Assembly (NCBI RefSeq): GCF_000019965.1
Contig: NC_010571.1
Location: 1,550,001-1,614,000 of the forward strand
Length of the DNA: 64,000 nt
Source of the DNA: Opitutus terrae PB90-1
Lineage (GTDB): Bacteria > Verrucomicrobiota > Verrucomicrobiia > Opitutales > Opitutaceae
Direction: 5' to 3'
Made by a program: the position numbers and the translations under genes. The notes beneath the pieces are model-generated. The model made no database searches. It saw only the letters and a program-made list of their open reading frames with translations, and had not been told where the DNA came from. Position 1 is the stretch's first letter. Each line of letters starts with the position of its first letter. Shown here one piece after another: positions 1 to 64,000 of the stretch.

Positions 1-756
1 GAAGGCCGGCTCGACGCGGTGTTTCTCATGGGTGACTCCGCGCCGATGCAGACACTGCGCAGCCTGATGCGCGCGCCGAACGTGCAGCTGTTCGATTTCA
101 AACAGGCGGACGCGTACGTTCGCCGCCACGCGTTCTTGAACAAATTCGAGCTGCCCCAAGGGACGCTCGATTTGGGCAAGAACGTGCCGGATCACGACGT
201 GACGCTCGTCGGGCCCACGGTCGAGTTGGTGGCGCGCGAAGGGCTGAACTCCGCGTTGTCGGACCTGTTGCTCAAGGCCGCCAAGGAAGTGCACGGGCGT
301 TCGGGATTCTTGCAGAAGCGCGGGGAGTTTCCTGCGCCGAGCGAGCACGAAATCCCGCTGAGCGAGGACGCGCAGCGCTACTACAAGTCGGGTGAAGGTT
401 TCATTTATCGCACGGTGCCGTCGTTCTGGTTGGCGAGCCTGATCACCCGGACGCTCGTGGCGATCGTGCCGCTCGCGCTGATCCTGATTCCTGCGATCCG
501 GCTGCTTCCGGTCGGCTATCGGATGAGCGTTCAGCTCCGGCTTTACCGGTATTACCGGCCGCTGCTCCGCATCGAGCGCGAGACGTTCGCGCCGTTGAGC
601 CCCGAGCGGCGAAACGAACTGCTTACGCGACTCGACGAAATCGAGCAGAGCATCAACCGGCTCAAGGTGCCGGCGTCCTTTGCGGATCGGTTCTACTGGC
701 TGCGCGGCTATCTCGCGTTCGTGCGCCAGCGGCTGCAGACGCCGAGCAACGATTAA
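1..756 (+). CDS. TAXI-family TRAP transporter solute-binding protein, C-terminal part
   Basis: The gene enters from the left edge in frame from base 1, so its true start is outside the window; 251 codons plus the stop are visible. The visible part begins with the GRLDAVFLMGD stretch and continues into the C-terminal lobe typical of TAXI (TRAP-associated extracytoplasmic immunogenic) binding proteins. It has an unusual C-terminal addition: a hydrophobic segment (about visible residues 145-172, rich in L, I and V) followed by a charged cytoplasmic-looking tail of about 75 residues with a RLDEIEQSINRLK helix. That architecture, a periplasmic lobe tethered by a C-terminal membrane helix, suggests a membrane-anchored sensor or binding protein rather than a free periplasmic one. 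Permease genes are not visible here. Family assignment is from sequence style; the ligand is unknown. Confidence 0.72.
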   Translation, partial: EGRLDAVFLMGDSAPMQTLRSLMRAPNVQLFDFKQADAYVRRHAFLNKFELPQGTLDLGKNVPDHDVTLVGPTVELVAREGLNSALSDLLLKAAKEVHGRSGFLQKRGEFPAPSEHEIPLSEDAQRYYKSGEGFIYRTVPSFWLASLITRTLVAIVPLALILIPAIRLLPVGYRMSVQLRLYRYYRPLLRIERETFAPLSPERRNELLTRLDEIEQSINRLKVPASFADRFYWLRGYLAFVRQRLQTPSND

Positions 757-850
757 GAATGAATGGTTGCCCGCGGTCGGGGGGGCGAAAAGGTATTACG
801 AGTGAACCGCGCGGGAACCTGTCACGCACGTTCGAGCAGCTGTTTTTGAG

Positions 851-924
851 GTAGGGCGGGCATTCCGCTGCCCGCCGCGAGGTCGTTTGACGCTCCGCGG
901 CGCTCACGGAGTGAGCGCCCTACC
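851..924. repeat. Interspersed GTAGGGCG...CGCCCTACC palindromic repeat, copy 1
   Basis: Starts with GTAGGGCGGGC and ends with GAGCGCCCTACC, with inverted internal stems (GCGGGCA...TGCCCGC). It lies between the convergent TAXI-type gene and prs. Same terminal sequences as the copies near 8.3, 48.2, 52.1, 54.2, 54.7, 56.7 and 59.6 kb. It could fold into a transcript-end hairpin for both neighbours. Confidence 0.75.
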
Positions 925-950
925 AACCTCACGGACTGCGTCCGCCGGCC

Positions 951-1901
951 CTAAAATCCCTTGATCTGGAAAAGTCCGCTGACGCTCTCGTTGCTGTTGG
1001 TGCGGATGATCGCGTCGCCGAGCAGCCGGGCGATGCTGAGCACCTGGATCGGCAGGTCGCGCGGGTTGACCGGCGTGGAGTTGGTGGTGATCAGCTCGTC
1101 GATCGGGCCGGCCTTCAGTCGCTGGTAAGCGGTTTCGTTGAGAATGCAGTGGCTCACGGCCGCCGTGATCGTCATCGCGCCGCTCTTCTTCAGCTTGTCC
1201 GCGGCGGCCGTGATCGTGCCGGCGGTCTCGGTCATGTCATCGACGATCAGCACGTCGCACCCGGCGACCTCGCCGACCAGGGTGAGCGCCTCGACCTCGT
1301 CGGGCGTTCGGCGCTTCTTGGCGATCACGGCGAGCGTCGCACCGAGTGCGTCGGTGTAAGCCGAGGCCATTTTCATCCGGCCGACATCGGGCGAGCAGAC
1401 GACCAGCGGCCGGTCGGTTTTGCGCTTGGCCAAGTGCGCGAAAAACACGGGCGACGCGTAGAGGTGGTCGACGGGAATGTCGAAGAAGCCCTGGATCTGC
1501 TGGCTGTGCAGGTCCATCGTCAGAATCCGCGTGGCACCGGCGGCCACCAGCAGGTTGGCGACGAGCTTGGCGGTGATCGGCACGCGCGGCTGGTCTTTGC
1601 GATCCTGGCGCGCATAGCCGTAGAACGGCAGCACGGCGGTGATCCGCGCTGCCGACGCGCGCCGCGCCGCATCGATCATGATCACGAGCTCCATCAGGTG
1701 ATGGTTCGTCGGCGGGCACGTCGACTGGATGATGAACACATCCTGCCCGCGGACGTTCTCGTTGATCTTCACGAAGGACTCGCCATCAGGAAAGGCGGTG
1801 ACCGTGGCATTGCCGAGCGGCACGTTGATCGTGCGGCAGATTTCTTCGGCGAGCGCGCGGTTCGAATTTCCCGAGAAAATGCGGAGCTCGGAACCGTTCA
1901 T
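951..1901 (-). CDS. prs: Ribose-phosphate pyrophosphokinase
   Basis: Makes PRPP from ribose-5-phosphate and ATP for nucleotide, histidine and tryptophan synthesis in the cytoplasm. The 316-residue product has the family length when begun at the ATG giving MNGSELRIFSGN; the frame is open much further upstream but that part has no family character. Visible motifs: FPDGE near residue 40, FYGYARQDR near 95, DLHSQQIQGFF near 128 and the PRPP-binding loop VDDMTETAGT near 220. The loop reads DDMTETAGT where many homologues have DDIIDTGGT, a variation seen in part of the family. It stands alone, divergent from a small proline-rich gene. Confidence 0.95.
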   Translation of the reverse strand: MNGSELRIFSGNSNRALAEEICRTINVPLGNATVTAFPDGESFVKINENVRGQDVFIIQSTCPPTNHHLMELVIMIDAARRASAARITAVLPFYGYARQDRKDQPRVPITAKLVANLLVAAGATRILTMDLHSQQIQGFFDIPVDHLYASPVFFAHLAKRKTDRPLVVCSPDVGRMKMASAYTDALGATLAVIAKKRRTPDEVEALTLVGEVAGCDVLIVDDMTETAGTITAAADKLKKSGAMTITAAVSHCILNETAYQRLKAGPIDELITTNSTPVNPRDLPIQVLSIARLLGDAIIRTNSNESVSGLFQIKGF

Positions 1902-2071
1902 GACTCGCGGATCTTGTCGCAGTCGCGTCGCGGAGGAAGCCAATTGTGGCGACGAATGGCGTCGCGTTCCGGCGAAAATCGGCCATGGTGAGTCACACTC
2001 ATACCGGCCCCGCCTGCGGGAATGCTGCGGGCCTGCGACCGGCGGAGAAAACTTTCTCTCGAAAGGATGCC

Positions 2072-2293
2072 ATGAGCACGAATCCGAATCCGACCAATTC
2101 CAATCCGGACGAAGCGGCCCCGAAAGCGCCAGCGGCGCATGCGCCCATGCCGCTGCCCCCGACGCAGTCCGGCTCCAAGTTTTTCCAAGGCGGCGGCCGG
2201 CCGGGCAAGGCCGGGCCGGTGCAACCACGGCAGTTCGTGGGGCGCGGCTTCGCGCGCGCGTCGCACGATCACAATCGCGGCCGGTCGAAGTGA
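2072..2293 (+). CDS. Small proline/asparagine-rich protein of unknown function
   Basis: A 73-residue reading frame beginning at an ATG preceded by GAAAGGA about 5 bases upstream, a good ribosome binding site for this genome. The product starts MSTNPNPTNSNPDEAAPK, then is rich in Ala, Pro and Gly, with a basic Arg-rich C-terminus (about residues 50-73). It has no membrane segment or recognisable domain and looks intrinsically disordered. Divergent from prs. I do not recognise a family; the support is the ribosome binding site and coding-like composition. The small Pro/Ala-rich protein at 35916 has a similar plan (disordered N-part, basic C-part). Confidence 0.5.
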   Translation: MSTNPNPTNSNPDEAAPKAPAAHAPMPLPPTQSGSKFFQGGGRPGKAGPVQPRQFVGRGFARASHDHNRGRSK

Positions 2294-2452
2294 GCGTATC
2301 CTTCTGTTGAACGCGCAAGCGGAGCGCGGGCGACGCGAAGCAAGGATGCCCCCTGAGGAGTATGCCCGGGGGGTGCTCGGGAACACCCCTCAATTGTGGC
2401 CGGATTTCTGTGGTCGTACGCGTTTAGCGCTTGTAGGGTGGCTTCGGGTACA

Positions 2453-4144
2453 ATGACTGGGAGCATGCTCCAGCATCAAACGGTTATGCGAATGGGCGGG
2501 GTGTTAGCATTGTTAGTGATCGGGATATCGGGGGCGCTCGCTGCCGCCGACGAGTCGGCGAGCTACACGGTCTCTGGTGGCACCGCTGAAGTTTCGACGA
2601 CTGCCACCTACGATGGAGAAGGTCACGCGGTCGAAGTGGGCGAGACCGGCTTTGAAGTTGTCGGTGCGCCGCATCAAGACGGCTTGATCGTCAACGGCGG
2701 TGGTAAACTGACGCTCCTCAGCGGCGCTGCAGTGACCGTGGCAAGTGATGCCAGCAGCAACAAAACAGTCTTCATGCGCGTGGGCTATGGCACCGAGGGA
2801 TCGCTGGTGATGCAGAGCGGCTCGGCGCTCACGGTCGGTAGCTCGGAGCGCTACGCGAACTTTCAAGTCGGCCAGGGAGCCTCCGGCACCAACGGCACGG
2901 TGACTCAGAATGGCGGAGCGATCACGGTGTTTGGATCCTTCAACGTCGGCGTGAACGGCGGTAAGGGCGTCTATACGATCAACGGCGGCTCGCTCACCTT
3001 CGATCACACCGGCGCTACGGCCACGGACGGGCGGACGTCGCTGATCTCGATCGGCATGAACAACGCCACAACATCGTTTGGCACCTCGTCGGGCACGATG
3101 AACATCGCGGGCGGCTTGGTGGAAGCGAAGCCGGTGGAGCCGGGTGCTGCGATCGGCATCATCATCGGCAACCGGGCATATGATGCGCGGCCCGGCTACA
3201 GCGGCCAGGCAACCAACTCGGGCAACGCGGGAGCGGGTGAAGGCATCGTGAACCAGACCGGCGGCCGGTTCCGGATCGGCTCGGGCGCGAATCTCTATCT
3301 CTCCGGCCAAGGCAATGGGACCTACAACCTAAACGACGGCACGCTGGAAATCGGCGGATGGTCACTCCACACGAGGTACGGCGGCTCCACCACATCAACT
3401 TACGCGCTCAACCTTGGTGGCGGCACGATCAAGGTGATCGGCTCTGCGCTCAGCACCGACGTCAATGCGACGCTCGTCGCCGGCAGCACTTCCACCATCG
3501 ACACCAACGAACTCGGCGCGACGTGGTCGGGTGTGCTCAGCGGCACCGGTGAGTTGACGAAAGCGGGCGCGGCTACGCTGACGTTGAGCGGCAGCAACAC
3601 GTTCTCTGGTGGTACGACGGTAAGCGCCGGCACGCTGCTGGTCAGTGGAGCGCTGACGAATTCCGCGGTCACCGTCGAATCCGGTGCCACCCTCGCCGGC
3701 CGGGGCACGATCAAGTCGGTCGCCGTCCTCGGCGGCGGAACCCTGGCCCTGGGCGACACGCGCGGGACCATGAACATCACCGACGATCTCACGCTCGCGG
3801 GGACCAGCACGGTGGCCCTTTATCTTGCGAGTGACTCGAGCTACGACCATCTGGCCGTGGGCGGAACCATTTTCGCCAACGGAATACTTTCCGTCCAACT
3901 GGCCGGAACCTACAGCCCGCTGACGGGCGCGAGCTTCGACCTGTTCGATGGCACGTTCAGCGGTGTTTTCAGCGATCCCCAACTTCCCTCGCTCGGCACC
4001 GGGCTGATGTGGAACACCAGCGCGCTCTACACCGATGGTGTGATTTCGGTCCAAGCCATCCCGGAACCGGCAACGTGGGCCGGCCTCGCGGGCCTATTGG
4101 GACTTGCGGTGGCGATGTGGCATCGCCGACGGGCGCACGCCTGA
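2453..4144 (+). CDS. PEP-CTERM sorted protein with autotransporter-type beta-strand repeat
   Basis: A secreted, presumably surface-associated protein. N-terminal signal peptide (VLALLVIGISGALAAADE), a long Gly/Ser/Thr/Asn-rich region expected to form a right-handed beta-helix, one clear autotransporter-associated beta-strand repeat (LTLSGSNTFSGGTTVSAGTL, about residues 375-395), and a C-terminal PEP-CTERM sorting signal: PEPATWAGLAGL, a hydrophobic helix, then a basic WHRRR tail. PEP-CTERM proteins are processed by an exosortase, which is not in this window. Start choice is uncertain: ATGs at 2453, 2465, 2486 and 2492 all lie before the signal peptide and none has a strong ribosome binding site; 2453 keeps all four. 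Function within the cell envelope is unknown. Confidence 0.82.
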   Translation: MTGSMLQHQTVMRMGGVLALLVIGISGALAAADESASYTVSGGTAEVSTTATYDGEGHAVEVGETGFEVVGAPHQDGLIVNGGGKLTLLSGAAVTVASDASSNKTVFMRVGYGTEGSLVMQSGSALTVGSSERYANFQVGQGASGTNGTVTQNGGAITVFGSFNVGVNGGKGVYTINGGSLTFDHTGATATDGRTSLISIGMNNATTSFGTSSGTMNIAGGLVEAKPVEPGAAIGIIIGNRAYDARPGYSGQATNSGNAGAGEGIVNQTGGRFRIGSGANLYLSGQGNGTYNLNDGTLEIGGWSLHTRYGGSTTSTYALNLGGGTIKVIGSALSTDVNATLVAGSTSTIDTNELGATWSGVLSGTGELTKAGAATLTLSGSNTFSGGTTVSAGTLLVSGALTNSAVTVESGATLAGRGTIKSVAVLGGGTLALGDTRGTMNITDDLTLAGTSTVALYLASDSSYDHLAVGGTIFANGILSVQLAGTYSPLTGASFDLFDGTFSGVFSDPQLPSLGTGLMWNTSALYTDGVISVQAIPEPATWAGLAGLLGLAVAMWHRRRAHA

Positions 4145-4335
4145 ACGAGTTTCGTCCGTTACAGCCAGTCGCGGTCGCGTCCCGCCCGTATTTCCGTGGT
4201 CGGGCTGCGTGCACCGCGGTGCAAAGGATCGGGGGATCTCCGAGGCATTTCGCGGCAACGAATCGCGGCGGAAGGAGACTATGAAGGCCCGACCAAGAGC
4301 GGCTCGGAGCCGTTCGGCGTCGCTGTCCTTCATCC

Positions 4336-4983
4336 ATGCGTCTTGGTTTCAAAACTCACTGGGCTGACCGCTTGCAGGGCGTGCTGCACCGTCGCGACGT
4401 CGGCAACGGCGAGAATGCCCCCGCGGACGGGCGGCCCGTCGTTCCCGTCGACAAGGCTTGGGACGAAGCCTTTCTCCGCGTGGAGAGTTACTTGCGGGCC
4501 CATCATCTCGAGAGCCGCGTCCTGCTCTCCCGGCTCACGGGCGAGATCATCCAGGCCGCGCGCGAGTTGGCGACGCAGCTGCCGGCGGAACCTCCGGTGA
4601 CGGTGGCGCTGCGGGTGGCGCACGCGCGGATCGGCGAGTGGTTGCAGACGTTGTTGCATGACGGCAACTGGGCAGACGAACGTTTCCGCGCCCGCGGCCG
4701 GCTCGCGTTGCTGATGTCGGAACTGCCGCAGCATTGCCCCGAGCGATTTCTGGCGGCGGAACCGCCGCCGGCGCCGATCGCGCAGCGGCTGGCGAGTGCG
4801 AGCCTGTTGCCGGCCCCGGAATTGCGGCCGACGCCGATGCCACCGGCGATGCTGGAGTTTCCGCTGGCGGAGATGGCCGAGGAAAAGTGGGTCACCTTCA
4901 GCCGCTCGACTTTCACCCGCTCCGCCGCGTCGTGGGTGTTGTTCATCGGCCTGCTCGGCGTGGCGTGGTTTGCGACGCGTTGA
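4336..4983 (+). CDS. Hypothetical protein with C-terminal membrane helix, paired with opgH
   Basis: A 215-residue protein ending two bases before the opgH start, so almost certainly translated with it. Residues 1-110 look helical and soluble; 140-175 are Pro/Ala-rich; the last 20 residues (SWVLFIGLLGVAWFATR) form one membrane helix. I do not recognise a family. Escherichia coli OpgH carries a long cytoplasmic N-terminal region before its first membrane helix, and the OpgH encoded just downstream lacks most of it; this protein could be a detached regulatory or scaffold part. That link is inference from position, length and the membrane helix only. Confidence 0.7.
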   Translation: MRLGFKTHWADRLQGVLHRRDVGNGENAPADGRPVVPVDKAWDEAFLRVESYLRAHHLESRVLLSRLTGEIIQAARELATQLPAEPPVTVALRVAHARIGEWLQTLLHDGNWADERFRARGRLALLMSELPQHCPERFLAAEPPPAPIAQRLASASLLPAPELRPTPMPPAMLEFPLAEMAEEKWVTFSRSTFTRSAASWVLFIGLLGVAWFATR

Positions 4984-4985
4984 CC

Positions 4986-7127
4986 ATGCAGGTGCACCCA
5001 TTTCAGCCGACTGACATTGATCCGCGGGTGGCGACGCGGCGACGCACGCGGGTGGCCGGGCTCGTGCTGGCGATCACCGCGCCGGCGACGTGGCTGATGG
5101 CCGACCTGCATTGGCGCACCGGTTTCGATTTCTGGAAACTCGGTCACGTGCTGTTGTTCATGATTCTGTTCGCGCTGATCGCGTTCGGCGCGGTGCAGGC
5201 GGCGATCGGCTATTTCGTGCGGCGGCGCGGCGGGGATCGCTTCGACATCCAGCGCACGATCGATCCGGCAGATGACACGCCGCTGCTCGCGCCCACGGCG
5301 GTGATCATGCCGATCTGCAACGAAGAGGTGCGGCGCGTGATGGAGGGGCTGCGCGTGAGCTTCGAGTCGGTGCGCGCGAACGGCCGCGTGCCGAACTGCG
5401 ACTTTTTCATCCTCAGCGATTCGACCGATCCGAACCGCTGGATCGAGGAGGAGGCGGCGTGGCTGTCGCTCGTCCAACAGCTCGACGCGCACGGCCGGAT
5501 TTTTTACCGGAAGCGCCGCGTTGGCATCAACAAGAAGGCCGGCAACGTGGCGGACTTCTGCCGCCGCTGGGGGAGCCGTTACCGCTACATGATCGTGCTC
5601 GACGCGGACAGCGTCATGGGCGGCGAAGCGGTGGAGAAGCTGGTACGGATGATGGAGCGCAATCCGCGCGTGGGCTTGATCCAGGCGGTGCCGGCGCTCG
5701 CCAACGGCGAATCGATCCTCGCGCGTGTGCAGCAGTTCGCCAGCCGGCTTTACGGCGGGCTCTTCGCGGCAGGCTTGAATTTCTGGCAGATGGGCGAGTC
5801 GAACTACTGGGGCCACAACGCGATCATCCGGTTGCAGCCCTTCATCAAGCACTGCTCGCTGCCCGAATTGCCGGGCGCCGGGCCCTTCGGCGGCCGGATC
5901 CTGAGTCACGACTACGTCGAGGCGGCGCTCATGCGGCGGGCCGGCTGGCAGGTGTGGCTCGCGACGGATCTGCCGGGCAACTATGAGGAATGTCCGCCGA
6001 ATCTGGTGGAGTTTGCGAAGCGCGACCGCCGCTGGCTGCAGGGCAATCTGCAGCACACGCGGCTGATCGTCGCGCGCGGATTTCACGCGGTGAACCGCAT
6101 TCACTTCCTGCTCGGAATCCTGAGCTACCTCGCGTCGCCCTTGTGGTTCCTGTTCCTGGTGATCTCCTGTGTGATCGTCTACCGGGCGCAGCCGGCGTAT
6201 GGCGCGGTCGCGGCGAGTCACGCTTTGCCGGCCGGCTCCGGCCTGCAGGCGCTGGGCTTGTTCGGGGTGACGATGGGACTGTTGTTTTTGCCGAAGGTAC
6301 TCGCGCTGCTGGAGCTGCGCGGCCGACCGCTCCGGCGCGCGAGCTTCGGCGGCTGGCGCAACGTGATGCTCAGCGCCGGACTGGAGACGGTGATCTTCAC
6401 GTTGATCGCGCCGATCCTGATGCTGTTTCACACCAAGTTCGTTTTCCTGACGCTGGCGCGGCAAACGGTCACGTGGGGCACGCAGCGGCGCAACGCCGGC
6501 AACTCGGCGTGGTCCGAGGCGGTGCAAGCGCACATCCAGCAAACGCTGCTCGGCGTGGCGTTTTTGTTTTTCGTGTCCGGTGTGAGCTCCACGCTCGCGT
6601 GGTGGATGTCGCCGCTGCTCGCCGGCATCCTGCTGTCGATCCCGATTTCGTATGTGACCGGCACGGCCGCGCCGGGACTGGCGCTGCGCGAGGCGGGGAT
6701 TTTCCTGACACCGGAGGAAACCGCGCCGCGACCCGAGCTGAGCCGTCTGGCGAACGTGCTCGCCGAGCCCGTGTCGGGACGGCCGGTGCCGGACGAATTG
6801 CTGGCGCACTACGGCGTGTTGCAGGCAGTGCTCGATCCCTACGTCAACGCCGCGCACGTGTCGCTGCTGCGCGCGAAGAGTGATCCGCCGCCGGCGACGG
6901 AGCAGCGGTTGGCGGAATTGCGCGAGCGGCTGGTGCGTGAGGGTCCGGCGGCGCTGAACTCGCGCGAGTTGCTTGCCGTGTTGGCCGACGTGGACGCGAT
7001 GGTGGCGTTGCACGAAGACGTGTGGGCGGCGCCCTCGTGGCGGCTGGCCGCGTGGTGGCAGCGCGCCTTGGAGCATTATCACCTCGTCGCGCCGCCGCCA
7101 CAGACGGCGTTTACGCGCGCGGCGTGA
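4986..7127 (+). CDS. opgH: Glucans biosynthesis glucosyltransferase OpgH/MdoH
   Basis: Inner-membrane GT2 enzyme that polymerises and exports the beta-1,2-glucan backbone of osmoregulated periplasmic glucans from UDP-glucose. Two membrane helices near residues 25-45 and 55-75 precede the glycosyltransferase domain. Visible catalytic elements: LDADSVMGG near residue 206 (the D-x-D type metal site), SHDYVEAALMRR near 308, and RDRRWLQGN near 347, the Q/RxxRW-type processivity motif. Several further membrane helices follow. At 713 residues it is shorter than the roughly 850 of E. coli OpgH, lacking most of the N-terminal cytoplasmic part. No opgG partner lies nearby. The start ATG is two bases after the stop of the preceding gene. 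Confidence 0.9.
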   Translation: MQVHPFQPTDIDPRVATRRRTRVAGLVLAITAPATWLMADLHWRTGFDFWKLGHVLLFMILFALIAFGAVQAAIGYFVRRRGGDRFDIQRTIDPADDTPLLAPTAVIMPICNEEVRRVMEGLRVSFESVRANGRVPNCDFFILSDSTDPNRWIEEEAAWLSLVQQLDAHGRIFYRKRRVGINKKAGNVADFCRRWGSRYRYMIVLDADSVMGGEAVEKLVRMMERNPRVGLIQAVPALANGESILARVQQFASRLYGGLFAAGLNFWQMGESNYWGHNAIIRLQPFIKHCSLPELPGAGPFGGRILSHDYVEAALMRRAGWQVWLATDLPGNYEECPPNLVEFAKRDRRWLQGNLQHTRLIVARGFHAVNRIHFLLGILSYLASPLWFLFLVISCVIVYRAQPAYGAVAASHALPAGSGLQALGLFGVTMGLLFLPKVLALLELRGRPLRRASFGGWRNVMLSAGLETVIFTLIAPILMLFHTKFVFLTLARQTVTWGTQRRNAGNSAWSEAVQAHIQQTLLGVAFLFFVSGVSSTLAWWMSPLLAGILLSIPISYVTGTAAPGLALREAGIFLTPEETAPRPELSRLANVLAEPVSGRPVPDELLAHYGVLQAVLDPYVNAAHVSLLRAKSDPPPATEQRLAELRERLVREGPAALNSRELLAVLADVDAMVALHEDVWAAPSWRLAAWWQRALEHYHLVAPPPQTAFTRAA

Positions 7128-7156
7128 GGTGGGACCGCGGCACCGCGGCCTCGGGT

Positions 7157-7290
7157 GCTAGCCCGGATATTTCATGAGATATCCGCGCTCCGGGCTGACT
7201 CTGTCGGGGCTAGCCGCGCAAGGTCGCTCCGCCGCAGGCGGACGGAAATTTCGGACTGAGCTTCACTCCTGTTCATGAAGTTTCCGCGCC
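7157..7290. repeat. CTAGCCCGGA-ended interspersed element, copy 1
   Basis: Begins CTAGCCCGGATATTTCATGA, and its right part (7196-7290) matches 42038-42124 closely over about 90 bases, sharing GACTCTGTCGGGGCTAGC, GGTCGCTCCGCCGCAGGCGG and CTCCTGTTCATGAA. The left end is the inverted counterpart of the right end of the second copy (CATGAAATTTCCGGGCTAG), giving a terminal inverted repeat of about 19 bases. No coding capacity; a MITE- or REP-like non-autonomous element is the best description. Confidence 0.75.
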
Positions 7291-7347
7291 AGCCATTGGC
7301 GTCTCGAACTGGGCCGGGCTCGGCGTGTCCGTGGAGCGGCGCGTTCG

Positions 7348-8280
7348 ATGATGCACGAAATCGAAATCACCGAAATCCCCCCGCTCAAGCCGGCTGAGCA
7401 AACGCTGTTGGACATGCACAGTGTCCTCAACGTGTTCAACGTGCTCTGGAGCGAGCTCACGCTGATCGGACTCGCGCTTGCGGACGATCCGGCGCATCTG
7501 CGGGAAGGGCAGGCGTTGATCGGACGGTTGGTGGCCGGGCTACGCGATCCCGTCGCGAGCCTCGAGGCGGCGCGACACATCGAATCGCACATTGCCCACG
7601 TCGCAGCGGAGATCGCGGAGAGCTTGGCGGCTCGGCCCGGAGCGGGCCGGCGCCCGGAGGTGGCGCGGTCACTCGCGAGCCTGGAGTCGGTCTTTGCCGT
7701 GCTGCGGGTGCGTGCGCGCGAGGTGCTCGCGCGCGCCGGCCGGCCCGAGCTGTGGCTCGACATGACGGTGGCGGAACTGTTGAGCGACTTCTACGAGGTG
7801 CTCGCCGCGATGCAGACCGGCAGTCACGGCCGGTTCGGGATTGTCTACAACGCGGCGGTGCAGGGGCCGAACGACTACTACGTGGACCTGCGCTTTGAGA
7901 GCGCGGTTGACGACCGGCTGCGGCTGCCGCTGGTGTTCAAGGACGCGATGCGTGACCTCGTCGCGAACGCCCGGAAATACACGGCGCCTGGCGGACAGAT
8001 CACCGCCGCGTTGTTCGCGGACCACGACCGGCTGCGGCTCGCGGTGCGCGATACCGGGCGCGGCATTCCGATGGCGGAGCTGGCGAGCGTGATCGACTAC
8101 GGCCGGCGTGGCAGCAACGTGAGTGACGTCCGCACCATGGGCGGGGGATTCGGGCTGACGAAGGCGTTTTTCGTCACGAAACAATTTGGCGGGCGCTTTT
8201 GGATCGCCTCGGAGCTGGGCCACGGCACGCGCGTGCGGATCGAGATCCCGCTGACGCCGCCGGCGGCCGCGGCTTCGTAG
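7348..8280 (+). CDS. Cytoplasmic sensor histidine kinase
   Basis: 310 residues with no signal peptide or membrane helix. A possible H-box lies at residues 22-30 (DMHSVLNVFN), followed by a helical region with a second helical pair (residues 60-130). The C-terminal HATPase domain is clear: N-box DLVANARKYT near residue 207, G1 box DTGRGIP near 235, and G2 box GGGFGLTKA near 264. The input would come through other proteins or the poorly defined N-terminus. No response regulator is adjacent; the CheY-like single-domain protein at 10827 is a possible partner by proximity only. The stop codon TAG is followed directly by a GTAGGGCC-type repeat. Confidence 0.85.
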   Translation: MMHEIEITEIPPLKPAEQTLLDMHSVLNVFNVLWSELTLIGLALADDPAHLREGQALIGRLVAGLRDPVASLEAARHIESHIAHVAAEIAESLAARPGAGRRPEVARSLASLESVFAVLRVRAREVLARAGRPELWLDMTVAELLSDFYEVLAAMQTGSHGRFGIVYNAAVQGPNDYYVDLRFESAVDDRLRLPLVFKDAMRDLVANARKYTAPGGQITAALFADHDRLRLAVRDTGRGIPMAELASVIDYGRRGSNVSDVRTMGGGFGLTKAFFVTKQFGGRFWIASELGHGTRVRIEIPLTPPAAAAS

Positions 8281-8281
8281 G

Positions 8282-8357
8282 GTAGGGCCGGCGTTCAGCG
8301 CCGGCCGGGAGCGTCGGCCCGGGCTGGTTCGCGGCTGCCGGCGAGCGGCAGCCCTAC
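8282..8357. repeat. GTAGGGCC...GCCCTAC palindromic repeat, copy 2
   Basis: GTAGGGCCGGCG at the left end, GCGGCAGCCCTAC at the right, with the internal stem GCCGGCG...CGCCGGC. Shares GCGGCTGCCGGCGAGCGGCA exactly with the copy at 52055-52106. Sits between the converging kinase and M3 peptidase genes. Confidence 0.75.
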
Positions 8358-8400
8358 AGCGGAACGCGACGGCGGCGGCCCAGGGACCCGACCGGGCTGA

Positions 8401-10551
8401 TCACTCTGTGGCGGGCTGATCGAGCCCGCGGCGGGTGAGCAGCGGCTGGATGTCGGGCTCGGCGCCGGCGAAATCGCGGAACAGATCGAGCGCATCCTTG
8501 CTGCCACCACGCGAGAGCACGGTGCGGCGGAGCCGGTCGCCGTTTTCGCGCGTCAGCCCGCCGTGAGCCTTGATCCACTCCACGCTCTGCGCGTCGAGCA
8601 CCTCGGCCCAGATGTAGGAATAGTAGCCGGCCGAGTACCCGCCGGAGAACGTGTGGGAGAAATACGTCGTGCGATACCGCGGTGGCACCGGCGCGAACTC
8701 CACGCCGTAGCGCTGCAGCGCCGCGGTCTCGAACGCGAGCACGGCATCAGGCGCGGGCACCTCGGTTGCGCCGATCTGGTGGTAAGCCTGGTCCAGCAGC
8801 GTGGCCGCGAGGTACTCGGTCGTGGCGTGGCCTTGGTTGAACTTGTTCGCGGCCTTGACCTTCGCGACGAGCTCGGCGGGGAGTGCCGCGCCCGTCTGGT
8901 AGTGCTTCGCGAAATTCTGCAGCACCTCGGGCCACGTGGCCCACATCTCGTTCACCTGTGAGGGAAACTCGACGAAATCGCGCGGCACGCTGCTGCCGGC
9001 AAAACGCGGGTAGCTCACGTGCGAGAACATGGCGTGAAGCGCGTGGCCGAATTCGTGAAACGCGGTATTCACCTCGTCGTGGGTCAGCAATGTTGGTTGG
9101 CCGTCCGAGGGCTTGGCGATGTTGAGGTGATTCGCGACGACCGGCTTGGTGCCACGCAGGGGGTTCTGGCTGACGTAGGAACTGGCCCACGCGCCGCCGT
9201 TCTTGCTCGAGCGCGCGTAGGGATCGAAGAGGAAGATCGCGAGCTGCGAGCCGTCGGCATCGAGCACGTCAAACACGCGGACCGTGGGCTCATACACCGG
9301 CAGATCGTGACGCTCTTGGAATGAGATCCCGTAGAGCCGGCCCGCGGCGTAGAACACGCCGTCGGCCAGCACGCGGTTGAGCTCGTAGTACGGCTTGAGC
9401 TGCGACTCGTCGAAGGCGTAGCGCGCCTGCCGGACCTTCTCGGCGTAGAGCGCCCAGTCCCAGGCGGCGATCTGGAAACCGGCGTTTTCCTGGTCGGCGA
9501 TCGCCTGCATGTCGGCCGCCTCGCGCCGGGCGTTGGCGACGGCCGCGGGCGCGATCTGCGCGAGCAGTTTGTTCAAGCGGTCCACGCTGCCGACGGTCTG
9601 GTCCTCGAGCTGATAGGCGGCGTGGTTCGCATAACCGAGCAAGGCGGCGCGTTCCGCGCGCTTTTTCGCGATCGCGGAGACGACCGCCCGGTTGTCGAAC
9701 TCGTTGCCTCGACTGCCGCGCGCGAGCGAGGCTTCCATGATCCGCTGCCGCAACGCGCGATGCGTGAGCGTGGTCAGCGGCGCCTGACCGGTGGTGTTGA
9801 CGAGCGCGAGGAGGTATTGGCCCTCGTGCCCGGCAGTTTTTGCGGCCGCCGCCGCAGCGGCGATCTGCGCGTCGGTGAGGCCGGCGAGTTCCTCGCGGGT
9901 GTCAACCAGCACGGACGAAGCATCGCGTTCCTTCAGGACATTCTGGGTGAACGTCGTCTGCAGCGTGGCGAGCTCCGCGTTGAGGGTCTTGAGCTTCGCC
10001 TTGTCGGGTTCGGAAAGCCGGGCGCCGGCGCGCACGAAATCCTGATGGTAGCGCCAGAGCAGCCGTTGCGCCTCGGCGTCGAGGCCCAACGAGGTACGCT
10101 GCTCGTAAAGCGACGCGATCCGCGTGAACAGCGCGGCGTTGAGCTTGATCGCGTCGTTGTGCGCGGCGAGCCGCGGCGCGAGCGAGCGCTGGATCTTCTG
10201 CCGCTCGGGATTCGTGTTCGCGCTGTTGAGGTTGTAGAACGTGCGGCCGGCGCGATCGAGCAGGGCGCCGGACTTCTCGAGCGCGAGAATCGTATTCTCG
10301 AACGTCGGCGACGCGGGATTATTCGCGATCGCATCCACCTCGGCGAGTTCCTCGCTCATGCCCTGCTCGAATGCCGGCAGGAAATGGTCGTCCTTGATCT
10401 GGTCGAAAGCGGGATACTGCAGCGGCAATGGGCTTTCGGTGAGCAAGGGGTTGGACGCGCCCACCGCGGCGGCCGGATCCTGCGCGCACAACAACGTGGT
10501 CGCGCCCAGCAGGGGAAACAGGCGCCATGGACGGGGAATAAGGTTCAACAT
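8401..10551 (-). CDS. M3-family peptidyl-dipeptidase (Dcp-like), probably exported
   Basis: A zinc metallopeptidase that trims dipeptides or small oligopeptides from peptide C-termini. The start giving MLNLIPRPWRLFPLLG provides a short signal peptide ending near AQDPAAA, so the enzyme is predicted periplasmic, as are several Dcp homologues. The long helical N-terminal half is followed by the active site HEFGHALH near residue 498, where both histidines are zinc ligands and the glutamate is the catalytic base. 716 residues fits the family (about 680-720). It is monocistronic and converges on the upstream kinase gene; a shared gap of 275 bases separates it from a divergent CheY-like gene. Confidence 0.92.
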   Translation of the reverse strand: MLNLIPRPWRLFPLLGATTLLCAQDPAAAVGASNPLLTESPLPLQYPAFDQIKDDHFLPAFEQGMSEELAEVDAIANNPASPTFENTILALEKSGALLDRAGRTFYNLNSANTNPERQKIQRSLAPRLAAHNDAIKLNAALFTRIASLYEQRTSLGLDAEAQRLLWRYHQDFVRAGARLSEPDKAKLKTLNAELATLQTTFTQNVLKERDASSVLVDTREELAGLTDAQIAAAAAAAKTAGHEGQYLLALVNTTGQAPLTTLTHRALRQRIMEASLARGSRGNEFDNRAVVSAIAKKRAERAALLGYANHAAYQLEDQTVGSVDRLNKLLAQIAPAAVANARREAADMQAIADQENAGFQIAAWDWALYAEKVRQARYAFDESQLKPYYELNRVLADGVFYAAGRLYGISFQERHDLPVYEPTVRVFDVLDADGSQLAIFLFDPYARSSKNGGAWASSYVSQNPLRGTKPVVANHLNIAKPSDGQPTLLTHDEVNTAFHEFGHALHAMFSHVSYPRFAGSSVPRDFVEFPSQVNEMWATWPEVLQNFAKHYQTGAALPAELVAKVKAANKFNQGHATTEYLAATLLDQAYHQIGATEVPAPDAVLAFETAALQRYGVEFAPVPPRYRTTYFSHTFSGGYSAGYYSYIWAEVLDAQSVEWIKAHGGLTRENGDRLRRTVLSRGGSKDALDLFRDFAGAEPDIQPLLTRRGLDQPATE

Positions 10552-10826
10552 GGCGCGCAGGATGCGAGGGCGGAGCGGCAACGCAAGGGACGTTCGGCGC
10601 GCGCGCCGCTGGAGCAACCCTTTGGCGGTCGCGCCCTGCGCGCCCGCGCGGACGAAACGAATCTGCGAAGTTTTTCCTGTTCCAACGCCAAAATGCGCCG
10701 ACGAAGGAGGCACCGCAGTTCCTCTGCCTCTGGCTCAAGCCTCCCAACCGATCCGTCGGCGTGCGGCGGCTTTTTTGCTGGCGCGGCTTGGTGCGGCGGT
10801 CCGGCCACCTTCCAACCCGTTTTATC

Positions 10827-11216
10827 ATGCCACTGAGAATCCTCACCGTCGACGACTCGAGGACCGTCCGCATCATCATTCGCAACGCCTTCAAGCGATT
10901 CGACTGTGAAATCATCGAGGCCGGCAACGGGCTGGAGGGGCTGGAAAAAGCGAAGAGCAAACCGGACCTCGTGCTGCTCGACATCACGATGCCGACGATG
11001 GACGGGCTTGGCATGCTCGAAGGCCTGCGGGCCAATCCCGAGTTGCAGGATCTGCCGGTGATCATGCTGACGGCCGAAGGCCAGAAGAGCACCGCGGACC
11101 AGACCGTCGCGCTCGGCAGCCGCGGCTATGTGGTGAAGCCGTTCACCAACGAGATGCTGATCCAGCAGGTCAGCAAAGTCGTGTCGCTCGTGGAAAAGCA
11201 GCCGGTGGCGAGCTAA
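10827..11216 (+). CDS. CheY-like single-domain response regulator
   Basis: 129 residues, only a receiver domain. All key residues are present: acidic pocket D9 and D10, phospho-acceptor D52 (VLLDITMP), T82 and K104 (VVKPF). It has no output domain, so it would act by protein contact or in a phosphorelay. The ATG giving MPLRILTVDDSR is chosen because the receiver fold begins there. No chemotaxis genes are adjacent; the kinases in this window at 7348 and 33542 are candidate partners only by proximity. Confidence 0.9.
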   Translation: MPLRILTVDDSRTVRIIIRNAFKRFDCEIIEAGNGLEGLEKAKSKPDLVLLDITMPTMDGLGMLEGLRANPELQDLPVIMLTAEGQKSTADQTVALGSRGYVVKPFTNEMLIQQVSKVVSLVEKQPVAS

Positions 11217-11316
11217 CAGACTATCGGATTTGAGCCCCGCGCCTTGATCCTGATCGAGCGGTTCGAGGCGGAAAGCAAAGCACCCGGTCGCGGGGTGCTG
11301 GTCTGAGCGAGCGCGA

Positions 11317-11649
11317 TCAGCGTGGCGACGCTGGCTCGGACTCGGCGTCGGCAGAATCCTCGAAGCGGTCGGCCAGTGACTCGAGATAGCGCAGCAGGGT
11401 TTCCAGCGCGCGCAGCGACGGGTGGTCCGGAGCCGGCAACCGTGCGCCGACGGCGATCAACGTATCGAGCCCCTCGCGATCCACTCGTACCGCCAGCCTG
11501 CCTTCGCGCACGACGGCGCGATGCAAAGCATAGCCGAGTCGGCGGGGCGTGGTGCTCGACTGTAGGAACAGGTCGCGTTGCGCAGGCGTGAGCTTCACCG
11601 TGATGCGGCCCGTGGCCGGGATCCGCGGGCGTCGTCGCGAGTAAGGCAT
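11317..11649 (-). CDS. Hypothetical protein
   Basis: 110 residues when begun at MPYSRRRPRIPATGRIT (a further in-frame ATG 24 bases upstream adds MRGVSLCW). Basic N-terminus, then a compact mixed alpha/beta section (TVKLTPAQRDLFLQSS) and a C-terminal helix ending in a Glu/Ser-rich acidic tail. No recognised domain, signal peptide or membrane helix. Lies between the convergent CheY-like gene and, upstream of it, the GH94-like gene transcribed in the same direction. Coding is supported by composition and an uninterrupted frame only. Confidence 0.55.
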   Translation of the reverse strand: MPYSRRRPRIPATGRITVKLTPAQRDLFLQSSTTPRRLGYALHRAVVREGRLAVRVDREGLDTLIAVGARLPAPDHPSLRALETLLRYLESLADRFEDSADAESEPASPR

Positions 11650-11709
11650 CCAGCATAGACTCACGCCGCGCACGCAGGTTCGCTCACGCCCGGGCTCGCC
11701 GAGCGGGGA

Positions 11710-14700
11710 TCAAGCGGACGAATGCCACGGCTGGAACTCGCGGCCGAGCGCGAGCTCGAGTCGCACAATCCGGCCGCTGCGCGAGAACACCTCGGCGGCC
11801 AACTCGCGCGGGAGCACAGCCTCGCGGCTCGTCCGGGTGCTGCCGTCGGTGAAATGCAGCGTCAGCTGGGGCTCACCACTCGTGCGCCGGTAGACGACCG
11901 GCACGCCGCAGAACGTGAACGCGAGGGCGTCGGTGGGGAGCCGAAGCCGTTGCTCCCTCCCGGCGGCATCGGTGTAGGCGAAATCGGGTTCGGTGGACAC
12001 GAATTCGTCGCCGGGGAGAAAGCGCGGGACAAAACGGAGTTCGCCGGCGTCGATCTGCACGCCGAGCTCGCCGAGCCGCGTGAGGATTTCCTCTTTCACC
12101 TGGCCGGTCATGCCGGGCTGTTGTGCGCCCGAGTGACCGGGCGTGTGTGAGTAGGGATCGGTGGGGAACGCGCCGTATTCTTCCGGCGTTTTGTTGAAGC
12201 TCAGTCCCGCGCGCACCTCGTGATATCGCTCGGCCAGTCGTGCCGCCGCGGGCGAGCGAGTGGCCTCAGCAAGCGCGAGATTCTCCTGCACGGCCAGGAG
12301 CAGTTTGGACACCATGTGCCAGTAGATGCAGCCGAGCCCTTCGTAGCCGAACATCGAGCCGCTGCGGCCGGTGAACGCGCGATGGTGGAAGACCTCCTCG
12401 TACACGGCCTTCACGCGGCCCGCGTGCTGCGCGACGGCCTGCGCCCAAGCGGGATCGGCTGCGAGGGCCTGCAGCCGCGCTTCGAGCGCGGCGCCGTTGA
12501 CCAGATCCGGATGGAACCGGCAAGTGCCGCTCGCGTCCTGCACGACGAGACGATCGTCGCGCGCCTGCAGCAGATCGTGCAGCAAGGCGCAACCGGCGAC
12601 CGCTTCAGAGGGAATGCGATTCCGTTCGAGGAAACCCGGGAGCTGGCGGTCGGGATAAAGCAGGTAGCTGTGCTGATCCGGGCGATAAAGCGGGCTGCGG
12701 CGGAGCGCTTCGAGCAGTGCGACCGCTTCAGACGGGGGAAGCACCCCTGAGCTGAGCACGGCGACCTGGCCTTCCAGCATCGGGGCGAGATGACGAATTT
12801 CCACGCCCGGGGGCTGCTCGGTGAACTCGAGCAGATTGTAGGCGTGATACAGCCCGTCCGGTCGCGCGTTGGCGCGGATGCTGTGATCGACGAACGCCAG
12901 CGCCGTGTCGATCAGCGCACGAATCCCGGCCGGCGTGAGCGCGGCGCGCGCGCCGCTGTCGTGCGTATAAACCTGCGTGCGGTAGGCGGTGCCGGCCTCC
13001 GCCAGCGCGTCGAGCAGGCTGCGCCGGGCGGCCGGCGTGATCGCGGCCGCGCCGAGCATGCCACGATGCCGCTCGAGTGCGCCGGCCACGGCACGTGCAA
13101 GCTGCGCGAGCGGCGCGGTCAGTGCGACCTCGTCGTCGCCCAATGCTGGCAGCAGGTGCTGCTGGAGATGGGCGAGGAATCGACGGAGGTAGCAGAGCGT
13201 GACAACCGAAACGCCGTAGCCGACGAGTGCGTTGTTGGCGTCATTCCACTCCGGCCGCTGCGTGTTCATCCAAATGCCGCCGCCGGGAACGAAGTTGGTC
13301 AGCCGCGTGAGCACGAGCAGCAGCAGTTTCTCCGTGAGATTCACGTGCCGCACCCGCCCATCGGCGTCGCGCACCAGTCGCGCGTCGGTGCCGAAGCGAG
13401 CTGCCGCGGCCTCGATGGCGCGGTGACGCTCGAGGTCGAACTCGATCGTCACATGCGGATTGCGTCGCATCGCGGCGTAGGTCGCGATCCGGTACGGCAC
13501 CGCGGCATAGGTGAACAGGTCGCGCCGCAACCATGTGGTCAGCGCGCCGGGATGAAAGCGGCCCGACCACTCGAGGAACTTCAGCAGGTAAATGGTCTGG
13601 TGATCGCCCCAGTAGCCGATGGAGGACCATGGGTCGTCGTGATCCAGCAGCTCCCAGTCGATGCCCGCGTGCGACAAACGGTACGGATTGTAGCCGTCGA
13701 TCGTTGAGGCGTTCACGAATTTCGCGACGATGCTCTCGAGGTAGCCGGGGAAGCTGAGACAGAGCGCCTCCCAGTTCTGGAAAATGTCGCGCCAATTGCC
13801 CTCGTGATGAAGCACCTGCTGGCCGGCGGCGTCCCGCACGCGGATGTTGAAACGGTTCCAGGGCCGACTCGGATCGCCGTGACGGCGGCTGAAGGTAAGC
13901 GGCAGAAATTCGAGTCCGAGTCGCTCCAACTCGGGGTCCTGATGCGTGGCGAGCTGCTGGAGAAACGCGGCGCGCGGTAACGACGCGGGCAGTCCGGCGA
14001 GAAACGCGGCGTGGCGCTCGGCGGTGGCGACGTTGCGTGTGCGCACGAACGCAGCGAACGGACCACACGGGATCTCGTGTCCGGAGACAAAGATCCCGCC
14101 CCGCATGAGATTGAACAGCACGTTGGCGAAGTGATGGACGGCGGTCGCCTCCGCTCCGCTCGCCTGGCGACCATCCGCCAGACCGACGATCGCGCGGAGC
14201 CGCTCGGTCGAAGCCTCGATCGCGCGCGTGACGGCTTCGGGCATGCCTCCGCACCCGAGCTGCTGCCGGCGGCGCGCGACCTCGGCCTGCGTGAGCTCGG
14301 TGTCCGCGACCATCATCCACGCCTGCTGGCTGCGGGGCGCGAGCGTCAGCGCAGCGGATACGGCGTAGGCGCCCCGAATTCCGCGGCAATGCGTCTCGCC
14401 CTGGATGCGTTCGCCCGCGTGAAACGCGGGCAGCTGCACGTCCGAAAGCAGGATGTCGGCACCCGGCAGCCCCTCGGACCAGACCACGCTGGCGCGCAGC
14501 GACTCCATCGGGATCGCTCGATCGATGATCCCCGCGGCGAGCGAGTAGACGGCGAGCGAGGTGCCCGGCAGCAGTTCGGCGGTCTTGTAGGCGTCGGTGA
14601 GGCAGCTGCTTTCGTTCTGCAATCGCGCCGGAATGCCTGGCGGCAGCACGTGCCGCAGCCCGTCGACGAGCCGCACCGAACGCGTTTCATCGGTCAGGTT

Positions 14701-15183
14701 CTCGAGCTGACAGCGGCGGACGAAGCCGTAATCCTGCGCGGTGGCCCAGCCGTAACGGAACGCGAGCCCGAGCTCGAGGTTGAGCTCCTCGAACCACACG
14801 CGGTCGCCCTCGATGCTCTTGTAGAGATTGCGCCGGACCACTTGCAGGTGCGGCGTGTGCTCGGCGAACGGTTCCCACAGCACCTCGCCGCCGCCCGGCA
14901 GCGCCACGCGGATCGCGGTGAAAGGACCGATCACGCCGGCACTGTCGTAGATCCGGTCGACCGTCTGGTAGGAAAACAACGCGTGATCGGCACTGGCGCG
15001 GCCGGCGGTGAGACCGCCGTTCGAGGCGAGAAAAAGCCACAGATCCGACGGACTGACGACGTTCATCAGGAACGGCGGCAGCCGGTCGCAATGTTGAAGG
15101 CGGTAAAACCGGCCTCCGAACGCGTCGACAAACGCGCCCTCACTGGTGGCGCGCGCGGGCGGTTCGGGCGAGAGGGAGATCAT
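11710..15183 (-). CDS. Large GH94-like protein, possible cytoplasmic oligosaccharide phosphorylase
   Basis: 1157 residues, no signal peptide, so cytoplasmic. The N-terminal third looks like a beta-sandwich (VSPSDLWLFLASNGGLTAGR onward), the rest like an alpha-helical barrel. Near residue 645 it has RPEWNDANNALVGYGVSVV, resembling the ADWND...GES signature of GH94 phosphorylases in which the Asp is the general acid. Near residue 1040 comes YGAFPTDPYSHTPGH, which I recall only from large uncharacterised proteins. If it is a phosphorylase it would release sugar-1-phosphate from imported oligosaccharides. It sits next to a LacI regulator and a beta-glucan locus, which makes beta-1,3-glucan or laminari-oligosaccharide phosphorolysis an attractive guess. 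Function is inference; the gene itself is certain. Confidence 0.8.
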   Translation of the reverse strand: MISLSPEPPARATSEGAFVDAFGGRFYRLQHCDRLPPFLMNVVSPSDLWLFLASNGGLTAGRASADHALFSYQTVDRIYDSAGVIGPFTAIRVALPGGGEVLWEPFAEHTPHLQVVRRNLYKSIEGDRVWFEELNLELGLAFRYGWATAQDYGFVRRCQLENLTDETRSVRLVDGLRHVLPPGIPARLQNESSCLTDAYKTAELLPGTSLAVYSLAAGIIDRAIPMESLRASVVWSEGLPGADILLSDVQLPAFHAGERIQGETHCRGIRGAYAVSAALTLAPRSQQAWMMVADTELTQAEVARRRQQLGCGGMPEAVTRAIEASTERLRAIVGLADGRQASGAEATAVHHFANVLFNLMRGGIFVSGHEIPCGPFAAFVRTRNVATAERHAAFLAGLPASLPRAAFLQQLATHQDPELERLGLEFLPLTFSRRHGDPSRPWNRFNIRVRDAAGQQVLHHEGNWRDIFQNWEALCLSFPGYLESIVAKFVNASTIDGYNPYRLSHAGIDWELLDHDDPWSSIGYWGDHQTIYLLKFLEWSGRFHPGALTTWLRRDLFTYAAVPYRIATYAAMRRNPHVTIEFDLERHRAIEAAAARFGTDARLVRDADGRVRHVNLTEKLLLLVLTRLTNFVPGGGIWMNTQRPEWNDANNALVGYGVSVVTLCYLRRFLAHLQQHLLPALGDDEVALTAPLAQLARAVAGALERHRGMLGAAAITPAARRSLLDALAEAGTAYRTQVYTHDSGARAALTPAGIRALIDTALAFVDHSIRANARPDGLYHAYNLLEFTEQPPGVEIRHLAPMLEGQVAVLSSGVLPPSEAVALLEALRRSPLYRPDQHSYLLYPDRQLPGFLERNRIPSEAVAGCALLHDLLQARDDRLVVQDASGTCRFHPDLVNGAALEARLQALAADPAWAQAVAQHAGRVKAVYEEVFHHRAFTGRSGSMFGYEGLGCIYWHMVSKLLLAVQENLALAEATRSPAAARLAERYHEVRAGLSFNKTPEEYGAFPTDPYSHTPGHSGAQQPGMTGQVKEEILTRLGELGVQIDAGELRFVPRFLPGDEFVSTEPDFAYTDAAGREQRLRLPTDALAFTFCGVPVVYRRTSGEPQLTLHFTDGSTRTSREAVLPRELAAEVFSRSGRIVRLELALGREFQPWHSSA

Positions 15184-15347
15184 GGAAAAATGAGCACAGA
15201 AAATCTGGACTCCCGGCGGACGGGAATCGGAGGAAAGGCCGGAACCGGCGCCGATGAGCGGCTACGGTGTCGCCGCGCGGCGGGCCCAGGCTGCTCCAGG
15301 GCGGGTCGCGGCCGGCAGGGGGCGAACGGGGATTGACGACGAAAAAG

Positions 15348-16421
15348 TCATGAGACGATCGCGCCGCTCGGCGCCGGGCCGATGGTCGCGCCATCGACCA
15401 GCCGGGCCTCGACGAGGATTTTGCGGCGCGGGGAATTCGGATGCAGGATACGGCTCACCAGCCGTGCGACCGCGGAGGAGCCGATGTCGGCGTGCGGCAC
15501 CGCCATCGAGGCGACCTGCGGCAGCCCGGCGGGCGGTTCGAGGCCGTCGAACCCGGTGACGGAGCAATCCTGCGGCACGCGAATGCCGCGCGCCTGCAGT
15601 TCCCGAATGAGATGGTAAGCCTGGTGATCGGCGGCGCAGACCCACGCGGTGATCCGCTCCTGCGCCATCAGTTGCACGACCCGGTCGGGAATCGCCGGTC
15701 CCAGTTCGGAGAGGTGCGGCACCTGGCGGCTGATGTTGATCGACCAATCGGGACGGAATTCGAGCCCGAGTTGAAAGAGCGCCTCGACGTAGCCGCCGAA
15801 ACGCCGGATCGACCAGTGACCGCCGACGGGGTAGTCCCATGTGACGAAACCGATCCGCCGGTGTCCCTGGTCGCGGAGCCTCGTGACGAGTGTGAGAATC
15901 GCGGCGGAGTCATCCGTATCGATCGTGTCGACACCCGCGGACGCGTAGCTTTCGAGGACCGCGACGGTGGAGATCTTGCGCGAGATGACCTCGACGGCGA
16001 CTTCCGGGAAAGGGTAGATCAGGACGGTGCCGCGCCAGTCGCCCGCGCGGATGTGCCGGAAAATGCTTTGACGTTTCGAGGTGGGATCGAGCAGCGCGGG
16101 TTTCTCGAAGCAGACGTCGATCGCCAGGTGCTCGATCTCGGCGCGATCGCGAATGCCCTGAAGAATGAAAGGAAAGGTGGCCATCGCCACGTTCTCGGCC
16201 GGGACGCCGATGAGTACGCCGATGGTCGCCGGCTTGCTGCCGCGGGCGCGGCGCACACCGCGGGTGGGAATTCCGCGGTAGCCCATCTCCGCGGCGAGCG
16301 CCTGCACCCGCGCGCGTGTTTCCGCGCTGATTGCAGGATGGTTCGCCAAGCTCCGGGAGACCGTGGTCCGGGAGAGGTTCAGTTGCTCAGCGAGCCGTTG
16401 CTGGTTCAGGGAGCGGGACAC
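15348..16421 (-). CDS. LacI-family transcriptional regulator
   Basis: Sugar-responsive repressor or activator. An N-terminal helix-turn-helix (RLAEQLNLSRTTVSRSL, residues 8-24) with hinge helix precedes a periplasmic-binding-protein-like effector domain that starts near residue 60 (TIGVLIGVPAE) and includes the typical VTGFDGLEPPAG stretch near 300. The GTG start giving VSRSLNQQRLAEQL places the HTH at the usual distance; the frame stays open 54 bases further and an ATG there is an alternative. It is divergent from the TonB-dependent receptor and glycan operon, and identical TGTGCACA sites lie in both halves of the shared gap, so it probably controls that operon and itself. Confidence 0.92.
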   Translation of the reverse strand: MSRSLNQQRLAEQLNLSRTTVSRSLANHPAISAETRARVQALAAEMGYRGIPTRGVRRARGSKPATIGVLIGVPAENVAMATFPFILQGIRDRAEIEHLAIDVCFEKPALLDPTSKRQSIFRHIRAGDWRGTVLIYPFPEVAVEVISRKISTVAVLESYASAGVDTIDTDDSAAILTLVTRLRDQGHRRIGFVTWDYPVGGHWSIRRFGGYVEALFQLGLEFRPDWSINISRQVPHLSELGPAIPDRVVQLMAQERITAWVCAADHQAYHLIRELQARGIRVPQDCSVTGFDGLEPPAGLPQVASMAVPHADIGSSAVARLVSRILHPNSPRRKILVEARLVDGATIGPAPSGAIVS

Positions 16422-16509
16422 GGCAAAAGAGCAGTCAATCCAAGCAGAAATCCGGATGGGGCATGTGCCGCACACTGTAAAGTAACTTTGCGATTACAAG
16501 AGAAAAATA

Positions 16510-16521
16510 TCTGTGCACAAA
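16510..16521. promoter_or_regulatory. Candidate LacI operator, left site
   Basis: ATCTGTGCACAA contains the perfect 8-base palindrome TGTGCACA at 16512-16519 with a central CpG-free GC step, upstream of the regulator gene. The same ATCTGTGCACA occurs again at 16644-16654. Inferred from repetition and position. Confidence 0.5.
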
Positions 16522-16643
16522 AACGCTACATAAGGTGCATGAAATGCGGCGGCGGGCGGCGGGATCGATGGGAATTTCCGGACATTTACCTATGAGAAAC
16601 GCCCCGGTTCAGAATACAATCGCCGTCAATTCAGCATGCACGA

Positions 16644-16666
16644 ATCTGTGCACATTTATGTTGACA
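16644..16666 (+). promoter_or_regulatory. Candidate LacI operator plus -35 element for the receptor operon
   Basis: ATCTGTGCACA at 16644-16654 repeats the left site in the same orientation. Six bases later there is TTGACA at 16661-16666, a perfect -35 hexamer. No convincing -10 hexamer follows at 17 bases, so the promoter is only partly supported. Confidence 0.45.
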
Positions 16667-16866
16667 CGCGCGGTCACGTCGCGCCCACTACGCGCCACAT
16701 TGCCACCGCGTTCAGGTGCAATCCTCCTCAACCCCGAACCGCCCCGCTGAACGTTTTCTCCGCTTCCGCCCGCCCGCCCGAGCTGCTCAACGGAGGGCGT
16801 TGGAGGCTCCAAAAACAAGTCATGTCGGACTGTTCACTGACCCAACCCACCCCGCTCGTCCTACTC

Positions 16867-19809
16867 ATGAAAACATCGCTTGTCCCGTTCCGGCGGGATC
16901 GCCTGCCCCTCGCGCTGCTGGTGTGCGCGCTCGTCGTTCCCGCCCCCTTGATCGCCCAAACCGCAGCGCCCGCCGATAGCGCGACCACCGCGTCCGTCGC
17001 CTCGGCCTCCGCGGGGGAATCCGACGCGATCGTGCTCTCACCGTTCACCGTCACCACCGACAAGGACCGGGGCTACAAGGCGACCAATGCCACCACCGGC
17101 ACGCGCTTGAACGAGTCCATCAAGGACCTGCCGATGCCGATCGCGGTCATCACGGAGAAGTTCCTGCGCGACACGGGCTCGACCGATCTACGCCAGGCGC
17201 TCTCCTACACCTCCGCGATCCAGCTGCGCAGCCAGAACGACCAGGGCACGCCCGGCGGCGCGTATCAGGGTCCTGGCGGCGTGAACAATCCCGAGGGCGC
17301 GACGGCCAATCTTTCCGGCTCCTCCTACAAGATCCGGGGCTACATTACTGACACCGTTCTGCGCGACGGCTTCCGCCGCCAGCATGCAGTCGACTCGATC
17401 AACATCGGCCGCGTCGAGGTCGCCTTCGGCCCGACCGCGCTGCTCTACGGTATCGGTTCCTTCGGCGGCATCGTGAACTATCTGCCGAAGGCCCCCGAGG
17501 CGAAGCGCTTCTCCGAGGTCGCCGTCACCTACGGCAGCTACGACTTCAAGCGCGTCACGGTCGATACGACCGGCCCGATTACCGAGAAGTGGAATTTCAA
17601 CTACCGCCTCACCGGCGCGTTGCAGGATCGGGAAGACTACACCGATTATCGGAAGGAAGACCACACCTTCATCTCGCCGGCGATCATGTTCGAGCCGACC
17701 AAGACGACCAAGGTCACCGCCGACTTCGAATACGGCAAGCAGACCGACAAGGGCGTCGGCTTCCAGCGCGTCCGCGCGATGACCGGCGTCAGTGGCGGCG
17801 ACCAGGGCGAGCACGCCGACTTCTACACGCTGCCCGGCACCGATCCCTACACCTTCCGTTGGAGCGGTCCGGACACCTATGTGAAAACGACCTCCAGCAA
17901 CCTGCGCCTGCAGGTCGACCAGGGGATCGGCGAGCACATCCACGCCCTCGTCGGCTACAACTTCGGCAAGGCGAAGTTCAACCAGCGCGACGTCGGCGGC
18001 AATCTCGTTACCGGCCTCGGGCCGGTGAGCCTCCGCAAAACCGTCGATTTCGGCATCGCGGCCCTCGACAAGACCGGCGGCGACAGCAACACCAACGTCA
18101 AGAATGGCAAGGTCGACGACGTCGCCCTCAGCTACGGCTGGAATGACACCATCACCCAGAATTCCCACGATCAGGTCCGCGGCGAGGTCACCGGCAACCT
18201 GAAGCTGTTCGAGAATCATAAGTGGCTCGCGTTTTCCAACTCCCTCCTCGTCGGTCACTCCGAAGAGAAGCAGATCAACCTCTCCGACGCTCGCGGCACG
18301 AAGAAGGACCTCAACAACTACAGGAGCCCGCTCGACACCTCGCCGATCCGCTTCGGCACGCAGGGCGACGGCACCGCCGACATCGCGATGGAGGACAAGA
18401 CCTACAAGAAGACCATCGCCTGGGACCAGTCCACCTACGCCGTCTACTCCGGCAAATTTCTCCAGGACCGCGTCATGCTGATCCTCGGCGCCCGCGATGA
18501 TTACAGCGACAACTCTGTCTTCACCAACCTTCGCGACGGCACCGCCGCGACCTCCGCGCGCAGCGATAAGGAAAAGGTCCGCACCTACCAGCGTGGTATC
18601 AGCGTCGAGATCACGAAGAGCCTCTCCGCCTTCGCGCTCAAGGCCGAGGGCGTGCAGCCCAACTTCAGCGGCAACATCGACGTCAACGGCATACCGATGG
18701 GGCCGACCATCGCCAAGAGCACGGAATACGGCGTGAAGTTCGACCTGATGCACGGCCGTATCTCCGGCTCGGTCAGCTCCTTCAAGATCGACCGCTCTGG
18801 CTCCCAGTTCTTCTACTGGTGGGCCCCGACTTCGAACTACAAGAACTTCAAGACCGACAAGCCCATCGTCTACCAGATCAACGAATTTGCACCGCAGGCC
18901 TTCGGCGGCCCGAACTGGACCAATGGCGCCGGCGACGCCGCCACCGCCCAGTTCACCGCCGCGCAGAACGCCGGTGCGATCTACCAAAAGACCGTCAGCG
19001 GCAACACCAACTGGTATGTCAACGCGTCGACGGCCACGGGCGCCGCGTTCCTCGACGCCGTCTTCGACTTCACGACGGCCCACGGCATGAGCTGGCCGGG
19101 CTGGCTCTACAACGTCGACTCCGAGACCAACAACTCCTGGGATGACCGCGCCTCGGGCCCCGGTGGCAACGAATACGTGAGCGGCTCCGACCAGAGCAAG
19201 GGCTGGCAGGCCGACGTCGTGTGGACCCCGGTCGACGAACTGCAGATCGTCGCCAGCTACACCCACATCAACAAGATCATCACCTCCGCCGGCAACTTCG
19301 CCAAGTCGCCCAACCCGCAGGACCGCTGGGCCGTCTGGTATTTCCCGAACACCGATTGGGGCCTGACCGGCAAGCCAATCGCCACCGCATATGGCGATCC
19401 GAACGACACCTCCACCTGGACCGGCACCGGCTTCGGCTATGGTGAGAAGCAGGACGACACGCCCGAGCACCAGGCGTCCATCTGGGCCAACTACACCTTC
19501 AACAAGCACAGCGCGATGCAGGGCTGGTCCTTCGGCTTGGGCGGCGGCTACGAGTCGCCGCGCGAATATCAGTCCGGCATCACGCACGGCGGCGGCCAGC
19601 GCATCACGGACAAGAATGGCAACATCGTCGTCCTCAAGACGCCCGCCCGCTATGTCGCCAACGCCATGGTTCGCTACGCGTTCAAGCTCAATGAGCATGA
19701 CGCCAGCGTGCAGCTCAACATCGGCAACATCTTCGACGACCGGAAACTCTACGGCCTCATCTATTCGTCGCCGCGTGAGTTCCGCCTTCAGGCCTCCTAC
19801 AGCTTCTGA
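16867..19809 (+). CDS. TonB-dependent outer-membrane receptor (glycan uptake)
   Basis: 980 residues. Signal peptide MKTSLVPFRRDRLPLALL... ends near LIAQTAA. A short linker with the Ton-box-like VLSPFTVTT is followed by the plug domain (GYKATNATTGTRLNESIKDL near residues 65-85, then DLPMPIAVITEKFLRDTG) and a C-terminal 22-strand barrel ending in aromatic FRLQASYSF. Energised by TonB it would import an oligosaccharide, most likely a beta-glucan fragment judging by downstream enzymes. No SusD-like lipoprotein is adjacent. The ATG at 16867 is preferred because the signal peptide begins there; the frame is open back to 16636. Paralogous to the receptor at 45190, including the SEGVQPNFSG and TDQSKGW stretches. 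Confidence 0.93.
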   Translation: MKTSLVPFRRDRLPLALLVCALVVPAPLIAQTAAPADSATTASVASASAGESDAIVLSPFTVTTDKDRGYKATNATTGTRLNESIKDLPMPIAVITEKFLRDTGSTDLRQALSYTSAIQLRSQNDQGTPGGAYQGPGGVNNPEGATANLSGSSYKIRGYITDTVLRDGFRRQHAVDSINIGRVEVAFGPTALLYGIGSFGGIVNYLPKAPEAKRFSEVAVTYGSYDFKRVTVDTTGPITEKWNFNYRLTGALQDREDYTDYRKEDHTFISPAIMFEPTKTTKVTADFEYGKQTDKGVGFQRVRAMTGVSGGDQGEHADFYTLPGTDPYTFRWSGPDTYVKTTSSNLRLQVDQGIGEHIHALVGYNFGKAKFNQRDVGGNLVTGLGPVSLRKTVDFGIAALDKTGGDSNTNVKNGKVDDVALSYGWNDTITQNSHDQVRGEVTGNLKLFENHKWLAFSNSLLVGHSEEKQINLSDARGTKKDLNNYRSPLDTSPIRFGTQGDGTADIAMEDKTYKKTIAWDQSTYAVYSGKFLQDRVMLILGARDDYSDNSVFTNLRDGTAATSARSDKEKVRTYQRGISVEITKSLSAFALKAEGVQPNFSGNIDVNGIPMGPTIAKSTEYGVKFDLMHGRISGSVSSFKIDRSGSQFFYWWAPTSNYKNFKTDKPIVYQINEFAPQAFGGPNWTNGAGDAATAQFTAAQNAGAIYQKTVSGNTNWYVNASTATGAAFLDAVFDFTTAHGMSWPGWLYNVDSETNNSWDDRASGPGGNEYVSGSDQSKGWQADVVWTPVDELQIVASYTHINKIITSAGNFAKSPNPQDRWAVWYFPNTDWGLTGKPIATAYGDPNDTSTWTGTGFGYGEKQDDTPEHQASIWANYTFNKHSAMQGWSFGLGGGYESPREYQSGITHGGGQRITDKNGNIVVLKTPARYVANAMVRYAFKLNEHDASVQLNIGNIFDDRKLYGLIYSSPREFRLQASYSF

Positions 19810-19816
19810 GGTCATG

Positions 19817-19848
19817 CCGGCGCGGGCGAACGGCTTCGCCCGCGCCGG
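19817..19848. repeat. Strong hairpin after receptor gene
   Basis: Arms CCGGCGCGGGCGA and TCGCCCGCGCCGG (13 of 13 pairs) around a 6-base loop, 7 bases after the receptor stop. No T-run; likely an RNA 3' end stabiliser or a repeat remnant. Confidence 0.65.
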
Positions 19849-19890
19849 GACTAGCCTTTGGTGGTCTAGGTTCAGGGTAGTTACCAGTTC

Positions 19891-19921
19891 GGACGACGGC
19901 ACGGCCGTCGTCCGGCTTTTT
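19891..19921 (+). terminator. Intrinsic terminator between receptor and GH30
   Basis: Perfect 10-base stem GGACGACGGC / GCCGTCGTCC with a 3-base loop, followed by GGCTTTTTCC. It ends or attenuates transcription between the receptor and the enzyme genes, giving more receptor than enzyme transcript. Confidence 0.8.
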
Positions 19922-19970
19922 CCGGCTGGGCGGCGCGCCTGCTGATCCGCCGTCCCGTCTTCTCCGCCTC

Positions 19971-21398
19971 ATGTTTCCACGCTCCTCCGTGCTCTTCCAT
20001 GGCGCCGGTCTCCTTGTGCTGACCGTCTCCGCCCTCGCCGTTACGCCGATGCGTTCCTGGTCTCTCATCGAAACCGCCCGCGACAACGACCACCGACTTA
20101 CCGCGGTCGCGCTGTCAACGAACGCCCCTGCGCCCGGCACGGACGCGCCCGTGCTCCGGGCCGATCCGAACCAGCGTCGTCAGCAGATGGTCGGCTTTGG
20201 CGGCGCGCTCACGGAATCCTCCGCCTGGGTGCTCGCGCAGCTGCCAGCGGAAAAGCGGCTCGAGGTGCTGCGCCGCTACTACGATCCGCAGGAAGGCATC
20301 GGCTACACCCTCGCGCGGACGCACATCAACAGCTGCGATTTCTCGCTTTCGATCTGGTCGCTCGACGAGACGCCGGGCGACTACTACCTGCACGATTTCA
20401 CGCTCGCGCCGATGCAGCGTTGGTTGATGCCGCTGTTGCGCGACGCGTATGCCATTGCGGGTGCCGACCGGTTCAAGCTGACGGCGTCGCCGTGGAGTCC
20501 GCCCGCGTGGATGAAAACGAACGGCCGGATGGACTCCGGCGGTGCGCTCCGGCCGGAGTATCGCGATGCGTGGGCGCGGTTTTACGTGAAGTTCGTCGAA
20601 GCGATGCATCGCGAGGAAAAGATTCCGGTGTGGGCGCTCACGGTGCAGAACGAGCCCGAGGCCGTGCAGGTGTGGGAGTCGTGCATCTTTTCCCCGGAAG
20701 AGGAGCGCGATTTCGTGCGCGACCATCTTGGCCCCACGTTGCAGAAGGCGGGGCTCGGCGATATGCGGCTGATCGGCTTCGACCACAACCGTGACATTTT
20801 CGAAAAGCGCGCCGCCGCGCTGTTCGGCGATCCGGCGAGCGCGCAGTACCTGTGGGGCTCGGCGATTCACTGGTATGTCAGCGAGGACTTCGCCGCCTCG
20901 TCGCGCGTGCACGCGGCGTTTCCGCAAAAACAGATTCTGTTCACCGAGGGCTGCTGGGAAGGCGGCGTGAAGCTCGGCCGGTGGGATCGCGGCGAACGCT
21001 ACGCGCGCAACATGATCGGCGATTTCCGCAATTGGGTGTGTGGCTGGATCGACTGGAACATCGCACTCGACCGCACCGGCGGCCCGAATCACGTCGGAAA
21101 TCTCTGCGATGCGCCGGTGATCGTCGACACCGCCACGGGTGAGGTGCACTACCAGAGTTCGTTCTACTACATCGCGCATTTCAGCCGCTTCGTCGCGCCC
21201 GGCGCGCACTGCGTCGAGTCGACGACCGCCGCGGCGGGCCTCGACACCGTTGCGTTTGTGAATCCGGATGGCTCACTCGTGTGCGTGGTGCTCAACGCGA
21301 CCGACACCGCCCAGCCCTTCAATCTCACGACCGACGGCACGGCGCTCGCGTGCGAGATCCCGGCGCATGCGATCCAGACCTACGTTGGCCGGCCGTAA
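19971..21398 (+). CDS. GH30-family glycoside hydrolase, exported
   Basis: 475 residues with an N-terminal signal peptide (LVLTVSALA). The (beta/alpha)8 barrel starts at QMVGFGGALTESSAW. General acid/base E228 lies in VQNEPE and the nucleophile E326 in LFTEGCWEGG, both in the usual GH30 places. GH30 covers beta-glucosylceramidases, beta-1,6-glucanases and beta-xylosidases; the sequence resembles the glucosidase/glucanase side (SPWSPPAWMKTNG). Beside GH16 and GH55-like genes, hydrolysis of beta-1,6 branches or ends of a beta-1,3/1,6-glucan is plausible. A C-terminal beta-sandwich ends the protein. It is a paralogue of the enzyme at 48424 with the same HINSCDF and RDFVRDHLGPTL stretches. Confidence 0.92.
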   Translation: MFPRSSVLFHGAGLLVLTVSALAVTPMRSWSLIETARDNDHRLTAVALSTNAPAPGTDAPVLRADPNQRRQQMVGFGGALTESSAWVLAQLPAEKRLEVLRRYYDPQEGIGYTLARTHINSCDFSLSIWSLDETPGDYYLHDFTLAPMQRWLMPLLRDAYAIAGADRFKLTASPWSPPAWMKTNGRMDSGGALRPEYRDAWARFYVKFVEAMHREEKIPVWALTVQNEPEAVQVWESCIFSPEEERDFVRDHLGPTLQKAGLGDMRLIGFDHNRDIFEKRAAALFGDPASAQYLWGSAIHWYVSEDFAASSRVHAAFPQKQILFTEGCWEGGVKLGRWDRGERYARNMIGDFRNWVCGWIDWNIALDRTGGPNHVGNLCDAPVIVDTATGEVHYQSSFYYIAHFSRFVAPGAHCVESTTAAAGLDTVAFVNPDGSLVCVVLNATDTAQPFNLTTDGTALACEIPAHAIQTYVGRP

Positions 21399-21422
21399 CC
21401 TTCATCCCCGCTCGCTTTCTCG

Positions 21423-22820
21423 ATGAATCCGCCTGTTTCCACTCCCGCGCCGGTGCCGCGTCTCAGCTTCCGGGAAAAATTCGCCTACGGCTTGGGCGAC
21501 ACCGCATCGAATTTCTATTTCCAGGCGTTCAATCTCTTCCTGGTCTACTACTACACCGACATCTTCGGGTTGCAGTCGACTTCGGTGGGCACGCTGATGT
21601 TCATCACGCCGATCCTGGTGGCGGTGTTGAACCCGGTGATCGGTGCGATCGCGGACCGCACGAACAGCCGCTGGGGCAAGTTCCGGCCCTACATCCTGTG
21701 GGGCGCGATTCCGTATGGACTGCTGGGCGTGCTGATGTTCGCGAATCCGAACCTCAGCACCGACGGCAAACTGATCTACGCCTACGTCACCTACACGCTC
21801 GTGCTGATCACCTATGCCGCGATCAACACGCCCTACGGCGCGCTCATGGGCGTGATGTCGCCGTCGTCGGAGGATCGCACCTCGCTTTCGACGTATCGCT
21901 TCGCGTGCGCGTTCACCGGCGCGCTGCTCATCGGCTGGCTCGTGCCGTGGTTGAAGGACGCGCTCACCGGCGTGACGGGCAACCCGGCGATCGGATTTCG
22001 GAACACCATGTGGATCTTCGCCGCCGTGTCGGTGGGCATGTTCTTCTACACCTTCGCCAACACGCGGGAGCGCGTCGCCCCGCCGCCCACGCAGAAATCC
22101 TCGTTGCGCGAGGACATCGGCGACCTGATGCGCAATCCGCCCTGGTTGATCCTTTTCTTCGTCGCGTTCCTCAACCTCACCAACGTCGGGATGCGCAGCG
22201 GCTCGGGTATCTACTACTTCAAGTATTGCGTCGGCAACGAGGCCGCGCTCGGCACCTTCAATCTCGTCGGGTTCCTCTGCTTCATCGCCGGCGCGCTCTC
22301 GACCAAGCTCCTGCTGCGTCTGTTGCCGCGGCGCGGGTTGATGATCACATGCACGGTCGTGAACGCGCTCACCATGGCAGCGTTCTACTTCGTCGATCCG
22401 CATTCGACCGTGTTGCTCTACGTGCTGAACATCGTCGGGCAGTTCGTGGCCGGGCCCACGCCCGCCATCGTGTGGTCGATGTATGCGGACACGGCCGACT
22501 ACGGCGAGTGGAAGAACGGTCGCCGCGCCACCGGGCTCGTGTTCTCCGCCACCGTGTTCGCGCAGAAAGTCGGCCTCGCGATCGGTTCGGCGATGCTGGG
22601 CTGGATGCTCAGCTACTACGGTTTCGTGGCCAACGCGGCGCAATCCCCGCGCGCGATCCACGGCATCACGATCCTGTTCAGCCTGCTGCCGGCGCTCTTC
22701 GGCGGACTGAGCGGACTGGCGATCCTGTTCTATAAAATCGACGAGCCGCTCGTGAAACAGATCGAGCGCGACCTCGCCGCGCGGAAAGCCGCGCCGGCGA
22801 CCGCGGTCTCCACCTCCTAG
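21423..22820 (+). CDS. GPH-family (MelB-like) sugar:cation symporter
   Basis: 465 residues, about 12 membrane helices, no signal peptide. The N-terminal motif REKFAYGLGDTASNFYFQ and the RTNSRWGKFRPYIL loop between helices 2 and 3 are typical of glycoside-pentoside-hexuronide symporters; the PPTQKSSLREDI central loop separates the two bundles. It would carry mono- or oligosaccharides from the periplasm into the cytoplasm, completing the path receptor, periplasmic hydrolases, inner-membrane symporter. It starts 24 bases after the GH30 stop, so co-transcription is likely. The conserved residues suggest sodium or proton coupling; the sugar is inferred from context. Confidence 0.9.
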   Translation: MNPPVSTPAPVPRLSFREKFAYGLGDTASNFYFQAFNLFLVYYYTDIFGLQSTSVGTLMFITPILVAVLNPVIGAIADRTNSRWGKFRPYILWGAIPYGLLGVLMFANPNLSTDGKLIYAYVTYTLVLITYAAINTPYGALMGVMSPSSEDRTSLSTYRFACAFTGALLIGWLVPWLKDALTGVTGNPAIGFRNTMWIFAAVSVGMFFYTFANTRERVAPPPTQKSSLREDIGDLMRNPPWLILFFVAFLNLTNVGMRSGSGIYYFKYCVGNEAALGTFNLVGFLCFIAGALSTKLLLRLLPRRGLMITCTVVNALTMAAFYFVDPHSTVLLYVLNIVGQFVAGPTPAIVWSMYADTADYGEWKNGRRATGLVFSATVFAQKVGLAIGSAMLGWMLSYYGFVANAAQSPRAIHGITILFSLLPALFGGLSGLAILFYKIDEPLVKQIERDLAARKAAPATAVSTS

Positions 22821-22895
22821 CCACCGGCTGGGATGGGGACGCGACGCCCTCTTCTCGTGTTTGCGCTGGAACCCACACTTCTGACCGTTTCGCCC

Positions 22896-23738
22896 ATGAA
22901 ACATCTTCCCTGGCTGCTCTTGTTCCTCGCCGCCGCCGGTTTCGCCGCGGCGGCAGACTCCGACTCCGCCGCCCCCGCCACCGCGTCAAAGCCCGCCGGC
23001 TGGCAGCTCGTTTGGTCCGACGAGTTCGATCGCGACGGACTGCCGGATCCCGCCCGCTGGAGTTACGACGTGGGCGGACACGGCTGGGGCAACCGCGAGC
23101 TCCAGTTCTACACCGACGCCCGCGCCGAAAATGCCCGCATCGAAAACGGGCGGTTGATCATCGAAGCGCGGCGCGAGCCCTGGCAGGAGAAGAACTACAC
23201 GTCGGCGCGGCTTGTGACGAAGGGCCACGGCGACTGGCTCTATGGCCGGTTCGAGATCCGCGCCAAGCTGCCGCAGGGCGTGGGCACCTGGCCCGCGATC
23301 TGGATGCTGCCGACGACTTGGGACCTCGGTGACGGCGGCTGGCCCGACAATGGCGAGATCGATATCATGGAGCACGTCGGCTACGACCCCGGCGTCATCC
23401 ACGTCTCGACGCACAGTCAGAAATACCAGTGGCAGAAAAACACGCAGCGCACGGCAACGATGAACGTGCCCGATGCGATGAGCGCGTTCCACATCTACGC
23501 GCTCGAATGGGATGGCGAGGAGATCCGCGGCTACATCGACGACCGGCATTACTTCACCTCCCGCAAAGATGGCGGCGATTGGAAGTCGTGGCCCTTCTTC
23601 CGTCCCTTCCATCTGGTGCTGAATCTGGCCATCGGCGGTGCGTGGGGCGGCGTCAAGGGCGTGGACAATTCCATTTTCCCGCAGCGGATGGAAATCGACT
23701 ACGTGCGGGTCTACGAGCGGCCCCACGCGCAGCCGTGA
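22896..23738 (+). CDS. GH16-family endo-beta-glucanase (laminarinase-like), exported
   Basis: 280 residues after choosing the ATG that gives signal peptide MKHLPWLLLFLAAAGFAAAA. The jelly-roll domain begins at WQLVWSDEFDRDGLPDP. The active-site strand is GEIDIMEHVG with nucleophile E154, D156 and acid/base E159, the ExDxxE pattern of beta-bulge GH16 enzymes such as laminarinases; GVGTWPAIWMLP precedes it. The nearest expected activity is endo-1,3- or 1,3-1,4-beta-glucan hydrolysis. It lies 75 bases after the symporter gene and belongs to the same operon-like run. A GC hairpin follows its stop. Confidence 0.92.
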   Translation: MKHLPWLLLFLAAAGFAAAADSDSAAPATASKPAGWQLVWSDEFDRDGLPDPARWSYDVGGHGWGNRELQFYTDARAENARIENGRLIIEARREPWQEKNYTSARLVTKGHGDWLYGRFEIRAKLPQGVGTWPAIWMLPTTWDLGDGGWPDNGEIDIMEHVGYDPGVIHVSTHSQKYQWQKNTQRTATMNVPDAMSAFHIYALEWDGEEIRGYIDDRHYFTSRKDGGDWKSWPFFRPFHLVLNLAIGGAWGGVKGVDNSIFPQRMEIDYVRVYERPHAQP

Positions 23739-23754
23739 GTGGCGCCGGATTATT

Positions 23755-23787
23755 GTAGGGCGGGGTCTCCTGACCCCGCCTAGGGCG
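23755..23787. repeat. Short GTAGGGCG palindrome, possible 3'-end hairpin
   Basis: GTAGGGCGGGGTCTCC followed by TGACCCCGCC: arms GGCGGGGTC and GACCCCGCC are perfectly paired around a 4-base loop (23759-23780). It is the shortest member of the GTAGGGCG family and has no T-run. Confidence 0.6.
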
Positions 23788-23853
23788 AAAACCGGCGGGG
23801 TGCGGATCCGACCCAACACCTGAAGCATCGCCCGCGTTCAAACTGCTTTTCGT

Positions 23854-26850
23854 ATGCCGTTCAAAATCCTTCCCTGGCTCCGTCGCTTCGCGCAGTGCGG
23901 CCTTTTCCTCGTTTCGGTGTTCACCCTTGCCCCCGTGGCCACCGCGTCGGTCTCGATTTATCCCCTCCGGCCCGATGATCCGCAGGCGGTCTACGCTACG
24001 CGTGAAGCATTCGGTGTTCACGCTGACGGACTCGGCGACGATTCCGCCGCGCTGCAGCGCGCAATCGATCAGGTGCAGGAAACGACGCGGCGTGGAATCG
24101 TGTTCTTGCCCGAAGGCCGCTACCGTCTCACCCGCGCGCTGCAGGTGTGGAGCGGAATCCGTTTGATTGGCTACGGGGCGAATCGGCCGGTGCTCGTGCT
24201 CGGCGCCAACACACCAGGCTACCAAGACGGCGCCGGAAAATATCTCGTCCATTTCGTGAGCGATCGACCCGCGACGCCCGATCTGCCGGTCCGCGACGCG
24301 AACCCCGGCACGTTTTACTCGGGAATCAGCAACGTCGACATCGAGATCGGGCCGGGAAATCCCGCCGCGGTCGGCGTGCGCGCGCACTTCGCGCAGCACT
24401 GCCATCTTGCGCACATGGAATTTCGGATCGGCGAAGGCCGCGCGGGTGTCGAGGAAGTCGGCAACGAGGCCGAGGACCTGCAGTTTCACGGTGGCGAGTT
24501 CGGAATCACCCTGCACAAACCGTCGCCGAGCTGGCCGTTCGTGTTGCTCGACTCATCGTTTGTCGGCCAGCGGCAGGCGGCGATCGAAACGGAGGAGGGC
24601 GGGCTCACATTGATTCGCGTGCGAATGGCGGACGTGGCGACGGCGGTGGTGGTCCGGCCGGAGCGCGCCGAGGAACTGTTCATGAAGGATTGCCGGCTCG
24701 AGCGGATCAGCGGTCCGGCGCTCGTGATCAGCGACGAGCGGAGTGCGCGCACGCAGATCAATCTGCAGAACGTGGTGTGCGCCGATGTGCCGCGGCTGGC
24801 GCGTTTCCGCGAGAGTGGCCGCGAGATCGCAGGTCGGGCGGAGCACTATCGTGTGCAGGAGTTTTCGCACGGATTGCAGGTCACTGATCTCGGCGCGATG
24901 CCGAGAATCCACACGACCAGCGTGCTCGAGCCGCTGGAGGCGCTGCCGGCGTTGGTCGAGTCCGACATTTCCCCACTGCCGCCAATGGCCAGCTGGGTGG
25001 ACGTGCGCACGCTGGGCGCGAAGGGCGATGGCGTCAGCGATGACACCGCGGCCTTGCGCGCCGCGATCGCGCAGCACCGTACGATTTATCTGCCAAGTGG
25101 CCGGTATCGCGTCACCGAGCCGATTCTGCTCCGGCCCGACACGGTGCTGGTAGGGCTGAGCCCGATCACCACGCAGATCGTGATCGATGATTTCACTGCG
25201 GCGTTTCAGGGCGTGAACGGTCCGACCGAGCGGCCAAAGGTGCCGGACATTCCGGGGGTGCCTCGAGCCTGGCTGCAGCTGCCGCCGTTCGCCGGCAAGG
25301 GTGCGCCGGTTCCCTTGCTCGAGGCACCGCGCGGCGGCACGAACATCGTCACCGGCATCGGTCTCGACACTGGCGGCGTGAACAACCGCGCCGTCGCCCT
25401 GAAGTGGTGCGCCGGCGAGCGCTCGCTGGTGAACGACGTCCGCTTCCTCGGCGGGCACGGCACCTACGGCCCGGACGGTCAGTGGCTCGCGATCTACAAC
25501 GACAACCGCACCGCGGATCCCGATCCGCAGCGCCGGTGGGACTCGCAGCATTGGAGCCTGTGGGTGACGGATGGCGGCGGCGGCACGTTCAAGGGGCTCT
25601 GGACGCCAAGTCCGTTTGCCGCGGCCGGGCTCTATGTTTCGCACACCTCGACGCCGGGCCGCGTCTACGCGATGTCGAGCGAGCATCATGTCCGCAACGA
25701 GGTGAAGTTGCGCGACGTCGCCAATTGGGAGTTCTATGCGCTGCAGACCGAGGAGGAGCGCGGCGAGAGTCCGCACGCGCTGCCGCTGGAGATTGACGGC
25801 TGCCGCAATCTGCTCGTGGCGAACTTTTTCATTTACCGCGTCGACCTGCCCGTGCCGTTCGAAACCGGCATTCGTGTGACTAACTCGCACGCGCTCCGCT
25901 TCCGCGGACTGCACGTCTACAGTCCGGGCAAGCTCAGCTTCGACAACACGCTCGTCGACCAGACGCACGGCGTGCAGATTCGCGCGCGCGAAATCGCGCG
26001 GCTGGACGTGTCCGGCCGGCCGCCGGCGAAACGCGCTGCGCTGCGCGTCGAGAAACTCGCGGGCGGATTCACGAGCATCGATGGCCTCGCTGCGGACGCC
26101 GCGGGCAGCGTGACCTTCGTCGATCAGGCGGCGAGCCGGATTTGGCGCTGGGCGCCAGCGGAGGGATTGTCGCTGGTGACCGATGCGATTCCGCAGCCCG
26201 TCGCACTTGCGTTCGACGCAGCGGGCAACCTGCTCGTCGTTGCGCGCCACGGAAACGTCTACGCCTTGCCGCCGAACGCCCGTGAGTCGGCGATCGCCGT
26301 GCTCACGCCCGCACCCGCGGCCGTCCGAAACGACGCGGTCTTCTGGTTGCCGGCGAACCGTTGGCGCGACGGTCACGATTGGATCGCGGCGAACACCGCC
26401 GCACCGACGCTGCACTATGTGTCGCCCGATGGCAGCGCGTTGATCCCCGCGCCGTCGTCGTATGCCAGGCTCACCGAGCCGCGCGGCGGCTGGGGCGCGG
26501 GCACGATCGATGTGGCGCGGGCCTACGCGCTGCTGCCGGCACGGGCGGGCGAGCCGGTCTACGTCGCGGATGAGTTTGGCCAGAAAACGTGGCGGTTCCG
26601 CATGCAGCCTAACGGCGCGCTCGCGGAGCCGGAATTGTTCGCCGAAGAAGGCGAGTGTGGCACGGCGGTCGATCCCGCCGGCAATGTCTACGTCTGCGCC
26701 GGAAATGTTCTTGTCTACAATCCTCACGGCGAGCTGATCGACCTCATCGAGGTGCCCGAGCGTCCGGCGGTGATCGCGTTCGGCGGAGCCGAACGGCGCA
26801 CGCTGTTCATCGCGGCGCGGACCTCGCTCTACGCGTTTCGGCTGCGCTGA
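23854..26850 (+). CDS. GH55-like double beta-helix protein with C-terminal propeller
   Basis: 998 residues, signal peptide ending near VATASVS. Two pectate-lyase-3 type repeats open two beta-helix domains: FGVHADGLGDDSAALQRAI near residue 50 and LGAKGDGVSDDTAALRAAI near 388. That tandem arrangement is the fold of GH55 exo- and endo-beta-1,3-glucanases. From about residue 730 a different region begins (FTSIDGLAADAAGSVTFVD, then LAFDAAGNLLVVAR and VDPAGNVYVCAGN), which reads like an NHL or SMP-30-type beta-propeller; that combination is uncommon. With GH16 and GH30 beside it, beta-1,3-glucan breakdown is the most consistent role. Catalytic residues could not be assigned by eye. Confidence 0.8.
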   Translation: MPFKILPWLRRFAQCGLFLVSVFTLAPVATASVSIYPLRPDDPQAVYATREAFGVHADGLGDDSAALQRAIDQVQETTRRGIVFLPEGRYRLTRALQVWSGIRLIGYGANRPVLVLGANTPGYQDGAGKYLVHFVSDRPATPDLPVRDANPGTFYSGISNVDIEIGPGNPAAVGVRAHFAQHCHLAHMEFRIGEGRAGVEEVGNEAEDLQFHGGEFGITLHKPSPSWPFVLLDSSFVGQRQAAIETEEGGLTLIRVRMADVATAVVVRPERAEELFMKDCRLERISGPALVISDERSARTQINLQNVVCADVPRLARFRESGREIAGRAEHYRVQEFSHGLQVTDLGAMPRIHTTSVLEPLEALPALVESDISPLPPMASWVDVRTLGAKGDGVSDDTAALRAAIAQHRTIYLPSGRYRVTEPILLRPDTVLVGLSPITTQIVIDDFTAAFQGVNGPTERPKVPDIPGVPRAWLQLPPFAGKGAPVPLLEAPRGGTNIVTGIGLDTGGVNNRAVALKWCAGERSLVNDVRFLGGHGTYGPDGQWLAIYNDNRTADPDPQRRWDSQHWSLWVTDGGGGTFKGLWTPSPFAAAGLYVSHTSTPGRVYAMSSEHHVRNEVKLRDVANWEFYALQTEEERGESPHALPLEIDGCRNLLVANFFIYRVDLPVPFETGIRVTNSHALRFRGLHVYSPGKLSFDNTLVDQTHGVQIRAREIARLDVSGRPPAKRAALRVEKLAGGFTSIDGLAADAAGSVTFVDQAASRIWRWAPAEGLSLVTDAIPQPVALAFDAAGNLLVVARHGNVYALPPNARESAIAVLTPAPAAVRNDAVFWLPANRWRDGHDWIAANTAAPTLHYVSPDGSALIPAPSSYARLTEPRGGWGAGTIDVARAYALLPARAGEPVYVADEFGQKTWRFRMQPNGALAEPELFAEEGECGTAVDPAGNVYVCAGNVLVYNPHGELIDLIEVPERPAVIAFGGAERRTLFIAARTSLYAFRLR

Positions 26851-26911
26851 GCCTGTCATATTTGAAGGGCGTGGAAATGGCGTGGCGTCATGCGGCGCAC
26901 ACCCGTTCCCC

Positions 26912-27751
26912 ATGTTTTCATCGCCCTCTTCCCGATTGGCGGCGATCGGCCGCGCGTTTTTCGCCGCCGCAATCGTTTTCTTCGGCGTGCAGCACCTGCT
27001 CTACGGCGAGTTCGTCACGCGGCTTCTGCCGCCGTGGCCCGCGTGGGTGCCGGCGCGCGCGTGGTGGGCTTACGCGATCGGCGTCGCGTTGCTCTTTGCG
27101 GGCGTCGCCCTCCTGCTCCCGAAATTCGCTCGCCGCACCGCGCTCGCGCTGGGCGCCGTAACGTTCCTCTCGGCGCTGTTGTTGGCGCTGCCGCCCGCGG
27201 CGCGCAACCTGAGCGTCGGGCTCGAGTGGACCAAAGCCGGCAAGGCGCTGGTGTTCGGCGGCGGCGCTTGGCTGCTCGCAGCCATGGTGCCGGGTGAGTT
27301 CGCCCGACCGGGCGACGCGAAGCTCGCCGCGGTCGGTCGCGGCTGCTTCAGCGGGTTCATGATTCTTTGCGGTATCCAGCATTTTCTGTGGGCCCGCTTC
27401 GTAGTCGCGCTGGTGCCGCAATGGATCCCCGGTGCGATGGCCTGGACCTACTTTGCCGGCGTCGCGCTCATCGCGGGTGGCGTTGGGCTGCTCGTGCCGC
27501 GCACCGCGCGACTCGCCGCCGCGCTGAGCGCACTGATGATTTTCACCTGGGTTATCGTGCTGCACCTCCCGCGGGCGCTGGCCAACCTACACGATGCGAA
27601 CGAGGCCACGGCGGTTTTCGAGGCGCTCGCGTTCAGCGGACTGGCGCTGCTGCTCGCGCTGCCGCGGAGCGCGCGCGAGCCTTCGCCCACGGCATCAATC
27701 CGCCCGGACGGACTCGCCTACAGCGACGCCAGCACGCCGCCGTCGACGTAG
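26912..27751 (+). CDS. DoxX-like membrane protein with internal duplication
   Basis: 279 residues, about eight membrane helices. The two halves repeat: GVQHLLYGEFVTRLLPPW near residue 25 and GIQHFLWARFVVALVPQW near 150, each followed by a WxYAxGVAL-type helix. So the gene looks like a fused tandem duplication of a four-helix DoxX-type unit. Its role is unknown; DoxX relatives take part in respiration-linked or redox membrane functions. It starts 61 bases after the GH55-like gene, but its content does not tie it to glycan use. Its last 34 bases overlap the convergent SDR gene. Confidence 0.75.
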   Translation: MFSSPSSRLAAIGRAFFAAAIVFFGVQHLLYGEFVTRLLPPWPAWVPARAWWAYAIGVALLFAGVALLLPKFARRTALALGAVTFLSALLLALPPAARNLSVGLEWTKAGKALVFGGGAWLLAAMVPGEFARPGDAKLAAVGRGCFSGFMILCGIQHFLWARFVVALVPQWIPGAMAWTYFAGVALIAGGVGLLVPRTARLAAALSALMIFTWVIVLHLPRALANLHDANEATAVFEALAFSGLALLLALPRSAREPSPTASIRPDGLAYSDASTPPST

Positions 27752-28491
27752 AGGATCTGGCCGTTCACGAAATCCGACGCCCGCGAGGCGAGGAACACCG
27801 CCGCGCCCACGAGTTCCTCCGGCTTGCCCCACCGACGTGCCGGCGTGCGCAGCTTCAACCAGGCGTCGAACTGCGGGTTTTCCACGAGAGCCTGCGTCAT
27901 CTCGGTGGCAAAGTACCCCGGCCCAATTCCATTGATCTGAAGCCCGTGCTCGGCCCACTCCACCGCCATCGCGCGCGTCAGCATCTTCAGCCCGCCCTTG
28001 GCCGCGGCGTAGTTGCCGGTGGTCGCGCGGCCGATTTCGCTCATCAGCGAACAGACGTTGATGATCTTGCCGGCTCGCCGCGCGATCATCCCGGGTGCGA
28101 CGGCCCGCGCGACCAGGAAGGCGCTGGTAAGATTCGTGTCGAGCACCTCACGCCACTGGCTCTCGAGCATCTCGAGCAGTGGCGCGCGACGGTGAATGCC
28201 CGCGTTGTTCACCAGGATGTCGATTGGCCCGAACGTCTCCTGCACGTGCGCAATCGCGTGGGTCACGGCGCGGGCGTCCGTCACGTCGAAGACCGCGCTC
28301 GTCACGCGGGCGCCGCCGGCGCGCAGGTCTGCGGCGGCGGCTTCGACTTTCGCGGGATCGCGGCCATTCAGCACAATCGCGGCGCCGTGCTGGGCGAGTC
28401 CGCGTGCGAGCGCGAGGCCGAGTCCCTGACTGGAGCCGGTGATCAACGCGGTGCGGCCAGTGAGGTCGAAAAGAGACGAAGAGGCAGTCAT
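27718..28491 (-). CDS. Short-chain dehydrogenase, gluconate 5-dehydrogenase-like
   Basis: 257 residues, one Rossmann domain. Cofactor motif TGSSQGLG near residue 16, NNAG near 92, catalytic Ser (INVCSLMSE), and YAAAK near 158-162. The closing stretch SRASDFVNGQILYVDGG is typical of gluconate 5-dehydrogenase/ 3-oxoacyl reductase-like SDRs, with IdnO as the closest match I can recall. It would interconvert gluconate and 5-ketogluconate or a related sugar acid with NAD(P)H. The ATG giving MTASSSLFDLTGR is chosen for length and the family start. Overlaps the preceding membrane-protein gene tail to tail. Confidence 0.85.
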   Translation of the reverse strand: MTASSSLFDLTGRTALITGSSQGLGLALARGLAQHGAAIVLNGRDPAKVEAAAADLRAGGARVTSAVFDVTDARAVTHAIAHVQETFGPIDILVNNAGIHRRAPLLEMLESQWREVLDTNLTSAFLVARAVAPGMIARRAGKIINVCSLMSEIGRATTGNYAAAKGGLKMLTRAMAVEWAEHGLQINGIGPGYFATEMTQALVENPQFDAWLKLRTPARRWGKPEELVGAAVFLASRASDFVNGQILYVDGGVLASL

Positions 28492-28618
28492 GCAGGACGG
28501 ACCATGCGTCGTGCCCGTCGGTTCGCCACCCGATGCCGCGCAATCCGTGATCGGCCTCAGGCCGCGGGGCAGGAACCTGCCGCGGGCCGGGCGTGCGGCT
28601 GGCGGGCGAGGTCCTGGT

Positions 28619-30172
28619 TCAGCTCTTCCGGTAATGGTCAGCCATCTTGTAGCGCAGCGCGTAGAGCCCGAATGCCGCTGCGGCGGCAAACGCGAAGATC
28701 GCGAAGAAGAACATCTGAAATGCCGTCACGCCGAAGCCGGTCGACCCGATAACGTGGGTGACGGTCGGGCTTCTCACGCCGGCATTCACGACGAGCACCC
28801 AGAGATTGCCGATCGTCACCGACAAGCTCCAGAAGCTCAGAATCGCACCTTTCATCGCCTGCGGCGCCTGGCTGTAGGCGAACTCGAGGCCGGTGGCGGA
28901 AACCAGCACTTCGCCGAGCGTCAGCAGCGCGTAGGGTAGCACTTGCCACGTGATCGAGAACACGTGTCCGCCGTCGAGCACGAGCTGCATCCCGCCCACG
29001 ACGATCCACGATAGTCCGGCGAAAGCGATGCCGGCGCCCATCCGCCGCAGCGGCGTCGGCTCGAATCCGAACCGCCGCAGCGCCGGATAGACGACCAGGT
29101 TGTTCAACGGAATCAGCAGCATCACCAGCAGCGGATTCAGCGCCTGCATTTGCGACGACTGAAACCAGTGCGGTTTGCTCATCAGGTCGGCCTGCAGGAT
29201 CCACGTCGAAGCCTTCTGGTCGAACAGCGACCAGAACGGCGTGACGAGGAAGAACAGCACGAGCACGCGCAGCACCGCCCGCACGCCATCGACGGCTTCG
29301 TCGGGATGAGTGCCCCGCGCGCGCTCGAGTTGGATCCACACGCCCGCGCCGCCGAAGCCGATGACGGCCACCAGCGCGACGCACGCGGAGATCACGAAGC
29401 CAAACGATCCTATCTTGGCGAAGGCGGCGATCGCGAGCACCAGGCCAAGTCCGGCCAACACGCGTCCTGACACGCCCGCGGCGAGCGCGGTGCGCGCTAC
29501 GCGCAGGAACGAGTGCGGATTCGATGGTGCGGGTGGCACCATGACGTATTTCCGACGGCCCAGCCACAGGATCACGGTCGAGATGAACATCAGCACACCG
29601 GGCACGCCGAACGCGATCGCCGGCCCGAGCTGTTTCAGGAAAATCGGCATCAGCAGCGAGGCGAAGAACGACCCGAAGTTGATGATCCAGTAGAACGCGT
29701 CGAAAACCACCTTCGCGAGGTGCTTGTTGGACTGATCGAACTGGTCGCCGACGAAGGCGGCGACGCACGGCTTGATGCCGCCCGAGCCGAGCGCGATGAG
29801 AAAGAGCCCGCCATAGAACCCGAGCTTGTTGTCCACGAACAACGCGAGGCAGCCCTGCCCGACGCAGTAGACGAGGCTCAGCCAGAAGATCGTGTGGTAT
29901 TTCCCGAAAAACCGGTCGGCGATCCAGCCGCCGAGCAGCGGGAAAAAGTAGACACCGATCACGAACGTGTGAAAGACGTCCTTCGCGGCGCCGGCGCGTT
30001 CGCTCTCGGGCAGATACGCGAGCAGCGACGAGACGAGGAACACCGTCAGGATGTTGCGCATCCCGTAAAAGCTGAACCGCTCGCAGCCTTCGTTGCCGAT
30101 GATGTAGGGGATCTGGCGCGGAATGCGCGCGTTCGACGCCGGGACCGCGGCGCTGACTGAAGGGGTGGTCAT
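28619..30172 (-). CDS. POT-family proton-dependent oligopeptide transporter
   Basis: 517 residues with about 14 membrane helices. Signatures of the POT/PTR family: IGNEGCERFSFYGMRNIL (the ExxERFxYYG motif region) near residue 25, and GGWIADRFFGKYHTI after helix 2. It imports di- and tripeptides with protons. Transcribed toward the SDR gene with a 127-base gap. The upstream 530-base region carries its promoter and that of the divergent fhs gene. No peptide catabolism genes lie beside it. Confidence 0.92.
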   Translation of the reverse strand: MTTPSVSAAVPASNARIPRQIPYIIGNEGCERFSFYGMRNILTVFLVSSLLAYLPESERAGAAKDVFHTFVIGVYFFPLLGGWIADRFFGKYHTIFWLSLVYCVGQGCLALFVDNKLGFYGGLFLIALGSGGIKPCVAAFVGDQFDQSNKHLAKVVFDAFYWIINFGSFFASLLMPIFLKQLGPAIAFGVPGVLMFISTVILWLGRRKYVMVPPAPSNPHSFLRVARTALAAGVSGRVLAGLGLVLAIAAFAKIGSFGFVISACVALVAVIGFGGAGVWIQLERARGTHPDEAVDGVRAVLRVLVLFFLVTPFWSLFDQKASTWILQADLMSKPHWFQSSQMQALNPLLVMLLIPLNNLVVYPALRRFGFEPTPLRRMGAGIAFAGLSWIVVGGMQLVLDGGHVFSITWQVLPYALLTLGEVLVSATGLEFAYSQAPQAMKGAILSFWSLSVTIGNLWVLVVNAGVRSPTVTHVIGSTGFGVTAFQMFFFAIFAFAAAAAFGLYALRYKMADHYRKS

Positions 30173-30702
30173 GAAAGATTGGCCTCACGCTGGCGGAGCC
30201 CGCCCGAAGATCAAGGAGCGACCCGCCGCGACGACCTGCTACGAGGCAGCCGCGACTTGCATCGGTCGGTTCTCGTGCGCTCCGCGGTACCAGGCGCCAG
30301 AAAAAATGTTACGTATACGTGGATCCCGAAGCAGAGGCTGCAGACGTGGCCCCGCGCATGGGCGCAGGGATGGAACGGCCCGCGCGCACCAAACCGTCCC
30401 GCTGGTCACGCAGCGGGCCCACGAGATCAATCTCGGTATTCAGGTATACTTGGCGCTTTTGCCGAAGCGGAGAGAGGCGAGGGGAGCGGTGGCGCGGAAA
30501 AAGGAAGCGCTTGGCGGGATGCGCGGCCGCGGGCGGTTATGGGCATGTTCAGCAATTTTGCAGTGGCTGGTAGTGCAGCTCCTAACGCCGGCACGGGCGG
30601 GCAATGAGCTTGTCCGCAGTCGCTCTTGGCCAAGGATTGGCGGCAGCGCGGCTAGCCGCTCGCCCGCGTGCACGCGGCGCGCGTGACGTTACCCCACTCT
30701 CC
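30173..30702. other. Long intergenic region upstream of fhs
   Basis: 530 bases between the divergent POT and fhs genes with no convincing gene. Notable points: a perfect palindrome ACGTATACGT at 30311-30320 in a relatively AT-rich patch (GAAAAAATGTTACGTATACG), a hairpin CCCGCTG/CAGCGGG near 30403-30420, and a purine-rich stretch at 30470-30530. Several open frames overlap here but show no family character or ribosome binding site. Confidence 0.55.
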
Positions 30703-32385
30703 ATGAACCCCGCCGGCCTCACCGCCCTAGAGATCTCCCGCCGCGCGCAGCTTCGACCGATCGCCGAAGTCGCCGCCCAGCTCGGCATCGCCGCCGACGA
30801 CCTGGATCTCTACGGCCGTTACCGCGCGAAGCTCTCGCTCGGACTCACGCGGCGCTTGCAGGACGCGCCGCCAGGAAAGCTCGTGCTGATGACGGCGATC
30901 ACGCCGACCCCCGCCGGCGAGGGTAAGACGACCACGAGCATCGGCCTCGTCGACGCGCTGAACCGGATCGGCCGGAAGGCCGTGGTGTGCCTGCGCGAAC
31001 CGGCGATCGGCCCGTGCTTCGGCATGAAAGGCGGCGGCGCCGGTGGCGGGCGCGCACAGGTCGTGCCGATGGAGGACATCAACCTCCATTTCAACGGCGA
31101 CTTCCACGCGGTGACCTCCGCGCACAACCTGCTCGCGGCGATGCTCGACAGCCACCTGCACTTCGGCAACGCGCTCGGCATCGATGTGCGGCGCGTGCTC
31201 TGGCGGCGCGTGATGGACATGAACGACCGCGCCCTGCGCGAACTCGTGATCGGACTCGGCGGTGCGGGCAACTCGATGCCGCGCGAGTCGGGCTTCGACA
31301 TCACGGCTGCGTCCGAGGTGATGGCGACGCTCTGTTTTGCTGAGTCGCTGCCGGACCTGAAGGAGCGGTTCGGTCGGATCGCGGTGGCGTGGAACGCGGC
31401 CCGCCGGCTGGTCACCGCGAACGACCTGAAAGCGGCGGGCGCCATGACCGTGCTGATGCGCTACGCGATCCAGCCGAACCTGGTGCAGACGCTGGAGGGC
31501 AGCCCCGCACTCATTCACGGCGGACCTTTCGGCAACATCGCGCACGGCTGCAACTCCGTCACCGCGACGAAACTCGGACTCCGGCTGGCCGAGTTCGCCG
31601 TGACGGAGGCGGGCTTCGGCGCCGATCTCGGCGCGGAGAAGTTTCTCAACATCAAATGTCGCAAGACCGGTCTGCGGCCCGATGTGGCGGTGTTGGTGGC
31701 GACGATCCGCGCGCTGAAATATCACGGGGGAGTCAAGGTGGCGGATCTCGGCCGGCCGGACGTGGCCGCGCTGACCGCGGGACTCGACAATCTGCGCAAG
31801 CACCTTGAGAACCTGCGCGCGTTCGGGCTGCCGGTGGTGGTGGCGGTGAACACGTTTCCGAGTGACACGCTCGAGGAATGGCAGGTCGTGGCGGCGGCGT
31901 GCGCAGAGCTGGGCGCTCCCGTGGCGCGCTGCGAGCATTTCACCCGGGGCGGCGAGGGCGCCGAAGATCTCGCCCGGCTGGTGGCGCAGACGGCCGCGAC
32001 GCCGAGCCGGCCGATCGCGTTCACCTATGCCGACGACCTGCCGCTGCTCGAGAAGGTGCGGAGCGTTGCGCGGGCGATCTACGGCGCAGATGACGTGGTG
32101 CCAGAAGGTGCGACGGCGGAAAAGCTGCGCGGCTTCGAGGCGGCGGGTTTCGGCGCGCTGCCGGTGTGCATGGCGAAGACGCAGTATTCGTTTTCGGCGA
32201 ATCCGCAGCTGCGCAACCGGCCGCGCGGGTTCAAGGTGCCGCTGCGCGACGCGCGGCTGAACGCCGGCCCCGGTTTCGTCGTGATCTACACTGGCGAAAT
32301 CATGACGATGCCCGGTTTGCCCAAGGTCCCCGCCGCCGAGGCGATGGACATCGACGCGGACGGCAACACGGTGGGGTTGTTCTAG
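30703..32385 (+). CDS. fhs: Formate-tetrahydrofolate ligase
   Basis: Makes 10-formyl-THF from formate, THF and ATP, feeding purine and one-carbon metabolism. 560 residues from the ATG giving MNPAGLTALEISRRAQL, the normal family length. The P-loop TPAGEGKTTTSIGL lies near residue 68, and the signature FGMKGGGAGGGRAQVVPMED near 105; FHAVTSAHNLLAA follows. It is monocistronic in appearance: 48 bases separate it from an unrelated small secreted-protein gene. The frame is open 99 bases upstream but without family similarity. Confidence 0.96.
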   Translation: MNPAGLTALEISRRAQLRPIAEVAAQLGIAADDLDLYGRYRAKLSLGLTRRLQDAPPGKLVLMTAITPTPAGEGKTTTSIGLVDALNRIGRKAVVCLREPAIGPCFGMKGGGAGGGRAQVVPMEDINLHFNGDFHAVTSAHNLLAAMLDSHLHFGNALGIDVRRVLWRRVMDMNDRALRELVIGLGGAGNSMPRESGFDITAASEVMATLCFAESLPDLKERFGRIAVAWNAARRLVTANDLKAAGAMTVLMRYAIQPNLVQTLEGSPALIHGGPFGNIAHGCNSVTATKLGLRLAEFAVTEAGFGADLGAEKFLNIKCRKTGLRPDVAVLVATIRALKYHGGVKVADLGRPDVAALTAGLDNLRKHLENLRAFGLPVVVAVNTFPSDTLEEWQVVAAACAELGAPVARCEHFTRGGEGAEDLARLVAQTAATPSRPIAFTYADDLPLLEKVRSVARAIYGADDVVPEGATAEKLRGFEAAGFGALPVCMAKTQYSFSANPQLRNRPRGFKVPLRDARLNAGPGFVVIYTGEIMTMPGLPKVPAAEAMDIDADGNTVGLF

Positions 32386-32433
32386 GCCGAGCCCAGCTCG
32401 ACATCGACGAGAAGCAACGATACTCGACTGCGC

Positions 32434-33432
32434 ATGAAAGCGCTCATTCGATGGGGGCTGGCAATCGCGAGTGGAACGTTGTTCGGCCGCGCGGCAGAAC
32501 CGCCGGCAACCCCCGCGGCCGCGGCCTTGGCCGCGCTGGAGGCGCGCGCAGCGGCCGAGAATACCTATCCGAACATTGCGGAGAGTTTTCAGTGCGACCT
32601 CGTGCGGCTCGTCGAGAGCAATACGCTCTCGTCGGGCGAAGAGTTTTATCGCGCCGCGAGATTGGCCCCGCCCCTCACCGGGTTTCGCGAGGTGCGCGTC
32701 GAATACGAATTGATGCTCACCGCGGTGGCGAAGGACCACCTGCCGGCTGAGGCTACACTGCCGGCGGCCTGGGACTCGCTGCAACAGGCGCTCGGACGGC
32801 CATTGCGCTTCGACGCATGGCAGCTGTCCGCGAGGAATCCAGACAACGAGCAGTTTAGCCTGGAGGCGGCACCCAAGGTGATTCGCGGCGTGTGGCAAAA
32901 CCCCGCGATCGCACGCGAAGCGGCAAAAAAGACAGAGGACAACGCGGAGGTGAAGGCGATCGTCGACGCCGACCAAGCAGCTCGCGGCAACTGGAGCAAG
33001 CTGTCGCAAGACGAGCTGCTGAAAATGGCAGAGCAGGATCAGCAACGGAACAAGCGGATCCGGGCGATCGTGAGCGAGGGTGGCTTGCACACGGCGGAGG
33101 ATTTCGCGCGCGCCGCACTGGTGATGCAGCACAGTTCGGGTTTCGCAGGTTACCGGCTCGCGCACGAACTCGCGATCAGTGCGATGCTGCTCGGCGATCG
33201 GAAAATGGGTCGTTGGCTCGTGGCCGCAACCTACGATCGAATGCTGAACTCGGTGGGCCACGTGCAGCGGTTCGGCACGCAGGGTCGGCGAACGCTGGTG
33301 CACGGCAGTCAACCCGTGCTGGACGAAGTCGACGAGCGCGGGATCTGCGACGGCGAGCGGCAGGCGCTAGGGTGTCCCACGCTGGCAGAGAAGCGCGCGA
33401 ACTTCGCGACGCGGAGAGCGAAAACTCCGTAA
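32434..33432 (+). CDS. Exported protein with DUF6624-like C-terminal domain
   Basis: 332 residues with a signal peptide (ALIRWGLAIASGTLFGRAAE). Residues 35-160 form an uncharacterised helical region. From about residue 165 the pattern DADQAARGNWSK ... DQQRNKRIRAIVSEGGLHTA ... ALVMQHSSGFAGYRLAHEL resembles the DUF6624 domain, in which a query protein checks a neighbour list of similar charge; the domain has no known activity. It lies between fhs and a histidine kinase without an obvious functional link. Function unknown; domain assignment is moderate. Confidence 0.7.
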   Translation: MKALIRWGLAIASGTLFGRAAEPPATPAAAALAALEARAAAENTYPNIAESFQCDLVRLVESNTLSSGEEFYRAARLAPPLTGFREVRVEYELMLTAVAKDHLPAEATLPAAWDSLQQALGRPLRFDAWQLSARNPDNEQFSLEAAPKVIRGVWQNPAIAREAAKKTEDNAEVKAIVDADQAARGNWSKLSQDELLKMAEQDQQRNKRIRAIVSEGGLHTAEDFARAALVMQHSSGFAGYRLAHELAISAMLLGDRKMGRWLVAATYDRMLNSVGHVQRFGTQGRRTLVHGSQPVLDEVDERGICDGERQALGCPTLAEKRANFATRRAKTP

Positions 33433-33541
33433 GCGTCGGGCGGACAGGTTCTCTGGTGGACGTTATTGCCGCACAGAAGCGGCGCTTCTGCTCTGCGCGC
33501 GCTGCTCGCCCCGGCCGCCCAAATCCGTTTAGCTCTGCGGC

Positions 33542-34288
33542 GTGGATGATCTTCTGGCCCGCGCACTCGGTGGGGATACCTCGCAGCTCGTCGCGGAGCA
33601 GCGGCAGGCCTTGCTGTCCCGGCTGCTCTCGCGGCTGGCGCACGAGGTGCGCAATCCGCTGAGCTCGCTCGATGTCCACGTGCAGCTGCTCGAGGAGGAC
33701 CTGCATCAGCTCCCCGGCGGCACGTTGCCCAAGGCCGCGGAACGCCTGGAGATCATCCGGACCGAACTGAAGCGGCTGGACAATATCGTCCTGCAATTTC
33801 TCAGCCTCGCCGGCCCGACGACGGTGAATCGCCAGCCGGTGCAGATCGGCGAAGTGATTGACTACGTCTGCCGGCTCTTCGCGCCCGAGGCGGCGACGCG
33901 CGACATCGAGCTCAGCGCCCACGTCGACGCCGGGCTGCCGCCACTGGAAGCGGATCGCGCCCAGCTCACGCAGGCGTTGGTCAACCTCGTGATCAATGCG
34001 CTGCAGGCGGTGGAACGCCGCGGCCGCGTGGAAGTGCTGGCGCGCCGCAATGAGACGCCCGCGGCTCTCGTGGTGGAGGTGCGCGACAGCGGCGCCGGCA
34101 TCGATCCCCAGCACGCCGTCGCGATGTTCGAGCCGTTTTACACGACGCGCGATCAGGGCACGGGTCTCGGACTGTGGATCGTGCACCAAATCGTGTCGGC
34201 CCACGGCGGCCGCGTGCAGGCGACGAATGCGCCGGCGGGCGGCGCGGTGTTCACGCTGCAACTGCCGGTGCCGGCGACAACCTTATGA
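33542..34288 (+). CDS. NtrB/ZraS-like cytoplasmic histidine kinase
   Basis: 248 residues from a GTG start. No membrane helix and no sensor domain of its own. H-box RLAHEVRNPLSSLD with phosphorylated H34, N-box QALVNLVINALQAV near 145, G1 RDSGAGIDP near 182, and G2 GTGLGLWIV near 205, complete and in order. The lack of an input domain suggests control by a partner protein. Its stop overlaps the ATG of the downstream sigma-54 regulator (shared ATGA), so the two form a translationally coupled pair. Confidence 0.93.
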   Translation: MDDLLARALGGDTSQLVAEQRQALLSRLLSRLAHEVRNPLSSLDVHVQLLEEDLHQLPGGTLPKAAERLEIIRTELKRLDNIVLQFLSLAGPTTVNRQPVQIGEVIDYVCRLFAPEAATRDIELSAHVDAGLPPLEADRAQLTQALVNLVINALQAVERRGRVEVLARRNETPAALVVEVRDSGAGIDPQHAVAMFEPFYTTRDQGTGLGLWIVHQIVSAHGGRVQATNAPAGGAVFTLQLPVPATTL

Positions 34289-35643
34289 GCGAGCCGAAGG
34301 CAAGAATCCTGGTCGTGGACGACGAGCGCGCGCTCTGCGCGGGCATTCAGGAGGCGTTGCAGCGCGAGGGGCATCAGGTCGACGCAGCCAACGATGGCGC
34401 GAGCGCGCTGCGGCTCCTGACGCAGAAGGCCTACAACCTGGTCGTCACCGATATTCGGATGCCAGAGCTCGACGGCATGCAGCTGCTGAAAGCGGCGCGG
34501 GCGCGCGGCCGCGACACGCAGTTCATCCTGATGACCGCCTTTGGCCGCGTGGAAACCGCGGTCGAGGCGATGCGCGCCGGCGCCTACGACTACCTGACGA
34601 AACCGGTGGATCTGAAACGACTGCGCGCGGTGGTGGCCAAGGCGCTCGAGCTGCAGACGGTCGTGGCGGAAAACAGCGAACTGCGACAGCGGCTGCAGCG
34701 CGCCGAGCCGGGGCTGCTGCTCGGCGAAAGCGAGCCGATGCGAAAAGTCGTCGCCATGGCCGAGGAAGTGGCCCAGAGCGACGTGACGGTGCTGATCGAA
34801 GGTGAGAGCGGCACGGGCAAGGAGCTCGTGGCGCGGCTGATTCACACGCGAAGCGCGCGAGCGAAGAAACCGTTCATTTTCGTGAACTGTGCCGCGCTCA
34901 CGGAGTCGCTCGTCGAGGCCGAGCTGTTCGGCCACGCGAAGGGATCGTTCACTGGCGCGGTGGCGGACAAGCTCGGGCGATTTCACCTCGCGGACGGCGG
35001 CACGCTGTTTCTCGACGAAATCGGCGACTTGGGCGCGAAAGGGCAGGGTGACCTGTTGCGCGTGCTCGAGGATGGGGCCTTCCGGATGGTCGGCGGCACC
35101 GAGCTGCAGCGAGTGAACGTGCGCGTGATCACCGCGACGAACAAGCGGCTGCAGGAGGCGGTGGCGGCGGGGAAGTTTCGCGAGGATTTGTTCTATCGGT
35201 TGCAGATCGTGCCGATCACCGTGCCGCCGCTGCGGGAGCGTGCGGAGGACATTCCGCTGCTGATCGACGCGTTTCTCGAGCACTTCGTGCAGAAGCACAA
35301 ACGGCGCCGGCGCCGGCTGTCCACCGAGGCGGTGCAGGTGTGCCGGCGGTTCCCCTGGCCGGGCAACGTGCGGCAGCTGCGCAACGTGATCGAACGGCTG
35401 GTCGTGACCTCGCCCAACGCGGTGGTCGGCGTGGAGGAGCTGCCGGACTTCCTCGTCGCGCACGATCGCAGCACGAATTTCTTCACGGTGCGCGTGGGCA
35501 TGACGCTCGCGGAAGCGGAAAAGCTGTTGATCCGGCAGACGCTCTCGCAGCTCACGTCGAATCGCGAGGAGGCGGCGCAGGCGCTCGGGATCAGCCGGCG
35601 CACGCTCCAATACAAGCTGAAGCAATACGGATTGCTGGAGTGA
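34285..35643 (+). CDS. Sigma-54-dependent NtrC-family response regulator
   Basis: 452 residues. Receiver domain with D12, D13 and phospho-acceptor D56 (VVTDIRMPELDG), K107; AAA+ domain with Walker A GESGTGKE at 173-180, the sigma-54 contact loop GSFTGA at 220-225, Walker B LFLDEIGD near 241, and a Fis-type HTH at the end (EEAAQALGISRRTLQYKL). It activates RpoN-dependent promoters after phosphorylation by the kinase encoded just upstream. Targets are unknown: I looked for GG-N10-GC elements near 35650-35920 and found none convincing. Coupled by the ATGA overlap with the kinase gene. Confidence 0.95.
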   Translation: MSEPKARILVVDDERALCAGIQEALQREGHQVDAANDGASALRLLTQKAYNLVVTDIRMPELDGMQLLKAARARGRDTQFILMTAFGRVETAVEAMRAGAYDYLTKPVDLKRLRAVVAKALELQTVVAENSELRQRLQRAEPGLLLGESEPMRKVVAMAEEVAQSDVTVLIEGESGTGKELVARLIHTRSARAKKPFIFVNCAALTESLVEAELFGHAKGSFTGAVADKLGRFHLADGGTLFLDEIGDLGAKGQGDLLRVLEDGAFRMVGGTELQRVNVRVITATNKRLQEAVAAGKFREDLFYRLQIVPITVPPLRERAEDIPLLIDAFLEHFVQKHKRRRRRLSTEAVQVCRRFPWPGNVRQLRNVIERLVVTSPNAVVGVEELPDFLVAHDRSTNFFTVRVGMTLAEAEKLLIRQTLSQLTSNREEAAQALGISRRTLQYKLKQYGLLE

Positions 35644-35915
35644 GGTACGCGCCGCGGCCCGGCGAACCCGCCCTACGACCGCGCGCAGTCAGGCTCGCTG
35701 CCTCGCGCGGCGGATGGCGTGCGTTGCACAACGGCTCGCTGCGGCGTGCAACAATTGCCCTGCGGATGGCCATCGTCGAATCCGCGCCGGCCCGATCTGC
35801 GCAACAAGCGCCTGCATCGCGCTGAGTTGCCGAGCCCAGCCGTGAGGCGGCACGCGCGATGCAATCTCCCCAGAGCGGCCATTCCCGGCCGTGCCAAATC
35901 TAAAAACGCAATTCC

Positions 35916-36092
35916 ATGAATCCTGAATCCAATCCTTCCGTCGCGGCGCCCGCCGCTTCCGTTGCTTCCACGCCCGTGCCAGCGCCCGTGCCCGCCGCTG
36001 CTGCCGCGCCGGTGCCGTCGGCCCCGGCGCCGATCCTGGCGCCCCGCAAGGCTCGCAAGAAAGCCAAGGGAGGTGCTACCGTCGCGCTGTAG
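35916..36092 (+). CDS. Small Ala/Pro-rich protein with basic C-terminus
   Basis: 58 residues: MNPESNPSVAAPAASV, then an Ala/Pro/Val run, then the basic APRKARKKAKGG tail. The plan resembles a disordered nucleic-acid-binding or chromatin-like protein (Ala/Pro arm and Lys/Arg tail), but no family is recognised. Support: uninterrupted frame, coding-like composition and a clear intrinsic terminator 39 bases after the stop. No good ribosome binding site precedes it. Confidence 0.55.
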   Translation: MNPESNPSVAAPAASVASTPVPAPVPAAAAAPVPSAPAPILAPRKARKKAKGGATVAL

Positions 36093-36130
36093 CGCGCAGT
36101 CGTTGGCGCAACCTCGTGTTCGATAGGCGT

Positions 36131-36159
36131 GGCCGGTCTCTCGACCGGCCGCTTTTTTT
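36131..36159 (+). terminator. Intrinsic terminator
   Basis: Perfect 8-base stem GGCCGGTC / GACCGGCC with TCTC loop, then GC and seven T. The cleanest rho-independent terminator in the window; it ends the small Ala/Pro-rich gene. Confidence 0.9.
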
Positions 36160-36331
36160 GACGCGACCGCCGGTGGCGGACGTTGCACGGACAGCGTCGC
36201 ATCGGTGCAAACTCTGCACCAACGCGCACCGAGCCGCTCTCCGCCAGTCGAATGCGGAAACGCAAACCGCGGACCACTGATGGTTTATCGATCTCGTGTG
36301 CCGCGGGCATGAGGGCTGCATAGGGGAACGC

Positions 36332-36721
36332 ATGAGAACTCTCGTTGAGGCGATGTTGGAGGCGCAGCCGACGCTGATGCAGAAGGCGCAGAATCAGGTG
36401 ACGCGCCGCACGGTGTTGAAACGGTTGGAGGAAAAAGTTCCTGCGCCCGTGCTGTCGCACTACCTGCGGATGGTCGATCAGGGCCGCAAAGGTGCGACCG
36501 TGGTGCGCAACGGCGTTTGCTCCGGGTGTCATCTGCGCGTCGCATCGGGCATTGTCGCGGCGCTGGCCCGACAGACCGACCTGCATCTTTGCGATAACTG
36601 CGGCGCCTACCTGATGCTTGCGCCGGAGGAGATGCCACAGTCGCACGCGGCCGAGCCCGCGCCCGAACCGGTGGCGGTCAAGACCCGCAAGCCGCGTGTG
36701 CGTCGCGTCGTCGAAGTCTGA
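36332..36721 (+). CDS. Zinc-ribbon protein (CdsZ/zf-RING_7-like)
   Basis: 129 residues from the ATG preceded by AGGGGAA. Residues 1-55 form a helical segment; C63/C66 (NGVCSGCHL) and C87/C90 (HLCDNCG) form a four-cysteine zinc ribbon; the tail is Pro/Arg-rich. Short coiled-coil plus zinc-ribbon proteins of this kind are common in bacteria and several bind nucleic acid or ribosome-associated partners, but this shortened one is uncharacterised. It is 18 bases upstream of the EIIA-like gene, which also has a good ribosome binding site, so the two are likely co-expressed. Confidence 0.8.
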   Translation: MRTLVEAMLEAQPTLMQKAQNQVTRRTVLKRLEEKVPAPVLSHYLRMVDQGRKGATVVRNGVCSGCHLRVASGIVAALARQTDLHLCDNCGAYLMLAPEEMPQSHAAEPAPEPVAVKTRKPRVRRVVEV

Positions 36722-36739
36722 ACGAGAAGGACGGGAGTC

Positions 36740-37261
36740 ATGACGCTGGCGGATTTGACCCGCGATCGGTTGTGCGTCCCCGCATGTCGGGGGCGCGACG
36801 CCACGAGCGTGTTGCTCGAACTGAGTCTCGCGTTTGCCGAGGCGGGCGTGGTGTCTGATTCGCTCTCGCTCTACAACGCCGCGCTCAACGAATACTTCCT
36901 CACCGATCGCGACGTGCTTGGGAGCGTGGCTTATCCGGTCTGCCGGCTGAGCGCGATCGAGGCGCCGGTGTTTGCCGTGGCGCGCAGCCGTGAGCCCTAC
37001 ACGTGGCGCGATGGGTTCTCGTCGGTGCGCTGGGTGTTCCTGATTCTCACGCCGCAGGTGCAGTCGCGCCGACTGTCGCGGCTGCTCGCGGCGATCTCCG
37101 AACTGGCCCATGACGATGCCGCGCTAGCCTCGTTGGCGCTGGCCGGCAATCGGGACGAACTGCTGGAGCGGTTGCGGACGGTGGAGCTGCCGGGCGGCGA
37201 GCCGCTGACGCCGGGCCTGGCCGCGAATCTCGATCCGGCGCTGCCGGCGACCCGGAGCTGA
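36740..37261 (+). CDS. PTS EIIA (PtsN)-like protein lacking the phospho-histidine
   Basis: 173 residues, preceded by ACGGGAG at good spacing. The fold pattern of EIIA type 2 is visible: VLLELSLAFAEAG (helix 1), LYNAALNEY, then strand and active-site segment, and RLSRLLAAISELAHD plus a final helix. PtsN-type proteins have a PHxR active site; here the matching place reads P66-V67-C68-R69, so the His that receives phosphate is Val. The protein therefore probably cannot pass phosphate and could act as a regulator by contact. It follows a zinc-ribbon gene. Assignment rests on the pattern of conserved hydrophobic positions, so the family is likely and the loss is fairly clear. Confidence 0.7.
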   Translation: MTLADLTRDRLCVPACRGRDATSVLLELSLAFAEAGVVSDSLSLYNAALNEYFLTDRDVLGSVAYPVCRLSAIEAPVFAVARSREPYTWRDGFSSVRWVFLILTPQVQSRRLSRLLAAISELAHDDAALASLALAGNRDELLERLRTVELPGGEPLTPGLAANLDPALPATRS

Positions 37262-37273
37262 GGGTCGAGCGTC

Positions 37274-37576
37274 CTACGCTGGTCCGACGGCTGACGCTTG
37301 TTCATTTTCCAGGCGGCTGATTACCGGGAAGTATTTTGCCTTTTTGCTCCCGGCGGAGATCGACATGGCGATCGCGATGGATTCCGCGATCTCCTCGCGC
37401 GAGGCGCCTGCCTTAACGGCGCGCTTGTAATGGTACTCCAGGCACGGCAGGCAATCGGCGACCACCGAGGCCGAGACGGCGATGATTTCCTTGGTCTTTC
37501 CGTCGAGCACATTGGGCCGGTAGGCCTTGCTCGAGAACTGCTCCCACAACTCATCCATTTCATTGAGAAGGAACAT
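37274..37576 (-). CDS. AhpD/carboxymuconolactone decarboxylase-like protein
   Basis: 100 residues from an ATG preceded by AAGGAGA. One CMD-type helical domain. C42 and C45 (DCLPCLEYH) with the following His form the redox site of AhpD-like alkylhydroperoxidases, so a peroxide- or thiol-linked reductase is likely. It converges with the EIIA-like gene and precedes, in the same direction, nothing tightly linked: the aldo/keto reductase lies upstream by 150 bases. The good ribosome binding site settles the start over the longer frame. Confidence 0.85.
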   Translation of the reverse strand: MFLLNEMDELWEQFSSKAYRPNVLDGKTKEIIAVSASVVADCLPCLEYHYKRAVKAGASREEIAESIAIAMSISAGSKKAKYFPVISRLENEQASAVGPA

Positions 37577-37726
37577 GGGGAATCTCCTTGTTTCAGGGCG
37601 CTGCGTTCTGCGTTTGAATCGGCGACCGCTTCGTGATGCAGGTCGGTGCCGCATTTGTGACGCGGTCGTTGAAACGGATCAACGCTGGCGACTGCGTGTC
37701 GGGCGGGCGCCACGAGCCTGGCGCAC

Positions 37727-38767
37727 TCACGAATGGCGTGATGTTTTCTGCGGCGGTTCAGCGCGACGAACCTGATCCAGCAGGTGATCGATCTCGGCGA
37801 CCTGTGAGGCGGCCAACGGGGCCGCTTCCATCGCGGCGGCGTTTTCCCTCGCTTGGGCCGCGTTCCGGAATCCAGGGATCGGCACGACGATTGGCGACCT
37901 GCCCCACAAATACGCCAACGCCCCCTGCACCAACGTCCGACCACCCGACTGCAGGATCTCACGGACTGCGTCCAGCTGGTGCAAATACTCGGGCGCGGGC
38001 TGCGCATCACGGAAGAACTTTACCCACGGCTGCCCGCCGCCGCGCACGCTCTCAGCGCTGAAGCGGGAGTTCGCATCATAGCGGCCGCTCAACAAGCCCA
38101 TTGCGAGCGGCGAGCGCGCGAGCGCTCCCCAATTACGGCGTGCGCACAGTTCCAGCGCCGGCCCGCCGGGATTGAACACGTTGGCCTCGATCTGCATCGC
38201 CCCGAACCGCGGGGCATCCACTAGGCGCTCGACTTGCGCCAAGTCGTCCGTGCTCCAGCCGTAGGTCCTGATCAGTCCTTCCTCACACAGTGACTCGAGC
38301 GCCGCCATCGCGTCATCCGCCGCGGCCGCTGACACCGTCCAGCAATGGATCAGATAGACGTCGATCACATTCGTCCGCAATCGGGTCAGTGAGGCCTGGC
38401 ACGCCTGCCGGATATATCCCGGCGTTACATCCTCGCCGTCGACGTGCCTCGTCACGGGGTCGAACCGGTTGCCGAATTTGGTCGCGATCACGACCTCCGA
38501 CCTACGCTGGGCGAGCGCACGACCGAGCACCTCCTCACTGTGCCCAGCTCCGTAGCAGTCCGCGGTGTCAAAAAGCGTCACGCCCGCGTCGAGCGCCGCG
38601 TGGATGGCGCGGGTCGATTCATCGTCGTCCACGTCGCCGTAGTAGCCCGGCTGCCCGCGAAAGATCATGCGGCCGCCGATCGGCCAGCAGCCGAGTCCGA
38701 GCGGGCTGACCTTCAATCCCGATTTGCCGAGGGTGCGCGATTGCTGCGGAAGCACGGTCGAGTTCAT
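37727..38767 (-). CDS. Aldo/keto reductase
   Basis: 346 residues, NADPH-dependent TIM-barrel oxidoreductase. Catalytic tetrad visible: D in LFDTADCYG, Y in the same stretch, K in VIATKFGN and H in VYLIHCW. N-terminal start MNSTVLPQQSRTLGKSGL fits the family; the frame runs 81 bases further upstream. C-terminal NADPH-binding region reads VPIPGFRNAAQARENAAA. It belongs to the large YajO/GclR-type group that reduces sugar or small aldehydes; the substrate cannot be told. It is divergent from the GH2 gene. Confidence 0.9.
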   Translation of the reverse strand: MNSTVLPQQSRTLGKSGLKVSPLGLGCWPIGGRMIFRGQPGYYGDVDDDESTRAIHAALDAGVTLFDTADCYGAGHSEEVLGRALAQRRSEVVIATKFGNRFDPVTRHVDGEDVTPGYIRQACQASLTRLRTNVIDVYLIHCWTVSAAAADDAMAALESLCEEGLIRTYGWSTDDLAQVERLVDAPRFGAMQIEANVFNPGGPALELCARRNWGALARSPLAMGLLSGRYDANSRFSAESVRGGGQPWVKFFRDAQPAPEYLHQLDAVREILQSGGRTLVQGALAYLWGRSPIVVPIPGFRNAAQARENAAAMEAAPLAASQVAEIDHLLDQVRRAEPPQKTSRHS

Positions 38768-39017
38768 GCGCGCAGTTTCGCAGATGGACCAGGCAGGGCA
38801 CAGAGCCACTTGAGCGCAATTTTCGTAGCACCACTCATCGGGTGCCACCGTGGAACGACGGCGCAGTGGAGTGGTTCATCCCCGCCCGTCGTCCGGGTCA
38901 GACGGTCCGGGTGAGGAACGGCGATCCAGGCTTGTGCGGTCGTGCCAGGCGGCTGTGGATGGCTGGGCCATGAGCCTACTTCCTACAGCCGGTGCCTCGG
39001 CCAGCCGGAGTTTTGCG

Positions 39018-41981
39018 ATGCTCGCAACGTGCCGCTGGCTGATTGGACTCACGATGATCGTGGCCGCCCTGGGTGCGAAGGCTTCGACCAAAACCGAATG
39101 CATCTACCTCTCGGGCCGGGATGCGGCGAGTGCGGTGCCGTGGGAGTTTCGCGTGTCGGCTGGCGCGCGGGCGGGCGAGTGGGCGACGCTGCCGGTGCCG
39201 TCGAACTGGGAGCTGCACGGGTTCGGAACGCTGAGCTATCACAGCACGACGCCCAGCGAGAGCGGTGAATACCGCCATCGATTCGTCGTGCCGAAGGAAT
39301 GGGCCGGAGCCCGGATCAAGCTCGTGTTCGATGGCGTGATGACGGACGCACGCGTCTCCGTGAACGGCCGGCCGGCGAGACCCGTGCACCAGGGTGGTTT
39401 TTATCGGTTCAGCTACGACGTGACCAATCTGGTCCGCTGCGGTGAGGAGAACTTGTTGGAGGTTGCGGTGTACGAGACGTCCTCGAACGACGGGGTGAAT
39501 CGCGCCGAGCGGACCGGCGACTACTGGAACTTCGGTGGGATCTTTCGGCCGGTCTGGCTCGAGGTGAGCCCACCGCAGGCGATCGAGCGGCTGGCGATTG
39601 ACGCGCGCGCGGACGGAGCGTTCTCGGTGGACGTGTTCGTCGAGGGTGAAGGTTCGGCCGCGCAGGTGGAGGTTCAGGTATTCGGCCGCGACGGCAGTCC
39701 GGTCGGACCGGCTTGGCGGTCGCCGTTGCACCACCCAGCAGAGTCGCAGCAGCCACGAACGTGGTCCGATCGGACCACGTTCGTGGCTCGGCTCACCGGC
39801 ATGGTTGCGGCGCCCCTGACGTGGACGGCGGAGACACCGCACCTGTATGCGGCGGAAGTCCGGCTGCTCGATGCGGCTGGCACCGAGTTGCACCGCCGCC
39901 GGGCGCGGTTTGGTTTTCGCACGTTTGAGATTCGCCGCGGCGACGGGTTTTATCTCAACGGCCAGCGGATCGTGCTGCAGGGCGCGAACCGGCACTCGTT
40001 CAACGCGAGCACGGGGCGCGCGCTGTCCGAGGTCGATCATCGGGAGGACATCCGGTTGATGAAGGAGATGAATGCGACGGCCGTCCGAATGTCGCATTAT
40101 CCGCCGGACGAACGGTTCCTCGAGCTCTGCGACGAGCTCGGCCTGTACGTACTCGACGAACTCGCGGGCTGGCAGAAGAGCTACGACACCGCGGTGGGAC
40201 GGCAGCTGCTCGCGGCGATGGTCCAGCGCGATGTGAATCATCCGAGCGTGCTGCTGTGGGACAACGGCAACGAAGGCGGCTGGAACACCGAACTCGATGA
40301 CGACTTCGCCAAGTGGGACCCGCAACGGCGGCCGGTGCTGCATCCGTGGCAAATCTTCAGCGGCGTGAACACGGCGCACTATCGGCTCTACCCGCAATTG
40401 CCGGCACTCGTCGCGGGACTCGAGACGGCGTGGCGGTACGATCCCAACGATGCCGGCAAACGCCGCGAACAACCGTTGATCTATTTGCCGACGGAGTTCC
40501 TCCACGGACTCTACGACGGCGGCGCGGGCGCCGGCATGGAGGATTATTGGACGCTGATGCGGAGCGGGAAGACGTTTGGTGGCGGATTCGTCTGGGCGTG
40601 GATGGACGAAGGCGTGCGTCGGCCCGACACCGGCGAGATCGACGTGCACGGCAACCAGGCGCCGGACGGGATTCTCGGGCCGCGACGCGAACGGGAGGCG
40701 AGTTTCTATACCTTGAAAGAGCTGTGGTCTCCGATCGCCGTCGTGGCGCCGCAAGGACGCGAGTTGTCCGATGACTTCGACGGGCGGCTGACGATCGAGA
40801 ATCGTCACAGCTTCACGAACACGTCGGAGTGCCGGTTCGCGTGGGAACTGCGGCGGTTGCCGGAGTCGCGGCAGGACGAATCGAAAGCGAAACCGCAGGC
40901 CACCGGAATCGCCGCCGGTGTGGCGGTGGCGCCGCAGATCGCACCCGGCGCGAGGGGAGAGCTCCAACTCGCGCTGCCGGAGAACTGGCGCGACGCCGAT
41001 GTGTTGGCGCTGCGCGTCGAGGATCCGAGCGGACGCGAGCTGTGGACCACCACGTGGGCGCTGCCGGGAGTCGAGCGGTTCGCGGGCATTGCGATGGAGG
41101 GCGCTTCACCTGATGCAGCCAAAGCGAGAAACCAGATCACGGGCGGGACGCCCGTGCCACGTGGCATGGGCGTCCCGCCCATGTCAGCAATCGAGCAGCC
41201 GGGTGCGCTGGTCGTGACGGCGAGTGAGCTCGTCGTGCGATTCGATCGGATCACCGGCGCGCTGGCCGAAATTGGCCGGAGAGACAAAAAGCTGTCGCTC
41301 GGCTCCGGGCTCCGCGCGCTGACGCAGTCATCGGTCTTGAGTTCACTGACCACGCGAGCGGAGGGTGGCGACTACGTGATCAGCTGCCGTTACGGGAATG
41401 GAGACGAGCGGGTCGCCGCTCCAGCCGGGCTGCGTTCGGTCGAGTGGCGCGTGCGCGCCGACGGCTGGATCGACTGCGCGTATCTCTACGCAGGGACGAA
41501 GGGCAGCACGTTCCAAGGCGTGGGATTCGATCTGCCGGGTGCCGAGATTCGCGGCAAGAGCTGGGTAGGCGACGGGCCTTATCGCGTGTGGCAGAATCGG
41601 CGGCGTGGGGTGACGCTCGGTGCGTGGTCGACCGCTTACAACGACACCATCACCGGCTGGCGAGGCTTCGAGTATCCCGAATTCAAGGGCTTCTTCTCGG
41701 GCGTGCGCTGGCTGACGCTGGACACGACGGCCGGTTCGCTGACAATCGTGCCACAGACGCCGGGCCTGTTCGTGCAGGTGATGCGCCCGGATCTGCCGCC
41801 GGTCGAGCTGCAGGCGAAAACGGCGCTGGCGCTGCCTGATGCCGACCTCGGCGTGCTGCACGCGATTCCGGCGATTGGCACGAAATTCAGCCGGCCGGAG
41901 GAGATGGGCCCGCAGGGGCAGACGCCCGAGGTGCAGCCGGAGTATCGGGGGGCGTTCAGCTTGAAATGGGAGTCGCCCTAG
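39018..41981 (+). CDS. GH2-family glycoside hydrolase, exported, with two internal palindromes
   Basis: 987 residues from an ATG with CCGGAG seven bases upstream; the signal peptide MLATCRWLIGLTMIVAALGA follows directly. An alternative ATG lies at 38970. Jelly-roll sugar-binding domain (LPVPSNWELHGFGT), immunoglobulin-like domain, then a TIM barrel with GANRHSFNASTGR and the acid/base E419 in NGNEGG; the nucleophile is probably the Glu in LPTEFLHGLYDGG. Likely a beta-galactosidase, glucuronidase or related exo-enzyme; specificity unknown. Odd: a perfect 38-base palindrome at 39751-39788 and a 40-base palindrome at 41141-41180 lie in frame in the coding sequence. It is alone, next to a repeat and a two-component system. 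Confidence 0.9.
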   Translation: MLATCRWLIGLTMIVAALGAKASTKTECIYLSGRDAASAVPWEFRVSAGARAGEWATLPVPSNWELHGFGTLSYHSTTPSESGEYRHRFVVPKEWAGARIKLVFDGVMTDARVSVNGRPARPVHQGGFYRFSYDVTNLVRCGEENLLEVAVYETSSNDGVNRAERTGDYWNFGGIFRPVWLEVSPPQAIERLAIDARADGAFSVDVFVEGEGSAAQVEVQVFGRDGSPVGPAWRSPLHHPAESQQPRTWSDRTTFVARLTGMVAAPLTWTAETPHLYAAEVRLLDAAGTELHRRRARFGFRTFEIRRGDGFYLNGQRIVLQGANRHSFNASTGRALSEVDHREDIRLMKEMNATAVRMSHYPPDERFLELCDELGLYVLDELAGWQKSYDTAVGRQLLAAMVQRDVNHPSVLLWDNGNEGGWNTELDDDFAKWDPQRRPVLHPWQIFSGVNTAHYRLYPQLPALVAGLETAWRYDPNDAGKRREQPLIYLPTEFLHGLYDGGAGAGMEDYWTLMRSGKTFGGGFVWAWMDEGVRRPDTGEIDVHGNQAPDGILGPRREREASFYTLKELWSPIAVVAPQGRELSDDFDGRLTIENRHSFTNTSECRFAWELRRLPESRQDESKAKPQATGIAAGVAVAPQIAPGARGELQLALPENWRDADVLALRVEDPSGRELWTTTWALPGVERFAGIAMEGASPDAAKARNQITGGTPVPRGMGVPPMSAIEQPGALVVTASELVVRFDRITGALAEIGRRDKKLSLGSGLRALTQSSVLSSLTTRAEGGDYVISCRYGNGDERVAAPAGLRSVEWRVRADGWIDCAYLYAGTKGSTFQGVGFDLPGAEIRGKSWVGDGPYRVWQNRRRGVTLGAWSTAYNDTITGWRGFEYPEFKGFFSGVRWLTLDTTAGSLTIVPQTPGLFVQVMRPDLPPVELQAKTALALPDADLGVLHAIPAIGTKFSRPEEMGPQGQTPEVQPEYRGAFSLKWESP
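39751..39788. repeat. Perfect 38-base palindrome inside the GH2 gene
   Basis: Arms AGCCACGAACGTGGTCCGA and its exact reverse complement meet at position 39769/39770. In frame it encodes SQQPRTWSDRTTFVARL. 19 of 19 pairs match and no loop remains, which codon constraint alone would not give. Confidence 0.9.
41141..41180. repeat. Near-perfect 40-base palindrome inside the GH2 gene
   Basis: GGGCGGGACGCCCGTGCCAC meets its reverse complement with one mismatch (19 of 20 pairs). In frame it encodes TGGTPVPRGMGVPPM. The same type of peptide insertion (GTPVP...MGVPP) is a familiar palindromic-repeat signature to me from planctomycete and verrucomicrobial proteins; only one copy is seen here. Confidence 0.9.
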
Positions 41982-42009
41982 AGGGAAACTCGGATCTCGG
42001 ATTTGCTCG

Positions 42010-42124
42010 GCGCTCGCCCTCCGGGCCGACTCTGTCGGGGCTAGCGGCGACACGGTCGCTCCGCCGCAGGCGGACGGAAATTTCGGACTAAGCTTCGCTC
42101 CTGTTCATGAAATTTCCGGGCTAG
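42010..42124. repeat. CTAGCCCGGA-ended interspersed element, copy 2
   Basis: Matches 7186-7290 over about 90 bases (GACTCTGTCGGGGCTAGC, GGTCGCTCCGCCGCAGGCGG). Its right end, reading CATGAAATTTCCGGGCTAG, is the inverted form of the left end of copy 1. The terminal CTAG supplies the stop codon of the minus-strand NarL-type gene. Confidence 0.75.
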
Positions 42125-42750
42125 AGTTCGATGATTCCGCGCTGGACGGCGGCGGTGACGGCCTCGGTGCGGACCGCCACGTGCAGCTTGCCCATGATGT
42201 TCTTGAGGTGGTCCTTCACCGTGTATTCAGAAATCGCGAGCACGGCCGCGATTTCCTTGTTCGCCTTGCCCTTGGCGATCTCCTGCAGGACCTGGATTTC
42301 GCGACTGGTGAGTTCCTCGTAGGAACTGCGCATCGCGAGCCGAGTCGCGACGTCGTTGGGAATCCAGGGTTCGCCCGCGGCGACGGCGCGGATCGCGGGG
42401 ATCAATCCTTCGCCGGTGGAGCTTTTCAGGACGTAGCCGCGCGCGCCGGCACGGAGTGCTTTGCGGATGTCTTCGTCACCGCTGAAGGCCGTCAGCACGA
42501 GAATGCGCGCGTGCGGATGATCGCGGCGGATCTGCTCGATCGCCTCCGTGCCGCTGCGCACCGGCATGCGCAAATCGAGCAACGCCACGTCCGGCTGGTG
42601 CTGCGTGAACAGCGCCACGGCTTCCGCGCCGTCGGCCGCCTGGGCGACGACGCTCATGTCGGGTTCCGCGTGGATCAACGACACCAGCCCGCTGCGGACG
42701 ATGAAATGATCATCGGCCACGAGGATCCGAAGCTTGGCGGGACGACTCAT
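42121..42750 (-). CDS. NarL/LuxR-family response regulator
   Basis: 209 residues. Receiver with D13, D14 and phospho-acceptor D59 (VALLDLRMP), K106; C-terminal LuxR-type HTH (LTSREIQVLQEIAKGKANKE near residue 147, TVKDHLKNIMGKL near 175). Its ATG overlaps the stop of the kinase gene by ATGA, so the pair is translationally coupled. Partner of the kinase at 42747. Because both genes are divergent from the receptor at 45190, it likely controls that receptor and the GH30 behind it. Its stop codon comes from the end of an interspersed repeat. Confidence 0.95.
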   Translation of the reverse strand: MSRPAKLRILVADDHFIVRSGLVSLIHAEPDMSVVAQAADGAEAVALFTQHQPDVALLDLRMPVRSGTEAIEQIRRDHPHARILVLTAFSGDEDIRKALRAGARGYVLKSSTGEGLIPAIRAVAAGEPWIPNDVATRLAMRSSYEELTSREIQVLQEIAKGKANKEIAAVLAISEYTVKDHLKNIMGKLHVAVRTEAVTAAVQRGIIEL

Positions 42751-44975
42751 CCGGAGGAGATCGTGGTTTCGACCGAAGCGGCGGCGGTTCGTTCGCTTAG
42801 CGGCTCCAGCGGCACCTCGAGTGTAAGGCTGGTGCCCTGGCCGGGTGCGCTGTCGACTTTGATGTGGCCGCCGAGCCGCTTCGCGCGCTCGGTCATGCCG
42901 AGCAGCCCGAAATGGCTTTCGGCGGCCGACGGCGCCGCGGGCACGTTGAAACCCACGCCGTCGTCCTCGATCCGCAGCCGCAATGTCGACGGGGAAAAGG
43001 TCAGCGTCGCAAGGACACGCCGGGCGCGGGCGTGCTTGGCGATATTGGTAAACGCCTCCTGTCCGATCCGGAGCACGTTTTCCTCGACGACCTCCGGTAG
43101 CGGCCGCCGATCGCCGGTGGTGCGGAAATCGATCGTCAGCGACGTGCCGTCGACGAGCTGCTCGGCGCTTTGCCGCAGCGCCTTGGCGAGGTCGAACTGC
43201 TCCAGCTCGCGGGAACGCAGGTCCCAGATCGAGCGGCGCAGGTCGACCTGACTTTGATGGAGCCAGTTGCGGGCGAGCTGCAGGTGATGCTGCGACTGCT
43301 CGCCATCGCGGCCGAAGAGTTTCGCCGCCGTGTCGAGCTGCAGCGCGATGCCGGTGAGCGTTTGTTCGAGCGTGTCGTGCAGGTCCCGGGCCAGCCGCGT
43401 TCGCTCGGCGAGCACGGCGCGGAACTGAACCTCCTCGGTCTTGCGCGCGCCCATCTCGACGTGCAGCTGCGCGGTGCGCTCCGCGACCTTCTGCTCGAGC
43501 GTATCGTGTGCTTCCTGCAACTCGCGTTGGGCGGACTCGCGCTCACGAATCACGTCACGCAGCGCGGCGTTCTTGCGCGAGACGGTGAGCAGCCAACCAA
43601 TCGCGACGATCAGCACCAGGCTGACGCCGACCATGCCGATCAGCAGACGCTGGGGAGTGAACCAGCTGGGTTGCGCGACGATGCGGAACGAGGTGGGCGA
43701 GGGGAGGAGCAATTTCAACGACTGCAATCGGCCGTGCGTATCGACCGTGGAGACGCACACGCCGTCCCACTCGACCACGCTGCCGATCGGGATCACGGCG
43801 GGCGCCGGCGTGTCGGCGGCGGTTTCGCATTCGGCGGTAAAGCTGAGTTCGTCGCCCTGCATCAGCCAGGTGGTGGCCAAGCCGGAGAAGCCGCTGGCGG
43901 TTCGTGCGACCGGCCGCGTCGTTTGCTCGAGCACGCGGCCGCGCAGCGTGATCGACGCGCCGTGATGCAGCCCCTCCTTGAGCTCAGACCACGGCGCCGG
44001 CCGGACGGGCACCGGCTGTGTGGCGGCGGTTCCACGCCGCAGGACCGCATCGCGCAGCAGCGGCAGATGATGCTCGTATTCGAGAAAACCGGCCGCTTCG
44101 ACCTCGTCGCCGAGCGTGAACACGTCCGTCTGATTGCTCTGGAGTTGCAGGCCGCCCGAATCGTCCTGAACGAAAATAACGTCTCCGGCTCGCTGGTAAG
44201 TCACCCGACCGCGCACATGCATGCGCGGAGCCGCGCCGCTGTCGCGGCGGTAGCCAGCCACATTTTTCAGCGGGACCGGTGGCGTTGTGAACGGATTCGT
44301 CGCTTCGGGTTCGAGGACGGTCAGATCATCCCACGTCGGCACGTAGACGGCGACGGACGTGAGGTGCCGCAGCGCGGCATTGTAGTGGGTCGCGGTGGTG
44401 CCGCGCACGCGGACCCGCGCGGCGATAAGAGCATCAGGCCGGCCGACACTCAATGGAGGCGCGCAGACCTGCAACCGGAAGCCGCCGACCGCCAGCTCGA
44501 GCGTGGTGCGCGCGGGCTCGACGACGACCGTGCGCACCAACCCCGTGATCTCGATCCGGAGCCCGTCCTCGAAGCCAGCCTCCAGGTTTTCGATCAGCAC
44601 GGGCTTCGCGGCCGGCAGCGGCGCGGTGCCGAGCTTGCGCCATTCCGGAAGACTGATGATGGGCGCAAACGCGCCGGGATGGCTGACGCCGCTGACGGTC
44701 ACCACGTCCCCGGGCGCCGGGCCGCTGCGCCGCAGGTTTTCCACAAACACGCCGCCGGTCTCGTCCTGCACGAAAAACTGGCCGCTCCAGTCGGACTCCG
44801 CAGCGGTGACCACACCGGTGACGGTGATGGGAAGCCGTTTGGCCGCTTGTTCGGCGGAGAGTGACAGCACGGATGCGGCGCTCGTGAGCCGCGCGGTCTC
44901 CGCCACCTGCGCGACGGCAACTCCGCCGACAAAAAGGATGGCGAGCAGAAGGGAAAGGCATCGGGGTAGCATCAT
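42747..44975 (-). CDS. Periplasmic-sensor histidine kinase with OB-like repeats
   Basis: 742 residues from the ATG pair giving MMLPRCLSLLLAILFVGG (signal peptide). Sensor region of about 440 residues holds three OB-fold-like units recognised by the recurring VTVSGV, VRGRVTYQRAG and LRGRVLEQ strands with DDSGG/DETGG turns. A membrane helix near residue 460 (LIGMVGVSLVLIVAIGWLL) and a short coiled coil precede a HisKA_3 domain with H near 531 (RDLHDTLEQTLTG) and an HATPase domain (NIAKHARARR, DDGVGF, GLLGMTERA). It senses a periplasmic ligand, plausibly a glycan or redox state, and pairs with the downstream NarL regulator. Divergent from the receptor gene. Confidence 0.9.
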   Translation of the reverse strand: MMLPRCLSLLLAILFVGGVAVAQVAETARLTSAASVLSLSAEQAAKRLPITVTGVVTAAESDWSGQFFVQDETGGVFVENLRRSGPAPGDVVTVSGVSHPGAFAPIISLPEWRKLGTAPLPAAKPVLIENLEAGFEDGLRIEITGLVRTVVVEPARTTLELAVGGFRLQVCAPPLSVGRPDALIAARVRVRGTTATHYNAALRHLTSVAVYVPTWDDLTVLEPEATNPFTTPPVPLKNVAGYRRDSGAAPRMHVRGRVTYQRAGDVIFVQDDSGGLQLQSNQTDVFTLGDEVEAAGFLEYEHHLPLLRDAVLRRGTAATQPVPVRPAPWSELKEGLHHGASITLRGRVLEQTTRPVARTASGFSGLATTWLMQGDELSFTAECETAADTPAPAVIPIGSVVEWDGVCVSTVDTHGRLQSLKLLLPSPTSFRIVAQPSWFTPQRLLIGMVGVSLVLIVAIGWLLTVSRKNAALRDVIRERESAQRELQEAHDTLEQKVAERTAQLHVEMGARKTEEVQFRAVLAERTRLARDLHDTLEQTLTGIALQLDTAAKLFGRDGEQSQHHLQLARNWLHQSQVDLRRSIWDLRSRELEQFDLAKALRQSAEQLVDGTSLTIDFRTTGDRRPLPEVVEENVLRIGQEAFTNIAKHARARRVLATLTFSPSTLRLRIEDDGVGFNVPAAPSAAESHFGLLGMTERAKRLGGHIKVDSAPGQGTSLTLEVPLEPLSERTAAASVETTISSG

Positions 44976-45189
44976 GATCACGAGCAGACGGGCTGGGGCG
45001 GAGGCTCGCGCGAGGACGCCGGGACTGTAGCCGGTTATGCTCCGTTTCCAAGTCGCCTTGAGCCCCTCGAAAGAGGGATATCGGGCGCGCCGCGTCGATG
45101 GTAGATTGAGCCGTCCCGGAGCGACTACCCGCCACCCCACACCGCGGGCGACCGACGCTCGCTCTCCCCCTGCTCTAGCACCACCACAC

Positions 45190-48126
45190 ATGAAACCCCA
45201 TTGTTTGTTCGTCGCGGGAGCGTTTTCCGCGGCGATGATCGTGTCCGCGACGCGGGCGCAAACGGCGAGCCCGGCCCCGACCGAGCGCGCTTCGGAAGAG
45301 GAACCCGTCGTTCTCTCGCCCTTCAAGGTCGATGCCTCGCGCGACAAGGGCTATCGCGCCACCAACTCGATCTCCGGCACGCGGCTCAACACCGCGATCA
45401 AGGATCTGCCGATGCCCATCGAGGTGATCACCGAGGAATTCCTGCGCGACACCGGTGCGCGCACGCTGCGCGATTCGCTGCGCTACAGCTCGGGCATCCT
45501 GCTGCAGACGCAGAACGACTACTCGGCGCCCGCGGGCAGTTTCTCCACCAGTCCGGGCAAGATCAATAACCCGGAGGGCATGACGGCGAGCGCGACGCAA
45601 ACCAACATGAAGATCCGCGGCTTCCAGACCGAGTCGGTGCTGCGCGACGGTTTCCGCCGGCAGAACGCCACCGATTCGGTGAACATCGACCGCGTCGAGA
45701 TCGCGCGCGGGCCGGCCTCGCTGCTCTACGGCGTCGGCAACTTCGGCGGCGTGGTGAACTACTTGGTGAAGCAGCCGCTGCGCGAGCGCGCCACCGAACT
45801 CTCGGCCACTTACGGCAGCGACAACTTCATGCGGGCGACGCTCGACACGACGGGTCCGATCACGGCGAACGGAAGCGTGGCGTATCGGCTGACCGGCGCG
45901 TGGCAGGACACCGGCTCCTACACGGACTTCAACGACGAGAATCACTATTTCATTTCGCCGGTCGTGAGCTGGCGGCCGTTCGAGAGCACCGAACTGGTTT
46001 TCGACGTCGAATACGGCCACCAGAAAAACATGGGCATCGGCTGGCAGACGCTCCGCGCGGTGGCGTCGCCCTACGTCAACGAGGCGTCGGGCTACAACGG
46101 CAATTTTTATCAGATCCCCGGCAGGGACGTGCGCGAATTTCGGTGGAGCGGACCGGACACCTATCGCGACGGCGAGTCGGCGAATTTTTTGGTGAAGCTC
46201 ACGCAGCGGATCACCGACAATCTGCACCTGCTGGTCGGCGTGAACCGCTCGACGTTCAACTACGACCAGCTCGACAACCTCGCGCATTTCCGGCGGATCG
46301 AGGGCGATCCGGGCGACATCGCCTGGGCGGTGGCGCCGGTGACGTATGCGGGACTCTCCTCGACGCAGTCGGGCATTCCGGTCGGGCCGCAGCCGTCGGC
46401 GATCGGTTACCAATGGGAGCTGCGGCAGCAGGAGGACGTGCACGACCAGGTTCGCGCCGAGCTCAATTTTGCCGGCGAGCTGTTTAGGGATTCTTCGAAG
46501 TGGCTGCGGATGAAGCACTCGTTGCTCGGCGGATTCAGCTATACGCGGGAGACCTCCGAGTATCACACGCGCCAGACGCCAGGCGACGTGGTGAACTACC
46601 ACAGTCCGGCCGACTACAGCTATTTTCGGTTTGGACAGCAGGGCAACGGCACGCCGGACCACCCGCTCGTCGAGTGGGACAACCAGGAGACCACGGTTTC
46701 AAACCCGGCGCTTTATCTGGTCTACCAGGGCCGGCTGCTGGACGACCGGCTGACGCTCATCGGCGGCACGCGGCGGGATCGGAGTTGGAACAGCGTGTGG
46801 CAGTATAATCCGCAGTATCGCTCCGACGGCACGAAAGGCGGCGACGCCGAGCGCACGGATCTGCGGAGCGACACGAACAAGGACACGACTTACCAGTGGG
46901 GCGCGAGCCTCGCGATCACGCCGAAGAAGGATCTGTCGATTTACTGGATGCGCTCCGAAGGCGTGCAGCCGAACTACCAAGGCAAGCTCGATCTCTACGG
47001 ACGGCCGTTGCAGGCAGCGATCGCGACGAACAAGGAGATCGGCTTGAAATTCGACCTCTTCGGCGGACGACTCTCCGGCACGATCAGCAAGTTCAAGATC
47101 GTCCGCGAACGCGGGCAGGTGGGCAGCTCGAGTCTCGTGTGGTTTGCGCCCGTGGTTTCGGGCAACCTGAAGTTCGATCCGGCGAAGGACATCGTTTACC
47201 GGGTCGACGAACTCAATCCCGTGACTAATGACTGGAACGGCGCCGCCGTCGCGTCTGCGGCGCAGTGGGACGCTGCGGTGGCCGCCGGCTCGGTTTACCA
47301 GGCGACAAACTCCGCCGGCGAGACGCACTGGTATGCGAACGCGTCCAAGCCCACCGGCGCGGCGCTGCTCGACGCGGTGTTCGCGAACGTTCACGCCCAG
47401 AAACAATACGGCTGGTGGGGCTGGATCTACGGTGGAGCCGATCCCGGCAGTCTGCCGTTCGACAACCTCGTCAACAACGCGACGATGGACGACAACGGCG
47501 CGCAGCGCGCGGTCGCCACCGGCACCGACCAGTCGAAAGGCTGGGATACGCAGATCATCTGGTCGCTGACCGACAATCTGCAGGTCGTCGCCACGTGGTC
47601 GCACATCGAGAAACGGGTGCTCAATGCACAGGCGTGGGCGAAGTATCCGTATCCGCAGGATCGCTGGGCGATCTGGTATGCCCCGATTTCGTGGGCCGCG
47701 ACCGCCGGCCGGCCGCTCAGCGAAGTCTACACGGACCCGACCGACACCTCGACGTTCATCGCGTTCGGCAAAGGGCTGCCGATGGACGACACGCCGGAAA
47801 ACCAGGCGACGCTGTGGGTGAACTACAAGTTCACCGAAGGCACGATGAAAGGCTGGTCGTTCGGCGCGGGCGGTTGGTGGGAGGACGAGCGTTCGATCTA
47901 TCCGGCCTACGGCCAGAATGCGCTCGATAACCAAGGCAACCCGATCTTCCTCTCCACGAAGGCCCGCACCTCGGTCAACGCGATGGTGCGTTACGAATTC
48001 CTGCTGCGCGGTCGCGAGTCGAGCGTGCAGCTCAACGTCGACAACGTGCTCAACGACCGGGACCTCTACGGCTTCATCTACGCCGCACCGATCCGCTGGC
48101 AGCTGTCGTTCAATCATCGGCTCTAG
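45190..48126 (+). CDS. TonB-dependent outer-membrane receptor, second copy
   Basis: 978 residues, signal peptide MKPHCLFVAGAFSAAMIVSA. Same organisation as the receptor at 16867: VLSPFKVDASRDKGYRAT, GTRLNTAIKDLPMPIEVITE in the plug, a TDQSKGW barrel stretch, and C-terminal aromatic ending FNHRL. The frame is open further upstream but the signal peptide fixes the start. Paralogous to the first receptor, so the pair arose by duplication with divergence. Likely regulated by the divergent kinase/regulator pair. The substrate is unknown; the GH30 behind it suggests a beta-glucan. Confidence 0.93.
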   Translation: MKPHCLFVAGAFSAAMIVSATRAQTASPAPTERASEEEPVVLSPFKVDASRDKGYRATNSISGTRLNTAIKDLPMPIEVITEEFLRDTGARTLRDSLRYSSGILLQTQNDYSAPAGSFSTSPGKINNPEGMTASATQTNMKIRGFQTESVLRDGFRRQNATDSVNIDRVEIARGPASLLYGVGNFGGVVNYLVKQPLRERATELSATYGSDNFMRATLDTTGPITANGSVAYRLTGAWQDTGSYTDFNDENHYFISPVVSWRPFESTELVFDVEYGHQKNMGIGWQTLRAVASPYVNEASGYNGNFYQIPGRDVREFRWSGPDTYRDGESANFLVKLTQRITDNLHLLVGVNRSTFNYDQLDNLAHFRRIEGDPGDIAWAVAPVTYAGLSSTQSGIPVGPQPSAIGYQWELRQQEDVHDQVRAELNFAGELFRDSSKWLRMKHSLLGGFSYTRETSEYHTRQTPGDVVNYHSPADYSYFRFGQQGNGTPDHPLVEWDNQETTVSNPALYLVYQGRLLDDRLTLIGGTRRDRSWNSVWQYNPQYRSDGTKGGDAERTDLRSDTNKDTTYQWGASLAITPKKDLSIYWMRSEGVQPNYQGKLDLYGRPLQAAIATNKEIGLKFDLFGGRLSGTISKFKIVRERGQVGSSSLVWFAPVVSGNLKFDPAKDIVYRVDELNPVTNDWNGAAVASAAQWDAAVAAGSVYQATNSAGETHWYANASKPTGAALLDAVFANVHAQKQYGWWGWIYGGADPGSLPFDNLVNNATMDDNGAQRAVATGTDQSKGWDTQIIWSLTDNLQVVATWSHIEKRVLNAQAWAKYPYPQDRWAIWYAPISWAATAGRPLSEVYTDPTDTSTFIAFGKGLPMDDTPENQATLWVNYKFTEGTMKGWSFGAGGWWEDERSIYPAYGQNALDNQGNPIFLSTKARTSVNAMVRYEFLLRGRESSVQLNVDNVLNDRDLYGFIYAAPIRWQLSFNHRL

Positions 48127-48174
48127 CCGGCCGGCACTTTCACGTTCTCCCTGACACACACAGGCGGAAAACGG

Positions 48175-48262
48175 GTAGGGCGCGTTCTGCTGGCCAGTAG
48201 AACGCTCCGCGCCGTGACGATGTACCATCACCGCGGCAGCGAGATGGACTCGCCGCCCTACC
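48175..48262. repeat. GTAGGGCG...CGCCCTACC repeat, copy after receptor
   Basis: GTAGGGCGCGTTCTGC at the left and CCGCCCTACC at the right, with the GCGTTCTGCTGGCCAGTAGA inner hairpin. Lies 49 bases after the receptor stop, where the first receptor has a terminator hairpin. Confidence 0.7.
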
Positions 48263-48298
48263 TTTTCCCCTTCCAGCCACGTTCCAGCGCTCGCGTTC

Positions 48299-48370
48299 CG
48301 GTGGAGCCCGCCATCCCGGCGGGCCTGAGGCGCCCCGCGCAAGCTTGGCGGGGACGCCGGGCTCCACCGG
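48299..48370. repeat. GGTGGAGCCCG...CGGGCTCCACC palindromic repeat
   Basis: Terminal arms CGGTGGAGCCCG and CGGGCTCCACCG are perfect inverted repeats; an inner GGCGGG...CCCGCC hairpin lies between. A second kind of palindrome next to the GTAGGGCG copy; only this copy was noticed. Confidence 0.65.
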
Positions 48371-48423
48371 GATAACGCGTCCGCCAGGACGACAGAAATT
48401 TTCCTCCAACAGGTCATTTTCCC

Positions 48424-49854
48424 ATGTATTCACACTTCCGCTCACTCACGTTGCTGGCATCGTTTGGCGGCGCGTCGTTCGCGTTTGCCGCCGGCGTGCC
48501 CTCCGCGCAGGTTTACCTGACGCAAAAAGACGCGCCGCACCGGCTCGCGGCGACCGGAGCCTTGCGCTTCGCACCGTTGCCCCAGCCCATGGAGAAGCAG
48601 CAGTGCGTGTTTGTGGATCCGACGCACGAGTTCGAAACACTGCTCGGCATTGGCGGCGCGATCACCGACGCGGCGGCGGAGACATTCGACAAGCTGCCGG
48701 AGACGAAACGCGCGGAGCTGCTACGCGCCTACTACGATCCACGAGCCGGGATCGGTTACTCGCTCGCGCGGACCCACATCAACAGCTGCGATTTTTCCTC
48801 CGGCAGCTACACCTACGTGGCGGAGGGTGACCGCGAGCTGAAGAGCTTCGATATCGCGCCGGACCTGCGACACCGGATCCCGCTGCTGCGGGCGGCGCTG
48901 AAGACCGCCGGACCGGGGTTGACGGTTTACGCCAGCCCGTGGAGCCCACCGGCGTGGATGAAGGACAGCGGCGACATGCTGCATGGCGGCAAGCTGCGGC
49001 CGGACATGCGCGCGGCGTGGGCGAACTATTTCGTAAAGTTCATCCACGCCTATGAACAAGCGGGCGTGCCGCTCTGGGGCGTGACGGTGCAGAACGAGCC
49101 GATGGCGGTGCAGATCTGGGAGTCGTGCATCTTCACGGCGGAGGAGGAGCGCGACTTCGTGCGCGATCACCTCGGCCCGACACTGAAGGCGAGCGGGCTG
49201 GGCGGGAAGAAGATCGTCGGCTGGGACCACAACCGCACGCAACTCTACCAGCGCGCGACGACGTTGCTCAGCGATCCTGCCGCCGCGCAGTATCTGTGGG
49301 GCCTCGGGTTTCACTGGTATGTGAACGACACGTTCGAAAACGTCCGCCGCGTGCGCGATGCCTTCCCGCAAGCGCAGTTGATGATGACCGAGGGGTGCAA
49401 CGGACCATTCGATTTCGCCAAGATGAACGACTGGGATCTGGCCGAAAACTACGGCCGCTCGATGATCCACGATTTCAACAACGGTGCGGTCGGTTGGACC
49501 GACTGGAACATCCTGCTCGACGAGACGGGCGGGCCGAACCACGTGGGGAACTTCTGCTTTGCGCCGGTGCATGGCGACACGCGGACGGGCGAGCTGCATT
49601 TCACGCCGGCGTTCTACTACATCGGCCATTTTTCGAAGTTCATCCGACCCGGCGCGCGGCGGATCATCGCCTCGCCGACGGTGGACCGGTTGATCGCGAC
49701 GGCGTTCAAAAACACCGACGGCAGCATCGCTGTCGTGGTGATGAATCAGTCGGCCGAAGATCAGCCGTTCCACGTCTGGATGAACGGCCAGGCAGCGTCT
49801 ACGCGCTGTCCGGCGCGGTCGATCATGACGGTGGTGATCGGGGTGGAGCAGTGA
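48424..49854 (+). CDS. GH30-family glycoside hydrolase, second copy
   Basis: 476 residues, signal peptide SLTLLASFGGASFAFAAG. Acid/base E225 in VQNEPMA, nucleophile E323 in MMTEGCNGPF. Barrel start LLGIGGAITDAAAE matches the GH30 pattern; it shares ARTHINSCDFSS, SPWSPPAWMK, RDFVRDHLGPTLK and WTDWNILLDETGGPNHVGN with the enzyme at 19971 in aligned positions. So the two are paralogues, and both follow a TonB receptor. Expected substrate: beta-1,6- or beta-1,3-linked glucan ends or glucosylated conjugates. No second hydrolase follows it, unlike the first locus. Confidence 0.92.
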   Translation: MYSHFRSLTLLASFGGASFAFAAGVPSAQVYLTQKDAPHRLAATGALRFAPLPQPMEKQQCVFVDPTHEFETLLGIGGAITDAAAETFDKLPETKRAELLRAYYDPRAGIGYSLARTHINSCDFSSGSYTYVAEGDRELKSFDIAPDLRHRIPLLRAALKTAGPGLTVYASPWSPPAWMKDSGDMLHGGKLRPDMRAAWANYFVKFIHAYEQAGVPLWGVTVQNEPMAVQIWESCIFTAEEERDFVRDHLGPTLKASGLGGKKIVGWDHNRTQLYQRATTLLSDPAAAQYLWGLGFHWYVNDTFENVRRVRDAFPQAQLMMTEGCNGPFDFAKMNDWDLAENYGRSMIHDFNNGAVGWTDWNILLDETGGPNHVGNFCFAPVHGDTRTGELHFTPAFYYIGHFSKFIRPGARRIIASPTVDRLIATAFKNTDGSIAVVVMNQSAEDQPFHVWMNGQAASTRCPARSIMTVVIGVEQ

Positions 49855-49881
49855 GCCGCAGAACGCGACCGCGCGAGAGGT

Positions 49882-49910
49882 GAGGGACGGCTCTCCGGAG
49901 AGCGTCCCTC
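49882..49910. repeat. Hairpin after the GH30 gene
   Basis: GAGGGACGGCTCTCC folds on GGAGAGCGTCCCTC (one bulged base), 27 bases after the GH30 stop; no T-run. Possible 3'-end stabiliser. Confidence 0.6.
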
Positions 49911-49986
49911 CCGCCCGTTTCGGCGGGCAAAACCATCCTTATCGATCCTGGCCAAACCGCGGGCGCGTCGCCGCGGGATTCTTTTC

Positions 49987-50006
49987 ATGATTGAATCCCG
50001 TCATAT
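49987..50006 (+). promoter_or_regulatory. Candidate DeoR operator before its own gene
   Basis: ATGATTGAATCCCGTCATAT matches the site at 50933-50952: ATGAT, nine bases, TCATAT, 15 of 20 bases shared at the same spacing. It ends 23 bases before the DeoR start, giving a basis for autoregulation. Comparison by eye. Confidence 0.55.
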
Positions 50007-50029
50007 CGCGCGGTCATGCTCCGGCTCAC

Positions 50030-50812
50030 ATGCGCGTGCCCCTGCACATCGTGGAAAAACGCCGGGAGCAGCTCCGGCAGCTGATCCGCACCGACGGATT
50101 CCTTCCGATCGCCGAGATCTGCCGCCGGCTGGAAGTCTCCGAGGCGACCGCGCGCCGCGATCTGGTCGCCGTTGCCGCCTCCGGCCACATCACGCGGACG
50201 CGCGGCGGCGCGCTGGCGGACTACAACACGACGTTCGCCTCGCACGGACAGCGCGCGCATCGTGCCCGAACCGCCAAAACCCGGATCGCGGCGGCTGCCC
50301 TCGCGCGAATTCCCGCCTCCGGCACGGTGTTTCTCGACGCCGGCACGACGGTTCAGGCGATTGCGCGGCTGCTGCTCGGCCGTCAGCCGTTCACCAAACT
50401 CACCGTCGTGACCAACAGCCTGCCGCTCGCGACGATTCTTGGCGGCGCCCCCGGCCTCGAGCTGCACGTCCTCGGCGGCATGTTCCTCCATCGGCAGGCG
50501 ATCCTGCTCGGCCCGCAATCGACGCGGACGCTCACCGCCTGGAAGTTCGATGCGGCGTTCCTCGGCGGCGAGGGGATGGATGCACAGGGAGTCACCAACT
50601 CGCACGCCAACATCGCCGCCTTCCAGCAGGCGGTGCTGCGGCGCGCGGCGAAAGCCTACTTTTGCCTTGATGCCACCAAGCTCGGCCGCGCCACCCCGCA
50701 TCGCGTGGTCGGCTGGGATCGGTCGATTCACCTGATCACCGACGCCACCCCCGCGGCACTGGCCAGGGCGTCGATCGCTCTCCCGCTTACCCACTACATT
50801 CCCGCGAAGTAG
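50030..50812 (+). CDS. DeoR-family transcriptional regulator of the microcompartment locus
   Basis: 260 residues. N-terminal DeoR-type winged HTH (VEKRREQLRQLIRTDGFLPI, then VSEATARRDL near residue 38) and C-terminal sugar-phosphate-sensing domain (AGTTVQAIARLLL near 105, DATKLGRATPHRVVG near 225). Members of this family respond to phosphorylated sugars; in planctomycete BMC loci a DeoR-like regulator is known beside the shell genes. Start chosen at MRVPLHIVEKR; a longer TTG-started form is open from 49991. Matching inverted repeats lie before this gene and before pduL, so it likely represses both. Confidence 0.93.
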   Translation: MRVPLHIVEKRREQLRQLIRTDGFLPIAEICRRLEVSEATARRDLVAVAASGHITRTRGGALADYNTTFASHGQRAHRARTAKTRIAAAALARIPASGTVFLDAGTTVQAIARLLLGRQPFTKLTVVTNSLPLATILGGAPGLELHVLGGMFLHRQAILLGPQSTRTLTAWKFDAAFLGGEGMDAQGVTNSHANIAAFQQAVLRRAAKAYFCLDATKLGRATPHRVVGWDRSIHLITDATPAALARASIALPLTHYIPAK

Positions 50813-50893
50813 ATCCTGTCCCCGGCACCCAGCCGGCAAGGACGGCCTGTTAAGCCGCCCCTGTGGGTTTTTTCCCGCCTGGTAATGGGCCCG

Positions 50894-50922
50894 GTCTCTC
50901 AGCTCTGGGCCTTCAGCTCTCC
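50894..50922 (+). repeat. CT-rich module, early copy before the pduL operator
   Basis: GGTCTCTCAGCTCTGGGCC and CTTCAGCTCTCC, an imperfect relative of the CTCAGCTCTAGACTCT module found before most BMC genes. Confidence 0.45.
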
Positions 50923-50927
50923 GCTGC

Positions 50928-50954
50928 TTATATGATCGAAGCTAATCATATAAT
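50928..50954 (+). promoter_or_regulatory. Candidate DeoR operator and -10 element for the BMC operon
   Basis: TTATATGAT and ATCATATAA are perfect 9-base inverted arms with an 8-base gap (50928-50953). The right arm overlaps a perfect TATAAT hexamer at 50949-50954, so binding would block the promoter. No good -35 hexamer sits at the usual distance. Located 64 bases before pduL. Confidence 0.65.
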
Positions 50955-51017
50955 GCGCAGCTTCCGCCAAAATCCGGGGAGCCGCTGGCGTTCCTTTCTG
51001 GCAGGCTGAACCCTGCG

Positions 51018-51704
51018 ATGTCATCCACACCGCCCGCCCCCGCTGCCCCCCACCGTGCCGAAATCGAGCACGTCGTGCGGCGGCTCCTTTACCAGCGGCT
51101 CGGTCAGCCGCTGCCACGTTCCGCCCGGGCGCCGCGACCGCTGATCGTCAACGTCAGCGCCCGGCACTGCCATCTCACCCCGCAGGCCGTCGAAACGCTT
51201 TTCGGCCGCGGTCACCAGCTCCAGCCGAAGAAATGGCTCTATCAGGCCGGCCAGTTCGCCGCCGAGGAGACCGTCACGCTCATCGGCCCGCGCAGCCGGG
51301 TCATCTCCAATCTCCGCATCCTGGGCCCCTGCCGCGATCTGAACCAGGTCGAGCTCGCCAATACCGATGCGATCTCGCTCGGTTTCGAGGCGCCGGTGCG
51401 CGCGTCCGGCGACATCAAAGGCACTCCCGGCTGCATGCTGATGGGCCCGGTCGGTTTCCTGGAGCTGCCGCAGGGCGTGATCCGCGCCGCGCCGCACGTG
51501 CACATGCACCCCGACGACGCCGCGTTTTACGGCGTGAAGCCTGGCAGTTTCATCCACCTCCGCGTCGGCGGCCCATGCGCGATGACGTTCGACCGGATGC
51601 TCGTGCGCGTTTCGCCCGATTTCAAACTCGAGGTGCACATCGACACCGATGAGGGCAACGCCTGCGGTCTCACCCCCGGCACGCCGTGCGAGCTCGTTCC
51701 CTGA
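51018..51704 (+). CDS. pduL: PduL-type phosphotransacylase of the microcompartment
   Basis: 228 residues. PduL swaps CoA for phosphate on an acyl-CoA; here it would turn lactoyl- or propionyl-CoA into acyl-phosphate and free CoA inside the shell. Zinc ligands are visible: H50 and H52 (VSARHCHL) and H160/H162/H164 (APHVHMHPDD). Residues 14-29 (AEIEHVVRRLLYQRLG) read as an amphipathic encapsulation-like helix before the double beta-barrel. It is the first gene of the operon after the operator, 205 bases downstream of deoR. The conserved C-terminal sequence EVHIDTDEGNACG fits the family. Confidence 0.95.
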   Translation: MSSTPPAPAAPHRAEIEHVVRRLLYQRLGQPLPRSARAPRPLIVNVSARHCHLTPQAVETLFGRGHQLQPKKWLYQAGQFAAEETVTLIGPRSRVISNLRILGPCRDLNQVELANTDAISLGFEAPVRASGDIKGTPGCMLMGPVGFLELPQGVIRAAPHVHMHPDDAAFYGVKPGSFIHLRVGGPCAMTFDRMLVRVSPDFKLEVHIDTDEGNACGLTPGTPCELVP

Positions 51705-51776
51705 CTTCGGCGCCTGCCGTAACCATCGCCTGCCTTTTTCTCCTGATCGTCCCAACCCAACTCAATCCCACGTCTC

Positions 51777-52049
51777 ATGAATGAATCCCTCGGCATGATC
51801 GAAACCAAGGGCTACGTTGGCTCCATCGAAGCCAGCGACGCCATGGTCAAAGCGGCCGGCGTCTCGCTCGCCCGCCAGGTCCAGATCGGTGGCGGCCTCG
51901 TCACCATCATCGTCAAAGGCGACGTCGGCAGCGTGAAAGCCGCCGTCGAAGCCGGCGCCGATGCCGCCAAGCGCGTCGGTGAACTCGTCTGCGCCCACGT
52001 CATCGCCCGCCCGCACGGCGAGCTGCTGAAACAATTCGGCTTGGCCTGA
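51777..52049 (+). CDS. BMC-H shell protein 1
   Basis: 90 residues forming one BMC-H domain, the hexameric tile of the shell. Clear landmarks: [20 protein letters not shown] at the start, the pore loop near [13 protein letters not shown] and the ARPHGELL C-terminal helix. The pore sequence [12 protein letters not shown] carries the usual small residues. It follows pduL by 72 bases, begins with CAACTCAATCCC-rich DNA, and is one of three BMC-H paralogues here. Its gene is the shortest of the three at the C-terminus. Confidence 0.97.
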
Positions 52050-52054
52050 CCCAC

Positions 52055-52106
52055 GTAGGGCCGGCGCTCGCCGCCGGCCGCGGCTGCCGGCGAGCGGCAG
52101 CCCTAC
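52055..52106. repeat. GTAGGGCC...GCCCTAC palindromic repeat, between BMC-H genes
   Basis: GTAGGGCCGGCGCTCGCCGC to GCGGCAGCCCTAC, stem GCCGGCG...CGCCGGC, close copy of the repeats at 8282 and 56702. Confidence 0.75.
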
Positions 52107-52173
52107 AGTTCCCCTCCTCAACTCTTATCTATCAATTGTTCGTCCAACTCCGCCGCGTTCGCGGCGCTCTCCC

Positions 52174-52452
52174 ATGGCACAAGAAGCTCTCGGCATGATT
52201 GAAACCAAAGGCCTCTGCGCTCTCCTCGAGGCCTCCGACGCCGCCCTCAAGGCGGCCAACGTTACGATGACCGGCTACGAAGCGATTGGCTCGGGCCACG
52301 TCGCCGGATTTTTCCGCGGCGACGTCGCGTCCCTCAAAGCCGCCGTCGATGCCGGCGCCGAAGCCGCCAAGCGCGTCGGCGAGGTCATCGCGGTCCAGGT
52401 GATTCCGCGGCCGCACGACGAGCTCAGCAACCTCGGCAAGTGGCTCGCGTGA
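52174..52452 (+). CDS. BMC-H shell protein 2
   Basis: 92 residues, single BMC-H domain. Begins [20 protein letters not shown]; core contains [19 protein letters not shown] and [15 protein letters not shown]. Differs from shell protein 1 at the pore region (GSGHVAG against GGGLVTI), so pores would differ in charge and size. It follows a GTAGGGCC repeat by about 70 bases. The two neighbouring genes are likely an old tandem duplication. Confidence 0.97.
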
Positions 52453-52484
52453 TCAGCTTGGCGCATTAACGACGCCGTTTGGTT

Positions 52485-52532
52485 GTAGCCGGGGTCGTCG
52501 ACCCCGGCACCGGGCTCAACGAGCCCGGCTAC
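52485..52532. repeat. GTAGCCGGG...CCCGGCTAC palindrome
   Basis: GTAGCCGGGGTCGTCGACCC at the left, GAGCCCGGCTAC at the right; halves GCCGGGGTCGTCGACCCCGGC and GGGCTCAACGAGCCC are themselves palindromes. A degenerate copy lies inside the aldolase gene at 57439-57502. Confidence 0.7.
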
Positions 52533-52545
52533 ATCCGACCCTCCC

Positions 52546-53838
52546 TTGAAACTCCTCGTCGCCAATCTCGGCTCCACGTCGTTCAAATACCGGCTGTTTT
52601 CGCTCAACGGCGAACAGGCGGCATTGCTCGCACGCGGTGGCAGCGAACGCGTCACGGACTACGGCGCGGCGATCGATCACGCCCTGGGCGAGCTCGCTCG
52701 GGGCGGCCACGTGCAGCGCGGGGAGGAATTGGACGGCGTTGGGTTCAAGACCGTCTTCGGCGGCGAACTCACCGGCTGTGTACTCGCCGACGAGCGCGTC
52801 GAGCAGGCGCTGCTCGACACCGCCGATCTCGCACCGGCGCACAATCCGCCGTATGCCGCGGGACTGAAACTCTTCCGCGAGCGGCTGCCGTCGGTGCCGC
52901 GCGTGGCGCTGTTCGAGACCGCGTTTTATCAGTGGGTGCCGGATTATGCGCGCCGCTACGCGGTGCCCGAAGCCTGGCACGCGGCCGGCATTCGCCGCTT
53001 CGGTTTTCACGGCGCCAGTCACAAGTTCGTCGCGGAGCGCTCCGCCGAGCTGCTCGCTCGCGATGAAGTCGCCGCCGTCGCGCGCCGGCTTTACCTCGAC
53101 GGTCCCCGTCCGATCGCCGGCGCGCCGCTGCGCGTGATTTCCTGCCATCTCGGCGGCTCGAGCTCCGTCACCGCGATCGTCGACGGCGTCGCGGTGGGGA
53201 CGAGCATGGGCCTGAGCCCGCAATCCGGACTGGTGCAAAGCACGCGCGTGGGCGATCTCGATTCCGCCGCGCTCGGCTGCGCCATGCGCCGGCTCCAGCT
53301 CGCGCCCGCCGACGCCGAACGGCAGTTGGTAAAAGACAGCGGACTGCTCGGGCTCTCCGGCGTGAGCGGCGACCTGCGCGACATTCGCGCCGCTGCGGAT
53401 CAGGGCAACGCCCGAGCCCAGCTCGCGATCGACGTCTTCATCCACAGCATCCGCCACTGGATCGGCGCGTTCTGGTTCGAACTCGGCGGCTGCGACGCGC
53501 TCGTGTTCACCGGTGGCATCGGAGAAAACAACCCCTGGCTGCGCGAGGCCGTCTGCACCGGGCTGTGCGATCTCGGTCTCTTCCTCGACCCCGACGCCAA
53601 CGCGTCGTCACCGCCGGAGTTCAACCTCGCGGATCCGGATTCGCGCACGCGCGTGCTCGTCATTCCGGCGAACGAAGAACTGGTCGTCGCCCGCGAAGCC
53701 GCCCGGCTGATCGCCGCGCGAGCAATTCCGGCAGGGCCGCCGCTTGCCGCCGAGCCGCGACTGCCCGTGGACGGCAACCCTCCGACTCTTGACTCTCAAC
53801 TCTCAACTCCTCGTTCAACTCTCAGCTCTAGACTCTGA
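52546..53838 (+). CDS. ackA: Acetate/propionate kinase homologue
   Basis: 430 residues from a TTG start ([16 protein letters not shown]). Acetokinase fold with [22 protein letters not shown] and [13 protein letters not shown] landmarks; it would make acid plus ATP from acyl-phosphate, here probably lactate or acetate, on the cytoplasmic side. No encapsulation helix is evident. Odd: residues about 411-430 ([17 protein letters not shown]) are encoded by the CT-rich repeat that otherwise lies between BMC genes, so the normal C-terminus was probably near residue 400 and the repeat extended the frame. It lies between two shell genes with small gaps, so co-transcription is likely. Confidence 0.92.
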
Positions 53839-53875
53839 GCTCCGGACTCTTCCTCAACCCTCAACTCTCAACTCC
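53784..53875 (+). repeat. CT-rich module spanning the ackA stop
   Basis: CTCTCAACTCTCAACTCCTC, then CTCAGCTCTAGACTCT, then CTCAACTCTCAACT, straddling the last 18 codons of ackA and ending 7 bases before the next BMC-H ATG. Confidence 0.8.
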
Positions 53876-53881
53876 AACATC

Positions 53882-54175
53882 ATGTCCCAACCCGCCCTCG
53901 GTCTCCTCGAAACGCGCGGTCTCACGGCGCTCGTCGCCGGTACCGACGCCATGCTCAAGTCTGCCAACGTCACGCTCGTCGGTCCGATGAAACAGGTCGG
54001 CAACGCGCTCGTGACCGCGGTTGTCACCGGCGATGTCGCCGCCGTCAAGGCCGCGACCGAAGCCGGCGCCGCCGCCGCCCGCCAATACGGCGAGGTCGTC
54101 ACCGTGCAGGTGATCGCCCGGCCGCACGACGACATCGCCAGCGTTCTCCCGAAAGCGCCCGCTGCCAAAAAGTGA
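53882..54175 (+). CDS. BMC-H shell protein 3
   Basis: 97 residues, single BMC-H domain. Begins [20 protein letters not shown]; core has [19 protein letters not shown] and ends [20 protein letters not shown] with a short Lys-rich tail. The pore segment ([11 protein letters not shown]) differs from the two other hexamer proteins. The ATG follows the CT-rich module directly and has no Shine-Dalgarno sequence. A GTAGGGCG repeat starts at its stop codon. Confidence 0.97.
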
Positions 54176-54177
54176 GG

Positions 54178-54252
54178 GTAGGGCGCGTTAGCCTTAACGC
54201 ACCGCTCCCTTCTCGCACGCGCGACGGCGGCTTAAGGACAAGCCGCCCTACC
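54178..54252. repeat. GTAGGGCG...CGCCCTACC repeat after BMC-H 3
   Basis: GTAGGGCGCGTTAGCCTTAA at the left and AGCCGCCCTACC at the right, with inner TTAACGC...GGCTTAAGG stems. Starts within two bases of the BMC-H stop. Confidence 0.75.
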
Positions 54253-54260
54253 GCCTCGCC

Positions 54261-54362
54261 CTCAACTCCAGTCTCCCCGGCCTTCGCCCGGTTCAGGGTC
54301 TCCGATTCTCAACCCTCAACTCGCTCCGAGCTCTCAGCTCTAGACTCTCGGCTCTCAGCTCA
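54261..54362 (+). repeat. CT-rich module before BMC-P 1
   Basis: CTCAACTCC, then CTCAACCCTCAACTCGC, then AGCTCTCAGCTCTAGACTCT and GGCTCTCAGCT, ending 7 bases before the ATG at 54369. Confidence 0.8.
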
Positions 54363-54368
54363 TTCCCC

Positions 54369-54668
54369 ATGTTCCTCGCCCGCGTCATCGGCTCCGTGGT
54401 CTCCACCAAAAAGGACGAGACCATGCGCGGCCGAAAACTCCTGCTCCTTCGTCCGATGCTGATCGACGAAGCGAATCCCGCCGCGTTCAAACCCGGCGCG
54501 AACACCGTGGTCGCGGTGGATGCCGTCGGTGCCGGCACTGGCGATCTCGTGCTGTTCTGCCAAGGTAGCTCCGCCCGCCAGGCCACCGGCATGAAGACGC
54601 TGCCGATCGACGCCGCCGTCGTCGGCCACGTCGACACCGTCGAGGTCATGGGCAAGCGGATCGCGTAA
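54369..54668 (+). CDS. BMC-P (EutN/CcmL) vertex shell protein 1
   Basis: 99 residues, single EutN/CcmL domain; five copies form the pentamer at shell vertices. Landmarks: MFLARVIGSVVSTKKDET, RPMLIDEANPAAF, VAVDAVGAGTGDLVLFCQGS and VVGHVDTVEVMGK. It is one of three BMC-P genes here, the usual number in this BMC class. No Shine-Dalgarno; CT-rich module ends just before it. A GTAGGGCG repeat follows 10 bases after its stop. Confidence 0.97.
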   Translation: MFLARVIGSVVSTKKDETMRGRKLLLLRPMLIDEANPAAFKPGANTVVAVDAVGAGTGDLVLFCQGSSARQATGMKTLPIDAAVVGHVDTVEVMGKRIA

Positions 54669-54677
54669 CTTCAGGAG

Positions 54678-54731
54678 GTAGGGCGAACCGTCCCGGTGAG
54701 CCGCGGCTCGGCGAGGACGCCTCGCCCTACC
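54678..54731. repeat. GTAGGGCG...CGCCCTACC repeat after BMC-P 1
   Basis: GTAGGGCGAACCGTCCC at the left and GCCTCGCCCTACC at the right. Lies between BMC-P 1 and the CT-rich module before the aldehyde dehydrogenase. Confidence 0.7.
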
Positions 54732-54740
54732 AGCACTTCG

Positions 54741-54779
54741 CTCGCTCTCAGCTCTAGACTCTCCGCTCTAAGCTCTCAT
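54741..54779 (+). repeat. CT-rich module before the aldehyde dehydrogenase
   Basis: CTCGCTCTCAGCTCTAGACT then CTCCGCTCTAAGCTCTCATT, ending 4 bases before the ATG. Confidence 0.8.
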
Positions 54780-54783
54780 TTCC

Positions 54784-56283
54784 ATGCCTTCCCTCCCGAT
54801 CGACGAAACTCTCGTCCGCAGCGTCGTTGAAGAAGTTGTCCGCGCGTTCGCGCGCAACGGCGGCACGATCGGAACGGCTTCCGCTTCGACCGCCGCCGCT
54901 CCGTCCCGCGCTGGCGCCGGTCCCGCGCTCGTTTCGACTCGCAACTCGGGTCCGCGTTACGGCGTGTTTCAGGACGTTCCCTCCGCCGTTGCTGCCGCCC
55001 AGGCCGCCTACCTGCAGCTCTGCGTGAAAGGGGTCGCCGCGCGCGCCAAGGTCGTCGAGATCGTCAAAGCCCTCGCGACGCAAAACGCCGAGGAGTGGGG
55101 CAAGTTCGAGTTCGCCGAGACCAAGATCGGCCGGCTCGACCACAAGATCGAAAAGCTCCAGATCGTGAAACTCGTGCCCGGCGTCGAGTGGCTGCACCCC
55201 GACGCGCGCAGCGGCGATCACGGCATCACGCTCGAGGAATACACGCCGTTTGGCGTCATCGCCGCGATCCTGCCGATGACGCATTCGATCCCCACGCTGT
55301 CCGGCAACATCATCAACATCGTCGCCGCCGGCAACGCGGTGATCTTCAACCCGCACCCGGGTGGCGCGCGCTCGGCCGCGCTCGCGGTCCGCGCCTACAA
55401 CGAGGCGATCACTGCCGCCACCGGCATCGAGAATCTCGTCTGCACGATCGAGCAGCCGACCCTCGAGTCGTTCGACGCGCTTTGCCAGGCGCCCGAGGTC
55501 CGCGTGCTCTGCGTCACCGGCGGCCCGGCCGTCGTCGCCGCCGCGATGAAGTCCGGCAAACGCGCGATCTGCGCCGGCCCGGGCAATCCGCCCGTGCTGG
55601 TCGACGACACCGTCAATTTCGACAAGGCTGCGCGCGATATCATTCAGGGCGCCGCCTACGACAACAACCTGCTCTGCGTCGGCGAAAAAGAGGTGTTCGT
55701 CCTCGACAAGGTCGCGGACAAGTTGATCTCCGCCTTCGCGCGCAACGGCGCCCGGCAGCTCAACAGCTCGCAGCTCGAACGGCTCACCGCCGCCGCCTTC
55801 ACCAACAAGCCTGACGCCGGCGGCTGCTCGCACCCCGTGCTCAACCGCAGCTTCGTCGGCGTCGACGCCGCCGTCCTCGCGCGGCACGCCGGCACCGAGG
55901 TCCCCGCCAACACGCCGCTGCTCTTCGCCGAAACCGACGCGAATCACGCCTTCGTGATTGAGGAGCAGATGATGCCGATGATTCCGATCGTCCGCGTGAA
56001 GTCGGTCGAGGAAGGCGTCGCCGCCGCAGTGAAAGCCGAGCACGGCTACAAGCACTCCGCGATCATCCACTCGCTTAACGTTGATCACATGACGATGATG
56101 GCCCGCGCGCTCGACACGACCGTGTTCATCAAGAACGGCCCGTGCGTCGCCGGCCTCGGCCTCGGCGGCGAAGGCTATCTCAGCTACTCGATCGCCACCA
56201 CCACCGGCGAGGGCATCACCACGCCACGCACCTTCACCCGCACGCGCCGCTGCGTGATGGTCGACAACCTCCGGATCTACTAA
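54784..56283 (+). CDS. CoA-acylating aldehyde dehydrogenase (PduP-like), encapsulated
   Basis: 499 residues. Oxidises an aldehyde with CoA and NAD+ to an acyl-CoA; with a rhamnose or fucose feed the aldehyde would be L-lactaldehyde. Residues 5-21 (PIDETLVRSVVEEVVRAF) form a typical encapsulation helix, followed by an Ala/Ser-rich linker (TASASTAAAPSRAGAG). The catalytic Cys is C298 in NNLLCVGEKEV; TGGPAVVAAAMKSGKRA and CAGPGNPPVLVDD are NAD-binding-side landmarks. It is the central enzyme of the organelle. The start directly follows the CT-rich module. Closest in style to BMC aldehyde dehydrogenases of planctomycetes, judged by the linker and helix. Confidence 0.95.
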   Translation: MPSLPIDETLVRSVVEEVVRAFARNGGTIGTASASTAAAPSRAGAGPALVSTRNSGPRYGVFQDVPSAVAAAQAAYLQLCVKGVAARAKVVEIVKALATQNAEEWGKFEFAETKIGRLDHKIEKLQIVKLVPGVEWLHPDARSGDHGITLEEYTPFGVIAAILPMTHSIPTLSGNIINIVAAGNAVIFNPHPGGARSAALAVRAYNEAITAATGIENLVCTIEQPTLESFDALCQAPEVRVLCVTGGPAVVAAAMKSGKRAICAGPGNPPVLVDDTVNFDKAARDIIQGAAYDNNLLCVGEKEVFVLDKVADKLISAFARNGARQLNSSQLERLTAAAFTNKPDAGGCSHPVLNRSFVGVDAAVLARHAGTEVPANTPLLFAETDANHAFVIEEQMMPMIPIVRVKSVEEGVAAAVKAEHGYKHSAIIHSLNVDHMTMMARALDTTVFIKNGPCVAGLGLGGEGYLSYSIATTTGEGITTPRTFTRTRRCVMVDNLRIY

Positions 56284-56438
56284 ACCGCCACGCCCGCGAC
56301 CGCCCACTCGTTCTCCCGCCAACTCAACTCCGACCTAACAACTGCAACCTTTTGGGGGCACTGCTTGCGGCTGCCGACGCGGCCCAAGGTCCGCACCCTA
56401 CCGCCGAATTCGCCGAAACCGATCTCCGATCTCCGACC

Positions 56439-56705
56439 ATGAACTACGCCCGTATTGACGGCACGATCGTCGCCTCCGCCTGCCATCGCAGCATGGGCGG
56501 CACGCGCACGGTCATCTGTCAGCCGATCGATGCGGAAGGCCGGGACGAAGGAGCACCGATTCTCGCGGTCGATCCGCTCGGCGCCGGCTTGCACGAGGTC
56601 GTGATCCTCTCGACCGACGGCTCGGCCACGCGCGAGTTCGTGCGCGATCCGAAATCCCCGCTCCGCAACCTGATCATCGGGATCGTCGATCCGACGGCAA
56701 CGTAG
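56439..56705 (+). CDS. BMC-P vertex shell protein 2
   Basis: 88 residues, single EutN/CcmL domain: MNYARIDGTIVASACHRSMG, VDPLGAGLHEVVILSTDGS, RNLIIGIVDPTAT. Shorter N-terminal strand than BMC-P 1. The stop codon TAG is the TAG of a GTAGG-type repeat that begins immediately, so the repeat provides the stop. The 155-base gap upstream holds CAACTCAACTCC-type DNA and no gene. Confidence 0.95.
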   Translation: MNYARIDGTIVASACHRSMGGTRTVICQPIDAEGRDEGAPILAVDPLGAGLHEVVILSTDGSATREFVRDPKSPLRNLIIGIVDPTAT

Positions 56706-56754
56706 GTCCGGCGCTTGCCGCCGGCCGCGGCTACCGGCAAGCGGCCGCCCTACC
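56702..56754. repeat. GTAGGTCC...CCCTACC palindromic repeat, donates a stop codon
   Basis: GTAGGTCCGGCGCTTGCCGC to GCCGCCCTACC; 56703-56705 is the TAG stop of the shell gene. Near copy of 52055 and 8282. Confidence 0.75.
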
Positions 56755-56820
56755 GCTCTCAACTCTCAACCTTAACTCTCAACCGGCTCCAGCTCTCAGC
56801 TCTAGACACTCAGCTCTCAG
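56755..56820 (+). repeat. CT-rich module before BMC-P 3
   Basis: CTCTCAACTCTCAACCTTAA, CTCTCAACCGGC, AGCTCTCAGCTCTAGACACT and CAGCTCTCAG, ending 9 bases before the ATG. Confidence 0.8.
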
Positions 56821-56829
56821 TAAATCTCC

Positions 56830-57210
56830 ATGCGCCTCGGCATCGTCATCGGTCGCGTCACGCTCACGCAAAAGGAGCCCGTCTACAACGGCGGCCGTTT
56901 GCTGATCGTGCAGCCATGGACCCGCGCCGAGTTCGCCGCTGCGTCCGCCGATCGTTCTGGAGACGCGACGCCCTCGTCGCGTCCCATCGGGTCCAACATA
57001 GCCCTTCCGCTGCCGAAGGGTTCCAGCGTCATCGTCTATGACGAACTCGGCGCCGGCATCGGCAGCATCATCGGCTTCACCGAAGGCGCCGAAGCGACCA
57101 TGCCCTTCACCGGCGATGCGCCCGTCGACGCCTACTGCGCCTGCATCGTCGATCAGGTGGATTATCAACCGCCAGCCGCCGCCAACCCAGTCGATAGGGC
57201 GGCTCTGTGA
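56830..57210 (+). CDS. BMC-P vertex shell protein 3 with an inserted repeat peptide
   Basis: 126 residues, longer than the 88 and 99 of its paralogues. The EutN/CcmL pattern is visible at both ends: MRLGIVIGRVTLTQKEPVYN, and PLPKGSSVIVYDELGAGIGS with the final IVDQVDYQPP. Between, residues 41-56 (AASADRSGDATPSSRP and on) have no counterpart; they are encoded by DNA containing GACGCGAC-6-GTCGCGTC (56962-56983), an 8-base hairpin of an interspersed type. The insertion lies in the loop between the first strands and would stand out from the pentamer, so a functional vertex is still possible. A GGACGCCTC/GAGGCGTCC hairpin follows the stop. Confidence 0.9.
   Translation: MRLGIVIGRVTLTQKEPVYNGGRLLIVQPWTRAEFAAASADRSGDATPSSRPIGSNIALPLPKGSSVIVYDELGAGIGSIIGFTEGAEATMPFTGDAPVDAYCACIVDQVDYQPPAAANPVDRAAL
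56962..56983. repeat. Hairpin repeat inside the third BMC-P gene
   Basis: GACGCGAC and GTCGCGTC, perfect 8-base arms with a 6-base loop, in frame. The related GGGACGCGACGCCCTC occurs before the GH16 gene near 22833. Confidence 0.65.
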
Positions 57211-57229
57211 GCCATCCGTAGCCATTCGC

Positions 57230-57250
57230 GGACGCCTCGGAGAGGCGTCC
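57230..57250. repeat. Hairpin after the third BMC-P gene
   Basis: GGACGCCTC, 3-base loop, GAGGCGTCC: perfect 9-base stem, 19 bases after the BMC-P stop. Confidence 0.75.
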
Positions 57251-57253
57251 CCA

Positions 57254-57288
57254 CCTCTCTCAATCCTCATCTCTCAACTCTCAACTTT
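57254..57288 (+). repeat. CT-rich module before the aldolase
   Basis: CTCTCTCAATCCTCATCTCT then CAACTCTCAACTTTCC, ending 3 bases before the aldolase ATG. Confidence 0.75.
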
Positions 57289-57291
57289 CCG

Positions 57292-58488
57292 ATGCCACAA
57301 GTTCTCACCGCTCGCGAAGTCCAGGACCTCGTCCGCGCCGGGCAGCCCGTGCCGGAAGGCGCGCTGCTGACGCCGTCCGCCCGCGACTTCCTCGAAGATC
57401 ACAAACGCACCGCCCGCGGCTCGTCGCGTCCCGCTCCTGTAGCCGGGTTCGTCGAACCCCGCTCGGCACCCTCCACCACGGGCTCATCGAGGCCGGCCAC
57501 AGCAGCACTCACCGTGGTTCCGGCCGCAGGTCTCTCAACCCTCAACTCTCAACTCTCAACTTCCTCGGCCCCGGCCACGCCCGACTACGAGTTTCGCTGG
57601 ACGCCCGGCTCCGATCCAAAGACGCCCGCCGAGATCGAGCGGTTCTTCCGCTCCGAGCCGATCGAAATCCTCAAGCGCAGGATCTGCGACATTGGCCGTC
57701 GGCTCTGGCTGAAGGACTACACCGACGGCAACGGCGGCAACATCACCATCCGCGTCGGTGACAACCTCGCGCTCTGCACGCCCACGCTCATCTGCAAGGG
57801 CTTCATGACGCCCGAGGACATGTGCCTCGTCGACCTCGACGGCAACCAGCTCGCCGGCACGCGCGTCCGCACGAGCGAAGCGAAGACGCATTTCGGGATC
57901 ATGAAACGGCAGCCCGCCGCGAAGGCCTGCGTGCACGCGCACCCGCCACACGCCACCGCGTTCGCGATCTCCAACGCGAAGATTCCTTCGGCCCTCATTC
58001 CGGAAGCGGAGGTGTTCCTTGGCCGGATCGGCATCGCCCAGTACGAAACGCCCGGCACGCCCGCCAATGCCGAGGAAGTCGGCCGCGTCGGCGTCGATCA
58101 CCAGGCGGTGCTCATGCAGAATCACGGCGTGATCGTGTGGGGCAAGGACGTCGAGGACGCCTACTGGAAAATGGAGAACATCGACGCCTATTGCCGCACG
58201 ATCGCGATCGCCGCGGGGCTCGGCACAGGCCTGCATCGTTTCGGTCCCGACAAGCTCAAGGATCTCATCGCCCTCCGCCAGAAGCTCGGCATGCCGGATC
58301 CGCGCGCGAACTTAAAGGAAGCGGAACTCTGCGACGACAACAGCGAGTTTCGCCCCGCCGTCGTCTGCCAGACTCCCGCCGGCTCGCTCGCCGCGCCCGC
58401 GGGCAACGAACCCGCCGCCAATCCCGAAGTCGAAGCGCTCGTGCAGAGACTCACCGAGGAGATCCTGCGCCAGCTGCAGAACAAGTAG
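57292..58488 (+). CDS. Class II aldolase (rhamnulose/fuculose-1-phosphate), encapsulated at both ends
   Basis: 398 residues. Zinc-dependent cleavage of a 6-deoxyketose-1-phosphate to DHAP and L-lactaldehyde, the entry step into the shell. Zinc ligands H215, H217 (HAHPPH) and H278 (QNHGV) are visible. Two amphipathic helices can target the shell: residues 4-19 (VLTAREVQDLVRAGQ) and the last 20 (EVEALVQRLTEEILRQLQNK). Odd: between the N-terminal helix and the catalytic core (from DYEFRW near 96) the linker is built from interspersed repeats in frame: residues 50-71 from a GTAGCCGGG palindrome and residues 82-91 (LSTLNSQLST) from the CT-rich module. So repeat DNA became linker peptide without breaking the frame. 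Confidence 0.93.
   Translation: MPQVLTAREVQDLVRAGQPVPEGALLTPSARDFLEDHKRTARGSSRPAPVAGFVEPRSAPSTTGSSRPATAALTVVPAAGLSTLNSQLSTSSAPATPDYEFRWTPGSDPKTPAEIERFFRSEPIEILKRRICDIGRRLWLKDYTDGNGGNITIRVGDNLALCTPTLICKGFMTPEDMCLVDLDGNQLAGTRVRTSEAKTHFGIMKRQPAAKACVHAHPPHATAFAISNAKIPSALIPEAEVFLGRIGIAQYETPGTPANAEEVGRVGVDHQAVLMQNHGVIVWGKDVEDAYWKMENIDAYCRTIAIAAGLGTGLHRFGPDKLKDLIALRQKLGMPDPRANLKEAELCDDNSEFRPAVVCQTPAGSLAAPAGNEPAANPEVEALVQRLTEEILRQLQNK
57439..57502. repeat. Degenerate GTAGCCGGG palindrome inside the aldolase gene
   Basis: GTAGCCGGGTTCGTCGAACC ... CGGGCTCATCGAGGCCGGCC, the same plan as the intergenic copy at 52485-52532. Encodes PVAGFVEPRSAPSTTGS in frame. Confidence 0.75.
57535..57562 (+). repeat. 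CT-rich module inside the aldolase gene
   Basis: CTCAACCCTCAACTCTCAAC and CTCAACT, read as LSTLNSQLST. It is identical in type to the modules that precede start codons. Confidence 0.8.
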
Positions 58489-58505
58489 CGGAACGCGACA
58501 CACCC

Positions 58506-58591
58506 CGGCGCTTCGCGCCACCCCTCTCCGGAGGGGATTGGTCGTGAATTGTCGCTTGCGATCCCCTTGAGAGGGGTGCCCGAAGGGCGGG
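58506..58591. repeat. Long inverted repeat before the dehydrogenase gene
   Basis: CACCCCTCTCCGGAGGGGAT and its counterpart ATCCCCTTGAGAGGGGTG pair across a 20-base loop, extended by GGCGCTTCG/CGAAGGGCG ends. No coding content. Confidence 0.65.
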
Positions 58592-58624
58592 ATGTGTTGC
58601 CATCGGCCCTCCCCAGCGTCGTCG

Positions 58625-58678
58625 GCTCTCAACTCTCAACCCTCAACTTTTCCTCGGCCAAGCTCTCAGCTCTTGGCC
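58625..58678 (+). repeat. CT-rich module before the dehydrogenase gene
   Basis: GGCTCTCAACTCTCAACCCT, CAACTTTTCC and AGCTCTCAGCTCTTGG, ending 9 bases before the ATG at 58687. Confidence 0.8.
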
Positions 58679-58686
58679 TTCTTCGC

Positions 58687-59616
58687 ATGAAACTCACCAT
58701 CATCGGCGGCGGCGGCCGCGTCGGATCCAACGCGGCATTCGCGCTGCAGTGCGCCGGCATTGTTTCCGAAATCCAATTGCTCGATGCCAATGCCGAGCTC
58801 GCCGCCGGCGAGGCGCTCGATCTTCTGCACGGCTCCGCTTCGGTCGCCGACCAGCGGATCTATGCCGGTGACTACGCGCGTGCCGCCGACAGCGATATGT
58901 TCGTGGTCACCGCCGGACTGCGGCGCAAACCCGACGAGTCACGGCTGGACCTGATCAACCGCAACGTCGCGCTGTTCGACAGCATCCTCGCGTCGATCAA
59001 GCAAGCCGGCCTGCGCAAGGACGCGCTCGTCTTCGTGGTCTCCAATCCGGTCGACACGCTGACGCAGCTCGCGGTCGCGCGACTGGGCTTGCCGTCGCAG
59101 CAGGTGCTCGGGCTCGGCACGATGCTCGACACCGCGCGCTTCCGCTCGCTTATCGCCGAGCAGCTGAAACTCGCGCCGACGCAGGTGAAGGCGCTGATCC
59201 TCGGTGAACACGGTGACACCATGGTGCCAATCTGGTCGAGCGCCACCGCCGCCGGACTCCCGCTGGAAAAGATGCCGGGCGTTACGCCGAGCTTTCAGCA
59301 GCAGATTTTCGAACGCACCAAGACCAGCGGCGCCGAAGTCATTCGTCGCAAGGGCGGCGCCGGCTGGGCCGTCGCGATCACCATCGCCGAGGTCGTGCAC
59401 GCGATCGCGCAGGACAAGCGCCAGCTGCTCCCCGTCTCGTCGCTGCAGCAAGGCTGCTATGGATTGCGCGACGTTGCCCTCAGTGTGCCGACGGTGGTCG
59501 GTCGTGGCGGCGTGATCTCGCACGTCGAGATTCCGCTCTGGCCGAAGGAGCAGCAGGGCCTGCAAGCCAGCGCCCGCGCATTGCAGGAAATCTGGTCGAA
59601 GGTGAGGCCACGGTAG
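58687..59616 (+). CDS. Lactate/malate dehydrogenase-family protein of the BMC locus
   Basis: 309 residues, NAD-linked: GGGGRVGSNAAFAL near residue 7, with D at the end of strand 2 (LLDANAELAAG) favouring NAD. Catalytic His in ILGEHGDTMVPIWS. At the substrate-specificity loop (AGLRRKPDESRLDLINRN) the Arg that lines up with the malate-type Arg of malate dehydrogenases is present, where lactate dehydrogenases carry Gln. So malate/oxaloacetate is slightly favoured over lactate/pyruvate. No encapsulation helix at either end; the enzyme may recycle NAD+ in the cytoplasm or shell. A similar gene is known in planctomycete BMC loci. The stop TAG is part of the following GTAGGGCG repeat. Confidence 0.9.
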   Translation: MKLTIIGGGGRVGSNAAFALQCAGIVSEIQLLDANAELAAGEALDLLHGSASVADQRIYAGDYARAADSDMFVVTAGLRRKPDESRLDLINRNVALFDSILASIKQAGLRKDALVFVVSNPVDTLTQLAVARLGLPSQQVLGLGTMLDTARFRSLIAEQLKLAPTQVKALILGEHGDTMVPIWSSATAAGLPLEKMPGVTPSFQQQIFERTKTSGAEVIRRKGGAGWAVAITIAEVVHAIAQDKRQLLPVSSLQQGCYGLRDVALSVPTVVGRGGVISHVEIPLWPKEQQGLQASARALQEIWSKVRPR

Positions 59617-59677
59617 GGCGCGTTATCCTTAACGCGCCGTGCGAATTCGCGGCGGGCTAAGGATAGCCCGCCCTACC
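59613..59677. repeat. GTAGGGCG...CGCCCTACC repeat donating the dehydrogenase stop
   Basis: GTAGGGCGCGTTATCCTTAA to GCCCGCCCTACC; 59614-59616 is the TAG stop codon of the dehydrogenase. Inner stems GCGTTATCCTTAACGC and GGGCTAAGGATAGCCC. Confidence 0.75.
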
Positions 59678-59785
59678 TTTGCCCGAGCTCTCAGGCCCCC
59701 CGTCCTTCAAACAGTCTGCTCGCCGGCCGCTTGCGCTTCGGCCGTCTCACGCACTGACTAGTCGCACGCTTCCTTTCGCTTTGCC

Positions 59786-61234
59786 ATGCCCCGCACGCCC
59801 ACCACTCCCCTGCACTGCGCCGCCGTCGATCTTGGTGCCACTAGCGGCCGCGTGATCGTCGGCACCTGGGCCAGGAACAAACTCAGGCTCACGGAGGTTC
59901 ACCGGTTTCCCAACACGTTCCAATCGCTTGGCGCGCACGACTACTGGAACCTTCCCGGGCTCTGGGCCGAGGTGCAGACGGGCCTCCGCCAGGCCGCCGC
60001 GCAATTCAAGCCCATCGCCTCCGTCGGCGTGGATACGTGGGGCGTCGACTACGTGCTCGTCAACGACGGGGGGCGGCTCGTTTTCCCGGCGCACGCCTAT
60101 CGCGACGCGCGCACGCAGCCCGGGCTGAAACGGCTCGGCAACACCCGCGCCGCGCTCGCGCGAGTTTACGCCGCCACCGGCATCCCGAACGTTTTCTACA
60201 ACTCCAGCCTGCAGCTCCAGGAGGTGGTCGCGAACTGCGCCGCGATCGAGGACCTCGCCACGCGCTGCCTCTTCCTCCCGGACTATTTCAATTATCTCCT
60301 CTCCGGTCGGATGGAGAACGAGCTCACGATCGCGAGCACCACCCAGCTTCTCGACGTCCATTCGACGAACTGGTCCCGGCAGGCGCTCGATTACTTCCGG
60401 ATTCCGGCGCAGTGGTTTTCGAAACCGATCCTCGCCGGCACGAAACTAGGCCAGGTCACTTCGCTCGCCGAGTTGAAAGCCACGCAGGTCATCGCCGTCC
60501 CCAGCCACGACACCGCCGCCGCCTACGACGCTATGCCTGCCAGCCCCGACGGCACCGATCTCTTCCTCAGCTCTGGTACGTGGTCGCTCGTCGGCTTCGA
60601 AAGCGACCAACCCCTCCTTGGCGCGGAGGCGCTGGAAAAGCGCATTGCCAACGAGCGCACGGGCCGTGGCGGCTATCGTCCGCTCACGAACGTCATCGGG
60701 CTGTGGCTGCTCGAACGGACGCTCGCCGCCTTCGACAAGCGTCCGAAGAGCGGCGCCGAGTTCGACGCGCTCGCTGCCGCCGCGGCGAAACTTCCCGCGC
60801 CGAAACAGCTGCTCGACGTCAGCGATCTGGTCTTCGCGAATCCGTCCTCGATGCGCGCTGCGATCGACGCCCAGCTGAAAAAACGCGGCGCGAAACCGCC
60901 GCGCGATCTACCCGGCTACGCGCGGCTGATCTGCGATTCGCTGGGCCGCGGTCACGCCGACGCGATGCGCGCGTTCGAACGGCTCGCCGGCCGCACGTTC
61001 AAGCGGATCCTCATCGTCGGAGGCGGTTCGAAAAACCAGCTGCTCTGTCAGGCCACCGCCGATGCCGCCGGCGTGCCGGTGGTGTCGTTCTCCCTCGAGG
61101 GCACCGCCGTCGGCAACATCGCCAGCCAGCTCATCGCGCTGCGCGCGGTGAAAGACCTCGCCACCTTCCGCGCGCATCTCGCGCAATCGATCAAGCAGAC
61201 AACCTACCAACCCAAGTCTAGAGCCCAGAGCTGA
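59786..61234 (+). CDS. rhaB: Rhamnulokinase (FGGY-type)
   Basis: 482 residues. Phosphorylates L-rhamnulose at C1 with ATP, giving the substrate of the class II aldolase. FGGY-family landmarks: VDLGATSGRVIVG at residue 14, VGVDTWGVDYVLV near 76, SHDTAAAYDAMP near 238, SSGTWSLVGFE near 258, and GGGSKNQLLCQATADAAGVP near 412. The gene is 169 bases behind the dehydrogenase repeat, in the same direction, and is followed by a long inverted repeat and rhaA. Fuculokinase is an alternative, but the RhaB-type VDTWGVD and GIPNVFYNSSLQLQ fit rhamnulokinase better. Confidence 0.95.
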   Translation: MPRTPTTPLHCAAVDLGATSGRVIVGTWARNKLRLTEVHRFPNTFQSLGAHDYWNLPGLWAEVQTGLRQAAAQFKPIASVGVDTWGVDYVLVNDGGRLVFPAHAYRDARTQPGLKRLGNTRAALARVYAATGIPNVFYNSSLQLQEVVANCAAIEDLATRCLFLPDYFNYLLSGRMENELTIASTTQLLDVHSTNWSRQALDYFRIPAQWFSKPILAGTKLGQVTSLAELKATQVIAVPSHDTAAAYDAMPASPDGTDLFLSSGTWSLVGFESDQPLLGAEALEKRIANERTGRGGYRPLTNVIGLWLLERTLAAFDKRPKSGAEFDALAAAAAKLPAPKQLLDVSDLVFANPSSMRAAIDAQLKKRGAKPPRDLPGYARLICDSLGRGHADAMRAFERLAGRTFKRILIVGGGSKNQLLCQATADAAGVPVVSFSLEGTAVGNIASQLIALRAVKDLATFRAHLAQSIKQTTYQPKSRAQS

Positions 61235-61256
61235 GAGCCTAGTGTCCAGTTCTGAT

Positions 61257-61350
61257 TCGTTCTCGTTCTCGTAATCGTTCTCGTTCTCTCCCTTCTCAAG
61301 GCGTTGGAAAGACCAGGACGAGAAAGAGAACGAGAACGATCACGAGAACG
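61257..61350. repeat. GTTCTCGTTCTCGT long inverted repeat between rhaB and rhaA
   Basis: Left arm 61265-61298 (CGTTCTCGTAATCGTTCTCG and on) pairs with right arm 61320-61350 (CGAGAACGATCACGAGAACG at its end) over about 28 bases, loop about 22. Hexamer-like CGTTCT units repeat inside each arm. Confidence 0.8.
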
Positions 61351-61360
61351 GTTGGTTCGG

Positions 61361-61403
61361 CTCTCAACTCTCATCCCTCAACTCTCAACTGGATCGAGTT
61401 CTC
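61361..61403 (+). repeat. CT-rich module before rhaA
   Basis: CTCTCAACTCTCATCCCTCA then ACTCTCAACT, ending 26 bases before the rhaA ATG (CTCAGCCCCCTCTCCC follows). Confidence 0.75.
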
Positions 61404-61416
61404 AGCCCCCTCTCCC

Positions 61417-62688
61417 ATGTCCTCCGCCAAAGCTATTTCCGCCGCCTACAAACTCGCCCGAGACGCCTATGCCGACCTTGGCATCGACACCGAAGCCGCC
61501 ATCAAGCGCGCGCTCTCTCTCCCGATCTCGCTCCATTGCTGGCAGGCGGACGACGTGCGCGGACTCGAGACGCCGAAGCCGGGACTCGATTCTGGCGGGA
61601 TCATGGCGACCGGCGGTTATCCGGGCCGGGCGCGCAATGGCGACGAGATGCGCGCCGATCTCGACCTCGTGTTGAACCTCCTTCCGGGCAAACAGCGGCT
61701 CAACCTGCACGCGTTCTACGCCGAGACCGGCGCCGCCCACGTCGATCGCGATGAGATCGAGCCGGAACATTTCGCCCGCTGGCTCGCGTGGGCAAATTCA
61801 CGCCGCGTGGGGCTCGACTTCAATCCGACCTACTTCGCGCACCCGCACGCCACCTCGGGCTTCACGCTTTCGCATCCGGACAAAGCGATCCGCAAGTTCT
61901 GGATCAACCACGCGAAGGCCTCGCGCCGGATCGCGCAGCATTTCGCCAAAAATCTCGGCACTCCCTGCGTGAACAACCATTGGGTGCCGGATGGCGCCAA
62001 GGATGCGCCGGCCGACCGCTGGGCGCCGCGCGCACGCCTCGTCGAATCCTACGATGCCATTTTTGCCGACAAATCGATCAACCGGAAGCTCTGCGTCGAT
62101 GCCGTCGAAGGAAAACTCTTCGGGCTCGGCAGTGAGGATTACGTCGTCGGCTCGCAGGAATTTTATTCGTCCTACGCGCAGTCACGCGATCTCGTGCTCT
62201 GCCTCGATCTCGGGCATTATCATCCGACCGAGTCGGTCGCGGACAAGGTTTCCGCGCTGATGCAGTTCCACGATCGGATTCTCCTGCACACGTCGCGGCC
62301 GATTCGCTGGGACAGCGATCACGTCGTCATCCTCGACGACTCCACGCGCAATCTCTTCCTCGAGATCGCGCGCGGCAACGCGTGGGATCGCGTCTTCGTC
62401 GCGCTGGATTTCTTCGATGCGTCGATCAACCGGATCGCCGCGTACGTGATCGGCGCGCGCGCCACCCGGCAGGCGATTTTGCTCGGGCTGCTCGATCCCT
62501 CGCAGCAGCTGCGCGAGGCCGAAACCGCCGGCCGGGGTCATGAGCGGCTCGCGCTGATGGAGCAGGCGAAAGCGCTGCCGTGGGGCGCCGTGTGGGACGA
62601 ACTCTGCGTGCGCGACGACGTGCCCGCCCGCGCCGATTGGCTCGCCGCCGTCGCGCGCTATGAACGGGACGTGCTGGCGAAGCGGTAG
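61417..62688 (+). CDS. rhaA: L-rhamnose isomerase
   Basis: 423 residues, TIM-barrel metal enzyme converting L-rhamnose to L-rhamnulose. The E. coli-type pattern is clear: ISLHCWQADDVRGLE near residue 37, GGYPGRARNGDEMRADLDL near 65, RVGLDFNPTYFAHP near 130, CLDLGHYHPTESV near 266 and RPIRWDSDHVVILDD near 297 with the metal-binding Asp/His residues. At its end FFDASINRIAAYVIGARA. It follows the inverted repeat and CT-rich module after rhaB. With rhaB and the class II aldolase it completes rhamnose breakdown into DHAP and lactaldehyde. Confidence 0.97.
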   Translation: MSSAKAISAAYKLARDAYADLGIDTEAAIKRALSLPISLHCWQADDVRGLETPKPGLDSGGIMATGGYPGRARNGDEMRADLDLVLNLLPGKQRLNLHAFYAETGAAHVDRDEIEPEHFARWLAWANSRRVGLDFNPTYFAHPHATSGFTLSHPDKAIRKFWINHAKASRRIAQHFAKNLGTPCVNNHWVPDGAKDAPADRWAPRARLVESYDAIFADKSINRKLCVDAVEGKLFGLGSEDYVVGSQEFYSSYAQSRDLVLCLDLGHYHPTESVADKVSALMQFHDRILLHTSRPIRWDSDHVVILDDSTRNLFLEIARGNAWDRVFVALDFFDASINRIAAYVIGARATRQAILLGLLDPSQQLREAETAGRGHERLALMEQAKALPWGAVWDELCVRDDVPARADWLAAVARYERDVLAKR

Positions 62689-62914
62689 GATCGAACCACA
62701 TCGCGTCCGTCGATATTCGCCCCAGTAGGCGATGGCCGGAGCGGACGAGGGGGGCGTCCGCGCTCCCGCGCACGCGTCGTCGCAAACGACGGGTGAAATT
62801 TGTTTTTGCAGAGCCGCAGCTTGCTGCGTCCTCGCTGCGGCGATCGCCCTCAAGCGCATGGCCAGCGACGCCGCGCGACCGAGGCGGCGTTTCCGGCGAA
62901 ACGCCGTGGCGCCG
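62689..62914. other. Convergent gap with hairpin
   Basis: 226 bases between the converging rhaA and the two-domain aldolase. Includes a perfect 8-base hairpin GGCGTTTC / GAAACGCC with loop CGGC at 62886-62905, but no T-run and no gene. Confidence 0.6.
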
Positions 62915-64000
62915 TCAGGGAATCTTGAACGCCTCGCGGAGCTCGTTGATCGCGCTATCGGGCATCTCCACGATGCCGCCGAGCGGACGAGCCAGCAGCA
63001 GGGCTTCGGCGGTGGCTTCGAGAACCTCGAGGCGATCGAAGGCTTCGAGCAGCGTCCGACCGACCACCAGCGCGCCTTCGTTCGCGATCAGCACGACGGG
63101 GCGCTTCGTCGCGGAAACCTCCGTCGCCAGCACGGCGGCATCCTCGACGATCCGCCGGAAGGGAAGTTCGGGCACGTCGTTGAGGACAACGTAGCTTTCC
63201 GGAATCGTGTGGGTGCTGAGCGGCACGTCCGTCACGCAGAAGGCCGAGGCGTGCGCCGGCTGGGCGTTGATGATGGCGCCGATCTCCGGGTGGCGGGCGT
63301 AGATCTCGGCGTGCAGCCGGGCCGCACGGCTCGGTTGCTGGCCGGCAGGGCAGGCATCCCCGCGCACGCGCACGATTCTGGGTGGCTGCAGTTCGAGCCG
63401 GTCGCGCCGGCGCGGCGTGATCAGGAACTCTCCCTGCGCGAGTCGCGCGGAGAACGCGCCGGCCGTGCTGATCAGCAGCCGCTGCTGGTAGGCACGCTGC
63501 ACGAACCGGCAGATTTGATTCCGCAGGTCCTTCTCTTCGTTGCTTGGCGGCGCGATCGGCAGATCGCGAAACTGCGGCATCGTGTCGATGGCCAGCGTTT
63601 CGGGCGGAAGCACGCGAACCGGACCCAGCGAGGCGGCGCGAAGCAATGTCTGCGCGGCAAACTCGAGCGTCTCGAATCGCTGGAACGCATCGCGGAGATC
63701 GCGGCCGCCGATCACCACGCCATGGTTTTCCAGCAGCACGCAATCCGCACCGGCCGCAAACGTCGCCGCAATCTTGTCGCCCAACGCCTGAGTGCCGGGA
63801 CATGCGTAAGGGGCGAGCGCGACCCGGCCGCAGACGGCGTGCACGTGCGATTGCACGCGCGTGTCGGGCAGCTGGCGGCAAATCGAGAACGCCACGAGCG
63901 CGCCCGGGTGCGCGTGGACAATCGCCTTGATGTCGGGCCGGCGGCGGTAGATCTCGCGGTGAAACGGAAACTCGGACGAGGGCGGATGCGTGCCTTCGCG
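62915..64000 (-). CDS. Two-domain class II aldolase/adducin protein, N-terminus outside window
   Basis: 361 residues are visible; the 5' end lies beyond the right edge. Two class II aldolase domains in tandem. Domain 1 (start to about visible residue 165) keeps zinc ligands: VHAHPGAL, SHVHAVCG and LENHGVVIGG. Domain 2 (from about residue 170) has lost them: where His-x-His is expected it reads NAQPAH, and NHG is replaced by NEG (ANEGALVVG). So only one active site is likely. The gene faces rhaA and could contribute a second aldolase or a related 3-carbon-sugar step next to the BMC locus; whether it works with the BMC is unknown. It has no encapsulation helix at the C-terminus (REAFKIP). Confidence 0.85.
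   Translation of the reverse strand, partial: REGTHPPSSEFPFHREIYRRRPDIKAIVHAHPGALVAFSICRQLPDTRVQSHVHAVCGRVALAPYACPGTQALGDKIAATFAAGADCVLLENHGVVIGGRDLRDAFQRFETLEFAAQTLLRAASLGPVRVLPPETLAIDTMPQFRDLPIAPPSNEEKDLRNQICRFVQRAYQQRLLISTAGAFSARLAQGEFLITPRRRDRLELQPPRIVRVRGDACPAGQQPSRAARLHAEIYARHPEIGAIINAQPAHASAFCVTDVPLSTHTIPESYVVLNDVPELPFRRIVEDAAVLATEVSATKRPVVLIANEGALVVGRTLLEAFDRLEVLEATAEALLLARPLGGIVEMPDSAINELREAFKIP

Follow-up and report, generated by a model that had tools for sequence, protein, structure and literature searches.

Repeat DNA in the long linker of a microcompartment aldolase from Opitutus terrae

A class II aldolase of a microcompartment (BMC) locus in Opitutus terrae has an exceptionally long linker between its N-terminal helix and its catalytic core. 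This linker very probably combines an ordinary disordered tether of approximately 32 residues with another 31-32 residues that stem from two kinds of repeat DNA: a REP dimer, presumably copied by a RAYT transposase, and a CTCAACT heptamer array that presumably arose by slippage or copying. That repeat DNA was turned into linker peptide had been proposed in the original prediction and is supported by the genome-wide repeat families, by an excess of 23-47 residues over the linkers of 61 homologues and by the recurrence of this REP peptide, in an identical register, in other genes. The prediction had placed a degenerate palindrome at residues 50-71 and a CT-rich module at residues 82-91, in frame between helix and core. 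Both were confirmed, at 57439-57500 (residues 50-70) and 57532-57562 (residues 81-91), and the earlier residue numbers were correct to within one. Intragenic REPs have already been reported for Opitutus terrae, and the aldolase is a clear further example of them and not a new phenomenon. Its interest lies in the host sequence, a compartment cargo tether, and in the pairing of two repeat families within it.

Unless a sampled segment is named, coordinates refer to the window, the whole 64,000-nucleotide stretch analysed, which corresponds to positions 1550001-1614000 of the complete 5,957,605-base genome. The features discussed are as follows.

57292-58488, + strand: class II aldolase, 398 amino acids, signature enzyme of a PVM-type BMC locus (PF00596, E=6.1e-46, residues 130-303)
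57292-57417, + strand: N-terminal segment, residues 1-42, a conserved putative encapsulation peptide upstream of the repeat
57388-57579, + strand: whole disordered linker, 64 amino acids (family mean 30.1, sd 4.5, maximum 41)
57439-57500, + strand: degenerate inverted REP dimer, 62 nt with a 16-nt spacer, read as residues 50-70, VAGFVEPRSAPSTTGSSRPAT
57532-57562, + strand: CTCAACT heptamer array (CT module) of four CTCAAC(T/C) units, read as residues 81-91, LSTLNSQLSTS
57266-57286, + strand: leader CT module, with its end 5 nt upstream of the aldolase start codon
52485-52532, no strand assigned: intact 48-nt REP dimer, a member of the same family, in the intergenic space that separates the ORF at 52174-52452 from the acetate kinase ORF at 52546-53838

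The aldolase locus and the length of the linker

The PF00596 aldolase gene lies beside BMC shell and core enzyme genes, the setting by which PVM-type BMC aldolases are recognized. Neighbouring genes belong to the PTAC (phosphotransacylase), EutN_CcmL shell-type, Aldedh, acetate kinase and Ldh (lactate/malate dehydrogenase) families, a composition also described for the PVM (Planctomycetes-Verrucomicrobia) fucose/rhamnose compartment locus (PMC4207490). Fuculose-phosphate aldolases are among the nearest solved relatives of the enzyme. Residues 1-39 were found across relatives, with 85% identity to the closest homologue over 39 residues and a median of 49% over 57 homologues. An AlphaFold model, moderate overall (mean pLDDT 62.9) and used here for the linker and N-terminal helices only, displayed confident helices at residues 7-15 and 28-42, with block-mean pLDDT of 81-94 over residues 1-40. 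Encapsulation peptides of BMC cargo comprise a short amphipathic helix and a disordered, poorly conserved linker (PMC12339742, PMC8217296). From its position and this literature, the N-terminal helix of the aldolase is likely an encapsulation peptide. The aldolase shares the arrangement of helix and disordered tether with these cargo proteins, but its linker is roughly twice the length of that of its homologues and has a traceable repeat origin.

Linkers were measured from the conserved N-terminal LTPSARD segment to the P-D-Y-E-F-x-W motif with which the core begins. Those of 61 homologues spanned 17-41 residues (mean 30.1, sd 4.5) as opposed to 64 in the aldolase described here, an excess unique among the 62 linkers. 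The closest homologue, 80% identical, has a linker of 37 residues. Without the 21 residues assigned to the REP and the 11 assigned to the CT module, the linker would measure 32, approximately the family mean, and cutting 21 and 11 residues from the linker raised the profile score against homologues by about 76-86 bits. Conservation of the linker in distant relatives, which would speak for an ordinary coding origin, was not seen among these homologues. Structure prediction agreed with a disordered linker, pLDDT falling below 50 over most of residues 45-96.

Comparison with homologues, suggested earlier as a check on insertion, made the excess length evident but did not place its boundaries at residues 50-70 and 81-91. 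A paired deletion scan of 21 and 11 amino acids did not single out these residues; the variants nearest to them took ranks of approximately 130-680 among 1407 and scored no more than about 5 bits below the top variant. Because linkers of this aldolase family carry little positional information, it is the DNA, and not protein alignment, that identifies the insert. Among the other aldolase genes fetched, including those of genomes that carry the same REP family, no REP with up to 3 mismatches was detected in a linker. At one other sampled aldolase locus (L030) a REP dimer is present outside the linker of the gene, and the only congeneric genome examined has neither this aldolase nor BMC shell proteins.

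Two repeat families in the linker

The first arm of the aldolase REP, GTAGCCGGGTTCGTCGAACCCCG at 57439-57461, has 1 mismatch to GTAGCCGGGNTCGTCGANCCCGG, the pattern seen in the intergenic copy at 52485. With its GTAG head and a GGGTTC/GAACCC stem, it fits the definition of a GTAG-type REP, a GC-rich imperfect palindrome of 20-40 bp. An inverted partner arm at 57478-57500, with a GTGG head and 3 mismatches from the family pattern, makes the repeat unit a 62-nt dimer. Conserved coding sequence lies on both sides of it, namely the N-terminus and the catalytic core. As 62 nt is not divisible by three, one flank base or a small indel must be included in the insertion. The dimer reads in frame as VAGFVEPR-SAPST-TGSSRPAT, and because 62 nt equals 47 + 15, both arms are in the register of a common 47-nt class of dimers (VAG... 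and ...GSSRPAT versus ...GSxSPAT). RNA folding gave z=-2.2 and -28.5 kcal/mol for the aldolase REP versus z=-7.2 and -37 kcal/mol for the intact copy at 52485. We infer that the palindrome has partly decayed with its reading frame still open. At window positions 57448/57456 the stem of the aldolase REP has a T-A pair. Of 77 sampled units, 68 have C-G or G-C at this position, and the T-A combination occurred in the aldolase copy only.

Matches to the GTAGCCGGGNTCGTCGANCCCGG pattern numbered 4 in the window versus 0.00 expected from shuffles, and 200 genome-wide versus 2 for a backwards control. In an 864-kb sample of real sequence, half of which was picked for REP density and in which proportions are consequently biased, we found 77 units at a limit of 3 mismatches, along with 30 inverted dimers; the reversed control yielded 3 single units and no dimers. 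Distinct dimers with intact ends totalled 32, with 0 in the control. RAYT-like Y1_Tnp transposase genes are present in the genome. One encodes a RAYT-like ORF of 190 amino acids with an MPDHVH motif (sampled segment L063, 1330-1899, + strand), and REPs flank it on both sides (approximately 1313-1335 and 1939-1961).

A two-heptamer pattern representing the CT module matched the window 13 times versus 0.01 expected, and 43 heptamer clusters were present in the 864-kb sample, as compared to 1 for a Markov control. For the heptamer, shuffled and Markov sequences served as controls, since the motif is nearly identical when read backwards, which renders a backwards control unusable. Whichever of the three sense frames is used, heptamer arrays read (STLNSQL)n, and each of the three antisense frames contains stops. 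Thus, an array can enter a gene in any frame, and the sense orientation of all arrays within called genes of the sample (15/15) is accounted for. The CT module of the aldolase had no RNA structure (z=-0.5). CTCAACT arrays were abundant in only 3 of 38 genomes, and literature searches limited to open-licence papers turned up no report of the heptamer in Opitutaceae.

Both sequences also occur outside the coding region in the places originally predicted, the REP as the intact dimer at 52485 and the CT module in BMC leaders before several start codons. Other heptamer arrays were observed shortly 5' of start codons, on the sense strand, at window positions 53795-53873, 54308, 56758-56784, 58628-58648 and 61363-61390, and also elsewhere in the genome. 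The C-terminal tail of acetate kinase is likewise formed by a CT module (window 53788-53827).

Origin of the linker peptide and related systems

We propose that a GTAG-type REP dimer was copied into the aldolase linker by the RAYT (TnpA-REP) transposase system, and that the CTCAACT array either grew by slippage or was copied from the leader arrays. Both repeats would have survived because they are stop-free in the frame used and lie in a linker that tolerates changes in length, joining a putative targeting helix to a folded domain, where added residues may have been neutral. In the frame used, the REP encodes a peptide rich in Pro, Gly, Ala, Ser and Thr. Decay of the palindrome after insertion would have proceeded with the frame kept open. 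On this model, the aldolase cleanly illustrates how a selfish DNA repeat can end up in the coding sequence of an apparently functional enzyme, in a place with little constraint on length. The protein also offers a naturally lengthened tether on a microcompartment cargo, open to direct testing.

Several other explanations of the linker were weighed. An ordinary coding origin, in which a GC-rich, low-complexity linker drifted into chance resemblance to the repeats, would agree with the variable, Ala/Pro/Ser-rich linkers of the family and with a profile that cannot place the insert. We consider it very unlikely in light of two inverted arms each with 3 or fewer mismatches, heptamer arrays of which 0.01 are expected per window, and a linker excess found in no homologue; with 30 inverted dimers in 864 kb of real sequence and 0 in the reversed control, chance resemblance was rejected. 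Still less credible is a REP that resides in the 5' leader of a gene whose true translation start is downstream. Di Nocera et al. caution, in the main text of their survey, that many N-terminal REPs represent misannotated leaders (PMC3733652), but in the aldolase the residues upstream of the REP are conserved, predicted to be helical and found across relatives, and a misannotated start was rejected on account of this conserved N-terminus.

Retention of the repeats as a nucleic-acid element, either an mRNA hairpin or a DNA site with the peptide as a by-product, is improbable. The REP does fold better than shuffles and has kept a T-A pair where the stem of most other units has C-G or G-C, but it folds far worse than the intact copy by both energy and z score, and the CT module is structureless. 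A strong retained RNA hairpin was rejected on the z scores of -2.2 and -7.2. Somewhat more room exists for a mixed origin, in which the REP was inserted and the CT module is native CT-rich linker sequence or a local slippage product. Alignment does not place residues 81-91 as an insertion, mobility of the CT module is putative, and heptamer arrays can expand by slippage. We nevertheless regard the mixed origin as doubtful, as the module contains the same heptamer and T/C variants as leader arrays across the genome and such arrays lie inside other genes, including those for an HrpA-like helicase and PurL. Derivation of both linker segments from repeat DNA remains our preferred reading.

Opitutus terrae had the most intragenic GTAG REPs among the species surveyed by Di Nocera et al. 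(2013), according to the main text of that study, with dimers or grouped repeats encoding 20-30 residues and with uvrA, DNA ligase and RNA helicase genes named as hosts; flexible linkers or loops were proposed to tolerate the REPs (PMC3733652). The aldolase fits the description given there completely. Shared properties are GTAG palindromes, mostly dimers, that lie in frame and encode 20-30 amino acids, and uvrA and DNA ligase appear in both gene sets. Main-text passages of the survey do not name aldolase or BMC genes and do not mention the CT module, and its supplement of target ORFs may list the aldolase. Rickettsia palindromic elements (RPE) resemble the aldolase REP as palindromic repeats in frame in protein genes, but the Rickettsia intragenic repeats treated in that survey belong either to the CGTC type or to the longer RPE-1, sequence families distinct from the GTAG type of the aldolase (PMC3733652). 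REPtrons, or RAYT systems, likewise have GTAG heads, inverted dimers and a Y1-type transposase gene between REPs. In contrast to these systems, the aldolase copy is degenerate, and mobility of the REPs in this genome is putative.

The closest parallel to the heptamer arrays that we compared is that of TAACTGA arrays in Beggiatoaceae (PMC4679880), which are also seven-base direct repeats located just 5' of start codons and in some instances inside ORFs. The peptide encoded in the stop-free orientation is LSVINYQLS in Beggiatoaceae and LSTLNSQLS here. The heptamers themselves differ, and the coding orientation is the reverse of that before start codons in Beggiatoaceae but the same in Opitutus terrae. 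By analogy with the TAACTGA arrays, the leader heptamer arrays described here are possibly translation-related.

REP dimers and CT modules in other genes

A total of 51 distinct REP dimers was collected, 14 of which had a codon-usage coding signal on both sides. All 14 were in the register GTA-GCC-GGG, as compared to 70% expected from open strand-frames (p about 0.007); the excess is modest, given that stops are absent from this register more often than from any other. The aldolase dimer is not among the 14 and is preceded by an N-terminal part of 49 codons only. Typical intragenic REP peptides read VAG-x-x-DPGPGS-x-SPAT, with VAGVADPGPGSTSPAT as examples. Dimers between Pfam domains were found in the following proteins.

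E2 acyltransferase: residues 190-205, between domains ending at 177 and starting at 213
SpoU methylase: residues 188-204, between domains ending at 172 and starting at 220
Flavodoxin reductase: residues 269-285, between domains ending at 232 and starting at 306
DNA ligase: residues 669-684, between domains ending at 596 and starting at 693
CobW: residues 369-384, between domains ending at 259 and starting at 479

In UvrA, a REP dimer lies just 3' of the UvrA interaction domain. Dimers were also located within domains, in an E3 dehydrogenase, an AcrB-type transporter and a pterin-binding enzyme. These findings extend the earlier account of REPs within genes by relating it to linkers between domains and to a single favoured reading register. 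A bolder extension, which we advance as speculation and think unlikely, is that the two unrelated repeat families jointly act as a recurrent source of linker peptide in this lineage, with REP dimers entering in one preferred register and the heptamer indifferent to frame, and that a longer tether may adjust how the aldolase packs inside its compartment.

PurL (L180, 3-3260, + strand) has two in-frame REP dimers, at amino acids 526-541 and 665-680, one of them just after a Pfam domain. A CT-like LSALSSQ module comes immediately after the first, at amino acids 546-552, and the aldolase is therefore not the sole gene with this combination. An HrpA-like helicase (L117, 9872-14572, + strand) has two in-frame CT modules, at approximately amino acids 508-519 and 770-779, the second of which falls inside the OB_NTP_bind match.
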